Source: a virus
DNA: 54,009 nt
Virus record (IMG/VR): IMGVR_UViG_3300047470_000294
Coordinates: 1-54,009 of that record
Direction: 5' to 3' (one strand)
Part shown: positions 1-54,009 of the stretch, piece after piece
Layout: each line of letters starts with the position of its first letter
Numbering within the stretch: the stretch's first letter is position 1
Translations under genes and position numbers: made by a program
The notes under the pieces: generated by a model
What the model saw: the letters and a program-made list of their open reading frames with translations, nothing else
What the model was told of the DNA's origin: nothing
The model's database searches: none

Positions 1-45
1 CCGCCGTGGCATCCACCCCTGCCCCACCCCCACGTTCTCTGCGAC

Positions 46-108
46 GTAAAGGGATCCTCCGCCTTCAGGCGGGGGCTTTCAGCCCGATGGGCTGAGGGCC
101 GCCTTTAC
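46..108 (+). ncRNA. Candidate omega RNA (HEARO-type scaffold) of the IscB system
   Basis: The DNA just upstream of iscB folds into a compact three-way structure. An outer stem pairs GTAAAGG (46-52) with CCTTTAC (102-108). Inside it are two hairpins: 57-63 with 68-74 around a TTCA loop, and 80-85 (CAGCCC) with 89-94 (GGGCTG) around GAT. IscB proteins use a guide RNA transcribed from directly upstream of their gene, with the guide segment 5' of the scaffold, so the guide would lie at or before about position 45. Seen: the base pairing and the position. Inferred: the function. True ends are unknown and the scaffold may continue toward the ribosome binding site at 130. Confidence 0.6.
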
Positions 109-143
109 CAGCACCAGCCAACACCTATTGGAGGTGAACCAAG

Positions 144-1673
144 TTGGCTACGTTCCACGCAGGACAGAAGACCGACCGGGCTGTGCTTCCTCAGCAGCTC
201 GCTCTCGAATTCGAGTCAGCAGACATCCCCCGGATCGGGGACGAAACGGGGCTCGGACGCCGTAAGGCACCCGGCGTGGAACATGTGCGAGGGGAGACCG
301 CCGGCAGCGCACCTGCCGCCGGTGGCGTCACCCCGAACCTTCAGGTCCGGGAGTCCGGCCGTGAGGCCGTCACCGTCCATCCCGCCGTGTTCGTCCTCGA
401 CAAACATGGCGTCCCGTTGCAGCCCACCACCCCGGCCAGGGCGCGGAAGCTGCTGAAGTCCGGCCGGGCCGTGGTCGCCCGACACACACCGTTCGTCATC
501 CGCCTCAAGGACCGCACCGCCGCTGACAGCGAGGTCGACGGCGTGGAGCTGGGCATCGACCCCGGGTCCAAGCACACCGGCCTGGCCGTCTTCACCGCCG
601 AGGCGGGAGAACGTCAAGGCCGGTACAGCATTCAGCTCGACCACCGCGGCGCGGCCATCCGCAAGAAGATGCAGCAGCGGGCCGCCCACCGGCGGGGGCG
701 CCGTACCCGCAACCTGCGCTACCGCGCTCCCCGTTTCCTCAACAGGGCCCGGCCGAAGGGCTGGCTGCCGCCGTCCCTGAAGCACCGGGTGGACACCACG
801 ATCTCGTGGACGGACCGCCTCGCCCGCTGGGCGCCCGTCCGTGCGGTGCATGTGGAGCGGGTCGCGTTCGACACCCACGCCATCAGCGCGGGCCGCCCAC
901 TGGAAGGCGCCGAATACCAGCACGGCACATTGCACGGGTACGAGGTGCGCGAGTTCCTCCTCGCGAAGTTCGGGCGGGCCTGCGTCTACTGCGGCGCCAT
1001 GGACACGCCGCTGAACATCGACCACGTCCACCCGAGGTCCAAAGGCGGCTCCGACCGGGTCTCGAACCTCGTCCTCGCCTGCATCCCCTGCAATGAAGCG
1101 AAATCCAACCGGCCAGTGGAGGAGTTCGCACCCAAGCGGGCCGCCGACATCCTCCGCCGGGCGAAGGTCCCGCTCCGCGACGCGGCAGCCGTCAATGCCA
1201 CCCGCTGGGCCCTGTGGCGCGCCCTCGACCAACGCATGCCCACCCACGCCGCCAGCGGCGGCCGCACCAAGTGGAACCGCACCCGATGCGGTCTGACCAA
1301 GACCCACACCCTCGACGCCCTCGCGGTCGGCGAGCTGGACACCGTCACCGCCTGGCCGTCCACCGTCCTCGTCGTCGGCGCGACCGGACGCGGCCAGTAC
1401 CAGCGCACGAGCCCTGACAGGTACGGCTTCCCCCGCCGCACCGCCCCCCGCACCAAGCGCGCCCACGGCTTCGCCACCGGCGACCTCGTCCGAGCCGCCG
1501 TCCCCAAAGGCAAGTACACGGGCACCCACGTCGGCCGCGTCATGGTCCGCACCACCGGCCGGTTCGACATCCGTACCGCCCAAGGCCTCGCCCAGGGCAT
1601 CAACCACCGCCATGTCCGGCTCCTCCAGCGAGCCGACGGCTACGCCTACACGACACAGAAAGAAGGCCAGTGA
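144..1673 (+). CDS. iscB: IscB RNA-guided nuclease (RuvC plus HNH)
   Basis: All IscB landmarks are present in order. A PLMP-type N-terminal domain covers about residues 81-122 (PLQP here). RuvC-I has D139 in GIDPG. An Arg-rich bridge helix spans about 179-201. RuvC-II has E238. The HNH domain spans about 278-322, with cysteine pairs C280/C283 and C313/C316 and catalytic D293-H294. RuvC-III has H388 and D391. No catalytic residue is missing, so activity is plausible. The TTG start at 144 is chosen because GGAGGTGA (130-137) sits at ideal spacing. This gives an unusual N-terminal extension of about 80 residues before PLMP; GTG at 285 is a shorter alternative. No IS200/IS605 transposase is nearby. 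The stop overlaps the next start (TGATG). Confidence 0.93.
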   Translation: MATFHAGQKTDRAVLPQQLALEFESADIPRIGDETGLGRRKAPGVEHVRGETAGSAPAAGGVTPNLQVRESGREAVTVHPAVFVLDKHGVPLQPTTPARARKLLKSGRAVVARHTPFVIRLKDRTAADSEVDGVELGIDPGSKHTGLAVFTAEAGERQGRYSIQLDHRGAAIRKKMQQRAAHRRGRRTRNLRYRAPRFLNRARPKGWLPPSLKHRVDTTISWTDRLARWAPVRAVHVERVAFDTHAISAGRPLEGAEYQHGTLHGYEVREFLLAKFGRACVYCGAMDTPLNIDHVHPRSKGGSDRVSNLVLACIPCNEAKSNRPVEEFAPKRAADILRRAKVPLRDAAAVNATRWALWRALDQRMPTHAASGGRTKWNRTRCGLTKTHTLDALAVGELDTVTAWPSTVLVVGATGRGQYQRTSPDRYGFPRRTAPRTKRAHGFATGDLVRAAVPKGKYTGTHVGRVMVRTTGRFDIRTAQGLAQGINHRHVRLLQRADGYAYTTQKEGQ

Positions 1674-1918
1674 TGCGCACTACGCGCTGTGGGACGCCCC
1701 GGCTCCCCATGTCCCCGTTCCTGTTCTCCGCCGATCACGCCACGTTGACGGGCGGCTCCGACCGCGCCCTGGTGCTCGTCCCGACGGCGCTGTCGATCTC
1801 CGACCTGTTCACCGAGTACGCCGCCGCCAGCAAGGCCCGTCGGGCGGAGATCCGTCTCGCCGCCGACGTCGAGCTGCTGGCCGAGCTGGATGGCTTCAAC
1901 TACCCGGCAGCTGCCTGA
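1673..1918 (+). CDS. Small hypothetical protein following IscB
   Basis: An 81-residue protein whose ATG overlaps the iscB stop codon. I do not recognise a family. The C-terminal half is acidic and helical (about residues 40-78, with a Lys/Arg-rich patch). A second ATG at 1709 may be the original start, because the first 12 residues look like filler read from the IscB junction; neither start has a strong ribosome binding site. Its stop overlaps the next ATG, so it is coupled to the FtsK-gamma-like gene that follows. Confidence 0.6.
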   Translation: MRTTRCGTPRLPMSPFLFSADHATLTGGSDRALVLVPTALSISDLFTEYAAASKARRAEIRLAADVELLAELDGFNYPAAA

Positions 1919-2136
1919 TGGCCGCCGTGACACCGGAGCTGCTGGCCGAGGCCCGCACCCACGTCATCTACTTCCAGTCCGCGTCGGTGACGAGCCTGCA
2001 GCGGCGTCTCCGAGTCGGCTACCAGACGGCCTGCCGGCTGCTGGATCTGCTGGAGGCGGACGGTGTGGTCGGCCCGGCCCAGGGTGACCTGTCGCGCGAG
2101 GTGCTCGTTGCGGCCGACCCGGGGAGCTACCTGTGA
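1918..2136 (+). CDS. Free-standing FtsK gamma-like winged-helix DNA-binding protein
   Basis: This 72-residue protein matches the FtsK gamma winged-helix domain almost end to end: Ile/Val-rich first helix, 'SVTSLQRRLRVGYQTA' recognition region, 'LLDLLEADGVVGPAQG' and a terminal 'SREVL'. In FtsK and actinobacterial TraB this domain sits at the C-terminus of the translocase and reads polar DNA repeats that direct pumping. Here it is a separate gene about 3.8 kb upstream of the translocase gene at 5947. It may act as a detachable DNA-reading subunit or as a regulator; that is inference. ATG overlaps the preceding stop, and its own stop overlaps the next start. Confidence 0.8.
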   Translation: MAAVTPELLAEARTHVIYFQSASVTSLQRRLRVGYQTACRLLDLLEADGVVGPAQGDLSREVLVAADPGSYL

Positions 2137-2282
2137 TGTTCGGCCGCAAGCGCGACGACGCGCCCCCGCCACGGAAGCCCGACCCCGCCACGGTCGCCCG
2201 CGCCAAGCGTGAAGCGGACGCCCTGCGCAAGACGGCCCGGAAGCTGCCGAAGATCGACCCCGCCGACGCCAAGTACTGGTGA
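2136..2282 (+). CDS. Small basic hypothetical protein
   Basis: A 48-codon reading frame whose ATG overlaps the previous stop (TGATG). The product is rich in Lys, Arg, Pro and Asp, begins MFGRKRDDA and ends DAKYW. No family recognised. Translational coupling to the winged-helix gene and GC-rich third positions support it as real. Confidence 0.55.
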   Translation: MFGRKRDDAPPPRKPDPATVARAKREADALRKTARKLPKIDPADAKYW

Positions 2283-2378
2283 GCGGCCCCTGATCGCCGT
2301 GGCGGCGGAATTCGTTCCCCCGCGGCCCGCCGCCACGGCTTGCACGACCGACCGCCCCAACCCGAGAGAGGACGCCCC

Positions 2379-2573
2379 ATGTCCATGTTCAAGCGCGACG
2401 ACGAGACCGGCGAGGAGATCGCCCACCACGTCACCACCCCGTCCGGCACGACCTTCGTCACCGGCCAGCACGCCCACCTCTACCAGGACAACCCGGGCTA
2501 CGCCGTCGACGAGGTCCGCGGCCACTCCCGCGAGGACGGCGGTGGCTTCGTCATCGACCGCTACCTCGACTGA
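2379..2573 (+). CDS. Small hypothetical protein
   Basis: A 64-residue soluble protein beginning MSMFKRDDE. The start at 2379 is chosen because it follows a GAGAGAGGA leader (2364-2372), the first of a series of near-identical leaders in this cluster. The C-terminus (GGGFVIDRYLD) and the HAHLYQ region are distinctive, but I recognise no family. It is the first gene of the repeated-leader cassette array. Confidence 0.6.
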   Translation: MSMFKRDDETGEEIAHHVTTPSGTTFVTGQHAHLYQDNPGYAVDEVRGHSREDGGGFVIDRYLD

Positions 2574-2667
2574 CCTCCTGGCCCTGCCGGGGACCGCATC
2601 GCCCCCACGGTGGGGTGCCCAGCACGACCGGTACCACCACCCGATTGCGACCGCGAGAGGAGTCCCG

Positions 2668-2841
2668 ATGGCAGTCCGCCCGTGTCCGCCCGGCGAGTGC
2701 CGTCAGTGCTGGCGGCACGCCCACGACCCGAGCATCCACCGCAGCCAGGACCAGGGCCAGGACTGCGCCCAGTGCGTCGACCACATGAACAACGGCCACG
2801 GCAACCAGCTCGTGCCGAAGAAGGAATCCAGCTGGTGGTGA
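2668..2841 (+). CDS. Small Cys/His-rich protein, probable zinc binder
   Basis: A 57-residue protein with cysteines at about 6, 11, 14, 33 and 36 (CRQC and CAQC pairs) plus several histidines between and after them, a pattern that suggests one bound zinc ion. It starts behind the leader GCGAGAGGAGTCCCG. No named family recognised; the fold and role are inference. Confidence 0.6.
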   Translation: MAVRPCPPGECRQCWRHAHDPSIHRSQDQGQDCAQCVDHMNNGHGNQLVPKKESSWW

Positions 2842-2876
2842 CCGCCACCAGTCGACAAACCCCGAGAGGAGCCCTG

Positions 2877-3065
2877 ATGGGCCTGTTCAGCCGCACCCCC
2901 AAGCAGACCCCCGAGGAGCAATACCAGGCCGATCGAGACACCGCCTGGCAGGAGACCAACGCCCACAACCTGGCCGGCCGCGCACGGTTCGCCGGCATGA
3001 GCGACCGACAGGCCAACCGGCACTACCCGCTCACCGAACAGACCGACCGCATCGCCGGAACCTGA
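2877..3065 (+). CDS. Small hypothetical protein
   Basis: A 62-residue hydrophilic, mostly helical protein starting MGLFSRTPKQTPEEQY. ATG at 2877 follows the repeated leader CCGAGAGGAGCCCTG. The N-terminus (MGLFS) resembles that of the next gene (MGWLS), so the two may be distant relatives. No function recognised. Confidence 0.6.
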   Translation: MGLFSRTPKQTPEEQYQADRDTAWQETNAHNLAGRARFAGMSDRQANRHYPLTEQTDRIAGT

Positions 3066-3090
3066 CCGACCCACCCCGAGAGGAGCCCTC

Positions 3091-3240
3091 ATGGGCTGGC
3101 TCAGCAACAAGATCACCGGCACCCCCGAGCAGCAGGAACACAACGCCCGCTTCAACAACCCCGACACCGACCCCGACAGCGCCGAATACCTGGAATCCCA
3201 CGACCGGGTCATCGCCGCCGAGAAGAACAAGAAGGGCTGA
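3091..3240 (+). CDS. Small acidic hypothetical protein
   Basis: 49 codons, MGWLSNKITGTPEQQEH at the N-terminus and a lysine-rich end. The leader CCGAGAGGAGCCCTC directly precedes ATG and is nearly identical to the leader of the previous gene. No family recognised; leader, spacing and codon bias are the evidence. Confidence 0.6.
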   Translation: MGWLSNKITGTPEQQEHNARFNNPDTDPDSAEYLESHDRVIAAEKNKKG

Positions 3241-3244
3241 CGCC

Positions 3245-3358
3245 ATGCCCACCAACCCCGAGACCGGCAGCGACATCGAGATCGAGCCGGACGGCGACTT
3301 CACCGTCACCTTCCCGATGCGCATGCCGCCCCCGCGCCGCGACACCGACGAGCGCTGA
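3245..3358 (+). CDS. Very small hypothetical protein
   Basis: 37 codons starting 4 bases after the previous stop. The product is acidic in the first half (SDIEIEPDGDF) and Pro/Arg-rich at the end. No independent leader, so it would rely on coupling with the preceding gene. Plausible but weakly supported. Confidence 0.4.
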   Translation: MPTNPETGSDIEIEPDGDFTVTFPMRMPPPRRDTDER

Positions 3359-3441
3359 CCGGCTGCCCGATCCGTCCGTCTCGCACGGGCGGTGAGGGGA
3401 ACCGCGCCAGCGCTTCCAACCCAAACCGAGAGGACCAGCTC

Positions 3442-3612
3442 ATGGCATTCGGACGTAAGGCCGCCGAGAAGCTCGACTCCACCGCCGCCGCACTCCACAA
3501 GGTCGGCGGGAAGGCCGGGGACGCCGTCGCCAACACCATCCTTGCCCCCGCCCGCTCCCGCATCAACGAGTCCTGCACCAACTGCGACAAGGGCAAGTGC
3601 AAGACCCACTGA
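3442..3612 (+). CDS. Small basic protein with C-terminal Cys cluster
   Basis: 56 residues: a basic helical N-terminus (MAFGRKAAEKLDST) and a C-terminal CTNCDKGKCKTH cluster (C45, C48, C53, H56) that could hold a metal ion. It starts after a CCGAGAGGACC leader. No family recognised. Confidence 0.55.
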   Translation: MAFGRKAAEKLDSTAAALHKVGGKAGDAVANTILAPARSRINESCTNCDKGKCKTH

Positions 3613-3640
3613 CCGACTGAACCCCCGAGAGGAGCCCGTC

Positions 3641-3937
3641 ATGCACGCCTATCTGATCACCGCGAAGCCCGGCCGGCTGCACCGTGCGGCCGTGTTCGCG
3701 GGCCGGTGGGCGCTGCGGGCCCTCGCCCTGACCGTCATGTGCGCACTCGGGGCGGTCGTGTTCACGGTCCGCTGCATGCGCCCGGTCATCAACTACGCCG
3801 CGATCCGCATGGCGTGGCTGGAGCTGTGGGCCGCCGACGTGACCGGGATCGGCCCGGTCGGGGCGGCCCTCGGCTCCGGGCTCACCGACGAGTTCATCCG
3901 CGAATTCCACAAAGCGCGCACCAGCGCGCCCGCCTGA
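3641..3937 (+). CDS. Small membrane protein
   Basis: 98 residues with one clear transmembrane helix at about residues 24-46 (Leu/Ala/Val-rich) and a possible second hydrophobic stretch near 50-70. The leader CCGAGAGGAGCCCGTC precedes ATG. Position in a plasmid-transfer-like operon suggests a spread (Spd)-type role in mycelial transfer, but no sequence motif proves it. Confidence 0.6.
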   Translation: MHAYLITAKPGRLHRAAVFAGRWALRALALTVMCALGAVVFTVRCMRPVINYAAIRMAWLELWAADVTGIGPVGAALGSGLTDEFIREFHKARTSAPA

Positions 3938-3949
3938 GAGGGGCACCGC

Positions 3950-4228
3950 ATGAAGAAGTACACCGTGACCTGGCCGACCCGACCCGAGGGCGTCTACACC
4001 CAGGTGGTCCGCGCGCCCGACCCGACCGACGCCGTCCGCGAGGCCGCCGAACTGGAGTGGCCGACGACCGACGGCTACTCGATGGCCTTCGACTACGAGC
4101 CTGAGGTTTGGCTGCTGCTGCGGCCGTTCCGGCTGCGCTCGCGGCATGTGGCCGGTCCGGACTTCGGCAGTACTGCCGCCGACGCCGTGGCGTTCGTGCC
4201 GGTGCCGCTCGGATCGGAGACGGTCTGA
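3950..4228 (+). CDS. Small hypothetical protein
   Basis: 92 residues, beginning MKKYTVTWPTRPEGVY, with a predicted beta-rich N-terminal half and a helix containing DAVREAAELEW. ATG follows GAGAGGGGCACC. It overlaps the start of the next gene (TGATG). No family recognised. Confidence 0.6.
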   Translation: MKKYTVTWPTRPEGVYTQVVRAPDPTDAVREAAELEWPTTDGYSMAFDYEPEVWLLLRPFRLRSRHVAGPDFGSTAADAVAFVPVPLGSETV

Positions 4229-4425
4229 TGCCGATCACCTTCCGCAAGAGCTTCCGGGTCCTGCCCGGTGTCCGCGTCAACATCGGCCTGCGCAGCTGGT
4301 CGATCACGTTGGGCGGCAAGAACACGCCGCACTACACCCGCAGTTCGACCGGCCGTCGTACCACGTCGTGGAACCTCCCCGGCGGCTTCGGCTGGCGCAA
4401 GACGACCCGGCGGGGGAGGGGCTGA
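4228..4425 (+). CDS. DUF4236 family protein
   Basis: 65 residues matching the DUF4236 pattern: MPITFRKSFRVLPGVRVNIG, then a Ser/Thr and Gly-rich beta segment. The family is widespread in bacteria and phages and has no established function. The ATG overlaps the preceding stop codon, so the pair is coupled. Confidence 0.75.
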   Translation: MPITFRKSFRVLPGVRVNIGLRSWSITLGGKNTPHYTRSSTGRRTTSWNLPGGFGWRKTTRRGRG

Positions 4426-4426
4426 C

Positions 4427-4630
4427 ATGTGCCTGAACCGTCTCGTCCTGGTTGCGATCGGCGTCGCATCCGCCCTGGTCGCCTCCGTCACCTTGACCGC
4501 CGTCAGCACGCTCGGCGCCCCCACTGTCGTCACGGTCGCCGCAGCTGTCGCCGTGTTCTACGCGACCGCCTACAGCGCGGCCAACGCCACCGCAACGTTC
4601 ATCGCCCACCGCGCCGCCCCGCGCGGCTGA
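4427..4630 (+). CDS. Small two-helix membrane protein
   Basis: 67 residues, almost entirely hydrophobic: helix one at about residues 5-28 and helix two at about 31-57, with a short basic C-terminus. ATG at 4427 follows the stop of the DUF4236 gene by one base. Size, composition and position upstream of the SpdB-like gene fit the Spd proteins of Streptomyces plasmids, which are small and poorly conserved; this is inference. Confidence 0.6.
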   Translation: MCLNRLVLVAIGVASALVASVTLTAVSTLGAPTVVTVAAAVAVFYATAYSAANATATFIAHRAAPRG

Positions 4631-4648
4631 ATCCGAAAGGACCCGATC

Positions 4649-5950
4649 GTGACAACCTCCGTCGAGAAGAAGGTCAACGGCTCGCCGCTGGCCTCGCCCG
4701 AGCCGCGGTTCGACCCGCGCGCGCTGGCCGAGGCGGAGGCGATCCGCACCCGGGCTGCTGCTGAAGCCGACGCGCTACGCATCAAGGCTGAAGGCGAGGC
4801 GAAGGCTGCCGAGATCCTCGCCGCCGAACAAGCCGAAAAAGAACGGCTCACCAACGAGCGAGCCCGCCTGGCCCAGGAGAGGAAGCAGGCCGACCACGAC
4901 GTCTACCTCGCCAAGAAGGCCGCCGAAGCCGCCAAGGCCGAAGCGGATCGGGAGAAGGCAGACGCGGCCGAGGCTGAGGCGGAAGCTCTGGAGGCGCGGA
5001 TCGCCAAGGAGCAGAAGCGTTCGGAGCGCTGGTGGAAGTGGGGCGCCCGCGGCATCTATGCCGTCGGCTTGGTGATCGCAGCACCGGTGCAGTTCATGCA
5101 CTTCTGGGACCCGCACCGCAAGTTCCTCATCGCTGCCCCGGCACTGCTCGAAGGCTTCGCCCTCGTCCTCGCGTTCGGCGCCGCATGGGCGGTTGCCCAC
5201 CGGCGCGACGTTCGCCCCTACCGCGTCGGCATCATGGTTGGCGCCGTGATCGCCGCAGCCGTCAACCTGTACGGCGGCATGACCGACCCGGCGATCGGCC
5301 TCAACGCCGGCATCATCGGCGCGATCGCCTCCCTCGGTGGACCGATCGTGCTGATGACCTACGAGCACGGCATCGCGCAGAAGGTCGACGGGATCCCATC
5401 CGGCCGTGAGCGCCGGGCTGCCGAGCGCGCCAAGGCCCAGGCGGACGCCGCCCGCGAGAAGGCGCGCGCCGAGAAGCAGGCTGCCGATACGAAAGCGGCA
5501 GCCGAGAGGGTGGCCCGCGAGAAGGCCGCCGAGGAGGAGCAGACCCGCAAGGACGCCGACCGCGAGGCGACGCACGGCGACGTGTGGCAGGTCGCTGACG
5601 CGATCCGTTCCGCGCGCGGTTCCAGGTTCGTCACGGACCAGATCTGGGCCGAGTCCTGGTTCCTCGTTACCGGCTGCAAGACGGTCGGAATCCGTCCCGA
5701 AATCGAAGCTCAGTCGCGCGCCGCACAGGCCCACATGCGGACCGTCACTGAAGCGCCCGTTTTCGGCGAGTTCTCGCTGATCGAATCCCAAAAGGGTCCC
5801 CGCTCCAAGCGTGACCCGAACGCCCCCGACGGGCGCCGCAACAACGGCGGCACTCCGCCCGTCCGACGGGCCGGCGACAGCCAGCCGCCCAGCCCTATCG
5901 CCCGCACTCAGGCACGCCTTGAGCAGAGCACCCAGAAGGACCCGTCATGA
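4649..5950 (+). CDS. SpdB-like plasmid spread protein (DUF2637)
   Basis: 433 residues in three parts: an Ala/Glu/Lys/Arg-rich coiled coil (about 25-125), a block of four hydrophobic helices (about 133-240) of the DUF2637 type found in Streptomyces SpdB proteins, and a second coiled coil followed by a C-terminal cytoplasmic region (about 250-433). SpdB proteins help spread conjugated DNA through mycelium together with TraB. The GTG start at 4649 follows GAAAGGACC. The stop overlaps the ATG of the FtsK/TraB-like gene, as in plasmid transfer operons. Confidence 0.85.
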   Translation: MTTSVEKKVNGSPLASPEPRFDPRALAEAEAIRTRAAAEADALRIKAEGEAKAAEILAAEQAEKERLTNERARLAQERKQADHDVYLAKKAAEAAKAEADREKADAAEAEAEALEARIAKEQKRSERWWKWGARGIYAVGLVIAAPVQFMHFWDPHRKFLIAAPALLEGFALVLAFGAAWAVAHRRDVRPYRVGIMVGAVIAAAVNLYGGMTDPAIGLNAGIIGAIASLGGPIVLMTYEHGIAQKVDGIPSGRERRAAERAKAQADAAREKARAEKQAADTKAAAERVAREKAAEEEQTRKDADREATHGDVWQVADAIRSARGSRFVTDQIWAESWFLVTGCKTVGIRPEIEAQSRAAQAHMRTVTEAPVFGEFSLIESQKGPRSKRDPNAPDGRRNNGGTPPVRRAGDSQPPSPIARTQARLEQSTQKDPS

Positions 5951-8037
5951 GCCTTGACATGAACCCGGAACTCCCGCCCGGCTGGGACCTGACGAAGGTG
6001 ATCCCGGGCGAGCTCGAAGTCCCCGACGACCTGTCCGGGGAACTCGACGACGACATCGCGCCTGGCGTCCTCCTGCCCTACGAGTCGGCCTACCCGGTAC
6101 TGCGGAAGACCGGCAGCGCGGCCATGGTCGTCGCCAAGACCACCGGGCGCGCTGTCGGCCTGTCGGTGCGCGGCAGTTGGACGGCGGCTCGCTGGTTCGG
6201 CGCCGGCCTCGGCGCCGTCTCCTTCCTCGGCTGGCGGTACCTGCGCTCCCACGACTACCAGGAGGCGATCGGCGGCATCACCTCGTCGACCGACTGGCGC
6301 CGCAACACCGAGATCCGCCACCGGCGCTGGAAGTTCCTCGGCTGGGGCGCTGGGGCGCTGGCCTCACTCAACTTCGCCGGCTGGTGGGCGCTCGTCGCCG
6401 AAGCGGGGATGGCGGCATCGGACTCGTGGTGGATCACGCCCGGCGTGCTTGCCCTCTCCGTGGCTGCCGCCGTCAGCTGGTACGGGCGCAAGCGCCTCAA
6501 CAGTCCCGGTATCGCACCGGAACAGATCATGGCCGACCAGGACAACCCGGAGTCCGACGAGCCGTTCCCGCTCGCCTGGGTGAAGGACGGGAGCGGAGCC
6601 GCCGACTGCCTCGGCCGTGCCTTGTACGCGGAGGGCGCCGACTACCGCGAGGTGAAGACGCTGGCCCGCCACGACTGGGGCTGGGAGCTGGAGGTCGTCC
6701 TCAAGGGTTCCACCCCGGGCAAGGTGCAGGCCGCCGCCGACCAGTTGGAGTCGCATCTCGGGCTGCCCGACGGCGGTTTCATGATCGAGCCGGATCCGAG
6801 GGACAAGTCGCGCGTGGTCGTGCGCCTGGTCCAGTCGAATCCGTTCGCCGACATGCTCCCGCCCGCCGTGCACGCCCCCCGCTCGCTCTCGGTCCACGAC
6901 ACCATCGCCATGGGCCGCGCCATGGACGGCAGCGTCTTCGAACTCACTCTCGACGGGTTCTGCGCGCTGATCGTCGGCGCGATGGGCGCCGGGAAGACCC
7001 TGGGCGCGTTGCGCACCATCAACGAGGCGCTCACCGCCTGCCGCGACGCCGTCGTCTGGGATCTCGACCCGATCAAGGGCGGACTCGCCGAATTCGGCGA
7101 CCTCATGGCCCGGCGCGCCCGCACCCCGGAAGAGTGCGAGGAAGCGCTCGCGGAAGCCCTCTCCTACGTGTCAGCCCGCCGCTACCTGATGCCCACGCTC
7201 GGCATGGGCGACCGCTGGCATGCCAGCGAAAAGCACCCCAACCTGTACATCAACATCGACGAGTTCATCCAACTCGGCGCCAAGGGCAAGGCCGATGCGA
7301 TCACCATCCTGCGCACCGGCCGCCAGTACGGCATCTACCTCATCATGGCTGGCCAGGAAGCCACTGCCGACGCCCTCGGTGACGCCATCGCCATAATCAT
7401 CGCCTACCGCATTCTGATGGCCTGCCGCTTCGAAGACATCAAGATCGCCTTCGGGCCGGGCGCCGGCGCTCAAGGCTGGCGCGCGGATCGCATGAAGCCG
7501 GCCGTCGGACCCGTTGCCAACGATGCGGGCCAGGCCATGATCATGGGCGGCCTGTTCAACCGGGCCATCCGCTACCAGTTCAACGGCTACACCCGCGACC
7601 AGATCACCGGCGCCGTACCCGACCGGGTCAAGGCCGGCGCCAACCGCATGGACAGCGACACCGTCCTCAAGGCCGGCGCCACCCTCACCACGGCCGGACA
7701 GCGCGGCAACCTCGCCGACCGCCTCGACGCCGTCGCCCACACCGACGCGCCGCTCATCGCGGCCCTGCTCCGCGCCTTCCACGCCAAGAGCCGAGAGTTC
7801 CTCCCCACCAGCGAAGTCCTACTGCCCGCTCTGGCCAATGCGGGAGTCGACGGAGTCGACGCAACCGCGCTCGCCCTCCGACTGCGCAAGCACGCACCCG
7901 GCGTGAAGGCCGACCGCACCGACTGCCCGGAAGGGAAGTACCTGCGCGGCTGGAAGCGCAGCGAGGTCGAGCGGGCCGCAGCAGGCCTCCTGGACCCGGC
8001 GCAGACCCGGCAAGACCCCGGCATGCAGGCGGCGTAG
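5947..8037 (+). CDS. FtsK/SpoIIIE/TraB-like DNA translocase
   Basis: 696 residues. Hydrophobic segments lie at about 80-98 and 131-178, giving an N-terminal membrane anchor. The P-loop is GAMGAGKT at 344-351 and Walker B is LYINIDE with D438-E439. The C-terminal region, about 590-685, looks like a small helical or winged domain. This is the layout of the single-protein conjugative pumps of Streptomyces plasmids and integrative elements, which move double-stranded DNA between hyphae. No relaxase is encoded nearby, as expected for that mechanism. The start overlaps the upstream stop (ATGA). A chromosome-segregation-type FtsK is unlikely given size and neighbours. Confidence 0.88.
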   Translation: MSLDMNPELPPGWDLTKVIPGELEVPDDLSGELDDDIAPGVLLPYESAYPVLRKTGSAAMVVAKTTGRAVGLSVRGSWTAARWFGAGLGAVSFLGWRYLRSHDYQEAIGGITSSTDWRRNTEIRHRRWKFLGWGAGALASLNFAGWWALVAEAGMAASDSWWITPGVLALSVAAAVSWYGRKRLNSPGIAPEQIMADQDNPESDEPFPLAWVKDGSGAADCLGRALYAEGADYREVKTLARHDWGWELEVVLKGSTPGKVQAAADQLESHLGLPDGGFMIEPDPRDKSRVVVRLVQSNPFADMLPPAVHAPRSLSVHDTIAMGRAMDGSVFELTLDGFCALIVGAMGAGKTLGALRTINEALTACRDAVVWDLDPIKGGLAEFGDLMARRARTPEECEEALAEALSYVSARRYLMPTLGMGDRWHASEKHPNLYINIDEFIQLGAKGKADAITILRTGRQYGIYLIMAGQEATADALGDAIAIIIAYRILMACRFEDIKIAFGPGAGAQGWRADRMKPAVGPVANDAGQAMIMGGLFNRAIRYQFNGYTRDQITGAVPDRVKAGANRMDSDTVLKAGATLTTAGQRGNLADRLDAVAHTDAPLIAALLRAFHAKSREFLPTSEVLLPALANAGVDGVDATALALRLRKHAPGVKADRTDCPEGKYLRGWKRSEVERAAAGLLDPAQTRQDPGMQAA

Positions 8038-8038
8038 G

Positions 8039-8121
8039 CCCGGCGGACACCCGGCGGACGCTCAACACATCGGCGCAGGTCGCCGGGTGTCCGCCGGGTC
8101 CGTGCCGGGTGTCCACCGGGT
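8039..8121. repeat. Repeat cluster after the translocase gene (possible clt or operator)
   Basis: A perfect 18-bp inverted repeat: CCCGGCGGACACCCGGCG at 8039-8056 and its exact complement at 8081-8098. A direct near-copy of the right arm follows at 8104-8121, one base different, 22 bp from the copy at 8082-8099. The basic unit CCGGCGGAC occurs twice with an 11-bp period at 8040-8048 and 8051-8059. Helical phasing next to a TraB-like gene fits a transfer locus bound by the translocase, or an operator. A transcription terminator is possible but there is no T run. Confidence 0.6.
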
Positions 8122-8175
8122 CACCGCCATCCCATTGATCCATATATGTGAAGTTCTTGAGAAGGAGTCCCGATC

Positions 8176-8814
8176 ATGGCAGCGAAGCGTCCCGCAAGGC
8201 GGCAGCCGGCCCGCCGCAAGGCCCCGGCGCGCCGCCGCACCACCGCAACCGCCACCCGCCGCGGCCATCCCGCCCGCCGGGTCAAAATCCCGCGCGGCGG
8301 CCCGTTCCACGCCCGCCTCGGCACCTGGCTGGTGCTGCGCGGCATCGCCCCCATGGTCGACACCCGGCGTGACGACGTCCGCTCCCGGAAGGACGCTGCG
8401 ATCCTCCGCGCCACCCACGAGGGCTGCACCACCTGCCACGGCAACGGGCAGATCTTCACCAAGAGCAAGAAGGACGGCTCCTTCACCGGATCCAAGCCCT
8501 GCCCGGCCAAGCCGACGAAGGCGAAGGTCTCCCGCTGGGAGGTCAACAAGGCCGCCCGCATGGGAGGCGACCGGCGCACCGGACTCATCGGCTACTCGTG
8601 CCCCTGCGGTGAGAAGAAGAAGCCCCGTTTTCGCGACGCCAAGGAAGCCACCAAAGCCCTGCGTGCCCACGAGCAGCAGAAGCACGGCGGCAAGTCCGTC
8701 GGCGGCACCTGGTACGCGCAGCAGACCGCGGCAGCCGCCATGGCCCCCTCGCAACCCACGCCGGCGCCCAAGACCAGCACCCGCAAGGCGCCGGCTAAGG
8801 CCGGAACGCCGTAA
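8176..8814 (+). CDS. Lys/Arg-rich protein with Cys motifs, possible nucleic-acid binder
   Basis: 212 residues. The first 50 residues are strongly basic (many Arg, Ala, Pro), followed by a CTTCHGNG motif at about 86-93 and a second Cys pair (CPCG) at about 143-146, which together could form a zinc ribbon. The C-terminus is again Ala/Pro/Lys-rich. Composition points to DNA or RNA binding. Start follows GAGAAGGAGTCCC. No replication-initiator motif seen. Confidence 0.65.
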   Translation: MAAKRPARRQPARRKAPARRRTTATATRRGHPARRVKIPRGGPFHARLGTWLVLRGIAPMVDTRRDDVRSRKDAAILRATHEGCTTCHGNGQIFTKSKKDGSFTGSKPCPAKPTKAKVSRWEVNKAARMGGDRRTGLIGYSCPCGEKKKPRFRDAKEATKALRAHEQQKHGGKSVGGTWYAQQTAAAAMAPSQPTPAPKTSTRKAPAKAGTP

Positions 8815-8840
8815 CCACTACCCGAAGGAGACCTGACCCC

Positions 8841-9386
8841 ATGCTCGACCTGCCCGAGCCGAAGCCCACCGCCACCGCGGCCGGGCAGGCCACGCCCACC
8901 CAAGTCGACCGCGACAACATCCGCCGCCTCTTCGCCGCCCTCGACGAGATCGGCACCGACAAGCCCGCCGCTGTCCGCGTCGACGACGAGAGCATCCCGT
9001 CATTCGAGGACGGACCTCGCGTCGGCGACACCCCGCCCGTCCTGCAGCCCGACAGCCGGATCGTGCCCGCCTGGGCGCTCGGCATCGCGGTCGGTTCCAT
9101 CGGCGTAGGCGCCGGATCTGTCGGCCTCGGCTGCGCGGTCTGGCTCGCCTGCAAGGGCCTGTCGTCGGTTATTCACAGCCTGTCCACCGTCACCCTGGCC
9201 GGTGTCCTGACCGTCGCCATCCCGTTCGCCGGGCTCGCCATGGTCGTGACCGCCGTCGGGGGGGCCATCGGCAAGGCCAAGCGGGCTGTCGTGCCCGACG
9301 TGCACCACCACAACGGGCCCGAATATCACGAGCACCACACCACCAACACTCGGGCCGTCTGGGTCAAGAACATCAACCAGCGGTGA
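8841..9386 (+). CDS. Membrane protein of the transfer-like operon
   Basis: 181 residues: a hydrophilic N-terminal third, then two hydrophobic helices at about 77-105 and 112-140, and a His-rich tail (VHHHNGPEYHEHHTT). The His-rich end could bind metal. ATG at 8841 lies behind GAAGGAGACC. It is the last gene before a strong hairpin, so it closes this operon. A spread protein is possible but not shown. Confidence 0.65.
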   Translation: MLDLPEPKPTATAAGQATPTQVDRDNIRRLFAALDEIGTDKPAAVRVDDESIPSFEDGPRVGDTPPVLQPDSRIVPAWALGIAVGSIGVGAGSVGLGCAVWLACKGLSSVIHSLSTVTLAGVLTVAIPFAGLAMVVTAVGGAIGKAKRAVVPDVHHHNGPEYHEHHTTNTRAVWVKNINQR

Positions 9387-9401
9387 CCTACCCGGGCACT
9401 G

Positions 9402-9439
9402 GCAAGCCCCGGCCGGGATCGTCTCCGGTCGGGGCTTGC
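9402..9439 (+). terminator. Hairpin terminator closing the transfer-like operon
   Basis: A 15-bp stem, GCAAGCCCCGGCCGG (9402-9416) with 9425-9439, one G-U pair, 8-base loop. No T run, as is common in Streptomyces. It also separates this operon from the convergent regulator gene. Confidence 0.7.
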
Positions 9440-9476
9440 GTGTCGGGTACGGCCCGCGCCATCCACCGGGCGCCGG

Positions 9477-9752
9477 TCAGCCCTCGGTGCTGCCCTTCCT
9501 TGGCGAACGACTGTGGCCACGGGCAATGCCTGACACGCGCTCAGGTTTGACCCTGAGGGCGGGCGCCATGTCGGTGTAGCTGATGCCGTCGCGTTCATGG
9601 AGGGTGCGGACGACGTGCTGGCGCTGCTCCCGCAGCCAGCGTTGAAGGTCGGGGATGGCCTTCAATGCCTCGGTCAGGGCCTGGGCGCGCTCGATGCTCT
9701 CGGGGCCGGTGAGGGCGGTGAGCTGCTGAAACGGCTTGGGTGGAGTGTCCAT
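9477..9752 (-). CDS. Small HTH regulator A (probable autorepressor)
   Basis: 91 residues. A helical N-terminal half (about 20-50) precedes a putative helix-turn-helix at about 58-82 (SYTDMAPALRVKPERV). It is clearly paralogous to the product at 10751-11026: both start MxTPPxPF and share 'ALxAIP(D/E)LQ(R/H)WL'. I chose the ATG at 9752 over the one at 9776, because 9776 lies inside an operator palindrome and the likely -10 box (9759-9764) would start transcription at 9752, giving a leaderless message. Its probable targets are the three operators between 9765 and 9822. Confidence 0.75.
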   Translation of the reverse strand: MDTPPKPFQQLTALTGPESIERAQALTEALKAIPDLQRWLREQRQHVVRTLHERDGISYTDMAPALRVKPERVSGIARGHSRSPRKGSTEG

Positions 9753-9758
9753 GTGTTG

Positions 9759-9828
9759 AGTGTAGTGGGTACCCATGAAAAGATCTAGTGGGTACCCACT
9801 TGACGTATTGATGGGTACCCACTATATT
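9759..9828. promoter_or_regulatory. Divergent promoter pair with three evenly spaced operators
   Basis: Palindrome GTGGGTACCCAC occurs at 9788-9799, with one-base variants at 9765-9776 and 9811-9822; the centres are exactly 23 bp apart. Rightward promoter: TTGACG (9800-9805), 17-bp spacer, TATATT (9823-9828). Leftward promoter: -35 TAGATC (complement of 9782-9787), 17-bp spacer, -10 TACACT (complement of 9759-9764). The outer operators fill most of each spacer and the middle one fills the gap between the two -35 boxes. Binding by regulator A would silence both directions. Confidence 0.85.
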
Positions 9829-9871
9829 TGAGGTATCGCAAGACGGAACGACACCTCAACAGGGAGTTCAC

Positions 9872-10063
9872 ATGGCGAAGAGCCGGTTCAGCTTCACCCG
9901 CACGACCGAAGACCTGCGCGGCACCACCCTCAAGGAGAACCGCGACGCACTCCGAGAGGGCGGGCTCAGCGTATCGACCAAGATCCAAGACAACGGGAAG
10001 GTCGAATTCAACATCAGCGGCGACGAGGAGACCGTCTCGGTGTGGCGCCGGATGATGGGCTAG
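9872..10063 (+). CDS. Small hypothetical protein controlled by switch A
   Basis: 63 residues, hydrophilic, beginning MAKSRFSFTRTTEDLRG with a predicted beta-alpha-beta pattern and a C-terminal VSVWRRMMG. No family recognised. It has an AGGGAG ribosome binding site and a near-consensus promoter about 40 bp upstream, so it should be strongly expressed when regulator A is absent. It is followed by a strong terminator and is therefore a single-gene unit. Confidence 0.65.
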   Translation: MAKSRFSFTRTTEDLRGTTLKENRDALREGGLSVSTKIQDNGKVEFNISGDEETVSVWRRMMG

Positions 10064-10071
10064 ATCGAACC

Positions 10072-10103
10072 GTAGGGGGCCCGGGACACCCCGGGCCCCC
10101 TAC
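10072..10103 (+). terminator. Strong hairpin terminator
   Basis: A perfect 14-bp stem, GTAGGGGGCCCGGG (10072-10085) with 10090-10103, and an ACAC loop. It isolates the small gene at 9872 from the next transcription unit. Confidence 0.75.
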
Positions 10104-10159
10104 GCAACGCAACACCCTTGCGCCCGAATCAGTCCGGCCCCGCGACGAAAGGTCTCCCC

Positions 10160-10483
10160 GTGGACACGAACACCGCATTCCTCGCCTACGGCCTGCACGT
10201 CGGCTCCGACGCCGATGAGGCCGAACGGATCGACGAAGTCCTGGACACGATCAAGGACCGGTGCCCCGACGTGCACTCTGCGGCCGGCGGCTCCAACCAG
10301 GGTGAGCAGATCTTCCTGGTCGCCTACAGCAAAGAGGTCGAGCCCGGCGAGTACCGGAGCGCGGCGGGCATCTCCCCGGAGCAGCAGGCCGACTGGGACG
10401 TCCAGCTCGCGCACGCGATCCAGGCCCTCGGCTACAGCGGCTGGGACCGGCCCGCATGGCTGTGCTTCACCGAACTGTCCTGA
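10160..10483 (+). CDS. Hypothetical protein
   Basis: 107 residues beginning MDTNTAFLAYGLHVGSDADE. GTG at 10160 is preferred over an upstream TTG because CGAAAGG lies at workable spacing. The sequence looks like a compact alpha/beta fold with a conserved-looking SGWDRPAW segment near the C-terminus. I do not recognise the family. Its 3' end overlaps a convergent minus-strand gene by about 50 bp. Confidence 0.6.
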   Translation: MDTNTAFLAYGLHVGSDADEAERIDEVLDTIKDRCPDVHSAAGGSNQGEQIFLVAYSKEVEPGEYRSAAGISPEQQADWDVQLAHAIQALGYSGWDRPAWLCFTELS

Positions 10484-10698
10484 CCAACCCCAAGCTCCAG
10501 ACTGGTCACCGAAGAGCCCCGGCCGTCATCCTCGACAGCCGGGGCCTTCGTCGTGCGCGGGACGGCGCGGGCCATCCAGCGATCATCCGTCAGCAGGGTG
10601 GGGCGCATCCGAGTCGCCGGACCGAGTGTGAGCAGCAGCTCCAGCCCGGCCGCCGTCTCCGCCTCATCATCGCCCTGCACCGTGAACCGTAAGGCCAT
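10432..10698 (-). CDS. Small hypothetical protein with a TTA codon
   Basis: 88 residues starting MALRFTVQGDDEAETAAG. The N-terminal 60 codons show strong GC-type third positions. Codon 3 is TTA (minus-strand 10692-10690), a rare leucine codon that in Streptomyces depends on the bldA tRNA. The C-terminal part overlaps a hairpin at 10511-10549 and the end of the plus-strand gene at 10160, so the exact end is doubtful. No ribosome binding site is seen; it lies downstream of regulator B on the same strand. Confidence 0.5.
   Translation of the reverse strand: MALRFTVQGDDEAETAAGLELLLTLGPATRMRPTLLTDDRWMARAVPRTTKAPAVEDDGRGSSVTSLELGVGQDSSVKHSHAGRSQPL
10511..10549. terminator. Bidirectional hairpin terminator
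   Basis: GCCCCGGC (10516-10523) pairs with GCCGGGGC (10538-10545), extended by GAAG/CTTC at 10511-10514 and 10546-10549. It lies just past the stop of the gene at 10160 and inside the convergent small gene. Confidence 0.6.
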
Positions 10699-10750
10699 AC
10701 CGCAGTGTGGCGCGGGCGGTGGGGGAGCGGGGCGGGAATCGGGAAGCGGG

Positions 10751-11026
10751 CTACTCGGCTGGCGGGTCGGCCCGTTTGCCCGTGGTGCGCCCCTTGGCGA
10801 TCTGGTGGGCGCGGACGCGGTGGACTCCGAGCTCTTTGCCGATCTGGTCGTAGCTGAGCCCGGTCTCGTGCATCTCCTGAACGGCGCCCTGTCGGATCTC
10901 CTGGAGCCAGTGCTGTAGCTCGGGGATTGCTTGGAGTGCAGCCCCAACGCTCTTGGCGCGTTCGGTCGGATCGCCCTGCTCGGAAAGGTGTTTCAGGTTC
11001 TCGAATGGGTTCGGTGGCGTCGTCAT
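10751..11026 (-). CDS. Small HTH regulator B, paralogue of regulator A
   Basis: 91 residues, the same length as regulator A and similar along its whole length. The putative helix-turn-helix is at about 58-80 (SYDQIGKELGVHRVRAHQI). The recognition helix differs from that of regulator A, matching the different palindrome in its promoter region. ATG at 11026 lies 6 bases after a TACAAT -10 box (complement of 11033-11038), so the message is probably leaderless. The pair looks like a duplication that has diverged in operator specificity. Confidence 0.75.
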   Translation of the reverse strand: MTTPPNPFENLKHLSEQGDPTERAKSVGAALQAIPELQHWLQEIRQGAVQEMHETGLSYDQIGKELGVHRVRAHQIAKGRTTGKRADPPAE

Positions 11027-11032
11027 GGATCG

Positions 11033-11076
11033 ATTGTAAGGGGTGGCTTGACGGACGCAAGGGGACCCCTTACGAT
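11033..11076. promoter_or_regulatory. Divergent promoter pair of switch B with operator palindrome
   Basis: Rightward promoter: TTGACG (11048-11053), 17-bp spacer, TACGAT (11071-11076). Leftward promoter: TTGCGT (complement of 11055-11060), 16-bp spacer, TACAAT (complement of 11033-11038). The palindrome AAGGGGACCCCTT (11059-11071) fills the rightward spacer; a degenerate copy (AAGGGGTGGCTT, 11038-11049) lies in the leftward spacer. Same layout as switch A with a different operator sequence. Confidence 0.75.
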
Positions 11077-11113
11077 TGAGTCATCGCCAGAGAGACCAGC
11101 AGGGGAGCGCTAC

Positions 11114-11572
11114 ATGGACACCTTCGAACTTGCCACCACCGTCATCGCCGGAACGGCCCTCGTCCTCGCCCCCATCGACCCGCAGCCCATCCGGGACCTC
11201 AACACCCCGATCCCCGCCTCCACATGGGTTGTGACCTTCGACGAGCAGTTGGCCCGCCGTGTCCGCGATGCGCTCGGCCTCCGTCACTGGAAGCCCAACG
11301 CCGAACACGGTGAGACCGAGACGCGCCTCCTCGTGTGGTCCCAGCTCGAACTCAACGATCTGTATGAGCGGGTCGGCGGAACCGTCACCACCCGGCGGGT
11401 CGAGCGCACCGCCTGTGATGGCGATGCCACCTGGCTGGCCACCGAGATCACCCTCACCGTCCACGTGCCCGGCGTCGGCGACGTCCAGGCCGTCACGGAC
11501 TGGGACGAGGAGGCCGGCGGCCATGACCTGCCCGTCATGCAGCAGATCGCCGACGTCGAACTGATCGCCTGA
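11114..11572 (+). CDS. Hypothetical protein controlled by switch B
   Basis: 152 residues starting MDTFELATTVIAGTALVLAP. Predicted alpha/beta with a long beta-rich centre (TEITLTVHVPGVGDVQAV) and acidic C-terminus. I recognise no family. ATG follows CAGGGGAGCGC and a near-consensus promoter about 35 bp upstream. A hairpin directly after the stop makes it a single-gene unit, parallel to the gene at 9872 but unrelated in sequence. Confidence 0.65.
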   Translation: MDTFELATTVIAGTALVLAPIDPQPIRDLNTPIPASTWVVTFDEQLARRVRDALGLRHWKPNAEHGETETRLLVWSQLELNDLYERVGGTVTTRRVERTACDGDATWLATEITLTVHVPGVGDVQAVTDWDEEAGGHDLPVMQQIADVELIA

Positions 11573-11580
11573 CCCGCCCC

Positions 11581-11602
11581 GCCCGGCCTTTCGAGGCCGG
11601 GC
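11581..11602 (+). terminator. Hairpin terminator
   Basis: GCCCGGCC (11581-11588) pairs with GGCCGGGC (11595-11602) around a TTTCGA loop, nine bases after the stop of the gene at 11114. Confidence 0.65.
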
Positions 11603-11653
11603 TTCACCACCGAACCGCCGCCACCTACGCCTGAATCCCGAGGAGTGCCAGTC

Positions 11654-11884
11654 ATGTCCCGAGCCATGGACCGCATCCGCCGCGAGGCGATGGAGAAGTA
11701 CGGCGCCGAGCCCTCTGGCGCCCTGGACGCGCTGGCGCACGTCCTGAAGGTGCTCGCCGACGAGCCGGACAGTTTGATGGTGGTTCAGGCGACGAGCGGC
11801 ATCTACGGCGACCGAGTGCAGACCGGGCTGACGCTCGGCGACCTGCGTGAGATCGCCGACCAACTCGGCGAGGCCAAGCCGTGA
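11654..11884 (+). CDS. Small hypothetical protein
   Basis: 76 residues, mostly helical (MSRAMDRIRREAMEKYGAEP; then LTLGDLREIADQLGEA). The ATG follows AGGAG at 11641. It heads a long chain of overlapping small accessory genes. No family recognised. Confidence 0.6.
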   Translation: MSRAMDRIRREAMEKYGAEPSGALDALAHVLKVLADEPDSLMVVQATSGIYGDRVQTGLTLGDLREIADQLGEAKP

Positions 11885-12141
11885 TCGCCCGCCCGTCGCG
11901 CACCATCCCCATCCCGGATGCGGTCGCCGACCTCGCCGCCCGGCAACTCCCGCAGCACATCCGGGACGCGCGCCGCGAATCGTGGGAAGCCTGCGTCCAC
12001 CTCTCCCTCTGCCGACAGCCCCGGTACGAGGAAGGTCGGCAGGCGGCGCTCGCCCGGATCGCCGCCGCCACCAAAGTGCTCGCCGCCCACAACCCGGGGC
12101 TCGTACACGGCTGGGGCGACCTGCCCGGCCTCAACCGATAG
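11881..12141 (+). CDS. Small helical hypothetical protein
   Basis: 86 residues with GTG start overlapping the previous stop (GTGA). Ala/Arg-rich helices dominate, with a WEACVHLSLCRQ segment at mid-length and a VHGWGDLPGLNR end. No family recognised; coupling and codon bias support it. Confidence 0.6.
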   Translation: MIARPSRTIPIPDAVADLAARQLPQHIRDARRESWEACVHLSLCRQPRYEEGRQAALARIAAATKVLAAHNPGLVHGWGDLPGLNR

Positions 12142-12151
12142 GAGAACCGCG

Positions 12152-12445
12152 ATGAACACGCAGATCGTCACCAACATCCAGTCCCGCGTCGTCACCCTTG
12201 GGATCCAGGGCGCGCCGAACTCCGACAACCGATACGGGCCCGGCTGGATGCGCCCGACTCAGGTGCGGATCACCTACTGGTACGACGGAAGCGGCGCGGA
12301 GACGGACACCTCCGTGCGCGTCTTCGGCATGTGGACGCGTGAGAACGGCGAAGAGACCGACCACGTCATGGACCAGTCCTACGACAGGCCGCAACGGAAC
12401 TGGCCCGGCTGGCTCGTCGACATCGTCCAGGCCAACAAGCCGTGA
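12152..12445 (+). CDS. Hypothetical protein
   Basis: 97 residues, MNTQIVTNIQSRVVTLG at the N-terminus, aromatic and Asn/Arg-rich, likely beta-sheet. ATG lies behind AGGAGAACC. The C-terminus WPGWLVDIVQANKP overlaps the start of the metalloprotease-like gene. No family recognised. Confidence 0.6.
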   Translation: MNTQIVTNIQSRVVTLGIQGAPNSDNRYGPGWMRPTQVRITYWYDGSGAETDTSVRVFGMWTRENGEETDHVMDQSYDRPQRNWPGWLVDIVQANKP

Positions 12446-13182
12446 CCGTCCCGCCCGAGCCTGCCCCGACGCCCATACCGGAGCCGCTGGCCGAACCCGG
12501 GGCGCGGGACTGGCATACGACGATGGACATCGACGGCCAGCCGTACCCGACCCGCAACTACGCGCCCGAGATTGAAGGCGGCAGCGACGCCTGCCTCAAC
12601 CTGACAGCACCCCAACTCGACTACCTGCGAGCCATCCACGAAGCCGGGCACGCGATCGCCGTCCTGCTCGGCGGGGCCCACCTGCACTCTGCCGAGATCG
12701 TCACGGGTGTAGCGGACGATGCGACCGGAGGAGAAGTCCGTGCCTGCAACCTCGCCGACGGGCACGGCTTTGCGGTGTTCTCCGCCGCCGGTGAACGCGC
12801 CTCCGACCGGTGGCTGCGCGAAGCCGGACTGTGGACGCCCGAGCGGGCCGTCGCCAACGAAGTAGGCGCACGCGGCGACCGGCACCAGTTCCTCGCCATC
12901 AACGCGCACGTCGGCTTCGGAGACCGCGACGTCGACTACCGCATGGTTCACGATCTCGCCGACCAGGCCCTCGACCCGCACTGGACAGCCGTCCTTCAGA
13001 TCGCCGACCAGCTCGCGCAGCACGGCCGCCTCGACGCGGCACAGATCGTCGCCATCGCTGGGCTCGCCAACGGGGAAGCGTCTCGGAAGTGCGAGATGCG
13101 ACAGACGAACCCGTGGGATGAGACCCCGGCCGAGGCCGCCCGCTATGACCGCAACCACTGGAACCGAGACGAGGACCAATGA
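12442..13182 (+). CDS. M41-like HEAGH metalloprotease-type protein
   Basis: 246 residues. A zinc-protease motif HEAGH lies at 66-70, followed by AIAVLLGG, as in the FtsH peptidase (M41) family. The later helical region (about 140-215: ANEVGARG..., then HWTAVLQIADQLAQHGRL) matches the M41 C-terminal helices. The AAA ATPase part of FtsH is absent, so this is a stand-alone peptidase-like domain. The acidic third zinc ligand cannot be fixed by eye. It could be a phage-encoded protease acting on host or phage proteins; substrate unknown. GTG start overlaps the previous stop. Confidence 0.7.
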   Translation: MTVPPEPAPTPIPEPLAEPGARDWHTTMDIDGQPYPTRNYAPEIEGGSDACLNLTAPQLDYLRAIHEAGHAIAVLLGGAHLHSAEIVTGVADDATGGEVRACNLADGHGFAVFSAAGERASDRWLREAGLWTPERAVANEVGARGDRHQFLAINAHVGFGDRDVDYRMVHDLADQALDPHWTAVLQIADQLAQHGRLDAAQIVAIAGLANGEASRKCEMRQTNPWDETPAEAARYDRNHWNRDEDQ

Positions 13183-13700
13183 CCGCCGCCTGGCCGTTCG
13201 ACGCCGACGCCGACGAACACGACCCGCTGACGAAGCTCCGCATCCCCGTCGTGACCAGCTTCAACCCGCAGTGGAAGTACGTCGCCGCCTGCATGGGCGT
13301 CGACACCAGCCGCTACAGCTGGGGCAGCGCCGAACGCCCCACCGACGCCGAAGCGGGCATGCTCGCCAGCTTCATCGACGAGTACAAGCACCACTGGTTC
13401 AACGACGGCTACCAGGCGCGGCTGATGCAGCAGCCCCTCGACGTCGACTCCGGCTGCAACACCACCGTCTTCATCAAGTACGGCAACGACGACTGGGGCT
13501 ACCGGCTGTGCTCGTGGATCTACGGGCCGACCTATCTACCCGTCGGACCCAAGCAGCGCGGCGGCGAATACGACGTGGACGGACACTCCGGACCGCTCAC
13601 CCTGGAACAGGTCATGGACCGGCGCCACACCATCGGCGACGAACCCATGGCCCACTGGGTCGACTGGAAGGCCGCGCACCCGGAGGTGTTCGGAACGTGA
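13179..13700 (+). CDS. Hypothetical protein
   Basis: 173 residues, rich in Trp, Tyr and His, with no signal peptide or membrane segment. Start overlaps the metalloprotease-like stop (ATGA), so it may be co-translated with it. Segments such as GYRLCSWIYGPTYLP are distinctive, but I cannot name a family. Confidence 0.6.
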   Translation: MTAAWPFDADADEHDPLTKLRIPVVTSFNPQWKYVAACMGVDTSRYSWGSAERPTDAEAGMLASFIDEYKHHWFNDGYQARLMQQPLDVDSGCNTTVFIKYGNDDWGYRLCSWIYGPTYLPVGPKQRGGEYDVDGHSGPLTLEQVMDRRHTIGDEPMAHWVDWKAAHPEVFGT

Positions 13701-13927
13701 GCAAGATGCTGCCGATCGGCACGAGAGTCCGTGTCACCCCGATCACCATCACCCACCTCGACGGGACTTCGAGCACCGACGAGCCGTACAACGCCGTCAT
13801 CGTCGGCTACGACATGAGGTGCACCAAGTATCGGCTCGACAAGGAAATCTGGGACGGCCTCTACGCCACAGGCGGCCACACCTGGGCACTCCGAAAGGAA
13901 GTTGCAGCAGCGGAGGGAACGACGTGA
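13697..13927 (+). CDS. Small hypothetical protein
   Basis: 76 residues; the pattern LPIGTRVRVTPITITHLDG followed by NAVIVGYDMRCTKYRL suggests a small SH3-like beta barrel. GTG start overlaps the preceding stop. Fold is inference only. Confidence 0.55.
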   Translation: MSKMLPIGTRVRVTPITITHLDGTSSTDEPYNAVIVGYDMRCTKYRLDKEIWDGLYATGGHTWALRKEVAAAEGTT

Positions 13928-14220
13928 CCCGCCCCCTGTCCGCGAAAGCGGCCCGCGCCGTCACCGCCGCCGCCACGATCGTGAAAGCACCCGACCACCG
14001 CGACACCAGCACCTGGCATGTTGTGGCCGCCGACGGCGCGGTGCTCGTCGTCGTCGAACCGTCCTACGGCGGGACGTCACGCACCGGCCGCAACGGGTGG
14101 AACTGGTGGCTCGCCGATGGTGGGCGCACCCGCAACCCGGTCGAAGCGACCCGGGAGAAAGCCGCTATTGCCGGGCTGCTCGCCTGGGAACGCCGGGCGA
14201 CGGCGAGGCCCCAGCCATGA
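13924..14220 (+). CDS. Small hypothetical protein
   Basis: 98 residues; basic N-terminal helix, then a beta-rich centre (WHVVAADGAVLVVVEPSYGG) and a C-terminal helix. GTG overlaps the previous stop. No family recognised. Confidence 0.55.
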   Translation: MTRPLSAKAARAVTAAATIVKAPDHRDTSTWHVVAADGAVLVVVEPSYGGTSRTGRNGWNWWLADGGRTRNPVEATREKAAIAGLLAWERRATARPQP

Positions 14221-14438
14221 CCGCCCCCGCCCCGACGCTCGCCGACGAGTTCCCGATCCCGGGCGTCCGGTTCGTGGGTGGCCGCACCGGGCATCACGTC
14301 CGCCGGCCCGAGGATCAGCGGTGGTGGGATCTGCTGCACGCCGCCTGCGGGAAGAGCGGCCACAAAACCGACGCCTACACGATCAGCAAGATTCGACCCT
14401 GCCGGGGATGCGAGATCGCCGTGCGGGCCCCCCGCTGA
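14217..14438 (+). CDS. Small hypothetical protein with Cys residues
   Basis: 73 residues; Trp-rich centre (RWWDLLHAACGKSGHK) and a CRGC pair near the C-terminus that with C44 could bind zinc. ATG overlaps the previous stop. Last gene of the overlapping chain before a terminator hairpin. Confidence 0.55.
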   Translation: MTAPAPTLADEFPIPGVRFVGGRTGHHVRRPEDQRWWDLLHAACGKSGHKTDAYTISKIRPCRGCEIAVRAPR

Positions 14439-14476
14439 ACCGTGCCACGTCGCACCAACTGAACAGCCCCTACTCC

Positions 14477-14504
14477 GAAGCCCCAGCCATCCGGCCGGGG
14501 CTTC
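14477..14504 (+). terminator. Hairpin terminator
   Basis: GAAGCCCC (14477-14484) pairs with GGGGCTTC (14497-14504) and is followed by TTCGCG. It lies 25 bp before the small gene at 14529, so it works as an internal attenuating hairpin rather than an operon end. Confidence 0.6.
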
Positions 14505-14528
14505 TTCGCGCCCAAAGGAGAAACAGAC

Positions 14529-14645
14529 ATGGACCTTTTGCAAGCAGCAGCCAACGCGGCGGCCGTCATCACGGCTGGCGTCACTGCGCTGAACTGGATA
14601 ACGGCCAAGGTGACGACACTGAAGAAGCGCTGGCCCGCGAAGTGA
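14529..14645 (+). CDS. 38-residue amphipathic or membrane peptide
   Basis: Peptide MDLLQAAANAAAVITAGVTA continues into a Trp-containing stretch and a basic tail (TLKKRWPAK). It has one hydrophobic helix of about 20 residues with positive charges at the C-terminus. The ribosome binding site AAAGGAG is excellent and the gene is bracketed by hairpins at 14477-14504 and 14651-14688. Small hydrophobic peptides of this kind are often membrane-active, but nothing here shows function. Confidence 0.55.
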   Translation: MDLLQAAANAAAVITAGVTALNWITAKVTTLKKRWPAK

Positions 14646-14650
14646 GCCAT

Positions 14651-14688
14651 CCGAGAGCCCGCCTCCACCGTCTAGGGCTGGCTCTCGG
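14651..14688 (+). terminator. Hairpin terminator
   Basis: Nine-bp stem CCGAGAGCC (14651-14659) with GGCTCTCGG (14680-14688), five bases after the stop of the 38-residue peptide. The remaining 129 bp to the next gene contain a direct repeat GTAGTGCC (14755-14762 and 14775-14782) and no clear promoter. Confidence 0.6.
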
Positions 14689-14817
14689 CGTGCGTGGGGC
14701 CGTTTCCGTGTCCGGCACCTCACCGACTGTGCCATTGGTCCACCGTGTCAACCCGTAGTGCCACAATCGGCTCAGTAGTGCCCCCGTTCCCCGTACCACC
14801 GCCGGAGGAGCCGCACC

Positions 14818-15525
14818 ATGCACGACCACACCCCCGCCGACGAGACCTACGAATGGCCGACATGCGTCACCCCTCGCTGCGGCCGTCAGTTGTGGGCCGA
14901 CGAGCTCGACCGGTGGGCTTGCAGGCCCTGCGGCGACGCCACCCTGGCCCGTATCGTCGAGCTCCCCGCCCTGTTCCGCGAACTGAACACGACCGCGACG
15001 TTGATGCGCGGCGCCCGCCGTCCGGGTGGTGGCGGCTCCGGCTCGAAGACCCCGCCGATCCCGCCCCGGCTGGAAGTCCTGTCCCTGGTCGGCCCGGGCG
15101 GTGTCGCAGCCCGCTTGTCGGCGATTGAGGACGCGTGGCGGAAGGTGCTCGGCTGGACGGTGGCCCCGTGGCGCGGTTCCCCGGCGCAGGCCGTCCCGCA
15201 GCTCGTCAAGTTCGTGGGCGACAACCTGTTGTGGGCGTGCGGCAGTTACGAGGAGGTCGGCCAGGACATCGACGACCTGCGGAGGCTGCACGGCGAGATG
15301 AAAGCCATCGTCGACGACGAGCGGCGGCCCGGCAGGGTGCAGATCGGCAACTGTCCCGTCCGGCTGGGCGACGGCCCGTGCTGGACGCCGCTTACCGCGT
15401 CCGCCGCCAGCCACCGGGTGCGGTGCGGCGGCTGCAACGCGAAGTGGGAGACGATCGGGGAGTGGCGGGAACTGCGGGCCGCGCAAGAAGCCGTGCTCGC
15501 CGAAGCGGCAGGAGTCGCAGCGTGA
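14818..15525 (+). CDS. Zinc-finger-containing hypothetical protein
   Basis: 235 residues. The N-terminal region has CVTPRCGR and CRPCG (C16, C21, C35, C38), a zinc-ribbon arrangement; a second Cys pair (CGGCNAKW) lies near residue 205. Between them is a helical domain (about 85-165). Proteins of this layout occur in Streptomyces phages and prophages without known function. ATG follows GCCGGAGGAGCCGC. It heads a chain of GTGA-overlapping genes to 17556. Confidence 0.65.
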   Translation: MHDHTPADETYEWPTCVTPRCGRQLWADELDRWACRPCGDATLARIVELPALFRELNTTATLMRGARRPGGGGSGSKTPPIPPRLEVLSLVGPGGVAARLSAIEDAWRKVLGWTVAPWRGSPAQAVPQLVKFVGDNLLWACGSYEEVGQDIDDLRRLHGEMKAIVDDERRPGRVQIGNCPVRLGDGPCWTPLTASAASHRVRCGGCNAKWETIGEWRELRAAQEAVLAEAAGVAA

Positions 15526-15707
15526 GCAGCGAGACGGAACTGCGGAACCGACTCGCCGACGTCATTCGGGAGTTCCCATTCGACAACTACGGCCTGGACG
15601 ACGTCTCGTATCTGCTCGAAGACTCGTCGGACACCCAGGAGTGGGTGCCCGCGCTCGCCGACGCGTTGCTGCGGGCCGTGCAGCCCCTCGAGGATGGTCA
15701 GCCGTGA
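15522..15707 (+). CDS. Small acidic hypothetical protein
   Basis: 61 residues, MSSETELRNRLADVIREFPF at the N-terminus, acidic and helical throughout. GTG overlaps the previous stop. No family recognised. Confidence 0.55.
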   Translation: MSSETELRNRLADVIREFPFDNYGLDDVSYLLEDSSDTQEWVPALADALLRAVQPLEDGQP

Positions 15708-15883
15708 ACTGTGCCTGCAAGCTGGCCAGTTGCGGCCCCGCCGTCGCCCGCTGGAGCCACCCCAACGGCAACGTCAGCTGGCTGTGCCGGGGCTGCCTCG
15801 ACGCCTGGTTCGACAACGCCGACGACGACCCCGACCTGGAGCCCACCACGTGGCGGTGGACCGCGATAGGAATGACGGCATGA
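15704..15883 (+). CDS. Small Cys-rich protein, probable zinc ribbon
   Basis: 59 residues with C3, C5, C10 in the first ten positions (NCACKLASC) and a CRGC pair near residue 28, spaced as in short zinc ribbons. GTG overlaps the previous stop. No family recognised. Confidence 0.55.
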   Translation: MNCACKLASCGPAVARWSHPNGNVSWLCRGCLDAWFDNADDDPDLEPTTWRWTAIGMTA

Positions 15884-16287
15884 GCGAAGACCAGATTCGA
15901 CTGATGCTCGGCGGGGGGCCAGCAACCGACTGGCTCGATGAGGAACGCCGCCTGATGCCGCCCTCGCGTTGGGTCATCGCTGAGCCGTGGACGCGCCCCG
16001 ACGGCCTCCCCGTCCCGCAAGCCGTGTGGCTGTGCCGGGTGGATTGGGGCTTCGGCGAGTGGAGGGTGCGCGATCACCCCGAGCCGGTCCGTGGCCGATC
16101 CGTCCTGTACTGGCTGGAGCGCGAACGCGACGACAGCCCGATGCGGGCAGTGGACGGCGCATACATGTACGCGCACGTGCCGGACGGTGAGGTCGGCGAG
16201 TACGTTTCGGCGGACCAGGCGCGATGGACGCGCGGAATCTTCGAGATGGGGGAATCGGCCGCACCAGAGGCGGGCGAGGCGCCGTGA
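15880..16287 (+). CDS. Hypothetical protein
   Basis: 135 residues, Trp-rich and acidic (WVIAEPWTRPDG, then WLCRVDWGFGEW), soluble, with no recognised motif. Start overlaps the previous stop by ATGA; its own stop overlaps the first of three tandem paralogues. Confidence 0.55.
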   Translation: MSEDQIRLMLGGGPATDWLDEERRLMPPSRWVIAEPWTRPDGLPVPQAVWLCRVDWGFGEWRVRDHPEPVRGRSVLYWLERERDDSPMRAVDGAYMYAHVPDGEVGEYVSADQARWTRGIFEMGESAAPEAGEAP

Positions 16288-16676
16288 GCGAGATCGCCGA
16301 TTTCCTGAAGGCCCGCATCCTCGAACGGCGGGCACTCGCTGAAGCCGCCAGCCCCGGACCGTGGCACGCCAACGAGGAAGCCGACGAAGTGGTGGCCGTC
16401 GACGGCATCACTATTGCCGACGGATTCGCGCTCAGCGGCAGGCAGTTGCGGGCCACCGTCCAGCACATCGCCGCCAACGACCCGGACGACGTCATCACCG
16501 ACTGCGACGCCAAGTTGGCCATCGTCGACCTGATGGAGCAGACGCTCAAGTACGCAGAGGGCGATACCGAGGTCGACCACTACGGTGCGCTCGGCATGGC
16601 GGAGGACACCCTGCACCACCTCGCCAGGCAGTTCGCCGGGCACCCGGAACACAAGGGCGAGGAGTGGGCTCCGTGA
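16284..16676 (+). CDS. DUF6221-like protein, tandem copy 1 of 3
   Basis: 130 residues starting 'SEIADFLKARILERRALAEA' with a following SPGPWH motif, a central HIAANDP segment and a C-terminal GHPEHKGEEWAP. The next two genes share the same frame: helix 'FL.ARL', '(A/T)(T/S).GPW', 'H(I/D)..HDPARTL' and an end '(E)EW(A/K/R)P'. I associate this with the DUF6221 family common in Streptomyces and their phages; function unknown. Copy 1 is the most diverged. Confidence 0.65.
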   Translation: MSEIADFLKARILERRALAEAASPGPWHANEEADEVVAVDGITIADGFALSGRQLRATVQHIAANDPDDVITDCDAKLAIVDLMEQTLKYAEGDTEVDHYGALGMAEDTLHHLARQFAGHPEHKGEEWAP

Positions 16677-17080
16677 TGGATGAACTGGTGGCGTTCCTGC
16701 GGGCCCGGCTCGACGAGGAAGAGGGAGTCGCGCGAGCCGCCACCCCCGGGCCTTGGGAAGGCGTCGTAGACCATCACCAGCGAGGCGAGGTCAACGCCAG
16801 CGTCTGGGCCGACAGCATCAACTACTACATCGCCGAGACGATCACCAGCGGGGAACGGCACGAGGCCGACGCCCGCCACATCGGAAACCACGATCCTGCT
16901 CGAACCCTTGCCGACGTTGAGTCCGGGCGGCAGGCCATTGCGCACTATGAGCGCGTCGCCGCACACAGGTGGAAGCAGCTCGACTACGAACTCGCGGTGG
17001 GCGCCGTCGAAGTCCAGCTCAAGATCCGGGCGTTGGCCTATGCGGGACACCAGGACTATCGCCAGGAGTGGAAGCCGTGA
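16673..17080 (+). CDS. DUF6221-like protein, tandem copy 2 of 3
   Basis: 135 residues. GTG at 16673 is chosen over ATG at 16676 because it overlaps the previous stop in the same way as its paralogues and aligns residue for residue with the start of copy 3 (V-M-D-E-L-V-A-F-L against V-T-D-D-L-I-T-F-L). The GPW motif and HDPARTLADVE segment are intact. Confidence 0.65.
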   Translation: MMDELVAFLRARLDEEEGVARAATPGPWEGVVDHHQRGEVNASVWADSINYYIAETITSGERHEADARHIGNHDPARTLADVESGRQAIAHYERVAAHRWKQLDYELAVGAVEVQLKIRALAYAGHQDYRQEWKP

Positions 17081-17556
17081 CGGACGACCTGATCACATTC
17101 CTGCGGGCGCGCCTGGACGACGATGAGCGGATCGCGAAGGCGGCCACCACTGGCCCGTGGTCCGTCAACGACGAGTCGTTCGCCGAATCCATCCGCGCAA
17201 CAGACGGCACCGAGGTTGTCGCAGGTGGTCGATGGGGTGGCGAAGCGCCCGTGTTCGAGTCGACCGAAGACGCGCTGCACATCGCTGCGCACGATCCGGC
17301 GCGAACGCTGCTGGAGATCGAAGCGAAGCGGCAACTACTCGCGGACGCCCTCGCCGAGAAGCACGTCGTCGTAGAGGACTGCTGGTACACCTGCCCGGCG
17401 GCCACCGAAGAACGCGACGGCGGCGAGACCTGCAACGACGCGGATAGCGACAAGCCGTGCAACTGCGGGCGAGACGCACGGGTTGAGCGACGACTGCGGC
17501 TGCTTGCGATGTCGTATGCCGACCATCCGGACCACCGGGAAGAGTGGCGGCCGTAA
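17077..17556 (+). CDS. DUF6221-like protein, tandem copy 3 of 3
   Basis: 159 residues. It carries the family motifs (GPW near residue 28, HDPARTLLEIEAKR at mid-length, HREEWRP end) plus an insert of about 30 residues with six cysteines (CWYTCPAATEERDGG, then C-N-C) that the other two copies lack and that could bind metal. Last gene of this chain; a bidirectional hairpin follows 107 bp later. Confidence 0.65.
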   Translation: MTDDLITFLRARLDDDERIAKAATTGPWSVNDESFAESIRATDGTEVVAGGRWGGEAPVFESTEDALHIAAHDPARTLLEIEAKRQLLADALAEKHVVVEDCWYTCPAATEERDGGETCNDADSDKPCNCGRDARVERRLRLLAMSYADHPDHREEWRP

Positions 17557-17662
17557 GCGGAGAGTAGCCACCGCGCGCCTCTTGACACCACTTCAACCAC
17601 ATAGCTTGCGCCCGTGACCAGGGCGAGCTTATCGTGTGATTCATTCGATCTAGCTGTCTGAA

Positions 17663-17684
17663 GGGCCGCCCACGCTGGCGGCCC
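17663..17684. terminator. Bidirectional hairpin terminator
   Basis: GGGCCGCC (17663-17670) pairs with GGCGGCCC (17677-17684), followed by TTT and preceded by AA. The upstream gap 17557-17662 holds a TTGACA hexamer at 17582-17587 without a convincing -10 box. Confidence 0.65.
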
Positions 17685-17708
17685 TTTCGCGTTACCGGGG
17701 GTGATCGA

Positions 17709-17954
17709 ATGCCCGGTCTGCTCATCCCCGTCGATCTCGCCGCACACGTTGCCGGACACCCCGAAGCGACCATCCGGCGATGGGCCTGCGAAGGACGCCT
17801 CACCCGCCACCCGGACTCGGGGCGCCGCAAGAACGGCGTGCTGTACGACATCGACGAGATCCCCGAAGCGACCCGCGACAAGGACACGCTCAAGCTGATC
17901 ACCCCCGGCGCGACCCCGCCCGTCATCGGGCAGATGTCCCAACTCGCCGCCTGA
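17709..17954 (+). CDS. Helix-turn-helix protein, excisionase or MerR-like
   Basis: 81 residues. 'VDLAAHVAGHPEATIRRWAC' is a winged-helix or MerR-type helix-turn-helix, followed by EGRLTRHPDSGRR and a wing with GVLYDID. Proteins like this serve as phage excisionases or small regulators. The integrase is far away at 52579, so a directionality-factor role is only possible. It stands alone between a terminator and a double-hairpin element. Confidence 0.65.
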   Translation: MPGLLIPVDLAAHVAGHPEATIRRWACEGRLTRHPDSGRRKNGVLYDIDEIPEATRDKDTLKLITPGATPPVIGQMSQLAA

Positions 17955-17966
17955 CGGCCACAGTCT

Positions 17967-18053
17967 CCTGCGCGCAGTGGCGCAGGCGGGCCTTGAAGCG
18001 CCACGCGCTCGGCCCCACCGTCCGCCCGGCCCTGGAGGGGACCGGGCGGACGG
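17967..18053 (+). promoter_or_regulatory. Double-hairpin intercistronic element, copy 1 (diverged)
   Basis: First hairpin: CCTGCGC (17967-17973) with GCGCAGG (17980-17986). Second hairpin: CCGTCCGCCCGG (18018-18053 overall), a perfect 12-bp stem. A Shine-Dalgarno GAAGGAG follows and the next gene starts at 18086. Same order as the copies at 18435, 22115 and 24246 but with a longer gap between hairpins. Confidence 0.5.
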
Positions 18054-18085
18054 ACAAACCCTCCCCCGACCTGAAGGAGACGGCC

Positions 18086-18346
18086 GTGGGCCGCTACCGC
18101 AAGAAGCCCATTGAGGTCGATGCCATCCAGTTCACGGGCGACAACGTCCACGAGATCTGGGACCAGTTCGGCGCCGACGGCATCTACGGCCCCACCGAGA
18201 AGAACCCGGACTGGCTCATCCTCACCACAGTCCACGGCGACGAAGCACCCGCGCGCAAGGGCGACTGGGTCATCCCGGACGGCAAGCCGGGGACGTTCTA
18301 CCCCTGCAAGCCGGACATCTTCGCGAAGACCTACGACGCCATCTGA
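18086..18346 (+). CDS. Conserved phage protein of the 'YRKKP' type
   Basis: 86 residues. It shows the pattern of a widespread phage family: RYRKKPIEVDAIQFTG at the N-terminus, an EIW...FG segment, W-L-I-L-T-T-V-H-G, GDWVIPDGKPG and the end FYPCKPDIFAKTYDAI. Function is not established. GTG at 18086 has GAAGGAGACGG upstream. Confidence 0.75.
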   Translation: MGRYRKKPIEVDAIQFTGDNVHEIWDQFGADGIYGPTEKNPDWLILTTVHGDEAPARKGDWVIPDGKPGTFYPCKPDIFAKTYDAI

Positions 18347-18434
18347 GCCCGGGGCTGGCCGCTCATCCGAGTCCCGGCTGTTCCGCCGCCCACGCCACCC
18401 CTGACGCGGGCGGCGGAACAGCCAACCCCATACG

Positions 18435-18489
18435 CCTGCGGCTTGATCACCGCAGGAAGGAAGCCCCGAGTTCCTGGCTCGGGGCTTCC
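18435..18489 (+). promoter_or_regulatory. Double-hairpin intercistronic element, copy 2
   Basis: Hairpin one: CCTGCGG (18435-18441) with CCGCAGG (18450-18456). Hairpin two: GGAAGCCCCGAG (18459-18470) with its complement at 18478-18489, loop TTCCTGG. The next ATG (18514) has AGGAAGG upstream. Copy 3 at 22115 has the same loop. Confidence 0.65.
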
Positions 18490-18513
18490 GAACATCCAGG
18501 AAGGCCCGCACCC

Positions 18514-18786
18514 ATGACTTGCCCCGACCTGCCCAACTGGGCATGGAACCTGATCATCGCCGTGCAAGGCCACGAAGAGCAGCACGCCAGCAGCGACCAG
18601 TGCCTCAAGGGCGTCCTCAACGCCATTCCCACCGACGTCCGCGGCCAGGCCGAAGCGATCTCCGTCTACGTCACGCAGGCGCGCGGCAACGACATCGCCG
18701 ACAAGGCGACCAAGTCGTGGGGCGACCTGATGACGGCGTTCCGCCCCGCACCTCACGAGGAGCCCACGGCGGACGCGACGCAGTAA
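18514..18786 (+). CDS. Small hypothetical protein
   Basis: 90 residues, MTCPDLPNWAWNLIIAVQGH at the start and a Pro/Ala-rich acidic end. HEEQH could be a metal site but does not match a known protease motif. It follows a double-hairpin element and a CAGGAAGG ribosome binding site. No family recognised. Confidence 0.55.
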   Translation: MTCPDLPNWAWNLIIAVQGHEEQHASSDQCLKGVLNAIPTDVRGQAEAISVYVTQARGNDIADKATKSWGDLMTAFRPAPHEEPTADATQ

Positions 18787-18796
18787 ACGAGGACGC

Positions 18797-19153
18797 ATGG
18801 GCACCAACTACTACGTCAACACCCCGTCGTGCCCCAACGCCTGCGAGCACTGTGCGGAGTCGGAGCGCATCCACCTCGGCAAGTCGTCGATGGGGTGGCG
18901 GTTCCTGTTCCAGGCCGAGCCCGACTGGCCGCGCGACGAGGCCTTCGCCCACTGGGTGCGGCGCGCACTGTCCGGGCCGATCGTCGACGAGTACGGCGAA
19001 GAGATCACGCTCGCCGAGCTGCTCGACCTGGCGCACGGCAAGGTCGACGGTATCGACCACCTCAACCGGCCGCCCGGACGCGAGTACGGCGTAGTGACCG
19101 TGAACGACTTCAAGTCCTGCGGCCACGACTTCAACGACCGCGAATTCAGTTGA
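18797..19153 (+). CDS. Conserved phage protein of the 'MGTNYY' type
   Basis: 118 residues. The start MGTNYYVNTPSCPNACEHC, followed by RIHLGKSSMGWRF and later PIVDEYGEEIT, matches a family found in many phages, with Cys residues that may bind zinc (C12, C16, C19). No function is established. It lies 10 bp after the preceding gene. Confidence 0.75.
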   Translation: MGTNYYVNTPSCPNACEHCAESERIHLGKSSMGWRFLFQAEPDWPRDEAFAHWVRRALSGPIVDEYGEEITLAELLDLAHGKVDGIDHLNRPPGREYGVVTVNDFKSCGHDFNDREFS

Positions 19154-19651
19154 TCAGTCGCCCAGCGATGCCGCGAACCCTCCGGCCTTCGCCTCGGCCG
19201 CCGTCACCGTGATCTGCCCCCGGTGGCTCACCTCGACCCGGTAGAACTTCGAGCCCTCCGGCACACCAGGAACTTCCGCGATAAACACGCAGGCTCCTGA
19301 ATCGGGCTTGCCCGTCTCCAGCGCACTGGTAGCCACGACCTTGCCCGAGGCGTCGTACACCGTCACCGAGGCGCCCTCGGTGATGTCGGCGTAGCCGCTG
19401 TACCCGGTGCAGTCCTCGTTGCTGTCGCCGGTCGGAATGTTGTCGCCCGTCAACGTCATTGTGCCGCGCAACGTGAACGTTGCTGGCGTGCTCGAGCCCG
19501 AGGCGGAGAAGCCCCACGCGAGACCCACGGCGCCAGCGCCAATCGCCAGGCCGACGAGCCCCGTCACCAGCGGATGAGGCCAACGCCTCGCCTTCTCGGG
19601 CGGCGTCTCGGGCATCGGCGGGGCGGCAGGCATATCGGTCGCATCAGACAT
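19154..19651 (-). CDS. Membrane-anchored exported protein in reverse orientation (moron-like)
   Basis: 165 residues from ATG at 19651; ATG at 19663 is an alternative. A Pro-rich N-terminus precedes one hydrophobic helix at about 28-48 (LVTGLVGLAIGAGAVGLAWG), then a beta-rich outer domain with C81 and C124, which may form a disulfide, and segments such as ASVTVYDASGKVV. It would sit on the cell surface. It is the only minus-strand gene between 11 and 29 kb, has no ribosome binding site (possibly leaderless) and lies just before the adhesin cassette, so it may be expressed in the lysogen, for example for superinfection exclusion. That role is inference. Confidence 0.65.
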   Translation of the reverse strand: MSDATDMPAAPPMPETPPEKARRWPHPLVTGLVGLAIGAGAVGLAWGFSASGSSTPATFTLRGTMTLTGDNIPTGDSNEDCTGYSGYADITEGASVTVYDASGKVVATSALETGKPDSGACVFIAEVPGVPEGSKFYRVEVSHRGQITVTAAEAKAGGFAASLGD

Positions 19652-19742
19652 GCGCCGAATCATGACAGCGCCAACACCGCGCGTACACGCCAACGACCAG
19701 ACCGATCCAGCGCCACGCGGCGCACAACCCGAAGGAGGCCGC

Positions 19743-19874
19743 GTGGCCGACGAACACGTCTTCACCCTGGCCATTGAAGCGTCGGGTGAAGTCACGCCCG
19801 CACCCGCCACGGAACAGGCAGGCGCCAACGAGGCCGAGCCTCGCGACGACGAGGAAGGCATGACCGATGGCTGA
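19743..19874 (+). CDS. Small acidic hypothetical protein
   Basis: 43 residues, acidic, starting MADEHVFTLAIEASGEVTPA. Accepted because of an excellent GAAGGAGG site 5 bases before GTG and overlap of its 3' end with the next gene. No family recognised. Confidence 0.5.
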   Translation: MADEHVFTLAIEASGEVTPAPATEQAGANEAEPRDDEEGMTDG

Positions 19875-20265
19875 AGGCCTGTCCACCACCCTGGTCTCCA
19901 ACTGGCTCAACACCCTGCGCGCTGCGGGTGCGGCCTTCGGCCCGGTCGCCGCCGAGTATGCGCAGCTCCACACCGCCAACCCGGGCGCGGCCGGTACGAC
20001 GGCGATCAGCGCTGGCTCCGCGACCCGCGTCATCTTCACCCACGCCGCATCGTCGGCCGGCTCCGCGCTTGCGCTCACCGGCACCAACCCGGCGTGGACC
20101 AACGGCGGCACCTCGGAGACCATCACGGACATCTCCGTGTGGACCGCGGTGACCGGCGGAACGTTCCTGTACTCGGTGCAGCTCACCGCCTCGAAGGCGT
20201 GGGCGTCCGCCGATACCTTCACATTGACGAGCCATTCCGTCTCGCTAAGCCCGCAGGCCGCGTAA
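19867..20265 (+). CDS. Phage tail-fibre-type or decoration structural protein
   Basis: 132 residues. The N-terminal pattern LSTTLVSNWLNTLR..., then YAQLHTANPGAAGTT, and the later DISVWTAVTGGTFLYSVQLT are typical of a small virion protein family annotated in many phages as tail fibre or structural. Beta-rich C-terminal half. It overlaps the preceding small gene and is followed by the repeat adhesin, forming an appendage cassette away from the main tail operon. Confidence 0.65.
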   Translation: MAEGLSTTLVSNWLNTLRAAGAAFGPVAAEYAQLHTANPGAAGTTAISAGSATRVIFTHAASSAGSALALTGTNPAWTNGGTSETITDISVWTAVTGGTFLYSVQLTASKAWASADTFTLTSHSVSLSPQAA

Positions 20266-20286
20266 CGCCCTGACGGGGAGGCCGTC

Positions 20287-21786
20287 GTGACCAGCTTCAG
20301 CGACGACTTCAACCGGGCCGACGGAAGCCCGGGCGCCAACTGGACTGCGGTGTCCGGCACTTGGTCGATCGTCTCCAGCCAACTCTCCTCCGGGTCCGCG
20401 GGCGGCACCATCGTCATCCGCGCGACCGGCGCGATGGCCACCAACGACAACTCCGCCCAGATCACGATCACCGCGACCGCAGCGCTCAGTCAGGGCGTGT
20501 TCTGCCGCGGCAACACGGGCTTCACGCAGGGCTACCTGTGGCGAAACGACGGCACGAGCTGGAACCTCTTCTCGAACGTGGGCGGCAGCTTCACGTCGAT
20601 CGGGTCCTTCGCCGGGGCAGCCGTTGCAGGCGACATCGCCAAGGTTCAAGCCGTCGGCTCGACGGTCACCGGCTACGTCAACAACGTCGCCCGCGTCACG
20701 GTCACCAACACGGCCGTCACCACCGGAACGTCCGTCGGCCTCCGCGCCGAATCCTCCAACTCGCTGAGGTTCGACAACTTCACCGGCGCCGACGCCACCT
20801 CCGGAGTCTCCGGCGATGCGGCACTGGCCGCCAGCGCCACGCTCTCCGCGACCGGCACCCGCTCCACCAGCGGTGACGCGGCCCTCGCCTCCACCGCAGC
20901 CTTCGCCGCGGCGGGCGTGCGGTCCACCACTGGCGGAGCAGCACTCAACGCGACCGCCACCCTGGCAGCGTCGGGAGTCCGTACCACGGCAGGCGATGCG
21001 GCACTCGCGGCCACAGCCAGCCTCACCGCGTCCGGGGTGCGCACCACGAGTGGCGACAGCGGACTGGCCGCCACGGCCAGCCTCAGCGCCAGTGGCACCC
21101 GCGCAACATCCACCGGCGCCGCCCTCGCCGCGACGGCAGCCCTGACCGCGAGCGGAGCCGTAACCACCAGCGGCGACGCCACCCTGGCGGCTACGGCAAC
21201 CCTGACCGCAGCCGGCCAACGGACAACGGCCGGCGATACCGCCCTCTCCGCCACCGCATCGTTCACGGCAGACGGGCAACGCACCGCCACCGCCGACGCA
21301 ACCCTCGCAGCCACCGCCACACTCGCCGCAGCAGGCACCCGCAGCGCCGTGGCCGACGCTGGCCTCACCGCCACAGCGGACCTCTCCGCGCAGGGACAGG
21401 TCACCCGCAATGCCGCCGCCGCCCTCACGGTCACGGCCACCTTCACGGCCGACGGAAGCATCGGCGCAGCGCCAATCTCCGGAGACGCCGCCCTACATGC
21501 GGCGGCCACCTTCACCGCGGCCGGTATCCGGACCACATCTGCGGCAGCCAGCCTCACCGCGACCGCAGTGCTCACCGCGACAGGCACCACGGCGCTCGTC
21601 GGCGCGGCAGGCATTGCCGCCACGGCCACGCTCACAGCCAGCGGCACAGTGCAGTCCGCCCACGACGACATCGACGTAACCGTCGGCGCCCCCTACAGCC
21701 CGTGGTCCGTCGGCCCGCCGCAGCTTGAGGCGTGGACCGTGGCCGAACCGCAGCCCGCACCCTGGCTCGTCGGCCAACCCCAGTGA
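20287..21786 (+). CDS. Repeat-containing adhesin or tail fibre
   Basis: 499 residues. The first 170 form a concanavalin/LamG-like jelly-roll (FSDDFNRADGSPGANWT, then SSNSLRFDNFTGADA), a fold that often binds sugars. Residues 176-458 are 14 tandem repeats of about 20 residues with the theme GDAALAATATLTASGxRTTS; one repeat has a 3-residue insert. The tail has three Trp-Pro units (SPWSVGPPQL, EAWTVAEPQP, APWLVGQPQ). A likely architecture is sugar-binding head, beta stalk and docking tail. It could be a host-surface adhesin rather than a virion part. The repeats may vary in number between relatives. Confidence 0.75.
   Translation: MTSFSDDFNRADGSPGANWTAVSGTWSIVSSQLSSGSAGGTIVIRATGAMATNDNSAQITITATAALSQGVFCRGNTGFTQGYLWRNDGTSWNLFSNVGGSFTSIGSFAGAAVAGDIAKVQAVGSTVTGYVNNVARVTVTNTAVTTGTSVGLRAESSNSLRFDNFTGADATSGVSGDAALAASATLSATGTRSTSGDAALASTAAFAAAGVRSTTGGAALNATATLAASGVRTTAGDAALAATASLTASGVRTTSGDSGLAATASLSASGTRATSTGAALAATAALTASGAVTTSGDATLAATATLTAAGQRTTAGDTALSATASFTADGQRTATADATLAATATLAAAGTRSAVADAGLTATADLSAQGQVTRNAAAALTVTATFTADGSIGAAPISGDAALHAAATFTAAGIRTTSAAASLTATAVLTATGTTALVGAAGIAATATLTASGTVQSAHDDIDVTVGAPYSPWSVGPPQLEAWTVAEPQPAPWLVGQPQ
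20812..21660 (+). repeat. 14 tandem 60-bp coding repeats in the adhesin gene
   Basis: Each unit encodes about 20 residues of alternating small and hydrophobic amino acids; one unit (about 21415-21483) is 69 bp. DNA identity between units is moderate, with conserved GCG/GCC-rich cores, so unequal recombination could change copy number. Confidence 0.8.
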
Positions 21787-22097
21787 AGGCGGTGGACATG
21801 CAACTGCCCGCCACCACCACCGAGTTCGTTCACGTCGCCGTCACCCCGCCTGTCGGAGTCGACATCACCGGCACCCCGCCGAAGCTGGCGATCCTGCCCG
21901 TGAGCAACCGGGCCAACCCGGCGGCCGGTGACTGGATGACCGGGACGTGGGGCGCCGGACCGGAAGCGCTACTCCTCGTCGGACCCGACGGTGGGGCGGT
22001 CGCGCTCACCGTCGGCGACTACCGGGTTTACGTGTCCTTCGATCCGCCCGGCAGCGAAAACATCGTCCGTCAGTCCGGCTACCTCGGCATCACCTGA
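21783..22097 (+). CDS. Small beta-rich virion-associated protein
   Basis: 104 residues from GTG at 21783, which overlaps the adhesin stop; ATG at 21798 is an alternative. The sequence (TEFVHVAVTPPVGVDITG, later VGDYRVYVSFDPPGS) looks like one Ig-like beta domain. Its coupling to the adhesin suggests a role in the same appendage, such as a chaperone or connector. No family recognised. Confidence 0.6.
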   Translation: MKAVDMQLPATTTEFVHVAVTPPVGVDITGTPPKLAILPVSNRANPAAGDWMTGTWGAGPEALLLVGPDGGAVALTVGDYRVYVSFDPPGSENIVRQSGYLGIT

Positions 22098-22114
22098 ACG
22101 CTCACCCCATCACG

Positions 22115-22170
22115 CCTGCGGCCAGCTACCGCAGGTAGGAAACCCCGGCGTTCCTGGCGCCGGGGTTTCC
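22115..22170 (+). promoter_or_regulatory. Double-hairpin intercistronic element, copy 3
   Basis: Hairpin one: CCTGCGG (22115-22121) with CCGCAGG (22129-22135), loop CCAGCTA. Hairpin two: GGAAACCCCGGCG (22138-22150) with its complement at 22158-22170, loop TTCCTGG. Followed by CAGGAGACG and ATG at 22190. Stem changes relative to copy 2 are compensatory. Confidence 0.7.
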
Positions 22171-22189
22171 GCACACCCAGGAGACGAAC

Positions 22190-22873
22190 ATGGCCCGCTT
22201 GCAGATCCTCCAACTCCCCGCAGGCGCCGGAGATGACCGGCCGTCGTTTGTGCTCGTCGTCGATGAGACCGTTCCGCAGCGCGTTGTCCTCGGCCCGGAC
22301 GTGCCGTACCGCGACTACTGGCAGGACATCGCCCAGCAGATCGGGGCGCGAGCCGTCATCGTCACACCTGAGACGGTCGAGATCCCCGCCAACGACACCA
22401 CTGCCCCAACGGATGAGGCTTTCAAGGGCGAAGTCCAGGAGTGGGCTGCAGGGACGAACAAGACGCTCGCCCACATCATCGACGCGGTCAGCGGTAAGAA
22501 GTGGCGCCCAGCGAACGACGGCCAACGCCTCGCCGATGAGCGCACCGACATCGCCCGAAGCATGGACCGACTCGCCAACAGGAAGAACGAACTCCTCGAA
22601 GCCCTCGGCATGGACCACACCCGCGACTGGGACGACATCCGCAACGCAGCCGCCGGGCTCCGCAAGCAGCGGGACGCCCAAGGCGCAGCCATCGAGCATG
22701 TCCGCCAACTGCACAAGCCTGTGATCCACCGGAATCAAGAGATCTGCTGGGAGTGCTCGGCCTACGACTTCCTCGGACAGAGCACCGATAAGCCGCCTGT
22801 CGCCTACAACCAATGCGGCACACGCCGAGTGCTCACCGCGGATAGTGCGGACGAGCCGACGGTGAAGCCGTGA
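22190..22873 (+). CDS. Hypothetical protein with C-terminal Cys motif
   Basis: 227 residues. The N-terminal part (MARLQILQLPAGAGDDRPSF) is alpha/beta, the middle is a long helix with coiled-coil character (about 105-175) and the C-terminus has HRNQEICWECSAYDF and a later Cys, a likely zinc site. This layout recurs in Streptomyces phages. No function known. Confidence 0.6.
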   Translation: MARLQILQLPAGAGDDRPSFVLVVDETVPQRVVLGPDVPYRDYWQDIAQQIGARAVIVTPETVEIPANDTTAPTDEAFKGEVQEWAAGTNKTLAHIIDAVSGKKWRPANDGQRLADERTDIARSMDRLANRKNELLEALGMDHTRDWDDIRNAAAGLRKQRDAQGAAIEHVRQLHKPVIHRNQEICWECSAYDFLGQSTDKPPVAYNQCGTRRVLTADSADEPTVKP

Positions 22874-23148
22874 GGATCCGCCGTCGCAAGCCCGAGCCGC
22901 AGCCCGCACCACCACCGCGTCCGAACTACACGGCGATCGCCGTGATGGAACACGACGAACTCGGCATCCAACCCGAACCCGGCACGGTGGCAGCCATGGT
23001 CATCGGGTTGCGCAAGGCGGTCGCGAACTGCACGGCACACCAGCCCGTCGACACCACGCCGTTCGCGCAGGCTGGGCGCAGCGGCCTGTGCACGCGCTGC
23101 GGCTGCGACATGGTGCAGGACGGCGACGGCCAGTGGGTCAAGACGTGA
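22870..23148 (+). CDS. Small Cys-containing hypothetical protein
   Basis: 92 residues; basic Pro-rich N-terminus, and CTRCGCDM near the C-terminus that may bind zinc. GTG overlaps the preceding stop. No family recognised. Confidence 0.55.
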   Translation: MRIRRRKPEPQPAPPPRPNYTAIAVMEHDELGIQPEPGTVAAMVIGLRKAVANCTAHQPVDTTPFAQAGRSGLCTRCGCDMVQDGDGQWVKT

Positions 23149-23171
23149 GCGGACCAGGGCAGGAGAGCGTG

Positions 23172-23423
23172 ATGGCCGACACGAACGCGATCACCTACTT
23201 CCTCGACGGCGAACACCTCCTTGCCGCGCCACGACCGCCGAGCATCACCATCACGGGCACGGACAACGCTCCGCTCGTCACCATCCACCCCGACGGCACA
23301 CTCGACTACGGGCCCGACTACACGCCCGATGCGGCAGCCCACGCATTCTGGGAAGCCATGCGGCGCTACGTGGTGATCCCGTGCGAACAGTGCGGCCATC
23401 TGCCGGGACACGTGCTCACGTGA
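23172..23423 (+). CDS. Small hypothetical protein
   Basis: 83 residues, MADTNAITYFLDGEHLLAAP at the start, with CEQCGH near the end. ATG at 23172 is chosen for its AGGAGAG site; GTG at 23145 would be the overlapping alternative. The segment TIHPDGTLDYGPDYTPDAAA resembles a motif seen in several phage small proteins. Confidence 0.55.
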   Translation: MADTNAITYFLDGEHLLAAPRPPSITITGTDNAPLVTIHPDGTLDYGPDYTPDAAAHAFWEAMRRYVVIPCEQCGHLPGHVLT

Positions 23424-23656
23424 AGAAGCACAAGGCGCCCAACCGGCAGCCACGCGGACCACGCGCCACACTGCCCAAGCCGGTAGACGTCCGGCCACTC
23501 CCGCCATGCGGACCCAACCCGTACCCCGAAGTCAGCAGCGACCCGTGGTGGGCGCACGACCACAACATGTGCGGCTGCTGGCATCAGTACGACGAATGCC
23601 CGTGCAGCCTCGTCGCGCACGAAGCGGCGCACCTCGCGGCCGGATGCCCCTGCTGA
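23420..23656 (+). CDS. Small Cys/His-rich hypothetical protein
   Basis: 78 residues; basic Pro-rich start, then a HNMCGCWHQYDECPC segment and HEAAHLAAGCPC at the end. The HEAAH string resembles a zinc protease motif, but the protein is too small for a protease domain; metal binding by the Cys cluster is more likely. GTG overlaps the previous stop. Confidence 0.5.
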   Translation: MKKHKAPNRQPRGPRATLPKPVDVRPLPPCGPNPYPEVSSDPWWAHDHNMCGCWHQYDECPCSLVAHEAAHLAAGCPC

Positions 23657-23672
23657 TTCCGAGGCGGTGGCC

Positions 23673-23849
23673 ATGACCTACCGTCCGCGCTCCACCTGCC
23701 GCACGGCCGCCGAGTATTGGATCCGGTACGCCCTAACGGAACCTCGCGACTTCGCCTACAGCGCCCCGCGACGCATCGCCTGCCGCATCCTCGGGCGCCA
23801 CAATGCGACGTGCATCGGGCGTCCAGCCCCACACCCACGGAGCTGGTGA
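23673..23849 (+). CDS. Small basic hypothetical protein
   Basis: 58 residues, Arg-rich, MTYRPRSTCRTAAEYWIRYA at the start. ATG follows GAGGCGG at good spacing. No family recognised. Confidence 0.5.
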   Translation: MTYRPRSTCRTAAEYWIRYALTEPRDFAYSAPRRIACRILGRHNATCIGRPAPHPRSW

Positions 23850-23851
23850 CC

Positions 23852-24241
23852 GTGCCCAGACGCACCGCTTGGCGAGTGTGCTCGGTAGACGGGTGCCCGG
23901 ACTTCTCCGACCGCGGCGGCAAGTGCGCTGATCACCGACGCGAAGCAGACCAGCGACGCGGCACCGCACGGCAACGCGGCTACACCGGCGAACACGAGAC
24001 CAGGTTCCGGCCCGCAGTCCTAGCCCGCGACCCCATCTGCGTCTGCCCCGGCTGCAACCAGTGCACCATCCCTGGCGAATGCTGCGACCGCGCCAGCGTC
24101 CACGCAGACCACTGGCCCATCGACCGACGCGACCTCGTCGCACAAGGCCTCGACGCCAACGACCCCAAGCACGGCCGCGGCCTCTGCCCCCACTGCCACG
24201 GCAGCGCCACCGCCCAACATCAGGGCCCGTGGTTCACCTAG
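23852..24241 (+). CDS. HNH endonuclease, packaging-type
   Basis: 129 residues. An N-terminal zinc-binding Cys cluster (CSVDGCPDF, C29, H32) precedes RGYTGEHETRFRPAVLARDP and the HNH core: CVCPGC, VHADHWPIDRR, then GLCPHCHGSATAQH. Small HNH proteins of this type near the terminase genes assist DNA cleavage during packaging in cos-type phages. GTG at 23852 is chosen for its spacing from GGAG (23839). Confidence 0.8.
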   Translation: MPRRTAWRVCSVDGCPDFSDRGGKCADHRREADQRRGTARQRGYTGEHETRFRPAVLARDPICVCPGCNQCTIPGECCDRASVHADHWPIDRRDLVAQGLDANDPKHGRGLCPHCHGSATAQHQGPWFT

Positions 24242-24245
24242 CACC

Positions 24246-24299
24246 CTGCGGCCAGCTACCGCAGACAGGACGCCCCGAGTCGCCCGGCCCGGGGCGTCC
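24246..24299 (+). promoter_or_regulatory. Double-hairpin intercistronic element, copy 4
   Basis: Hairpin one: CTGCGG (24246-24251) with CCGCAG (24259-24264), the same loop CCAGCTA as copy 3. Hairpin two: GGACGCCCCG (24268-24277) with CGGGGCGTCC (24290-24299). GGGAGACGGC and ATG (24318) follow. Confidence 0.7.
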
Positions 24300-24317
24300 G
24301 CCATTCCGGGAGACGGC

Positions 24318-24842
24318 ATGACCAGCACAACGCGTGCGCGCATCACTACCTGTACCGAGCCCGGATGCGGTCGGCCTCATCGAGCCCGAGGCCTGTGCTC
24401 CACCTGCTACAACCGCACGCACCAACCAGACCGGCACGCCGCCGTGCCCACCACGTGCACCGCATGCGGCGCCTCGATACGGCGACCACACAAGGCCGAT
24501 CGCCGGCCCACCTGCTCCATAGCCTGCCGCCGCACCGTGCAGTTCGGACCAGCAGCCGCACGGACAGGCAGCTACGACTGGAGCGCCGACGCGGCGAAGC
24601 GGGCAGAGCTTGCCGGCGCCACGGTCATCGACCGGTTCGACCGTCTCCAGGTCTTCGAGCGCGACGGCTGGGTCTGCTACCGGTGCGAGCTGCCGACCGA
24701 CCCGGACGCCTCCCCGTTCGACGTGATGAGCCCGACCGTCGACCATGTCGTGCCGCTGTCGAAGGGCGGCGAGCACACCCCGGCCAACGTCCGCTGCTGC
24801 TGCCTGGGCTGCAACAGCTCCAAGCAGGACCACGCAGCGTGA
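24318..24842 (+). CDS. HNH endonuclease with N-terminal zinc fingers
   Basis: 174 residues. The N-terminal half has two Cys clusters (CTEPGCGRPHRARGLCSTCY and CTACGASIRRP...C). The C-terminal half is a classic HNH: VFERDGWVCYRC, then VDHVVPLSKGGEHTPANVR and CLGCNSSKQ. It could be a free-standing homing nuclease, since such genes are often placed by the terminase, or a second packaging nuclease. It differs clearly from the HNH gene upstream. Confidence 0.8.
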   Translation: MTSTTRARITTCTEPGCGRPHRARGLCSTCYNRTHQPDRHAAVPTTCTACGASIRRPHKADRRPTCSIACRRTVQFGPAAARTGSYDWSADAAKRAELAGATVIDRFDRLQVFERDGWVCYRCELPTDPDASPFDVMSPTVDHVVPLSKGGEHTPANVRCCCLGCNSSKQDHAA

Positions 24843-24990
24843 CGATGAGCGGTCGATGGGGTGGGCATGGACCCTCCCCCCGGGGTCGAAATCCGGACCT
24901 ACGGGGAGGGACATCGAGATCTGTACGGGTCGCCAAACCGAAACGATCTTCACCGCGATCACCGATCGTAGCTCTCTGTGACATGCGCCA

Positions 24991-25028
24991 TGCCGCAACG
25001 GCAGGTGTGAATGTGTGCCGCAACGGCA
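24991..25028 (+). repeat. Two identical small palindromes upstream of terminase
   Basis: TGCCGCAACGGCA occurs at 24991-25003 and 25016-25028, a 25-bp period. Each copy is a hairpin with a 5-bp stem. They lie in the 202-bp gap (24843-25044) between the HNH and small terminase genes, a common place for cos and terminase-binding sites. The rest of that gap has one more possible stem near 24871-24910 and no gene. Confidence 0.6.
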
Positions 25029-25044
25029 CTGAGGAGTGATCGAT

Positions 25045-25500
25045 ATGCCCGCCAATGGACCACTGCCGAGGGACCCCGGTCAACGGCGCCGGCGCAACGC
25101 CGACTTCGTGGCACCGACAACCCTTCCGGCCGACGGACCTGACGGACCAACACCTGAACTGCCGGGTGGCCACGACTACGACAGCCGCACGCTCGCCTGG
25201 TACGAGACGTGGCGGTCGAGCCCGCAGGCTGCAACGTTCCTGATGACGGACTGGCAGCGGTTGCACATGCTGGCCGAGCTGGTTCAGCAGTACTGGGAGG
25301 AACCCAGGAAGGATCTGCTCTCGGAGATCCGGCTGAACGAGGCATCCCTCGGAGGTACCGCCGCGGACCGCATCCGGCTGCGTTGGACGGTTTCCGAGCC
25401 GGAGGCCGAGCCCGCGATCCGCCGCGCCAGTGGCGCCCGCGGCGGGGCTTCTCGTCGTGACCGGGTTCTGAAGGTCGTCGATGGCCAGGCGGATAGCTGA
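25045..25500 (+). CDS. terS: Terminase small subunit
   Basis: 151 residues. A Pro-rich N-terminus and GRTLAWYETWRSSP-like helical segment (here SRTLAWYETWRSSPQAATFL), followed by WQRLHMLAELVQQYW and a C-terminal helix with ADRIRLRW, match small terminase subunits of actinophages. It recognises phage DNA and hands it to the large subunit. ATG at 25045 has GAGGAG upstream. It overlaps the large subunit gene by 20 bp. Confidence 0.75.
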   Translation: MPANGPLPRDPGQRRRRNADFVAPTTLPADGPDGPTPELPGGHDYDSRTLAWYETWRSSPQAATFLMTDWQRLHMLAELVQQYWEEPRKDLLSEIRLNEASLGGTAADRIRLRWTVSEPEAEPAIRRASGARGGASRRDRVLKVVDGQADS

Positions 25501-27100
25501 CCCGGACCGCTTCACCTCGCTCGGCTTCGAGGCGATCGACTGGATCGAGCACTACCTCTGCCACGGGCCTGGCGATGTGCAGGGCGAGCCGTTGCTCATC
25601 GACGACGAGATGGCCGCCTTCATCGCCAAGGCCTACCAGCTCGACCCGGTGACGGGCCGGCGCAAGGTCAACCGTGCGTTCCTGTCCCGACCGAAGGGCC
25701 GGGCGAAGAGCGAACTCGCCGGCGCGCTGGTGTGTTTTGAGGCTCTGGGCCCATGCCGTTTCGACGGCTGGGATGCCGAGAGTGACCCGGTGGGTCGCGC
25801 GCAGGTGTACCCGTTCATCCGCTGCCTCGCGACGGAAGAGAACCAGGCGGGCAACACCTACGACAACGTCACGGCGATGCTGGAGCACCTCGTCGAGAAC
25901 TTCGGCGACGAGTTCCCGGGCATCGACTTGGGTCGTTCGGCGCAGACGTCGAGCCGCATCTTCATCGAGGGCGGCGGCGAGATCGTGCCGTCGACGTCGT
26001 CGGGCGCGGCCAAGGACGGCGGTAAGGAGACGTTCGCCGTCTTCGACGAGATCCACCTCTACGTCCATCCCGAGTTGCGGGCGATGCACAAGACGGTGCG
26101 CCGCAACCTGGTGAAGCGGCGCAGGGCCGAGCCGTGGTCGCTGGAGACGTCGACGATGTATGCGGTCGGCGAGAACTCGGTAGCTGAGGCCACGCACGAG
26201 TACCACAAGGCGGTCGTCTCGGGCCGGGTGCGCGACGGCGGCCTGCTCTTCGACCACCGCGAGGCCCCGCACGTCGAGGATCTACACGACGACGACCAGC
26301 TCATGCCGGCGCTGGAGTTCGTGTACGGCGACGCGGCGAAGTGGATGGATCTGGAGCGGATCGCCAGCGACATGCGCGAGCCGGACACTGATCCGGCTGA
26401 CGCTCGCAGGTACTTCCTCAACCAGCCCGGCACTGCGTCGGCGAAGGCCTTCGACCCGGGCCGCTGGCGGGAGTTGGCGGACTCGCACTTCATTGTTCCG
26501 GCGAAGGAAGCGATCTCGATCGGCTTCGACGGTTCGAAGTGGAGCGACTCGACGGGCTTTGTGGCAACCCACCTGGATACGGGCCACCAATGGGTGCTCG
26601 GCGTCTGGGAGTCGCCGGCGAACAAGCAGGAAGCCGAGTCGTGGGAAGTCCCCGAAGTCGAAGTGAACGCAGTCCTCGACGACGCGATGAACACGTGGCG
26701 GGTCGTGCGTCTCTATGCGGACCCGGCGTACTACGAGGAGACGATCGCCGGCTGGGCCGGCAAGTACGGCCCGAAGGTGGTCACCGAGTGGTGGACGCAC
26801 CGGCGCCGGCAGATGGCGTTCGCTCTGCGCGCGTACAAGACGGCCATGACGGGTGGCGAGCTGTCACACGACGGCAGCGACGCCTTCGCCCGGCACATCG
26901 CCCAGGCGGTGAAGCGGAACGCGGGCGTGAAGGACGACGAGGGCAAGCCGATGTGGGTGATCCAGAAGGACCGCCATGACTCGCCCCGAAAGATCGACCT
27001 CGCCATGGCGGGCTGCCTGTCCTGGGAGGCCAGGCGGGACGCAATCAAGGCGGGCGGCAACGAGCCGCCGCGCTCCCGGAAAACAACTGTGATGCGCTGA
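25481..27100 (+). CDS. terL: Terminase large subunit
   Basis: 539 residues. ATPase part: Walker A-like SRPKGRAKS at 69-77, Walker B FAVFDE at 185-190. Nuclease part: acidic residue in SIGFDGSKW near 348, YADPAY near 415, and KIDLAMAG near 504. Length and layout are typical of TerL of long-tailed phages. It forms the packaging motor on the portal vertex. Confidence 0.9.
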   Translation: MARRIADPDRFTSLGFEAIDWIEHYLCHGPGDVQGEPLLIDDEMAAFIAKAYQLDPVTGRRKVNRAFLSRPKGRAKSELAGALVCFEALGPCRFDGWDAESDPVGRAQVYPFIRCLATEENQAGNTYDNVTAMLEHLVENFGDEFPGIDLGRSAQTSSRIFIEGGGEIVPSTSSGAAKDGGKETFAVFDEIHLYVHPELRAMHKTVRRNLVKRRRAEPWSLETSTMYAVGENSVAEATHEYHKAVVSGRVRDGGLLFDHREAPHVEDLHDDDQLMPALEFVYGDAAKWMDLERIASDMREPDTDPADARRYFLNQPGTASAKAFDPGRWRELADSHFIVPAKEAISIGFDGSKWSDSTGFVATHLDTGHQWVLGVWESPANKQEAESWEVPEVEVNAVLDDAMNTWRVVRLYADPAYYEETIAGWAGKYGPKVVTEWWTHRRRQMAFALRAYKTAMTGGELSHDGSDAFARHIAQAVKRNAGVKDDEGKPMWVIQKDRHDSPRKIDLAMAGCLSWEARRDAIKAGGNEPPRSRKTTVMR

Positions 27101-27115
27101 CGATGGGGGTGACCC

Positions 27116-28501
27116 ATGGCCCTCGATCTCAACCCGGATGCCTGGCTGAAGCGGCTGATCCACTGCCATGACGGTGACCTGCCGCAGTTGAGGCTGATGG
27201 ACAGCTACTACGAGGGCACGCAGCCGCTCTCGTATCTGGCGCCGGAGATTCAGTCGGAACTCTCGGACCGGATGCGCCAACTGGTCATCAACTGGCCGCA
27301 GTTGGTGGTGGATGCGCTCGATGAGCGTCTGGACGTGGAGGGCTTCCGGTATGCGGACTCCGAGACGACTGCGGCGGATCTGTGGGACGTGTGGCAGGCC
27401 TCCGACATGGACGAGGGTTCACAGCAGGCCCACGTGGATGCGCTGGCCCTGAAACGCTCCTATGTGATCATCGGCGCGAATGAGGACGACGAGGCGAACC
27501 CGATCGTGACCGCGGAGTCGGCGCTGGAGGTGTTCGCGGAGAGGGATCCGCGGACTCGTCAGGTGGTGGCGGCGGTGAAGCGCTGGGATGAGCCGTCGGC
27601 GGCCGGGTCTGCTCCGGTGAAGTGGGCGACGCTATATCTGCCGAATGCGCGGATGACGTTCGAGCAGCAGAAGGGCGCCTGGGTCGAGGTCGACCGGGAT
27701 GAGCACAACCTCGGCGAGGTGCTGGTTGTTCCGCTGGCGAACCGGCCGCGACTGCGGCACTTGGACGGCACGTCCGAGCTCCGCTCAGTCATTCCGATCT
27801 CGGACGCGGCCTGCAAGATCGCTTCGGACATGATGGTCAGCGCGGAGTATCACGCGATGCCGCGCCGGTGGGCGACGGGCATGTCCCGTGACGACTTCGC
27901 CGACGAGAACGGGCAGCCGTTGGGTGCGATGTCGGCGCTGGCAGGCCGCATGTGGACGAATGAGAGCAACGAGGTGAAGTTCGGGCAGTTCCAGGAGGCT
28001 CAGCTCTCGAACTTCCACGAGACGATCAATGTCTTGGCGAGGTTGGTGGCCGCCCTGACTGGCCTGCCGCCCGCCTTCTTGGGCCTGGCGACGGATCAGC
28101 CTCCGTCTGCGGATGCGATCCGTGCGTCGGAGGCCCGGCTGGTGAAGCGTGCGGAGCGCCGTCAGCGGGCGTTCGGTGAGGCCTGGGAGCGGGTGATGAG
28201 ACTCGTTCTCCTGGTGCGGGATGGCGAGTTGGATCCGCGGACCCGCAAGCTCGAAACGGTGTGGCGGGATCCGTCGACGCCAACGTTCGCGCAGAAGGCG
28301 GATGCGGTCGTCAAGCTGCACGCCTCCGGCATTCTGCCGACGGAGCAGGCGTGGGAGGACTTGGGCTACAGCGCGGTGCAGCGGGCCCGGATGCGGGGCA
28401 TGCAGGACGATGCCCTGACCCGGATGACAGCGATGGATCTGCACCAGTTGTCGACGGCCCACGAGCCGGTGCCCGTTGAGGCGCCTCCTGTCGGCGGCTG
28501 A
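27116..28501 (+). CDS. Portal protein (SPP1 gp6-like)
   Basis: 461 residues. Features of the SPP1/gp6-type portal family: YYEGTQPLSYLAPE near the N-terminus, the QLVINWPQLVVDALDERLDVEGF block and the ALTGLPPAFLGLATDQPPSADAIR crown-side segment read here in parts. It forms the ring through which DNA enters and to which the tail attaches. It starts 16 bp after terL with GGGGGTGACC upstream. Confidence 0.9.
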   Translation: MALDLNPDAWLKRLIHCHDGDLPQLRLMDSYYEGTQPLSYLAPEIQSELSDRMRQLVINWPQLVVDALDERLDVEGFRYADSETTAADLWDVWQASDMDEGSQQAHVDALALKRSYVIIGANEDDEANPIVTAESALEVFAERDPRTRQVVAAVKRWDEPSAAGSAPVKWATLYLPNARMTFEQQKGAWVEVDRDEHNLGEVLVVPLANRPRLRHLDGTSELRSVIPISDAACKIASDMMVSAEYHAMPRRWATGMSRDDFADENGQPLGAMSALAGRMWTNESNEVKFGQFQEAQLSNFHETINVLARLVAALTGLPPAFLGLATDQPPSADAIRASEARLVKRAERRQRAFGEAWERVMRLVLLVRDGELDPRTRKLETVWRDPSTPTFAQKADAVVKLHASGILPTEQAWEDLGYSAVQRARMRGMQDDALTRMTAMDLHQLSTAHEPVPVEAPPVGG

Positions 28502-28503
28502 TC

Positions 28504-30495
28504 GTGGCCGTTGAGACGCAGGCGCACCAGGACATCATCGACGCCTACGGCCGGTCTCAGCAGCGGGCTGTCATCCAGACGACGGTGACGTTGCAGCGGC
28601 TGTGGAAGGAACTCGCGGCCACGGACCTTTCACGGTCGTGGCTGGGCGGTCTGGGCGCGGCGATGGTGCGCGCCGTGTCGGCCGGCCAGTTGGTGGCGGC
28701 GTCGACGGGCCAGAAGTACATCGAGGCGATGGTCCGCGGGGATGGGCTGGGCAACAACTACATGGAGCAGGCGTCGCATGTGGACACCCGTTCGTTCTCG
28801 GGTGCCGCGTCGGATGGACGGGCGTTGGATTCGCTGCTGTATCTGCCGGTGATCCGCACGAAGACGCTGATCGGCAACGGGCTGACATTGCAGGAGTCGA
28901 TGCTCGGCGGCCGGGCCCAGCTCCTGCAGATGGCCGCTTCGGAGGTCGCGGACGCGGGCCGGGGCGCGGCCAGCGTGTCGATGATCGCGAACCGGTCGGT
29001 GACGGGGTATGTGCGCACTGTCCGGTCTGGCGCGTGTGCACGATGCGCGATCCTCGCTGGCCGCTGGTACCGGTGGAACGCTGACTTTCAACGTCACAAG
29101 CGCTGCTTCCCGGCCGGAGTAGTGGTGTCGGGTCCGCAGACGCTAGCGGCCACGCGGCGGTTCTATGACGGGGAACTCGTCATCCTCACGACGGCGAGTG
29201 GTCAGGAGCTCCCCGCAACCGGCAATCACCCGATACTGACGCGACGCGGCTGGGTCGCTGCCAACCTGATTCAGGAAGGCGACGAGGTAGTCCGCAGCCT
29301 CCGGCCGGAGGGCGCTGCGCCCCTCGTAGTCCCAGACCATCAGCAGATGCCATCCCGCATCGAGGATGTATGGGGTGCGCACAGCGTGGCGGGTGTGCTT
29401 CGTGGAGTGCCAACCACCGCCGAGGATTTCCACGGCGACGGAGGCCACGGCGAAGTCGACGTTGTAGGGCCCAATCGCCTTCTGTGGGGTAGCGCCGAGG
29501 CTCCGTTCCTGGAGCCACTGGGCGAACTGGCGCTCGCCGTTGGATCGGTTGGCGTGCCAGGGGTTCTGCTCTCGGCGCTGGGCCGCGAGCTTGAGGGTGT
29601 CGCCAGAGGGGGAGCGTCCACGGCTGGCATCGTGGGCGGCGGCGGTGATTCGAGCCTTCTCCTCGGCGCTCATCTTGGACATGCGGAGCCTCTGTGCTTC
29701 CGAATGGCTTCGGATGTGCGCTCCGGCGCTCTTGAGGTGGCGCCGCACTACAGCTCGCATGACGCCGTAGCGGATGGAGATGGACTGCTCGGTCTCGCCA
29801 CCCTCGTAGGCGGCGACGACCTCCTCGATGGGCAGAGATATGGCACTACCCCTCGGTGGGATGCCGTTGGCGTTCAGGGCTCGGTACAGAACGCTGCGAC
29901 TGATACCGCAGTCGGCCTCGATCTGCTTGGCCGACTCGCCGGACAGGTAGAGCTGGACCGCGTTGTCGAGGTCCGCAGGGCTAGTTGGAGCGGCCACGTC
30001 TTTGACCTCAATTCGACAGAAGGCTGGTTCAATGCGAACGGCCTAATTGTATCTAACTGTCAGTGCTACGGGGTGCCAGCTACGGAGGCTCGCCCGGGCC
30101 GCCACACGAACCCAATGTCGTTCTTCCACGGCCTGTCGCGCGCGGAGCAGGATCGCCGGTTCACGATCGGCGGCGCGGCGGCGATCCGGAACGGCGCGGA
30201 CATCTACTCGGTGGTCAACGCGGGCCGTTCGACGATCACGCTGGACGCCTACGGCAAAAAGGTCGTCGCCACGCTCGAAGGCACGACGAAGCGTGGGGCG
30301 TTCTACCAGCAGATGCTGCGCGAGGCCGAGCAGCGCACCGGGCAGCGGTTCGCAAGGAACGGCTACGACCTGGAACGCGGCCTGCCCCGCTTTCACCTGC
30401 GGACGCCACGGCTGACGCCGGGCGAGATCCTGCGCCTTTCGGACGACCGCGACGAGCTGATCAGGCTTCTGAAGCGCTTCGGCTACCTCGGCTAG
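28504..30495 (+). CDS. Mu F-like minor head protein containing an intein
   Basis: 663 codons. Residues 1-200 and 519-663 form a head morphogenesis protein of the Mu F/SPP1 gp7 type, which would be 345 residues after splicing, with CARCAILAGRWYRW before the break. Residues 201-518 are an intein. The junction falls inside the family's H-x-x-C-x-C motif: HKR ends the N-extein and CQC begins the C-extein. The protein is made with the portal and stays in the capsid. GTG start two bases after the portal stop, without a strong ribosome binding site. See the intein and antisense nuclease entries for the inserted DNA. Confidence 0.88.
   Translation: MAVETQAHQDIIDAYGRSQQRAVIQTTVTLQRLWKELAATDLSRSWLGGLGAAMVRAVSAGQLVAASTGQKYIEAMVRGDGLGNNYMEQASHVDTRSFSGAASDGRALDSLLYLPVIRTKTLIGNGLTLQESMLGGRAQLLQMAASEVADAGRGAASVSMIANRSVTGYVRTVRSGACARCAILAGRWYRWNADFQRHKRCFPAGVVVSGPQTLAATRRFYDGELVILTTASGQELPATGNHPILTRRGWVAANLIQEGDEVVRSLRPEGAAPLVVPDHQQMPSRIEDVWGAHSVAGVLRGVPTTAEDFHGDGGHGEVDVVGPNRLLWGSAEAPFLEPLGELALAVGSVGVPGVLLSALGRELEGVARGGASTAGIVGGGGDSSLLLGAHLGHAEPLCFRMASDVRSGALEVAPHYSSHDAVADGDGLLGLATLVGGDDLLDGQRYGTTPRWDAVGVQGSVQNAATDTAVGLDLLGRLAGQVELDRVVEVRRASWSGHVFDLNSTEGWFNANGLIVSNCQCYGVPATEARPGRHTNPMSFFHGLSRAEQDRRFTIGGAAAIRNGADIYSVVNAGRSTITLDAYGKKVVATLEGTTKRGAFYQQMLREAEQRTGQRFARNGYDLERGLPRFHLRTPRLTPGEILRLSDDRDELIRLLKRFGYLG
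29104..30057 (+). other. Intein coding segment (Hint domain, residues 201-518)
   Basis: The N-terminal splicing block starts at C201 (CFPAGVVVSGP) and includes the block B pattern PATGNHPILTRRGW with H242. The C-terminal blocks are GHVFDLNSTEGWFNANG and LIVSN, ending at N518 before C519. The usual penultimate His is Ser here, a known variation. About 230 residues between the blocks are Gly/Ala/Val/Leu-rich with no endonuclease motif in the sense frame; they are the complement of the antisense nuclease gene. Codons 201-213 and 499-518 lie outside the antisense gene; the rest of both Hint halves overlaps it. Confidence 0.88.
29143..29997 (-). CDS. Antisense homing endonuclease nested in the intein (HTH plus EDxHD/Vsr-like)
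   Basis: 284 residues from GTG at 29997, preceded on the minus strand by GAGGTCAAAGAC. Two helix-turn-helix segments (about 10-45, and 57-90 with SIRYGVMRAVVRRHLK), a basic linker (about 105-130) and a nuclease domain of the DUF559/Vsr or EDxHD homing type: NGERQFAQWL (E155), GPYNVDFAV (D181), VAVEILGGGWH (E190, H197), then DAGWHLLMVWDYE. Codons are GC-biased in this frame. Every codon is the exact complement of a sense intein codon. Such nucleases cut intein-free alleles and spread the insert. It has no shared frame with the splicing domain, so it would be expressed on its own. Confidence 0.85.
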   Translation of the reverse strand: MAAPTSPADLDNAVQLYLSGESAKQIEADCGISRSVLYRALNANGIPPRGSAISLPIEEVVAAYEGGETEQSISIRYGVMRAVVRRHLKSAGAHIRSHSEAQRLRMSKMSAEEKARITAAAHDASRGRSPSGDTLKLAAQRREQNPWHANRSNGERQFAQWLQERSLGATPQKAIGPYNVDFAVASVAVEILGGGWHSTKHTRHAVRTPYILDAGWHLLMVWDYEGRSALRPEAADYLVAFLNQVGSDPAASRQYRVIAGCGELLTTRRREDDEFPVIEPPRGR

Positions 30496-30574
30496 CGCGA
30501 AGGTCAGCTCTACCCGACCCAAGTTTGGCTGCGCGCAAGGCGCGGTCTCTGATCCCGCAATGGGAGTTCCATCC

Positions 30575-31339
30575 ATGAGTGCGACTCGTACCCGCTGGCT
30601 GCCCGCTGCTCAGAGCGTGGGCTGGTTCCGGCTCGACCGTCACGAAGACCCCGACCCCGCCGACCCGGAGCCTGCTCCGGACCCGGCAGCCGATCCGGCA
30701 GATCCGGACCCCGACCCTGACCCGGCAGGTGACCCGGCGGACCTCGAGCCTGAGGATGACCCGGAGGGCGCCGACGAACTCGGCGAGGGCGGCAAGCGGG
30801 CCCTTGCCGCAATGAAGGCCGAGAAGGCGGCGGCGAAGAAGGAAGCCGCAGCCGCCAAGAAGCAGGCGGCCGAGGAGCGGCGCAAGGCTGCCGAACTGGC
30901 CCGCAAGGTGGCCGATTTCGAGGACCGCGACAAGTCGGAGCTGGAGAAGGCGCAGGCGAAGGCCGAACGCTCCGAGAAGCAGGCGACCGAGGCGGTTGCC
31001 CGCTCGGTGCGGTCCGAGATCAAGGTTGCGGCGAGCGGCACGTTCGCCGACGCCTCGGATGCCATCGACGTGTTGATGCGCGACCCCTCCAAGTACGTCG
31101 ACAGCGACGGCGAGATCGACACCGCCGCGATCGAGAGCGACCTCACGGATCTGCTGGAGCGGAAGCCGCACTGGGCCAAGCCCGAGCCGACCGCCCCGGT
31201 GGTCGAGCCGAAGCAGAAGCTGAAGCCCGATCCGGGCCAGGGTTCGCGGGGCGCTCCGGCTCCCGTGGACTACCGCACCGCCTCGAAGGAAGAGGTTGCT
31301 GCGGAGCTCGGCAAATTCGGCTACCGGCAGCGCGTGTGA
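30575..31339 (+). CDS. Scaffold protein
   Basis: 254 residues. An acidic Pro/Asp-rich stretch (about 24-65), then a long Lys/Ala/Glu coiled coil (about 75-140), and a C-terminal region ending EVAAELGKFGYRQRV, the usual build of phage scaffolds next to capsid genes. The first 23 residues (MSATRTR..., GWFRLDRH) resemble the N-terminus of the capsid protein and may be a protease site. ATG at 30575 has GGGAG upstream; ATG at 30560 is less likely. Its stop overlaps the Prp-like gene. Confidence 0.8.
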   Translation: MSATRTRWLPAAQSVGWFRLDRHEDPDPADPEPAPDPAADPADPDPDPDPAGDPADLEPEDDPEGADELGEGGKRALAAMKAEKAAAKKEAAAAKKQAAEERRKAAELARKVADFEDRDKSELEKAQAKAERSEKQATEAVARSVRSEIKVAASGTFADASDAIDVLMRDPSKYVDSDGEIDTAAIESDLTDLLERKPHWAKPEPTAPVVEPKQKLKPDPGQGSRGAPAPVDYRTASKEEVAAELGKFGYRQRV

Positions 31340-31527
31340 TCACGGTCCGGGCCCGTTTGGGCGGCGGACGCACCTCGATTGAGGTGTCCGGTCACGACGA
31401 GCCTGCTGCTGGGGGTCGCGTCTGCGCCGCCGTGTCGGCCATCACCCAAACCGCGCTGCTGGGCCTGGAGCAGGTCGCGCAGCAGCACCCGGACCAAGTG
31501 TCCATAGAGATCATCACTGAGGAGTGA
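31336..31527 (+). CDS. Prp-like (YsxB) cysteine protease, probable prohead protease
   Basis: 63 residues. The pattern ITVRARLGGGRTSIEVSGHD...VCAAVSAITQTALLGLEQV matches the Prp/YsxB family, with the catalytic pair H20 (in SGH) and C30 (in VCAAVS). In Firmicutes Prp trims the N-terminus of ribosomal protein L27 and of some phage capsid and scaffold proteins. This copy is shorter than usual (about 105-110) but keeps the core. GTG overlaps the scaffold stop and the major capsid gene starts 2 bases after it, so a capsid-maturation role is likely. Substrates are inferred. Confidence 0.8.
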   Translation: MITVRARLGGGRTSIEVSGHDEPAAGGRVCAAVSAITQTALLGLEQVAQQHPDQVSIEIITEE

Positions 31528-31529
31528 GA

Positions 31530-32861
31530 ATGACCCCCACCATGTCCGCGGTTCGCCCGCGGCTTCACCGCGCCCCGCGGCCGTGGTTCAAGCTGGACCG
31601 GCACGCCGGTGTCCGGCCGTCCCTGCCCGCCGGTATCCAGGCGATGCTGCAGAACGGCATCCTCGACCGCGTCTTCCGTGACGCGCTGGTGCCGAACTTC
31701 CTGTTCCCTCAGATCGCGGACGCCGAGCCGTGGATGGGCGGCCTGGGTGACACGAAGACGTTCACCCGTAAGGGCCTGCTGGCGCCGGTGACGACTCCGG
31801 TGACGGGTTCGGACCCGTCGGCGGCGACGTACAGCATCGAGCAGTGGTCCGTGACGATGGACCAGTACGCGAACTCGATGGACACCAACATGCTGGGCAG
31901 CGCGATGGCGCTGGCCAGCAAGTTCCTGGCGGACGTCGAGAACCTGGGCATCAACGCCGGGCAGACCATCAACCAGGTCGCCCGGAACAAGCTGTTCAAG
32001 GCCTACGCGGGTGGCCGCACCTGGGTGACCACGGCCGGCTCCTCGGACACGTCGATGATCGTCAACTCGACGGACGGCTTCACCACCGTCATGGTCAACG
32101 GCGTCCCGACCGCCGTGTCCGCGTCGAACCCGCTGACCGTGTCGATCGCGGGTGTCGCGAACACAGTGACCGGCGTCAACACCGGCACCAGCACGCTGAC
32201 GCTGGGCACCGCCCGCGTCGACGTCGCTGGCGACTACGTGATCGCGGCGAACGCCCCGGTGTCGGTCCGGGCGACCGGCAACTCGCCCTTCGATCTGTCG
32301 TCGTCGAACACGGTGACGTTCGCGAACTTCCGGGCCGCGGTAGCGCGCCTGCGGAAGATGGCGGTGCCGACGGTGGGCGGCTACTACGTCGCCCACATCG
32401 ACCCGGACACCGAGGCGCAGCTTTTCGCGGACGCCGACTTCAAGCAGGCCCTTCAGGGCCGCGTCGACTCCCCGATCTACACGGAGCTGTCCATCGGACG
32501 GTTCGCGGGCATCGACTGGGTGCGCAACCTGGAGGCACCGACCATCACCAACGGCGGCTCCGCGGGCACCCTGACGGTGCACCGGCCGATCGTGCTGGGT
32601 GCGAACGCGCTGATGTCGGCGCCGTTCGAGGGCACCAACACCCTTCTCGCCGGTACCGGCGTCGAGGACGTGCCGGAGATCCGCACCATCAACGCCGCCC
32701 CCGGTGTGGACGTCACCCTGCTGGTGCGCCCGGCGCAGGACCGGCTGCAGCAGGTCATCGCCTCGACCTGGTCGTGGGTCGGCGACTACGGCGTTCCGTC
32801 GGATGCGGGCACGGGCGATGCGGCGCTGTACAAGCGCGGCGTCGTCATCGAGCACGCCTGA
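31530..32861 (+). CDS. Major capsid protein
   Basis: 443 residues from ATG at 31530, which has GAGGAG upstream; ATG at 31542 would begin MSAVRPR, aligning better with the scaffold start. After an N-terminal basic segment with PWFKLDRH (19-25) come helices typical of an HK97-fold coat (GIQAMLQNGILDRVFRDALV), a beta-rich insertion (about 170-250) and a C-terminal domain. The strong terminator after it and its place behind the scaffold support the identity. Confidence 0.82.
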   Translation: MTPTMSAVRPRLHRAPRPWFKLDRHAGVRPSLPAGIQAMLQNGILDRVFRDALVPNFLFPQIADAEPWMGGLGDTKTFTRKGLLAPVTTPVTGSDPSAATYSIEQWSVTMDQYANSMDTNMLGSAMALASKFLADVENLGINAGQTINQVARNKLFKAYAGGRTWVTTAGSSDTSMIVNSTDGFTTVMVNGVPTAVSASNPLTVSIAGVANTVTGVNTGTSTLTLGTARVDVAGDYVIAANAPVSVRATGNSPFDLSSSNTVTFANFRAAVARLRKMAVPTVGGYYVAHIDPDTEAQLFADADFKQALQGRVDSPIYTELSIGRFAGIDWVRNLEAPTITNGGSAGTLTVHRPIVLGANALMSAPFEGTNTLLAGTGVEDVPEIRTINAAPGVDVTLLVRPAQDRLQQVIASTWSWVGDYGVPSDAGTGDAALYKRGVVIEHA

Positions 32862-32869
32862 CCCCGTCT

Positions 32870-32909
32870 CCCTCCGGCGTGGACAACCCTGTCCGTCCAC
32901 GCCGGAGGG
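32870..32909 (+). terminator. Strong hairpin after the capsid gene
   Basis: CCCTCCGGCGTGGAC (32870-32884) pairs with GTCCACGCCGGAGGG (32895-32909), a perfect 15-bp stem, nine bases after the capsid stop. It probably stabilises or ends the abundant capsid message. Confidence 0.75.
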
Positions 32910-32934
32910 CCTTCAGGAAGGAAGGAGAGCAGTA

Positions 32935-33303
32935 ATGCGTGTGCGCGTACTGCAGCCGACGCGGTCGTATTGGAACTACGAGGTCCGCGAGTTCGGCGAG
33001 GGTGACGAGCTGGAGGGCGAACTGGCCCGCCATCTCGCCGCGAATGCCCCGGAGGGGGCTGTGAAGGTCACCGAGGCTGACCCGGATCCCGAGCCGGAGC
33101 CGGAGACGCCCCCTGAGGCCCCCGAGGCGTCGGACCCGGGCGGCAATGAGCCGCCGGTGGACGGCACCATCGACGACCTCATGGCCTGGGTGAACGACGA
33201 CCGCGAGCGTGCCGCTGCGGCGCTGGCGGCCGAGCAGGCGAAGGACAAGCCGCGCAGCACCGTGGTGAAGCGGCTGACGGCCATGGTGGACACGCAGGAG
33301 TAG
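32935..33303 (+). CDS. Head accessory protein
   Basis: 122 residues: a beta start (MRVRVLQPTRSYWNYEVREF), a Pro/Glu-rich linker (about 45-78) and a helical C-terminus with IDDLMAWVNDDRERAAAALA and a Lys/Arg patch. Proteins of this build lie after capsid genes in many actinophages. Ribosome binding site GGAAGGAGAG. Function not established. Confidence 0.6.
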   Translation: MRVRVLQPTRSYWNYEVREFGEGDELEGELARHLAANAPEGAVKVTEADPDPEPEPETPPEAPEASDPGGNEPPVDGTIDDLMAWVNDDRERAAAALAAEQAKDKPRSTVVKRLTAMVDTQE

Positions 33304-33315
33304 AGGGGGCCCGTC

Positions 33316-33945
33316 ATGTCCCCGACTCCTCTCGCCACACAGGCGGACCTTGAGGCCGCACTACAGCGGACGCTGGATCCGGCGCAGGCGGCGATGGCCC
33401 TGCGCCGGGCTTCGGCGCGGGTGCGGAAGTACTGCCGCCAGGACTTCACGCTCGTCGAGAACCAGACCATCACCCTGCCGGGCGGCGGACGGGTGCTGCG
33501 GATTCCTCAACGGCCTCTGGTCGTCGATGACACGCATCCGCTGACGGTGGTCGAGCTGTTCGGGATCTCCAACCAGGAGTACACGGCCCTGGAGGGTCGG
33601 GACTTTACGCGCATCGGCGGCGAGCTGACCCGCGGCGAGGCCTGGTGGGCGCCAACCCGGCTGATGGGCTGGCCGTTCATGCGGCCCATGGGCATCTGGG
33701 CCCAACGCGTCCGGGTCACCCACAGCCACGGTGACGCCGAGGTCCCGGACGATGTCGTCGACGTAGTGCTCGATCTGGCGCAGATGAACATGACCAACCC
33801 GCAGGGCCTGCGGTCGGAGTCGATCGACGACTACAGCCGGACGTTCGCCTCCGAGACCATCGGCGGCGCGCTGCTGACCGCGGACCACAAAGAGGCGCTG
33901 CGGCAGTACCGCGGCGGCTCGTTCTCCGTGGCGCCGGTGACCTGA
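33316..33945 (+). CDS. Head-tail connector (gp6-like adaptor)
   Basis: 209 residues. The N-terminal helix block DLEAALQRTLDPAQAAMALR and ASARVRKYCRQDF, followed by beta strands (RVLRIPQRPLVVDD), is typical of portal adaptor proteins that bind the portal ring. GAGGGGG precedes the ATG. The next gene overlaps it by one base. Confidence 0.75.
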   Translation: MSPTPLATQADLEAALQRTLDPAQAAMALRRASARVRKYCRQDFTLVENQTITLPGGGRVLRIPQRPLVVDDTHPLTVVELFGISNQEYTALEGRDFTRIGGELTRGEAWWAPTRLMGWPFMRPMGIWAQRVRVTHSHGDAEVPDDVVDVVLDLAQMNMTNPQGLRSESIDDYSRTFASETIGGALLTADHKEALRQYRGGSFSVAPVT

Positions 33946-34352
33946 TGACGGCCATCGACATCCAGCCTCTGCTCGCCGCGGGCCGCAACGCACACAATCA
34001 GTTGCTGGTGGACACCTGCACCATCAGCCGGCCCGGGGCGCCGACACTCAACCGCACCACGAGCGTTCTCACCCCGGGCACACCGACGGTCCTGTACTCG
34101 GGCGCCTGCCGGCTGAAGCCGCAGCGGGTTCCTCGCAACGAGGAGGCGGGGGAGCGGCTGACGGTGGTGGCCCGCTATGAGCTGGCCCTGCCGTTCGCTT
34201 CGCTGGCCGCCGACGACTTGCAGACCGGCGACACGGTGACGATCACCGCATCTGGTGACACGCGGCTTGTCGGCGAGTTGTTCGCGGTGATGGCTGTCGA
34301 CTTCAGCAGCACCGCGACCGCCTGGCGGATCACCGTCGAAGCCGCCACGTGA
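33945..34352 (+). CDS. Head closure protein (DUF6093-like)
   Basis: 135 residues, beta-rich. The segments DTCTISRPGAPTLNRTT and CRLKPQRVPRNEEAGERL, then a barrel-like C-terminus, match head-closure or stopper proteins of actinophages. Position between connector and tail terminator agrees. Confidence 0.7.
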   Translation: MTAIDIQPLLAAGRNAHNQLLVDTCTISRPGAPTLNRTTSVLTPGTPTVLYSGACRLKPQRVPRNEEAGERLTVVARYELALPFASLAADDLQTGDTVTITASGDTRLVGELFAVMAVDFSSTATAWRITVEAAT

Positions 34353-34365
34353 CGGGAGGTCGCCG

Positions 34366-34776
34366 ATGACGACTCCCGCTGTTCTTCCTCACGTCGACGC
34401 GGTCACGGCCGCGCTCGAAACGGCCGGTCTGGTGGTCTACGTCGGCGGGGCACCCCCCGGCGTCTCTCCGACGGCCGACACCCCGTATATCGTGCTCTAC
34501 CCCGAGCCGGGCCGCGCGATGACTGCGTCGCTCGGCGACAACCGGGTCGACTTCTCTGCCGTCGTCCAGCTGACGTGCGTGGGGCTGACGGCGGCGCAGG
34601 CCATGTCGGTGTCCGACCGGGCCATCGCCGCGCTGTCCGTCGTCCTGACGGTCGCCGGGCGCGCGTCCTGGAAACCGGAGTCCCTCGATGGGCAGCCGGT
34701 ACAGCGTGACGATGACGTTGTTCCGCCCTGCTTCTACGCACCCAGCCGGTACCGGCTGCGCTCAATCCCCCTGTAG
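34366..34776 (+). CDS. Tail terminator or completion protein
   Basis: 136 residues: N-terminal helix (VDAVTAALETAGLVVYVG), PYIVLYPEPGRAM, a beta core and a helix-strand end, the alpha/beta build of tail terminators that cap the tube at the neck. Assigned mainly by order. Ribosome binding site GGGAGG. Confidence 0.65.
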   Translation: MTTPAVLPHVDAVTAALETAGLVVYVGGAPPGVSPTADTPYIVLYPEPGRAMTASLGDNRVDFSAVVQLTCVGLTAAQAMSVSDRAIAALSVVLTVAGRASWKPESLDGQPVQRDDDVVPPCFYAPSRYRLRSIPL

Positions 34777-34788
34777 AGGAGTTCCTCC

Positions 34789-35118
34789 ATGGCAACCCTG
34801 ACCACCCAGGTCATCAGCCTCGGCGGCCTGGCCCCGACCTATGGCGCCGCCGCCGCATCCACGAAGATCCAGTGTGACGAGCGGACGTTCCTGCACGTCA
34901 AGAACGCTGCCGGTTCCAGCATGACCGTCACCCTGTCCTCGACCGCGAAGGTCCGCTCGCAGGCCGCCGCGGACGTCGTCATCACGGTCCCGGCGACGAC
35001 CGGCGACATGATGATCGGCCCCATCACGAAGGATCTGTTCGCCGGCCTGTCGGACGGTCTCGCCGCGGTCGCCTACTCGTCGACCACCTCGGTCACCGTC
35101 GCCGCCGTGCGCATCTGA
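34789..35118 (+). CDS. Small beta-rich structural protein
   Basis: 109 residues, almost all Ala/Thr/Val/Ser strands (FLHVKNAAGSSMTVTLSSTA), a small Ig-like or jelly-roll domain. Likely a virion decoration or minor structural protein. GAGGAG precedes ATG and a classical terminator follows. Confidence 0.6.
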   Translation: MATLTTQVISLGGLAPTYGAAAASTKIQCDERTFLHVKNAAGSSMTVTLSSTAKVRSQAAADVVITVPATTGDMMIGPITKDLFAGLSDGLAAVAYSSTTSVTVAAVRI

Positions 35119-35142
35119 TCCTCGCCCGCCCCCGTCTCGCCC

Positions 35143-35166
35143 GCCCCGCCGCTCGGGGCTTTTTTT
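35143..35166 (+). terminator. Classical intrinsic terminator before the tail tube gene
   Basis: GCCCCG (35143-35148) pairs with CGGGGC (35154-35159) followed by seven T residues. The Shine-Dalgarno of the tail tube gene starts about 10 bases later, so it must act as a partial terminator within the late operon or an end before an unrecognised promoter. Confidence 0.8.
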
Positions 35167-35184
35167 GTGCCCTGAGGAGGGTTC

Positions 35185-35664
35185 ATGTCTGACCTGATCA
35201 GCGATGGCAACACGAAGGTTTCGTGGGTGCCGTCGATCGCGAACATCAACGCGCCGACTGCGGCGGAGTTGAACGGCGGCTCCGACTGGACGCTGCGCAT
35301 CACCCCGGACGGCCTGAAGACGGACCCGGCGACGGCGGACGTCGACACCAGTTCGCTCGGCTCGACGTTCACCACGAACCAGCCCGGGCGCCGGAGCTAC
35401 ACGGTGGAGCTGACGTTCAAGCGGGGCAGCACCACGATCGAGGATCAGCCGTACACGACGTTGACGTACAACGCGTCCGGCTACCTGGCGGTGCGCCGCG
35501 GTGTGGCCTTCGGGACGGCCTATGCGACCGGCGACAAGGTGGAGATCTACCCGGTGACGGCGGGTGAGGCGCAGAACATCGCCCCGGCGGCGAACGAGCT
35601 CAACAAGTTCATGTCGCCGCTCAAGGTCACGTCGGACCCGGCGACGAGGGCTGTCGTCGCCTGA
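35185..35664 (+). CDS. Major tail tube protein
   Basis: 159 residues, beta-rich, with the pattern DLISDGNTKVSWVPSI at the start and TTNQPGRRSYTVELTFKRG in the middle, consistent with tail tube proteins of Streptomyces phages. GAGGAGG precedes ATG. The stop overlaps the tail chaperone start. High expression is expected from the ribosome binding site. Confidence 0.78.
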   Translation: MSDLISDGNTKVSWVPSIANINAPTAAELNGGSDWTLRITPDGLKTDPATADVDTSSLGSTFTTNQPGRRSYTVELTFKRGSTTIEDQPYTTLTYNASGYLAVRRGVAFGTAYATGDKVEIYPVTAGEAQNIAPAANELNKFMSPLKVTSDPATRAVVA

Positions 35665-36143
35665 TGCCGGATATTTCGGAGCTCTTGGCAGGGGCGTCGC
35701 CGCGCGAGGTCACCGTTCAGGTGTGTCTTGCGGGCGACGTGGGCGCCGAACTGGAGGCGCTGGAAGCCGAGTTGGGCCAGTTGGGGGAGTGGCATTCGAC
35801 GTCGCTGGGTGAGGTAAATCCGGCCTACGACCTTCAGGAGCGCCTCACGGTGGCGCGCGAGCGGGCGCGGGAGGCGGCGGTCGAGTTCCGGTTCCGGGCG
35901 TTGGGGCATCGCGCCTACAGCAACCTTCTGGCCGCCCATCCGGCACCGGAGGGTTCGAAGGGGCAGCCCTACGACGCGGGCACGTTTCTGCCCGCAGTCC
36001 TGGCAGTCTGCTGTGTCGAGCCGTCCCTGACCCCGGCGCAGGTGGACCGGCTGTTGGACGTCGTCAACGACGGCACTGCGCGGACCTTGTTCGCTGCGGC
36101 GCTCGCCGTGAACGAGGAGCCGAGCCCGGTCCCTTTCTTGTAG
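35664..36143 (+). CDS. Tail assembly chaperone, zero-frame product (gpG-like)
   Basis: 159 residues. Acidic N-terminus, coiled helices (about 30-80: GAELEALEAELGQLGEW, ERLTVARERAREAAVEF) and a C-terminal helical part with YDAGTFLPAVLAVCC, as in actinophage gpG-like chaperones. The reading frame ends TAG at 36141-36143, right after a slippery heptamer. It wraps the tape measure protein during tail assembly. Confidence 0.75.
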   Translation: MPDISELLAGASPREVTVQVCLAGDVGAELEALEAELGQLGEWHSTSLGEVNPAYDLQERLTVARERAREAAVEFRFRALGHRAYSNLLAAHPAPEGSKGQPYDAGTFLPAVLAVCCVEPSLTPAQVDRLLDVVNDGTARTLFAAALAVNEEPSPVPFL

Positions 36144-36496
36144 CCCGCCTACGGGATCACCGGCTCCCGTACCGGCGGGAAGTCGAGGCGGCCCGGGCGT
36201 GGGGCATTCCCCGCAGCATCCTGTTGGGCCGCCCGCAGCCCGTCCCTGGTGAGCCGTTGTGGCTGCCGGAGGACCGTTGGTGGGCGATGGCCCTGTTGGA
36301 GGCCGAATCCGGCCTGTGCGGGGACTGCGGGCATTCGCTCGCCGAGACGACGCATGCCGACAACGAGTACGCCTACGACGCGTCAATCACGAAATGCCAC
36401 GCCTGCCTGGCCGGTGCACGGCGGGTGGCAGCGCACCAGGAAGACGGCGGCAAGACCGACGGCCTGAAGGTGTCGGTGTTCCGGAGGGAGTCGTAA
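35664..36496 (+). CDS. Tail assembly chaperone, -1 frameshift product (gpGT-like)
   Basis: The product is 158 zero-frame residues followed by 119 in the -1 frame, 277 in all: bases 35664-36137, then continuing from 36137 again to 36496. The -1 frame opens at the slippery site and encodes a Trp-rich linker and a zinc ribbon (CGDCGHSL...KCHACLAG) seen in GT proteins of actinophages. No start codon with a ribosome binding site exists for the second part, supporting frameshift expression. Confidence 0.78.
36131..36179 (+). promoter_or_regulatory. Programmed -1 ribosomal frameshift signal
   Basis: Slippery heptamer C CCT TTC (36131-36137) in the correct zero-frame phase, six-base spacer TTGTAG that includes the zero-frame stop, then a two-part stem: CCCGCC (36144-36149) with GGCGGG (36174-36179) and, inside, ACGGG (36151-36155) with CCCGT (36166-36170). 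Confidence 0.8.
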
Positions 36497-36873
36497 TGGC
36501 TGGCATCGACGTGATTGGCCTCACTGTGGTCGTGGACGACCTGGGGACCTTCGCGGAGCGGCTGAGGGTGAACGTCGGGAAGGCCGTCACGGTCACCAGC
36601 CGGAAGGTGCGGGACGACGCCCGTGGCCGGATCAGGGGCCACAAGTACCTGCCCGCCTACCCGTATTCGATCACCTACGACGTCAAGGTCACGCCTGTAG
36701 GTGTCGAGGGCGAGATCGGCCCGGACAAGGGCCGGGCGCAGGGTCCGCTCGGAAACATCATCGAGTACGGCACCAGCAAGAACGCCCCCATTCCGCACCT
36801 CGGCCCCGCATTGGATGCGAACGCCGACGACCTGGTCACCGGCATCGAAATCGCCGTCCATCAGGCCATGTAG
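36496..36873 (+). CDS. HK97 gp10-like tail or neck protein
   Basis: 125 residues. A helical start (VDDLGTFAERLRVNVGKAV), ARGRIRGHKYLPAYPYS, IGPDKGRAQGPLGNIIEYGT and the HLGPALDANAD end match the HK97 gp10-like family. These usually lie before the tail terminator; here the gene is between two tail chaperone genes. Start overlaps the frameshift product's stop (TAATG). Confidence 0.75.
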   Translation: MAGIDVIGLTVVVDDLGTFAERLRVNVGKAVTVTSRKVRDDARGRIRGHKYLPAYPYSITYDVKVTPVGVEGEIGPDKGRAQGPLGNIIEYGTSKNAPIPHLGPALDANADDLVTGIEIAVHQAM

Positions 36874-36897
36874 CAGCACGTGAAGGACAGGGAACCC

Positions 36898-37500
36898 ATG
36901 ACCACTTCGAGCAGGAAGCCGCCCGCACGTCGGGCCGCGAAGCCCGCGCTGACGTTCGCCGCCGTGCGGGCCAAGATCCAGCGCCCCCGACAGATCGTCG
37001 ACATGGTGCTGGACGCCGAGGCCGCCGCCGAGATCGGCGCCCTTGAGCAGCTCCTGGAGCGGGCGCAGCGGCACGACGAAGCCAACGGTGCGGAGACCGC
37101 CCGTGACGTCGCCAAGCACCTCCAGGAGGTGGAGGAGCAGGCGGAGGCATCAAGGGTGCGGTTCGCGCTGGAGGCCATCACGCACCGCGCCTACCAGGCG
37201 CTGAGGGCCGAGCATCCGCCGACGAAGGAGCAGATCGAGACGGCGGCAAGGCGGGGCGGCAACGAAGAGCCCGCCTTCGACCCGGACGCGTTCGCCCCGG
37301 CGCTTGTCGAGGCCCAACTCATCGAGCCGAAGCCGGAGACGCCGGAGGAGTTCGCCGCGTTCTGGAATGACCTCTCCGACGGCCAACTCGGCCAGTTCTG
37401 GCAGGCCGCGATCAGCGTCCAGTTCCAGACCGGCGAACTCGGACCGCCCTCACAAGCCGCCGCCGACATCCTCCGCTCCTTCGGGATGGCCACCGGCTGA
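36898..37500 (+). CDS. Second tail assembly chaperone-like protein
   Basis: 200 residues. Basic N-terminus, a helical region with EEQAEASRVRFALEAITHRA and a FDPDAFAPALVEAQLIEPKP segment that parallels FRFRALGHRA and YDAGTFLPAVLAVCCVEPSL of the chaperone at 35664, so the two are probably paralogues. No slippery site or -1 extension is seen after it. It is directly upstream of the tape measure gene, the classical chaperone position. Confidence 0.7.
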   Translation: MTTSSRKPPARRAAKPALTFAAVRAKIQRPRQIVDMVLDAEAAAEIGALEQLLERAQRHDEANGAETARDVAKHLQEVEEQAEASRVRFALEAITHRAYQALRAEHPPTKEQIETAARRGGNEEPAFDPDAFAPALVEAQLIEPKPETPEEFAAFWNDLSDGQLGQFWQAAISVQFQTGELGPPSQAAADILRSFGMATG

Positions 37501-37537
37501 CCTGCCTCTACGCAATAACTGAAGATCGGGGGCAGCC

Positions 37538-40500
37538 GTGGCCGACCGTACCGTGCGCGTCCGCGTGATCGCCGAGATGCCCGGCTTCGGCACCATCGTC
37601 CGCACCGGAACCGGCGAACTGATCGCCCTCGGGGATGCCTCCCTGATCGCCGGGCGCGGCATCCGGGCCCTCGGCGCGGACGGCGCGGCGGCCCGTACCG
37701 GTCTGATGGCGATGGGTGCAGGCGCACGCGGCGGCGCGGCAGGCGTCGGGGAGGCTGACGCGGCGGCCCTGGCGGCACGCCGCGGCACTCGGGCCTTGCG
37801 TGACGAGACCGCGCTCGCGCCCGCAGCCTTCGGACGGATGGGCTCTGCGGCCCGCACCGGCATGGGCTCGGTCCGCTCCGGCGTCGAATCCGTCCTCGGC
37901 CCCGTCAAGCACCTCGGCGCCCTGCTCGCAGGCGGGGCGATCCTGTTCGGCCTGCACGACATCGTCCACGCGGGCAACGAATACACCGACGCGATGAACA
38001 AGTTCCTCGAGGTCACACGGGCCTCAGGGGCACAGATGTCGTCGGCAGGCCGTGAAGCGCAGGCCCTCGGCGCGGACATGAAACTGCCGTCGGCGAACGC
38101 GGCTGAGGCCGCTGACGCGATGGTCGAGCTGGCGAAGGCGGGCCTGTCGGCGCAGGACGCCATCCGGGCCGCCCGAGGCACCATCCAGCTCTCTGCCGCC
38201 GCTCGAACTGACGTCGCAACAGCGGCGAAAATCGAGGGCGACATCATGGACCAGTTCGCCCTCAAGTCCACCGAAGCGACCCACGTAGCGGATGTCCTCG
38301 CCAACACGTCGAACTCGGCGTCCGGCGAACTCATGGACATCTACTACGCGATGAAATACGTGGGCCCCATCGCCCACACCATGGGCATCTCCATCAAGGA
38401 CACCGCCACCGCGGTCGGCCTCCTCGGCAAGTCCGGCATCATCGGCGAAACCGCCGGTACAGCCCTGCGGTCGGCGCTGGTCAACATGGCGAAGCCGACG
38501 AAACTCGCCTCGAAGGGCCTGCACGAACTCGGCATTGAAGCGTTCGACAGCAAGGGCAACTTCAAGGGCCTCCAGTACGTCATCACGCAACTCGGCGACG
38601 CCTCCCACCACCTGACGACACAGCAGTTCACGGCAGCCGCCGCGATGGCGTTCGGCAAACCCGCCCTTGCGGGCATGGTGGCGCTCGCCCACCAGGGCGG
38701 CACCGCATTCCAGCAGTTCGGCGTCCAGGTCGGCCGCGTAGGCGGCGCCGCAGCCCTGGCGGCAGCAGAGTCGAAGGGGCTGGGCGGCGCCATGCGCGGC
38801 CTCGGTAAGCAGCTCCAATCCGCCTTCCTCCAGGTGTACTTGGGCGTCGCGCCCGGCCTGGAGAAGATCACCCGGTCGATGACGAAGGGCGTCTCGGACG
38901 CCATCCCTTACATCAAGGGCGGCATCCGCATCGCCGGAGACCTGTGGGACATCTACGGGCCAGCGGTCGAAGCCAAGCTGCATGCGGCGTCGAGCGGCAT
39001 CGGCAAAGCAGCCGCGAGCCTGGCGAACCCGGTGAAGGCGGCGCTCAGTGGGGCACTCGTCGCCGCGGTACCGCTGGCCATCACCTCCGTGCAGTCGCTG
39101 GAGGAGGTGCTCAGTAACGCCGGTGCTGCAGCCGCACCGCTCGTCGGCGGCATGCATGACCTGCTCGCATCCGTCTCCTCGGGGGCGGGCGCCCTCGGCG
39201 TGGCCACAGGACGGCTGCAAGTCGGCGTCGGCCTGATCGGCGACATGTCCGGCATCCTGCGGCCGATCGGCGAGCTGGTGGGCGGCATCGCCCACGCCTT
39301 CGCCGGACTCCCCGGACCCATTCAACTGTCCGTCCTTTCGATGATCGCAATGAGGCCGTTCCGCGGCCAGATCCAGGGCATGCGTGACACGGTTGTCGGC
39401 TACGGCCGTTCCGCCGTCACGTCGTTCAACGGCGTGCGCGGCGCCATGCAGACACAGCAGATGCTTGCCTCGCAGGCCGGGATATCGCTTGGGCGTTGGG
39501 GCTCGGGGCTCGCCGCTCTGCAAGCCCGCTCCCCGGCCATCGCCGCTATGGGTGCGAGCTTCCGCACCGCATCGACCGGCATTCAGGAGGCGGGCGGTCG
39601 TCTGGTCGGCCTCCGGTCAGCGGCCGGAGGCGCCATGGCCGCCCTCGGAACGGGCGCCGGCCGCGGCCTGATGGGTGCGGCCCGCGGCCTGTACGGCTTC
39701 CTCGGAGGACCGTGGGGTATCGCCATCGCGGGCGCCATGGTCGGCCTCGACATGCTGGCCCAGAAGCAGCAGGCAGCCGCGGCAGCAACTGCCGCGCATC
39801 AGCAGCGTGTCACCGGGCTGGCCCAGGCGCTGCAGGAGTCCGCCGGGGCAATGGATGGCGGTGTGCGTGCGGCAGCCGTCCAGATCATCTCCGACGCCAA
39901 GCTGCGGGACGGCAAGACCCAGCTGCTGGACGTCACCTCAAAGGCCGGTCTCACCGCCCAGCAGGTGACGGACGCATACCTGGGCGAGGGAACCAGCGTC
40001 CAGCAACTGGCGCAGAAGTACAAAGACCTGGCGAAAACCAAGATGGATGAGGCCTTCTCCAAGGAGTCGCCTAGCGCGCGGAATCACAGCGCCGAATACA
40101 ACAGCCTCATCGAGCAGGCAAATTCATACGCTGCGGCGGGCAACGCACTCGGCGGCCTGTCGGGCGAGTTCGACGCGGCCGGAAAGAAGGCGAAGGACGT
40201 GGCCGCCGCCGTCAAGGGGTCGGGTGCTGCAGCGTTGGACGCGACCGACCCCACCGGCAGGCTGCAGACCGCCATTAAGACCCTCGGCGACTCCGCATCG
40301 GATGCGGACACGAAGGCGCGCGCGTTGCACACCGCCCTCGACCTGCTGTCAGGCGGCGAACTCGACGTGCAGGCAGCGGTCGCCAACATGAACCAGGCGC
40401 TCCTCGACCTCAACGGCAGCTACAAGGACGGCGTCGATCACTCCAACGGCTACGGCAAAGCCCTGCTACAGGTCGACGGATCACTCAACACGACGTCGGA

Positions 40501-42853
40501 GAACGGGCAGGGCCTGTGGACCAAGCTGCAGGCCCTGAACGAGCAGACGGCTGGAGCGGCGCAGTCGACATACGATTTCGCGCGCGCCAACAGCGAAGGC
40601 GTCGTCCCGGCCTTGAAGCAGGCCGAGGGCCGCATGCAGAAGTCGTGGGAGGCGGCGGTCACGGCGGGGGAGAAGTTCGGGCTGACCGCCGATCAGGCGA
40701 AGGTGTTGGCGGCACAGATGGGATTCATCCCGTCGTCGCTGGCCATCACCATGTCGACGCCAGGTCTCAGTGAGACCCAGAAGCAACTGCTGTATGTGCA
40801 GGGCCTGGCCGGGCACATGCCGAAGGGGTCGACGATCCGGGTGTCGGCACTCACTGCCGAGGCGAAGAAGGACATCGAGGACGTCGGCTTCAAGGTGAAG
40901 ACCCTGCCTGGCGGACGACAGATGGAGATCACCGCGCCGACCGGCAAGGCTGCCGCCGCATTGGACGCGCTGATCGCGATCAAGTTGCCAGCGAAGACCG
41001 TGAGCGTCAATGCGAAGACCGCCGCTACGATCGCCGCTCTCCAGGCAGTCAAGGGCCAGCTCGCTGGCGTCCCGCGCGGCAAGTCCATCACCATCACGGC
41101 ACCGTCCGGGGCTGCGATCACCGCGCTCCGCAAGATCGGCTTCAACGTCACATCGCTGCCCCACAAGCAAGTCCGGGTCACCGTGCCGACCGGCTCGGCA
41201 TTCAGCTCGACCGCCGCGATCCAGCGCTACATCAACAACCTGCACGGCAAGACCGTCACCAACTACGTCAACTCGATCGTGACCACGACGAAGAAGTCCG
41301 TCCACGAGGTCGTCGGCAAGGCCGACGGCGGCATCGTCAGCTTCTACGCCGACGGCGGCATGCACGAGAACCACGTCGCACAGATCGCCCGCAAGGGCAC
41401 CTACCGGGTATGGGCGGAGGACGAGGCAGGGGACGAGGCCTACATCCCCCTCAACCCGGCGAAGCGTGGCCGCTCACGGCAGATCGCCGCGCAGACCGTC
41501 AGCCGTCTCGGCGGGGCTGTCGCCTGGTACGCCAACGGCGGTCTGAGCGGCTTCACGTACACGCCGAGCGGCCAGCCGGTGCTCGGCGGGCCGTCGGACG
41601 CCAAGTCGCGCTACGACCAGGACGTTCAGCGCCTGAAGGACGCCTGGGGTGTCCTCAACACGGCGCTGAAAGAGCAGAAGAAGGCCGCCGACAGCCTCAC
41701 CGCAGCCGAGAAGAATTTGTCGAAGGTCCGCCACCAGCACCACACGGCAGCCCAACTGCGGGCCGCCGAGGACCGTGTCGAGAAGGCGAAGTCGGCGAAG
41801 AAGACCAGAGACAAGACGGTCAGCGCCGACCGGCAGAAGGTGTACGCCGCGGATTCGGCCCTCGGCGTGAAGAGGGGGGCGAAGGCGCCCACCGGCTTCG
41901 ACCTGAAGGCCTACGAGAAGCAGCTCAACGCGTCCGTCGCGGCAACGGACAAGTGGCGCACCAACCTGTCGAAGATCTCCAAGCGGGGCGGTGCTGAGGT
42001 TGAATCCCTCCTGGAGAACATGGGCCAGGACGGTTACGCCCTCGTCAACTCGCTGGCTGGAGCGTCCACCAAACAGTTCAACGACATCGTCAAGAAGCTG
42101 CAGAAGACCGGCGACGTCGCCAAGGCCACGCTCGCCGACTTCGACAAGCAGCTCAACGCGTCCACCCAGCAGAACCAGCAGTTCGCGGCCGACCTGCAGA
42201 AGCTGGCGGCAGAAGGATTCGGCGATCTGGCCTCGGCCCTCGCGGCACAGGGCGACTCCAACGCGATGACTCTCGCCCACGAGGCGGCAGGCAACAGCAA
42301 GAGCGCCTCAGCGGCCAACAAGAACGTCACCAAGGCGCAGGCCACGCTGACCGGCGACGACCTGACGAACTCGCTGATCCTGCTATCCACGCTGCGTGGC
42401 GGGACGGGCCGCGGCTACGCCGACCTCATCGCGGCAGGCCTCGGCACCGACGTCATCAAGGCCCTCGTGCCGAAAATGACCAAGCAGATCGGCGCGTTGC
42501 CCGACGCCAACAAGTCGGCGTTCGTGCGGCAGTGGGTGTCGCAGGGCGGCCAGCCGATGGCGCTCGGCGGCATCCTCACCCGTCCGACCCCGGTCCTCGC
42601 CGGCGAGGCCGGTGTCCCCGAGGCGTTCATTCCGCTCACCGGCACCGTGCGCAGCCGGGCCCTGCTCGCCGCATCCGCCGCAGCGCTCGGCTACCACCTG
42701 GTCCCCGCCAGCCGGTGGGCGAGCCACAGCTACAGCGACATGCGGAGTGGAGGCCAGGGCGACCGGATCAACAACATCACCCTCAACGGCGCCAAGCAGA
42801 CCACCGCCGAACAGGCAATGGACATCGCCCGCCACATGGCATTCGTCGGCTGA
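37538..42853 (+). CDS. Tape measure protein
   Basis: 1771 residues. A TP901-type tape measure domain (about 130-370; ASGAQMSSAGREAQALGADM, then a NTSNSASGELMDIYYAMKY stretch), hydrophobic Gly/Ala helices (about 590-750), long helical regions and coiled coil near 1370-1440. About 1090-1260 has repeated strand units of the IT(A/V)P(T/S)G type. A GG...(G/E)xEAYIPL motif occurs twice (near 1295 and 1690), marking two copies of a C-terminal module seen in actinophages. It sets tail length; at the usual 0.15 nm per residue that would be a tail of roughly 250 nm. GTG follows GGGGGCAGCC. Confidence 0.92.
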   Translation: MADRTVRVRVIAEMPGFGTIVRTGTGELIALGDASLIAGRGIRALGADGAAARTGLMAMGAGARGGAAGVGEADAAALAARRGTRALRDETALAPAAFGRMGSAARTGMGSVRSGVESVLGPVKHLGALLAGGAILFGLHDIVHAGNEYTDAMNKFLEVTRASGAQMSSAGREAQALGADMKLPSANAAEAADAMVELAKAGLSAQDAIRAARGTIQLSAAARTDVATAAKIEGDIMDQFALKSTEATHVADVLANTSNSASGELMDIYYAMKYVGPIAHTMGISIKDTATAVGLLGKSGIIGETAGTALRSALVNMAKPTKLASKGLHELGIEAFDSKGNFKGLQYVITQLGDASHHLTTQQFTAAAAMAFGKPALAGMVALAHQGGTAFQQFGVQVGRVGGAAALAAAESKGLGGAMRGLGKQLQSAFLQVYLGVAPGLEKITRSMTKGVSDAIPYIKGGIRIAGDLWDIYGPAVEAKLHAASSGIGKAAASLANPVKAALSGALVAAVPLAITSVQSLEEVLSNAGAAAAPLVGGMHDLLASVSSGAGALGVATGRLQVGVGLIGDMSGILRPIGELVGGIAHAFAGLPGPIQLSVLSMIAMRPFRGQIQGMRDTVVGYGRSAVTSFNGVRGAMQTQQMLASQAGISLGRWGSGLAALQARSPAIAAMGASFRTASTGIQEAGGRLVGLRSAAGGAMAALGTGAGRGLMGAARGLYGFLGGPWGIAIAGAMVGLDMLAQKQQAAAAATAAHQQRVTGLAQALQESAGAMDGGVRAAAVQIISDAKLRDGKTQLLDVTSKAGLTAQQVTDAYLGEGTSVQQLAQKYKDLAKTKMDEAFSKESPSARNHSAEYNSLIEQANSYAAAGNALGGLSGEFDAAGKKAKDVAAAVKGSGAAALDATDPTGRLQTAIKTLGDSASDADTKARALHTALDLLSGGELDVQAAVANMNQALLDLNGSYKDGVDHSNGYGKALLQVDGSLNTTSENGQGLWTKLQALNEQTAGAAQSTYDFARANSEGVVPALKQAEGRMQKSWEAAVTAGEKFGLTADQAKVLAAQMGFIPSSLAITMSTPGLSETQKQLLYVQGLAGHMPKGSTIRVSALTAEAKKDIEDVGFKVKTLPGGRQMEITAPTGKAAAALDALIAIKLPAKTVSVNAKTAATIAALQAVKGQLAGVPRGKSITITAPSGAAITALRKIGFNVTSLPHKQVRVTVPTGSAFSSTAAIQRYINNLHGKTVTNYVNSIVTTTKKSVHEVVGKADGGIVSFYADGGMHENHVAQIARKGTYRVWAEDEAGDEAYIPLNPAKRGRSRQIAAQTVSRLGGAVAWYANGGLSGFTYTPSGQPVLGGPSDAKSRYDQDVQRLKDAWGVLNTALKEQKKAADSLTAAEKNLSKVRHQHHTAAQLRAAEDRVEKAKSAKKTRDKTVSADRQKVYAADSALGVKRGAKAPTGFDLKAYEKQLNASVAATDKWRTNLSKISKRGGAEVESLLENMGQDGYALVNSLAGASTKQFNDIVKKLQKTGDVAKATLADFDKQLNASTQQNQQFAADLQKLAAEGFGDLASALAAQGDSNAMTLAHEAAGNSKSASAANKNVTKAQATLTGDDLTNSLILLSTLRGGTGRGYADLIAAGLGTDVIKALVPKMTKQIGALPDANKSAFVRQWVSQGGQPMALGGILTRPTPVLAGEAGVPEAFIPLTGTVRSRALLAASAAALGYHLVPASRWASHSYSDMRSGGQGDRINNITLNGAKQTTAEQAMDIARHMAFVG

Positions 42854-42868
42854 CAGGGAGGGGGCGCG

Positions 42869-43741
42869 GTGCCATTCACGGCAGGACAAGACCTCGGCGG
42901 AGTCTGGGCCGACCTCGGCGCTATCCAACTCGGCCGGGTCGACGCCAACGGGGTCGCCTGGGCGTTGCAGGATCTGCAGGGCTGGGACGGCTCCGAGGTC
43001 CGGTCCGAATACACCGACCGGGAGGCCGACCATGGATCGTGGGCGTCACCCGTCTACCTCGGGTCGCGGCCCATCACTCTGGCCGGCAACATCACCGCCC
43101 CGGACCGGCCAAGCTTGGAGAGTGCACTGGAGCAGCTGCGGTCGGCGGCTGCGCTGACCGACACCACGCTGGTGGTGTACGAACTGACGTCACCAAAGCA
43201 AGCCGTGGTGCGCCGGTCCGGGAAACCCCTGTTCGCCTACATCACGGACCGGATCGCCACCTACAGCGTGCTCGTGACGGCCGGGGATCCGCGCCGCTAC
43301 AGCACCACCCTGCAGACCGGAACGACGGGCCTGCCCAGCACGACGGGCGGCCTCACCTTCCCGATCACCTTCCCGGTCACGTTCTCGGCGACAACCGTGT
43401 CCGGGCAGATCGGCGCCGTCAACTCCGGCTCCATAGAGACCCGGCCGATCCTGACGATCGCCGGGCCCGTGGTGGCGCCCACCGTGTCCGCCCTATACCC
43501 GGACGGCACGGTGCGGCAGCTCATCTACTCACTCGACCTGGCGTCCGGCGACGTCCTGACCATCGACACCGACGCCCACACCGTGCTGCTCAACGGCTCC
43601 GTATCCCGGCGCCGTTTCATGTCGGTGCCGTCCGGATGGCCCACGATCCCGGCCGGGGCGTCTGTCAGCTATCAGTTCCAGAGCTCGACCTACAACGCGA
43701 GCGCAATGCTGACCGCCCAATGGCGCTCGGCGTGGATGTGA
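42869..43741 (+). CDS. Distal tail protein (Dit-like)
   Basis: 290 residues, beta-rich. The first half (WGSEVRSEYTDREADHGSWA-like segment, here WDGSEVRSEYTDREADHGSW, then YLGSRPITLAGNI) is the N-terminal tube-like domain of Dit proteins; the second half resembles a galectin-like domain. It forms the first ring of the tail tip. GAGGGGGCGCG precedes GTG. Confidence 0.78.
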   Translation: MPFTAGQDLGGVWADLGAIQLGRVDANGVAWALQDLQGWDGSEVRSEYTDREADHGSWASPVYLGSRPITLAGNITAPDRPSLESALEQLRSAAALTDTTLVVYELTSPKQAVVRRSGKPLFAYITDRIATYSVLVTAGDPRRYSTTLQTGTTGLPSTTGGLTFPITFPVTFSATTVSGQIGAVNSGSIETRPILTIAGPVVAPTVSALYPDGTVRQLIYSLDLASGDVLTIDTDAHTVLLNGSVSRRRFMSVPSGWPTIPAGASVSYQFQSSTYNASAMLTAQWRSAWM

Positions 43742-43751
43742 GGAGGCGTTC

Positions 43752-44780
43752 ATGCCAATAGACCCGTGGGCAATCGACGGTCTGGCGTTTTCGGGCCTGG
43801 AAGCCCGGCTCGTCGAATCCCTGGCCGTCATGGGCAACGGAAGCGCCCTCGGCGCCACTTCCGGCGTCCGGCCCGGCGACCCTGGCCTCACCGTCACGCT
43901 GGCCGGCACCACCATCAACTGCTCTGCCGGCGTGGCGGCTGTCGCCTACAGCGGGCAGGGCGTGTACCGGTGCGCATTCCCCTCGTCCGTGTCGCCCGGC
44001 GTCTACACGGCGGCGCACGCGACCCTGAACAGAATCGACCTCGTCTACCTGCGGGTGTGGGACAACTCCGTCGACGCGTCCGGCCTCAACAAAGCGGACA
44101 TCGTCTACCTGGCGGGCACCCCGTCGTCGACACCGGTCGCGCCCACCCCCGCCGGTACGCAGATCTACATGCCGCTCGCCACGATCACCGTCCTGTCGGT
44201 GTCCAACGGCGGCACGGCCAGCGTGTCGACCGCGGTCCGGCCGTACACCGTGGCGCCGGGCGGCATCCTGCCCGCCACAACCGCGCCGACGGGCCTGTAC
44301 GTCGGCCAGTACTACGACAACGCCACCGGCCTGCTGCGCTGGAACGGCAGCGCGTGGCGGCAGATCAGCCCCTACACGCCGCTCTCCCAGGCACAGATCA
44401 GTCAGCCCGGCTCGTTCACGGCCGGCCCTTTCACGGACTTTCCCTCGGGGAACTGGCCGACGCTCAGCTTCACCGTGCCACCCAGCGGGCTGGTGTGGAT
44501 CAGTATCGGGGGCGCCGTCATGAATACGAACACAACCACGTCGTCGGGCTGGATGGCGTGGCGCGCCTCCGGGGGCGTCACTGAGACCGCGTCCGAAGCC
44601 AACGGCCTGTCAACGGTCGGCGCCCGCACCTACGCCACCCGCCGTGTCCTGCGCTCCTGGACACCCGGCGCATCCGTGGTGCTCACCCCGCAATACCTGT
44701 TCAGCTCGGTCGGCACCCTGACCACCACCACCCGGGCCGACAACGGACTGCTCACCGTCGAACCCGTCGCCACCGCATGA
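43752..44780 (+). CDS. Minor tail protein
   Basis: 342 residues. N-terminal part with PWAIDGLAFSGLEARLVES and the NCSAGVAAVAYSGQGVYRC segment, then a beta domain (about 200-340) rich in Thr/Ser with TGLYVGQYYDNATGLLRWNG. This pattern is common in Streptomyces phage tail-tip operons. It may carry the receptor-binding domain. The next gene overlaps its stop (ATGA). Confidence 0.7.
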   Translation: MPIDPWAIDGLAFSGLEARLVESLAVMGNGSALGATSGVRPGDPGLTVTLAGTTINCSAGVAAVAYSGQGVYRCAFPSSVSPGVYTAAHATLNRIDLVYLRVWDNSVDASGLNKADIVYLAGTPSSTPVAPTPAGTQIYMPLATITVLSVSNGGTASVSTAVRPYTVAPGGILPATTAPTGLYVGQYYDNATGLLRWNGSAWRQISPYTPLSQAQISQPGSFTAGPFTDFPSGNWPTLSFTVPPSGLVWISIGGAVMNTNTTTSSGWMAWRASGGVTETASEANGLSTVGARTYATRRVLRSWTPGASVVLTPQYLFSSVGTLTTTTRADNGLLTVEPVATA

Positions 44781-45865
44781 CCGCAGCCCCGGTTGAGCTG
44801 GCCTGGTTCGGCTGCGACCTGCGGACCGGCGGCATCGTCGAAGACCTCCGCTCGATCAAACCGACCGGGGCGCTCACCCGGAAACTCGGCGACTCGACCA
44901 CCCTGCAGTTCGAGCTCAACATTCCCGGCGCCCCCGCAGGATGGGATGCGGCCACAGCCCAGGGGCGGAGCATGCTGGTCGCCGTCGACACGGCCACCAA
45001 TACACCGATCTGGGCGGGCGCCATCCTGACCCGCACAGGCGGCAGCTCACAGACCGTGCAGATCGGCGCCATCACCCTTGAGGGCTACCTCAACAGCCGC
45101 TACCCGGGCGATCAGACCCTCATCGGCACGGATCAGGCCACCGTCATCGGCGCGCTCGTCACTCCGGCCCTTACCTCCGGGCCGCCCATCGTCATCGACG
45201 CACCCAGCATCGGCGTCACCATGGACTACACGACCGTCGACGGCGACGACAAAACCATCCTGACCTGCATACAAGAAGTCATGAGCCTCGACGGTGGCCC
45301 CGAATGGACCGTCGATGTCGCATGGAACGGCACCCAAGGGTTCCAGTTCCCGCTGCGTGTCCGCGCCGCGATCGGAACCCAGGCGAGCCCACCCGAAGCC
45401 ACCTTCGACTTCCCGGGCTGCGTCGACGGCTACACGCTCACCGAATCCTACGAAGCGGGCAAAGGCGCCACCCGTGTCATCGCCCGAGGTGAGGGTGAAG
45501 GCACCTCTCGGCTCACCTCCATCGTCCACGAGGCGACCGCACTGATCGCCAACGGCTGGCCCGCATGGGACTACCGCTACACGCCCGCGACGGGAATCGA
45601 CGACCCCGACCAGCTGGACGCGCACGCCACACAGTCCCTGGCCCTCATGCAGTTGGGCGCCCAAGTCTGGTCCGTTGAAGCCGTCGCCTCCCGCGCGCCA
45701 CGACTCGGCCGCGACTGGAACCTCGGCGACACCGTCCGCCTCGCCGTCGAAACCGGCCGATCCCCCCGCCACCCGCAAGGCGCCGACGTCACCGCCCGCT
45801 GCTGGTCCTGGGAACTCGACCCCGACGGCGACAAGGTCCGGCCCATCCTGGTGGAGGAGAACTGA
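44777..45865 (+). CDS. Tail tip protein (ReqiPepy6 gp37-like)
   Basis: 362 residues. The sequence CDLRTGGIVEDLRSIKPTG..., IWAGAILTRTGGSSQTVQIG, EGYLNSRYPGD and the end RCWSWELDPDGDKVRPILVE match the siphovirus gp37-like tail-associated family in actinophages, related to Tal hub proteins. It would form the tail-tip hub next to Dit. Confidence 0.78.
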   Translation: MTAAPVELAWFGCDLRTGGIVEDLRSIKPTGALTRKLGDSTTLQFELNIPGAPAGWDAATAQGRSMLVAVDTATNTPIWAGAILTRTGGSSQTVQIGAITLEGYLNSRYPGDQTLIGTDQATVIGALVTPALTSGPPIVIDAPSIGVTMDYTTVDGDDKTILTCIQEVMSLDGGPEWTVDVAWNGTQGFQFPLRVRAAIGTQASPPEATFDFPGCVDGYTLTESYEAGKGATRVIARGEGEGTSRLTSIVHEATALIANGWPAWDYRYTPATGIDDPDQLDAHATQSLALMQLGAQVWSVEAVASRAPRLGRDWNLGDTVRLAVETGRSPRHPQGADVTARCWSWELDPDGDKVRPILVEEN

Positions 45866-46659
45866 TGCCGCGGCAACTCGACCAACTCCCCACGGATGCA
45901 ACAACGATGGCCCGGAAAATCGCGGCACTGGAACGGCAGGTCAACGAGCTGCGGGCTGCCCGCCGCCTCAGCTCCGCAACTGCGGGGATCATCCAGACTG
46001 CGGCTTCCGGCGCCCGGGTGGCGATGAACGGAGCCAACCAGGCCGTCGACGTGTACGGAGACGACGGCACCACCCTGCTGGCTGAACTCGGGCCCGACGC
46101 CAGCGGTGGTGGCGGCCTGTGGACCCGCGGCCTGCAAGCCCCCAACAACATCAGCTCCTACCTGGGCAGCGGAGAGCTGTCCTTCCGGCCCGTCGAAGAC
46201 GGACTCGTCGAGGTCCCGGCCAACGTCTACTACGACACCGATGCCTTCCAGTACAGCGACCTCACCGTCACCTCTGGCGCGGTCGGTGCGACCGACCACC
46301 GGGCGCTGCTCATCCTGGAGTCCATCTACGCCGGCGCAACCCCGTACATCTACGTACAGGGCGAGAACTCGACGCCCTGCAACTTCGATGTTCTCGGCAT
46401 CATGACCTCGTCGAACTGGGCCTACGGAACCGTCAGCATCACCCCGAGCGCGGCGAACACCCCGACGTCGTCCGCAGTCACCGGCCTGAGCCTGAAGGGC
46501 TCGTCGTTCTACGCGTTCGCCGCGGCGCAGACCGCAGCCCCCGGAACGAACGTGACGGGCGTCGGCACTACCGCGGTCACCTCGTCCGGCCTGACGGTGT
46601 GGGTGACCCGAACCAACACGACCGCCACGATCGTCAACTGGATGGTGATTGGCGTATGA
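45865..46659 (+). CDS. Minor tail protein or short fibre
   Basis: 264 residues. A short N-terminal coiled coil (about 12-36: TMARKIAALERQVNELRAAR) for trimerisation, a linker with VAMNGANQAVDVYGDDG, and a beta-rich C-terminal domain (about 110-264). The layout fits a trimeric fibre attached to the hub encoded directly upstream (one-base overlap). Confidence 0.7.
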   Translation: MPRQLDQLPTDATTMARKIAALERQVNELRAARRLSSATAGIIQTAASGARVAMNGANQAVDVYGDDGTTLLAELGPDASGGGGLWTRGLQAPNNISSYLGSGELSFRPVEDGLVEVPANVYYDTDAFQYSDLTVTSGAVGATDHRALLILESIYAGATPYIYVQGENSTPCNFDVLGIMTSSNWAYGTVSITPSAANTPTSSAVTGLSLKGSSFYAFAAAQTAAPGTNVTGVGTTAVTSSGLTVWVTRTNTTATIVNWMVIGV

Positions 46660-46868
46660 GCACGCCCGTGACGTTCCTTCCGTCCCTCTATTACGAGGTC
46701 ACGGCGCGCGACACCAACGAGGACTGCCGCAACTACGACCAAGTCTTCGACCTTCCGCAGTTCTACTCGAACGACGGCGTGCACTGCTACGTCACGTGCG
46801 GCATCTGCAGGCAGCGCATGGAGATCCTCACCGCCGTACTGCTCGACCCGCAGCCTGAAGTCTCCTGA
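46656..46868 (+). CDS. Small protein with Cys motif
   Basis: 70 residues with CYVTCGICRQRM near residue 44, which may bind metal. ATG overlaps the preceding stop. It is the last gene before a terminator, at the end of the tail operon. No family recognised. Confidence 0.55.
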   Translation: MSTPVTFLPSLYYEVTARDTNEDCRNYDQVFDLPQFYSNDGVHCYVTCGICRQRMEILTAVLLDPQPEVS

Positions 46869-46887
46869 CCTATCGCATCACCGGCCC

Positions 46888-46915
46888 GCGCCCCGCCCCC
46901 ACCAGGGCGCTTTTT
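46888..46915 (+). terminator. Intrinsic terminator between tail and lysis regions
   Basis: GCGCCC (46888-46893) pairs with GGGCGC (46905-46910), followed by five T residues. The ribosome binding site GGAGGGG of the next gene begins about 9 bases later, the same tight arrangement as at 35143. Confidence 0.75.
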
Positions 46916-46934
46916 CATGCCCTGGAGGGGCTCC

Positions 46935-47774
46935 ATGACCGTGATCGTCACCCGGCACATCGAAGAACACCCCAGCGATATCGGCGGCCGACTCGGCCGG
47001 CACGTCGAGCACGATTCCCGCAGCAAGGCCTACGCCCTGTCCGAGGATCTCTTCGGCGCCGGCGGCTACACCTCGGCCACCCACACGGTGAACGCGCCTG
47101 TCCTCGACCAGGCCAACGTCGGCGCCTGCACCGGCTTCGGCACCGAGGCCTGCGTCTCCGCCGACCCGTTCTACGGCGCGATCCCTACCACCGTGGCGGC
47201 CCGGCCTACCGGTGATGTCGACATCGACAACCAGCAGGGCTACAGCCTCTACTCGTCGGCGACGCACCTCGACAACATCAAGGGCTCGTGGAAGCCGGAC
47301 GACACCGGCTCGTCCGGTCTCGCCGCCGCGAAGGCCGCGATGAAGACAGGGCTCATCGCCGGATGCCAGCACGCCCTGTCGCTGGATGCCGCACTCAAGG
47401 GGCTCGGCAAGCTGGCGTGCATCACCGGCGTCGACTGGACTGAAGGGTTCGACAACCCGGACGCCAACGGCCACGTCAAGCTCGGCGGATCCGTGCGCGG
47501 AGGACACGAGTTCTGCGTGTACGGCATCGACGTCCCCAACCAGCTCGTGTGGGCCCGCAACAGTTGGGGCCCCGACTGGGGACTGAACGGCTGCTTCTCC
47601 TTCTCGTGGGACGACTGGGGGCAACTCCTCAGCCAGCAGGGCGACGCCACATTCTTCGTGCCGCTGACCTCCCCGGCCCCTGTCCCCACACCGACGCCGA
47701 CTCCCACGCCGGACTCGGTCGACGCCGCCATGGCCAAGTCCATGCGGACGTGGCTTGCCGCGAAGGGGGTCTGA
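46935..47774 (+). CDS. Papain-like cysteine protease (C1A)
   Basis: 279 residues. Q59 and C65 in LDQANVGACTGFGTEAC, H191 in GGHEFCVYGID and N209 in ARNSWGPDWGLNGCF are the papain-type active-site residues in order. A Pro/Thr linker (PTPTPTPTPD near 250) and a short C-terminal helix follow. There is no signal peptide. Phage proteins of this type are known in Streptomyces phages; the substrate is unknown. It may act in tail processing or on the host surface, as it lies between the tail and lysis genes. Confidence 0.82.
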   Translation: MTVIVTRHIEEHPSDIGGRLGRHVEHDSRSKAYALSEDLFGAGGYTSATHTVNAPVLDQANVGACTGFGTEACVSADPFYGAIPTTVAARPTGDVDIDNQQGYSLYSSATHLDNIKGSWKPDDTGSSGLAAAKAAMKTGLIAGCQHALSLDAALKGLGKLACITGVDWTEGFDNPDANGHVKLGGSVRGGHEFCVYGIDVPNQLVWARNSWGPDWGLNGCFSFSWDDWGQLLSQQGDATFFVPLTSPAPVPTPTPTPTPDSVDAAMAKSMRTWLAAKGV

Positions 47775-47776
47775 CG

Positions 47777-48046
47777 ATGGATTTCGGTGAAGCACTCAGG
47801 GCGGCGCTGAGCGGCGCCCGTATCGCCCGGTCCGGCTGGAACGGCGCCGGCATGTTCGTGGTGCACCAGAAGGGCTACCCCGACGGCATTCCGATCAACG
47901 CCAACACGGCGGAGGCGACGGGCATCCCGCAGGGGACGGTGTGCGTGTTCCGCCCGTATCTGATGATGAAGACCGCTCAGGACGACTTCGTCCCGTGGGT
48001 CATCAGCCAGACCGACGCGCTCGCCGACGACTGGGAGTGTGTCTGA
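47777..48046 (+). CDS. Tad2-like anti-Thoeris protein (DUF2829)
   Basis: 89 residues matching DUF2829 end to end: MDFGEALRAALSGARIARSG followed by WNGAGMFV, then RPYLMMKTAQDDFVPWVISQ and TDALADDWECV. Tad2 proteins of this family bind and sequester the cyclic ADP-ribose signal made by Thoeris TIR enzymes, so the effector is not triggered. It starts 2 bp after the protease gene's stop and its stop overlaps the endolysin start, so here it would be made with the lysis genes. Function here is inferred from the family. Confidence 0.8.
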   Translation: MDFGEALRAALSGARIARSGWNGAGMFVVHQKGYPDGIPINANTAEATGIPQGTVCVFRPYLMMKTAQDDFVPWVISQTDALADDWECV

Positions 48047-48888
48047 TGACCGACCTCTGGATGCCCGGCGCAGCCCGGCACTCGCTCGGCAACACCGGCG
48101 TGATGAACGGCGGCCCCGCCCGCGCCGTCTGGCACATCACCTCGAACGCCAAGGACTGGACGTTCAAGAACGAGCTGGGCTGGTTCACCGGCGGCGGCGC
48201 GAACGTGGCACCGCACCTACTGTGGGACCCGTTCACCGGCCAGATCGCGCAATTCTTTCCCGCGGACTCACGGTCGCTGTCTCTCCAGAACGACGGCGCG
48301 GTGAAGACCAACCGCACTGGCAAGTACTGCGTGCAGATCGAGACGGTCTTCACTGCGGGCGAGACCGTCGGCGGCAAGAAGTACGCGACGGTGCGCGACA
48401 CCCCAGCCAAGGGCCTCGACCAGATCATGGACTGGCTGAGGAGTCTCGGCATACCTGACGTCTGGCCTGGGGGAGCCCCGACGGGCTTCGTCCGCGATAC
48501 CGTCTCCGCCGGCATGTGGGCGAACGACGGCGGCCAGTACGGGCACCACCAGATCCGCGGCAACGCTCACGTCGATCCGGGCCCGATGCCGAACCTGGCC
48601 GCGTTCGGCACGTCGCCGGTCAAGCCGACGCCCAAGCCTGCCGTGAAGTACGAGCCGTTCCCCGGCGCCACCTGGTTCTCGATGGGCCGCAAGTCGCCGA
48701 TCGTCGCCGCCATGCACGACCGGCTCGTCGCCGTCGGCTGCGGCAAGTACAAGTCGTCGACGGGCAAGAACACCATCGGCTCCGGCGACAAGGCCAGCTA
48801 CGAGGCCTGGCAGGAGAAGTGCGGCTTCCCCGGCGACTGGCCGCCCGGCAAGACGACCTGGGACAAGCTGAAGGTGCCGAACGTCTGA
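48046..48888 (+). CDS. Endolysin, N-acetylmuramoyl-L-alanine amidase (PGRP type)
   Basis: 280 residues. The amidase domain spans about 1-190, with H30 in VWHITSN as first zinc ligand and the GHHQIRGNAHVDPG motif carrying the other ligands. A Pro/Lys linker (about 199-212) leads to a C-terminal cell-wall-binding domain (about 213-280) with FSMGRKSPIVAAMHDRLVAV and DKASYEAWQEKCG, common in Streptomyces phage endolysins. It cleaves the amide bond between peptide and muramic acid. No signal peptide, so it depends on a holin. Confidence 0.88.
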   Translation: MTDLWMPGAARHSLGNTGVMNGGPARAVWHITSNAKDWTFKNELGWFTGGGANVAPHLLWDPFTGQIAQFFPADSRSLSLQNDGAVKTNRTGKYCVQIETVFTAGETVGGKKYATVRDTPAKGLDQIMDWLRSLGIPDVWPGGAPTGFVRDTVSAGMWANDGGQYGHHQIRGNAHVDPGPMPNLAAFGTSPVKPTPKPAVKYEPFPGATWFSMGRKSPIVAAMHDRLVAVGCGKYKSSTGKNTIGSGDKASYEAWQEKCGFPGDWPPGKTTWDKLKVPNV

Positions 48889-49196
48889 TGGGCTACGACC
48901 GCGGCGTGCCGCCATCTGACTGGCCTGGCCTGGAGATGGTCGGCATGACCCAGCTGACCGACGACATCTACTTCGGGTGGCTGGCCGAGGAGGCCAACCC
49001 CACCTTCTGGCACTGGTGCAGCGTGCTGGAGGGCGTGCCCGCCGAGCGCAAGGTGCACGACGGCTGCTGGGTGGCCGCCGGAACGAGCAGCCACCGACTG
49101 GTGTCGCGGGAGCCGCTGCACCTCGAACCGTCCCTGCTGTGGCAGTGCTGCGGCACTCACGGCTTCGTCCGCGACGGGAGGTGGGTGTCCGCGTGA
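48888..49196 (+). CDS. Small hypothetical protein in the lysis cassette
   Basis: 102 residues, Trp/Cys-rich (TFWHWCSVLEGVPAERKVHD; WQCCGTHGFVRDG). Found as part of the overlapping chain between endolysin and exonuclease. I recognise no function. Confidence 0.6.
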   Translation: MGYDRGVPPSDWPGLEMVGMTQLTDDIYFGWLAEEANPTFWHWCSVLEGVPAERKVHDGCWVAAGTSSHRLVSREPLHLEPSLLWQCCGTHGFVRDGRWVSA

Positions 49197-49753
49197 CTGA
49201 CCTGTTTTACGACCTGGAGTTCCTGGAGGACGGGCGCACGATCGAGCTGATCTCCATCGGCATGGTGTGCGATGACGGCCGCGAGTACTACGCCGTCAAC
49301 CGCGACATGCCCGTCCGCCGCATCCGCAAGCACCCGTGGCTGATGCAGAACGTCGTCCCCAACCTCCCGAAGGGCCACGGCGACCAGCGCATCCACATGC
49401 CGAAGCGCTGGCTGTTCCACTACGCCGACCACCGCGTGAAGCACCGGAAGACCATCGCCTCCGAGGTCGCCGAGTTCATCCGCGCGGCCGGACCGGACGT
49501 CGAACTGTGGGCGAACTACGGGGCCTACGACCACGTCGCGCTCGCCCAGTTGTGGGGCCCGATGATCGCGCTCCCGCCCGGCGTTCCGATGTTCACCAAC
49601 GACATCCAGCAGGAGGCTCGCCGCCTCGGGATCCCGTGGGACGACCTGCCCAAGCAGGACGGCGCCGAGCACAACGCCCTCGCCGACGCGAGACACAACC
49701 AGACCGTCCGGCGCTGGCTCGCCGAACAGGCACAGAAACGAGACCACCCATGA
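49193..49753 (+). CDS. DEDDh 3'-5' exonuclease (Rv2179c-like)
   Basis: 186 residues. The exonuclease residues are visible: D7 and E9 (FYDLEFLEDG), D113 (ELWANYGAYDHVAL), H160 and D165 (AEHNALADARHN). The pattern is that of the Rv2179c-like 3'-5' exoribonuclease family common in actinobacteria and their phages. It could trim host or phage RNA, or act on DNA ends. GTG overlaps the previous stop; the holin gene overlaps its end. Confidence 0.82.
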   Translation: MTDLFYDLEFLEDGRTIELISIGMVCDDGREYYAVNRDMPVRRIRKHPWLMQNVVPNLPKGHGDQRIHMPKRWLFHYADHRVKHRKTIASEVAEFIRAAGPDVELWANYGAYDHVALAQLWGPMIALPPGVPMFTNDIQQEARRLGIPWDDLPKQDGAEHNALADARHNQTVRRWLAEQAQKRDHP

Positions 49754-50070
49754 ACCTCGACATTTCGAAGGCCCAGATCATCGGCCTGCTCGTCACCCTG
49801 GTCCTCCCGGTCGCTGTCGGCCTGGTCACGACCCGCGTCACCTCGGCCGCCGCGAAGGCCGTGCTCCTGCTGCTCCTCACCGCCGCGAACGGCTTCCTCG
49901 TCGAGCTCGGCGCCACCGGGTCCGGGTACAACGTGGCGAACGGCGTGTTCTACGCGGCCGTCAGCTTCGTCACCGCGGTGGCCGTGCACTTCGGGTTCCT
50001 CAAGCCCACCGGGATCTCCGGCAAGGCGCAGGACACGCTGCGCACCGCCAGCACCCCCCAGGGCGTCTGA
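49750..50070 (+). CDS. Holin
   Basis: 106 residues with three hydrophobic helices at about 9-30, 35-55 and 62-84, and a polar C-terminal tail. Size, topology and position after the endolysin fit an actinophage holin, which opens the membrane to let the amidase reach the wall. Confidence 0.72.
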   Translation: MNLDISKAQIIGLLVTLVLPVAVGLVTTRVTSAAAKAVLLLLLTAANGFLVELGATGSGYNVANGVFYAAVSFVTAVAVHFGFLKPTGISGKAQDTLRTASTPQGV

Positions 50071-50085
50071 CCGTAGGAGCACCAC

Positions 50086-50433
50086 GTGCCCGAGGATCCG
50101 TCGAATGCGGAACTCGCCCACCGCATTGAGGCCATGCGCCTGGACCTCAAGGACGACTTCCGGGAGCTCGCCAAACGGCTCGACGCCAAGGTGTCCGTCG
50201 AACGGTACGAGCTGGAGCGGCGGGCCGCCGACGCCGTGCACGTTGCACTCATCGAGCGGGTGGCGGCCATCGAGGCGGCACGGGCGCAGGAGAAACGGGA
50301 CGCGGACGTCGAACGGCGCAAGACGGAGGATCAGCGGCGCGCCGACAAGCGGCTCATCTTCTCGGCGCTGATCGTGCCGGTGCTGATCGTGCTGTTGCAG
50401 GTGTACCTCTCGTCGCGGGGGGCCGGTTCGTGA
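50086..50433 (+). CDS. Coiled-coil protein with C-terminal membrane anchor
   Basis: 115 residues: Glu/Arg/Ala-rich coiled coil (about 8-88) followed by one transmembrane helix (about 90-107). Tail-anchored coiled-coil proteins like this accompany holins in many actinophages and may modulate lysis. GTG follows TAGGAGCACC. Confidence 0.65.
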   Translation: MPEDPSNAELAHRIEAMRLDLKDDFRELAKRLDAKVSVERYELERRAADAVHVALIERVAAIEAARAQEKRDADVERRKTEDQRRADKRLIFSALIVPVLIVLLQVYLSSRGAGS

Positions 50434-51161
50434 GCGAACACGCATCCCCGGCGAAGGAACGCCGCAAGGCCGATCTGCGGTATGCGGCGGTCGCGGTCGC
50501 CGCGGTCGGCTCCTTCGCCACCATGGCGATCTGGATGCAAGGCCTCTCCAACGACCTGCGCGTCTCCAACCAGGCCCGCGACGCGCTCGCCCGGCAGGTG
50601 CAGTCCCTCGGCCACAAGCCGGTCGCCGGACCGCCCGGATCACGTGGCGAGGCAGGCCAGTCCGTCGTCGGCCGGCGAGGGCCCCAAGGTGTAGCCGGCT
50701 CTCCGGGTCCGACCGGATCGCCGGGCAGCACGGGCGAGGCGGGGGCTACCGGAGCCAGCGGCGCACCTGGCGTCGCCGGATCGCCCGGAGTCGGCGTCAC
50801 CGGGGCCGTCGGCAGTCCAGGCCCCGCCGGACCTCAAGGTGAAGCAGGGGTGGCCGGACCCGTCGGCCCCCAGGGCGATCGGGGCGAGAAGGGCGACACC
50901 GGCGCGACAGGCCCGGCACCGTCTGGCTGGACGTTCACGGACAACACCGGGGTCACCCAGGAGTGCGCACCCGACAGTGAGGGCTCCACCTACTACACCT
51001 GCCAGCCCGTCTCGCCGGCGAGCCCGTCACCCACCCCGTCGAATCCCGAGTCCGCGGTGCTGGTGCTCAGTGCCGTGATCGCCCGCAGGAGGATCGATGC
51101 CCCAAGCAGTACCCGCGGCCGACACCGGGCGGTCCGCCGCCGCGGTGGCGCCCATCGCTGA
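50430..51161 (+). CDS. Membrane-anchored collagen-like protein
   Basis: 243 residues. A basic N-terminus, one transmembrane helix (about 17-37), a short coiled coil (about 38-62), then about 30 Gly-X-Y triplets (67-162) and a C-terminal part with C179 and C191. Collagen-like triplets form trimeric rods. A surface-exposed anchor in the infected or lysogenic cell or a lysis accessory is possible. The last 20 residues overlap the next gene in another frame and look like read-through. GTG overlaps the previous stop. Confidence 0.7.
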   Translation: MSEHASPAKERRKADLRYAAVAVAAVGSFATMAIWMQGLSNDLRVSNQARDALARQVQSLGHKPVAGPPGSRGEAGQSVVGRRGPQGVAGSPGPTGSPGSTGEAGATGASGAPGVAGSPGVGVTGAVGSPGPAGPQGEAGVAGPVGPQGDRGEKGDTGATGPAPSGWTFTDNTGVTQECAPDSEGSTYYTCQPVSPASPSPTPSNPESAVLVLSAVIARRRIDAPSSTRGRHRAVRRRGGAHR

Positions 51162-51315
51162 ACCGCCCGCGGCCCGTCAGCCCCGCCGAGACGACAGTGC
51201 GGCGGACGCGGGCAGCCTCGCGCGCATGGGCCGCCTCGACCCGCAGCCGATCCCGGCGCCGTCCATCAGCCCGTTCCTTGCGCCCGACCTGCCGCCCTTC
51301 GAGGAGGACGACTGA
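51097..51315 (+). CDS. Small Pro/Ala-rich hypothetical protein
   Basis: 72 residues, Pro/Ala/Asp-rich and probably disordered, ending PDLPPFEEDD. Accepted because AGGAGG lies 4 bases before ATG. It overlaps the 3' end of the collagen-like gene in another frame. No function recognised. Confidence 0.5.
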   Translation: MPQAVPAADTGRSAAAVAPIAEPPAARQPRRDDSAADAGSLARMGRLDPQPIPAPSISPFLAPDLPPFEEDD

Positions 51316-51389
51316 CGGGCTCCGTGCCACCGGCCGCCCCAACAGGCCGGTTGCCCTGTCCGCCCCTCGCGTGGTGGGGAGGTGAACCC

Positions 51390-51440
51390 GTGCTGCACCT
51401 CGTACTCGACCTGCTTGCCAGCCTGTCTGTCTGCCTCTGA
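51390..51440 (+). CDS. Possible 16-residue hydrophobic peptide
   Basis: GTG at 51390 follows the very strong site GGGGAGGTG (51377-51385) and encodes MLHLVLDLLASLSVCL. A hydrophobic micro-peptide at the end of the lysis operon, just before the terminator. The only evidence is the ribosome binding site. Confidence 0.35.
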   Translation: MLHLVLDLLASLSVCL

Positions 51441-51451
51441 CCGGCACGACT

Positions 51452-51485
51452 GCGCCCCCGCTGCCCTCCTGGGCGGTGGGGGCGC
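51452..51485. terminator. Bidirectional terminator at the end of the late operon
   Basis: GCGCCCCC (51452-51459) pairs with GGGGGCGC (51478-51485), partly extended inward, followed by TTCGTCA. It separates the rightward late genes from the leftward gene ending at 51490. The hairpin at 52147 ends in the same GGGGCGCTTCGTCA tail. Confidence 0.7.
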
Positions 51486-51489
51486 TTCG

Positions 51490-52098
51490 TCACGTCCCGT
51501 CGGTGAACGGCGGATTCTCCAGGTGCCGGGCGAGGATCCATTCCTCGTCGCCGCGGCGGCAGGTCAGGATGAGCCGGATCGGCTTGCCGACGTACTCGCC
51601 TTGCCACATGGCCTGGGACTTGCCCTCCATCCAGCGCCCGGGCCTGGTGCGCTGCATCGCGCGTTGCGTGCCAGTACCCACGTCGAGCGGGAAGGCTTCG
51701 GGCCCGCGCCCGTGCTCGTCGGTTCCGTTGCTGCCGTGCGAGAAGCGGAAGGGCCCCCAGACGAAGGCGTCGACGTCGGCCTGCGTCACGTTCCTCTCCG
51801 GGTGGAGGACGGTGCGTTCCCTGTCGTCGTCGCCGACGACTATGCGTACCTCGTCGAGGCGGCGCAGCGCGTCAGGCCCGCCGAGATGCACGTTGAGGAG
51901 GGCCTGGCCGTTGCCGGTATCTATCAGCTCAAGGTCGAACTGTGGCGTCAGCTCGGCGTGCCAGCGGTCCTGCTCGATGCGGGTCATGGTGTCCGCAGTC
52001 TTCGCGGACCGATGCGCGGCGAGCCACGCGCCGGCCGTCGCGACCGCGCTGAGGGCGGCTGTGGACAAGGTGGCGACGTCGCCCCAGTGGATTCTCAT
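51490..52098 (-). CDS. Membrane-anchored hypothetical protein
   Basis: 202 residues from ATG at 52098. One hydrophobic helix at about 9-27 (TLSTAALSAVATAGAWLAAH), then a soluble beta-rich domain with LIDTGNGQALLNVHLGG and LDEVRIVVGDDD. This kind of protein is frequent in Streptomyces genomes. Minus orientation next to the integrase suggests expression in the lysogen. No ribosome binding site seen. Confidence 0.65.
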   Translation of the reverse strand: MRIHWGDVATLSTAALSAVATAGAWLAAHRSAKTADTMTRIEQDRWHAELTPQFDLELIDTGNGQALLNVHLGGPDALRRLDEVRIVVGDDDRERTVLHPERNVTQADVDAFVWGPFRFSHGSNGTDEHGRGPEAFPLDVGTGTQRAMQRTRPGRWMEGKSQAMWQGEYVGKPIRLILTCRRGDEEWILARHLENPPFTDGT

Positions 52099-52146
52099 GC
52101 GCCGGGAGCGTAGCGGGAGTTGACCGCTGGCGAACCCGGCATGACC

Positions 52147-52192
52147 GCGCCCCGCCCCTTCGCTGCCATCTGACGGCGGGGGAGCGGGGCGC
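52147..52192. terminator. Hairpin terminator between minus-strand genes
   Basis: GCGCCCCG (52147-52154) pairs with CGGGGCGC (52185-52192). It ends the minus-strand gene at 52207-52461 and isolates the membrane protein gene. Confidence 0.6.
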
Positions 52193-52206
52193 TTCGTCAT
52201 GTTCGG

Positions 52207-52461
52207 TCAGGCGGCCCACTCGGTGAGCACGTCGGCGGTCTCCGTGAACCCGAACTGACGGAGGGCGTCGATCGGGTCGGAGTCGGCGAGGCACTTCGCT
52301 AGGTGGTGATCAAAGACCACGGTGAGCTGCCTCGCCATGACGTTGTTGCCGTCCGGGTCTTCAGGGGTGGACGCCTCGGCCGCAACGAGCCGCTCCATGT
52401 AGCCGAAGGGGACCCCAGTTCGATCCGAGGCCTCGCGCAGTGCATCCATGTTGTAGGGCAT
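52207..52461 (-). CDS. Small hypothetical protein, possible regulator
   Basis: 84 residues from ATG at 52461 ([20 protein letters not shown]). Mainly helical with a possible helix-turn-helix at about 6-30, but without a convincing match. It faces away from the integrase gene across a palindromic operator, the usual place for a lysogeny regulator; that role is inference. Confidence 0.55.
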
Positions 52462-52477
52462 GACGGTGACGGTACTA

Positions 52478-52498
52478 CAGATAATGCCCTATTATCTG
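52478..52498. promoter_or_regulatory. Palindromic operator in the regulator-integrase gap
   Basis: CAGATAAT, GCCCT, ATTATCTG: a perfect 8-bp inverted repeat around a 5-bp centre. Each arm contains GATAAT, a good -10 hexamer, one per strand, so two opposed promoters may overlap here. A half-site TTATCTG occurs at 52558-52564 just before the integrase ribosome binding site. Confidence 0.6.
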
Positions 52499-52578
52499 GG
52501 GTATCGCCGATCGCGAGCAGGGAGAACGACTCCCTGGAGGTGCGCGAAGCGGGCCCGTTATCTGTGGCAAGGAGGATC

Positions 52579-53553
52579 GTGGGCAACGTCGTACAGCTCC
52601 CCACCGGCAAAGCACTCACCGTCCAGGCGGCAGCCGACCGCTACCTCGAGTCGCTCAGCAACCCCAACACGGCCCGCAACTACGGGATCGGCGTCAGTAA
52701 GACCGTCGAGCGCGTCAGTGGGAACCGCCCTCTCGAGTCCGTCGGTGACGACGAGATCGGCGAAACCCTCGAGCAGTTGTGGGGGAGCGGCTCCGTCAAC
52801 ACCTGGAACGCACGCCGCTCCGCTGTCCAGTCCTGGCTCTCCTGGTGCCGAGACCGCGGATACGGGGGCCCCTCCGTCCCCGTGTGGACGAAGCGCCTTA
52901 CTCCGCCGGACAGTGACACGCCTGCGCATTCCAAGATGGAGGTCGACCGTCTCATCGGCCGCCGCGACATCCATCTCCGCGAGAAGACCCTCTGGCGGAT
53001 GCTGTACGAGACCGCGGCCCGCTCCGACGAGATCCTCGCCCTCAACATCGAAGACCTCGACCTCGCGGGGCGCCGCTGCCAGGTCAAGGCCAAGGGCGCC
53101 AAGTCGAAGACTCGGCGCCGCGGTGAGACTCGAGCAGACTTCGTCCTCGAGCCCGTCTACTGGGATGCCGGAACGGCTCGCCTCCTGCCGCGCCTCCTGA
53201 AGGGCCGAACTCGAGGCCCGGTCTTCGTAGCCCACCGCAAACCGGGGCCCGGCAAGGTTGTGAGCGCTCGAGACGTCTGCCCCGACACGGGACTCGCCCG
53301 CCTCTCCTACGGGCAAGCTCGAGCCCTACTCGATGAGGCCACCGCGGCGGCCGGACCCGGAACAGGGTGGGACCTGCACGAGTACCGGCACTCCGCCCTT
53401 ACGCACCTGGGCGAACAGGGCGCCTCGCTGTTGATGCTGATGGCGAAGTCCCGGCACAAGAAGCCGGAGAACGTCCGTAAGTACTTCAAGCCGTCACCCG
53501 AGGCCATCGCCGAACTGACGAGCCTGCTCGCGCCCGGCAACACCCAACGCTGA
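52579..53553 (+). CDS. int: Tyrosine integrase
   Basis: 324 residues from GTG at 52579, which has AAGGAGG upstream; a longer in-frame extension to 52303 has no start signal and runs through the operator. The N-terminal part (about 10-105) is a SAM-like core-binding domain. Catalytic residues: R148 (TAARSDEI), a basic K stretch ([10 protein letters not shown]), H267 and R270 (HEYRHSAL), H293 ([13 protein letters not shown]) and nucleophile Y302. Integrates the element at a site not visible in this window. Located at the right end, with a small gene behind it. Confidence 0.9.
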
Positions 53554-53568
53554 CGGAGGGTCCGATCC

Positions 53569-53898
53569 GTGACGCTGGACATCCGCCCCACCGACGACCC
53601 GCACCACTTCCACCTTTACGACGCCGAAGACAAGATCGGTGAGATCCTCTGCGACCCGCCAGACGAAGACGACCCCACGGACACCGATCCGCCGCACTGG
53701 TCCGCTGAACTCTGGAGCCAGATGGGCACTGGCAAGGAGTGGAGCGCGACCGGTGAGAGCTATGACGAGGTGGCGGGGTACGCCCTGGAGCTGTACGAGG
53801 AGTTCACCGCCGAGCGACATGAGCTGAGTAAGGGCTCACGCACCTGGACGACGGGCAGCATCCCGATGGGCGGGAAGCCCGGATGGCGGCGCCGCTAG
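53569..53898 (+). CDS. Small acidic hypothetical protein
   Basis: 109 residues, acidic start (DIRPTDDPHHFHLYDAEDKI), a GESYDEVAGYALELYEEF helix and a basic tail (GKPGWRRR). GTG lies 16 bp after the integrase stop. No family recognised. Its place after int suggests it belongs to the integration unit. Confidence 0.6.
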   Translation: MTLDIRPTDDPHHFHLYDAEDKIGEILCDPPDEDDPTDTDPPHWSAELWSQMGTGKEWSATGESYDEVAGYALELYEEFTAERHELSKGSRTWTTGSIPMGGKPGWRRR

Positions 53899-53923
53899 AC
53901 CGCCCGTGCCACACTGGCGATAC

Positions 53924-53953
53924 GCCCGTCTCGCATCCCCCGTCGAGGCGGGC
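53924..53953 (+). terminator. Hairpin terminator after the integrase unit
   Basis: GCCCGTCTCG (53924-53933) pairs with CGAGGCGGGC (53944-53953), one G-U pair. The 56 bases to the window end show no gene, tRNA or obvious attachment repeat. Confidence 0.6.
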
Positions 53954-54009
53954 GCCCCTATTTCACCGCTCCCACGGCCGCCGCTCGTCGCCCTGCACCT
54001 GCCGCCCGG

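Follow-up and report, generated by a model that had tools for sequence, protein, structure and literature searches.

An antisense, codon-over-codon gene for a predicted homing endonuclease inside the continuous intein of a phage MuF-like head gene

In the window (the whole stretch of 54,009 nt that was analysed, an IMG/VR virus record), a MuF-like head morphogenesis gene (phrog_1522, E 3e-69) occupies positions 28504-30495 of the plus strand as a continuous precursor ORF of 663 codons. It is composed of an N-extein (28504-29103), an intein of 318 aa (29104-30057) and a C-extein (30058-30492), all on the plus strand, and its sense frame is unbroken through the intein. The intein starts with Cys1, ends with Ser-Asn, with Ser instead of His as the penultimate residue, and is followed by a +1 Cys. 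The junctions read ...RHKR/CFPAGVV... and ...GLIVSN/CQCYG, and the intein is inserted at the first Cys in the HxxCxC motif of MuF (RHKR/CQC). Intein-free relatives match just the two flanks of the gene, as is typical of an in-frame intein insertion. Pfam Intein_splicing matches the intein with E 2e-6, which is weaker than the curated cut-off, and the A4 profile matches solved inteins. In AlphaFold2 models, which were built with family alignments for both the sense and the antisense products, residues 1-70 and 250-318 of the intein form a confident Hint fold, the top matches of which are inteins (best E 3e-3, probability up to 1.0). Residues C1, H42, L302 and N318 of the splicing blocks are invariant among 44 inteins. 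Judged by these features, the intein is probably splicing-competent. At five other loci (L034, L048, L060, L061 and L082) the first residue of the intein is seemingly not Cys (for example HPRGK/AELPGN...SHN/CIAVP), which suggests Ala1-type splicing among these inteins.

The part of the intein between the two Hint segments contains a sense "filler" with no predicted fold (residues 125-247; 29476-29844, plus strand), in which pLDDT is nearly all below 50. The possibility that it is a domain was rejected, as Pfam gives almost nothing for this product besides Intein_splicing, and no confident fold was obtained.

On the minus strand, the intein carries a gene of 284 codons (29143-29997), with a GTG start at 29997 and a stop at 29145-29143, which encodes HTH repeats and an EDxHD/Vsr-like nuclease (HEN). 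Its product matches HTH_7 (E 1e-6) and, weakly, MTES_1575/DUF559; the profile of the nuclease family matches I-Bth0305I (PDB 3r3p, E 2e-4), and the nuclease domain matches the fold of that enzyme with a probability of 1.0 and a TM score of 0.62 by target. Unlike the filler, the antisense protein is predicted to fold over its full length (mean pLDDT 91.7). MTES_1575 was matched in 51/53 cases, and the acidic residues of this DUF559-type domain are conserved: Asp181 (codon 29455-29457 on the minus strand, within the invariant YN-V-D) and Glu190 are invariant, and Glu155 and His197 are conserved in at least 90%. The minus-strand product can therefore be classified by its sequence as an EDxHD/Vsr-like (DUF559-type) endonuclease with predicted cleavage activity. 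A first-pass annotation, made from the letters of the window alone, had proposed a nuclease with these two kinds of domain antisense within the head-protein intein, and both its coordinates and its domain assignment proved right. The same annotation had placed the nuclease in the slot usually taken by intein endonucleases. This holds for the middle of the intein, but the gene covers residues 14-298 of 318, and so it reaches into the N-terminal splicing domain, including block B, as well; its Shine-Dalgarno sequence and start codon fall inside block F. Block B (TGNHPILT; 29218-29241, plus strand) is the complement of the C-terminal hairpin of the nuclease (QYRVIA). At every intein locus tested the endonuclease was antisense, and none had the same-frame endonuclease of canonical homing inteins.

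Relatives of the minus-strand protein were detected by tblastn in 129 phage records, with hosts including Gordonia, Salmonella, Klebsiella, Pseudomonas, Haemophilus, Vibrio and others; the genes annotated beneath the listed matches were head/structural or hypothetical ones. In the first four relatives examined the nuclease was antisense to the head gene in the identical register. A search with the N-terminal region of the intein gave 118 records representing nearly the same set of phages, which bears out the co-occurrence on opposite strands that had been suggested as a check, and two odd records from this search, Rctr197k and ES2, also have the antisense nuclease. A search of viral contigs seeded with a single protein returned no matches, and scanning them with nuclease profiles, blind to the sense frame, gave 80 loci and then 160 more. 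In the first set of 91 loci, which includes the window and ten phage records, the antisense codon-on-codon frame was stop-free across the nuclease in all 91, and every other alternative frame was closed by 2-39 stops each. The antisense frame was open even in loci of 40-49% GC, and the others were closed even at 40%. The same register was found in 122 of the 123 non-redundant loci of a further viral set, some contigs of which overlap the first one, and in 9/9 loci from bacterial genome contigs (Actinomycetota, Chloroflexota and a Peregrinibacteria bin). These comparisons of sequences confirm that the nested antisense nuclease represents a family of loci rather than a singleton, spread over diverse phages and prophages that number well over a hundred. 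No complete nuclease gene is annotated in the records examined; annotation pipelines overlook it.

The sole exception, L182, has a free-standing relative of the nuclease gene (2320-3310). It lies beside, and convergent to, a MuF gene on the other strand that is intact and lacks an intein, and the frame antisense to it contains four stops in 280 codons. It serves as a natural control: when the nuclease lies outside an intein, the constraint to keep the opposite frame open is gone. This copy may represent the ancestor of the nested form or have escaped from it. Two loci, L062 and L099, have one stop in the nuclease frame and an open sense frame; they could contain a decaying nuclease, so that individual copies may have lost their HEN function, although the stop in L099, from the Peregrinibacteria bin, is possibly recoded.

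The two frames share codon boundaries, with position 2 of HEN codons opposite position 2 of sense codons, so that the sense frame remains open if the nuclease avoids just TTA, CTA and TCA. Among 74 dereplicated loci these codons were not observed even once, as compared with about 334 expected from flanking codon usage. In the exteins and Hint C, variability is highest at sense position 3. In the filler it is highest at sense position 1, which is the wobble position of the nuclease (HEN position 3), and the overlap of Hint N with HEN generally shows fewer changes at each position, with both frames constrained. This switch of the wobble strand holds in seven groups of loci. The pattern of substitutions indicates that selection acts on both frames, with the minus-strand frame selected through the filler. 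Of the two outcomes that would have spoken against the original proposal, neither was found: homologues of the nuclease are abundant and selection is not limited to the sense frame, and the filler is no recognised domain. The description of the sense frame as an open filler was correct for residues 125-247 and too broad elsewhere, as block B and a motif FHGD are dual-coded. As part of the best explanation of the locus, in which we have high confidence, the roughly 120-aa middle of the intein would be a by-product of the antisense gene.

The sense FHGD (29428-29439, plus strand) is the complement of nuclease VAVE, which includes the predicted catalytic Glu190. Across loci the nuclease motif, [VI]AVE, is written GTC/ATC GCC GTG GAA, with GCC as the Ala codon in 67/71 loci and GTG as the third codon in 60/60 cases of Val. 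Its complement is FHGD in 53/71 loci, and FHGD is conserved in at least 90% of the 44 inteins. Since D is kept whether the nuclease has Val (GTC) or Ile (ATC), the sense FHGD is itself selected; on this ground, and because the second Val is invariably GTG, its reading as a mere shadow of the nuclease was rejected.

The expression signals of the nuclease gene are written across splicing blocks. In block F (GHVFDL; 29992-30009, plus strand), the nuclease start codon lies opposite the His codon, and the Shine-Dalgarno sequence GAGG (30006-30009, minus strand), 8 nt before GTG, lies opposite the Leu codon, CTC, each as the complement. Block F is GHVYNLQ or similar across loci (GHVFDLN in the window), and its complement is YTGGAGRTTRTANACATG. 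The Leu codon is CTC in 51/59 loci versus 15 expected (P 8e-25) and the His codon is CAT in 45/59 versus 21 expected (P 7e-12); the expectations come from each phage's own codon usage, and these P values, which assume independence, are too small, as the loci are related, although at their 30-50% protein identity synonymous sites should be near saturation. Thus, the suggestion that the gene has its own Shine-Dalgarno sequence gains support from the codon bias of block F across loci. A -10-like box, TACAAT (30046-30051, minus strand), lies 48 nt upstream of the nuclease start as the complement of block G (ATT GTA), and has p 0.003 against a synonymous null. Such boxes reach p<0.05 against synonymous recoding in 79% of loci, as compared with 3% of the control random extein segments; they are often of the extended form TGnTATAAT, and their distance to the downstream start is mostly 45 or 48 nt, and 26 nt in some loci. 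No complete sigma-70 (-35/-10) promoter turned up when the window was scanned for the consensus. Minus-strand transcription is predicted to start from this box of the element's own.

Footprints of homing come from Guernseyvirinae relatives and not from the lineage of the window itself. The intein element is polymorphic there, being present in some phages and absent from others: the LP31 head gene matches 364 records, just 58 of them over 80% of its length, and most other listed matches consist of two flanking pieces. A precise empty site is seen in MA12, which has PPAHPN-CRST where LP31 has PPAHPN/intein/CRST (the alignment was split at the motif, as plain MAFFT put the gap wrongly). The inteins of Snoke, an E. 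coli phage, and LP31, a Salmonella phage, are 95.3% identical, as compared with 70% and 80% for their exteins. LP31 and the intein-free MA12 are 98-100% identical from 120 nt outward, and only 65% identical over the last 60 nt before the intein, a stretch in which LP31 resembles Snoke (88%); in VSe103 the tract is about 120 nt. By their sequence, the divergent flanks in LP31 and VSe103 are co-conversion tracts, as expected of homing. Empty and occupied alleles, horizontal transfer and flanking co-conversion, the marks of a homing element, are all found in these relatives. Further sites are occupied as well: Escherichia phage KMB36 (L094, 1634-3604) has a second MuF insertion site, TST/CRARDG, and in Rctr197k (L095, 2165-3517) a dCMP-deaminase-like gene contains the same type of intein and antisense nuclease (PCVA/C...HN/CAKRL). 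The "head morphogenesis" annotation of the latter gene probably follows the intein.

Taken together, we consider it highly likely that the element is a mobile intein in which the gene for the homing endonuclease runs antisense to the intein frame, codon over codon, and that the intein is continuous and probably splicing-competent. The plus strand would be read with the late head operon to yield the head-protein precursor, from which the Hint fold (residues 1-70 and 250-318) would excise itself with the filler looped out. The minus strand would yield the HTH and EDxHD nuclease from its own -10-like box, Shine-Dalgarno sequence and start codon, at a time and level separate from those of the head gene. 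Cleavage by the nuclease would take place close to the HxxCxC codons of a MuF allele that lacks the intein, and repair of the break from the interrupted copy would copy in the whole element. As the nuclease gene overlaps block B and starts in block F, the intein does not survive its deletion, and this should guard the nuclease gene against being lost.

Several other readings have to be weighed against this one. That only the sense frame is functional, with the antisense ORF as its shadow, due to chance or driven by GC content, might be argued from the many long antisense ORFs in the window, which high GC favours, and from the symmetry of stop avoidance in the codon-on-codon register. However, its product matches HTH and nuclease domain families and folds confidently where the sense filler does not, the filler wobble is on the antisense frame, the identical frame is open at 40-49% GC, and the Shine-Dalgarno, start and -10 positions have codon biases of their own. 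The low-GC loci, codon counts and wobble switch rule this reading out, and its probability is negligible. It is also very improbable that the nuclease is real and the intein dead or non-splicing, an insertion that the phage tolerates because it can spare the head protein or has it in fractured form. The unconserved filler would fit with that, but Cys1, the block B His, block F, the C-terminal Asn and the +1 Cys are conserved, Hint C is strongly conserved with sense wobble, there are zero sense-frame stops in any intein locus tested, and MuF is a head morphogenesis gene. A split intein or fractured gene was rejected, as the sense ORF is continuous and the intein does not lie in two separate ORFs.

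The nuclease might be real without serving in homing, if it excluded competing phages or controlled the head protein by antisense and the unit were spread by ordinary recombination. Homing endonucleases of T4-type phages can exclude relatives, and antisense transcription would affect the head gene. We regard this as unlikely given the sharp island of 95% identity, the short co-conversion flank, the empty sites in close relatives, and the presence of the unit in a second gene and at a second MuF site; such roles and homing are, however, not mutually exclusive. Less improbable, though still doubtful, is that antisense transcripts reading through from a distant promoter serve for translation of the nuclease and that the -10-like box is incidental. 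In favour of this are the lack of a complete sigma-70 promoter in the consensus scan and the box of the window, which is TACAAT, not TATAAT. Against it, the box keeps its distance of 45/48 or 26 nt in most loci, often in the extended form, exceeds the synonymous-recoding null far more often than controls do, and a portable element requires portable expression.

In-frame intein nucleases are well known, and their loss usually leaves a mini-intein. Canonical homing inteins, with in-frame LAGLIDADG or HNH nucleases between blocks B and F, share with our element the Hint splicing blocks, insertion at a conserved residue and homing into empty alleles. In contrast to them, our element encodes its nuclease antisense, in a gene that begins within block F and extends over block B, and the enzyme is outside the spliced polypeptide. 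As its deletion removes half of the splicing domain, the usual decay to a mini-intein is blocked, which bears on the persistence of homing genes. EDxHD (Vsr-like) nucleases of the same superfamily as this one and I-Bth0305I are also associated with phage inteins in "fractured genes", in which, as far as they are described where PMC12350094 cites Dassa et al. 2009, the two halves of a split intein flank a free-standing nuclease gene; in our element an unbroken intein and the nuclease gene occupy the same DNA. A group I intron in Didymium squamulosum rDNA (PMC9548176) likewise carries a homing gene on the strand opposite to a self-splicing element, but that element is RNA, the gene lies in a peripheral loop, and there is no second protein frame on the sense strand. 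In phage methylases, "hidden" HNH insertions that lie out of frame (ShiLan domain; PMC11855218) likewise keep overlapping frames open and have been inferred to home actively; these use "the third frame" and lack a detectable splicing domain, whereas the nuclease here is antisense and within an intein. Gosselin et al. survey actinobacteriophage inteins and are cited in PMC11855218 for overlapping frames; their 2025 preprint, on inteins with "non-canonical architecture", may already report some of the antisense-nuclease architecture, a possibility to which we give slightly less than even weight. In searches of open-access papers, we found no antisense nuclease inside an intein.

Among bacteria and phages, few natural examples of full antisense dual coding appear to be as clear as this element: one DNA stretch is predicted to encode two functional proteins, both of known families and both with purifying selection that can be measured, and quantitative tests are possible on more than 100 diverged copies. 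The timing of the nuclease could differ from late head-gene expression. With somewhat less confidence than in the architecture itself, we think it likely that these are widespread mobile genes in which splicing and homing co-evolved on opposite strands. The nuclease box, ribosome site and start would complement splicing blocks, the active site would complement an intein motif, expression would be uncoupled from the host gene, and neither protein could be deleted without harming the other.

Three minor observations concern individual loci. A terminator-like hairpin lies upstream of the nuclease, within the C-extein of the window (30289-30266, minus strand; 1 found, 0.6 expected); it could shield the nuclease gene from antisense read-through, or be due to chance. 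A small hypothetical ORF annotated within the intein of vB_StyS-sam (L106, 1769-2170), on the nuclease strand, may be a fragment of the nuclease gene. The intein of KMB36 is a different one (47% nt identity), and the usual HPNCRST site in this phage reads HFGCRST, perhaps a resistant target.
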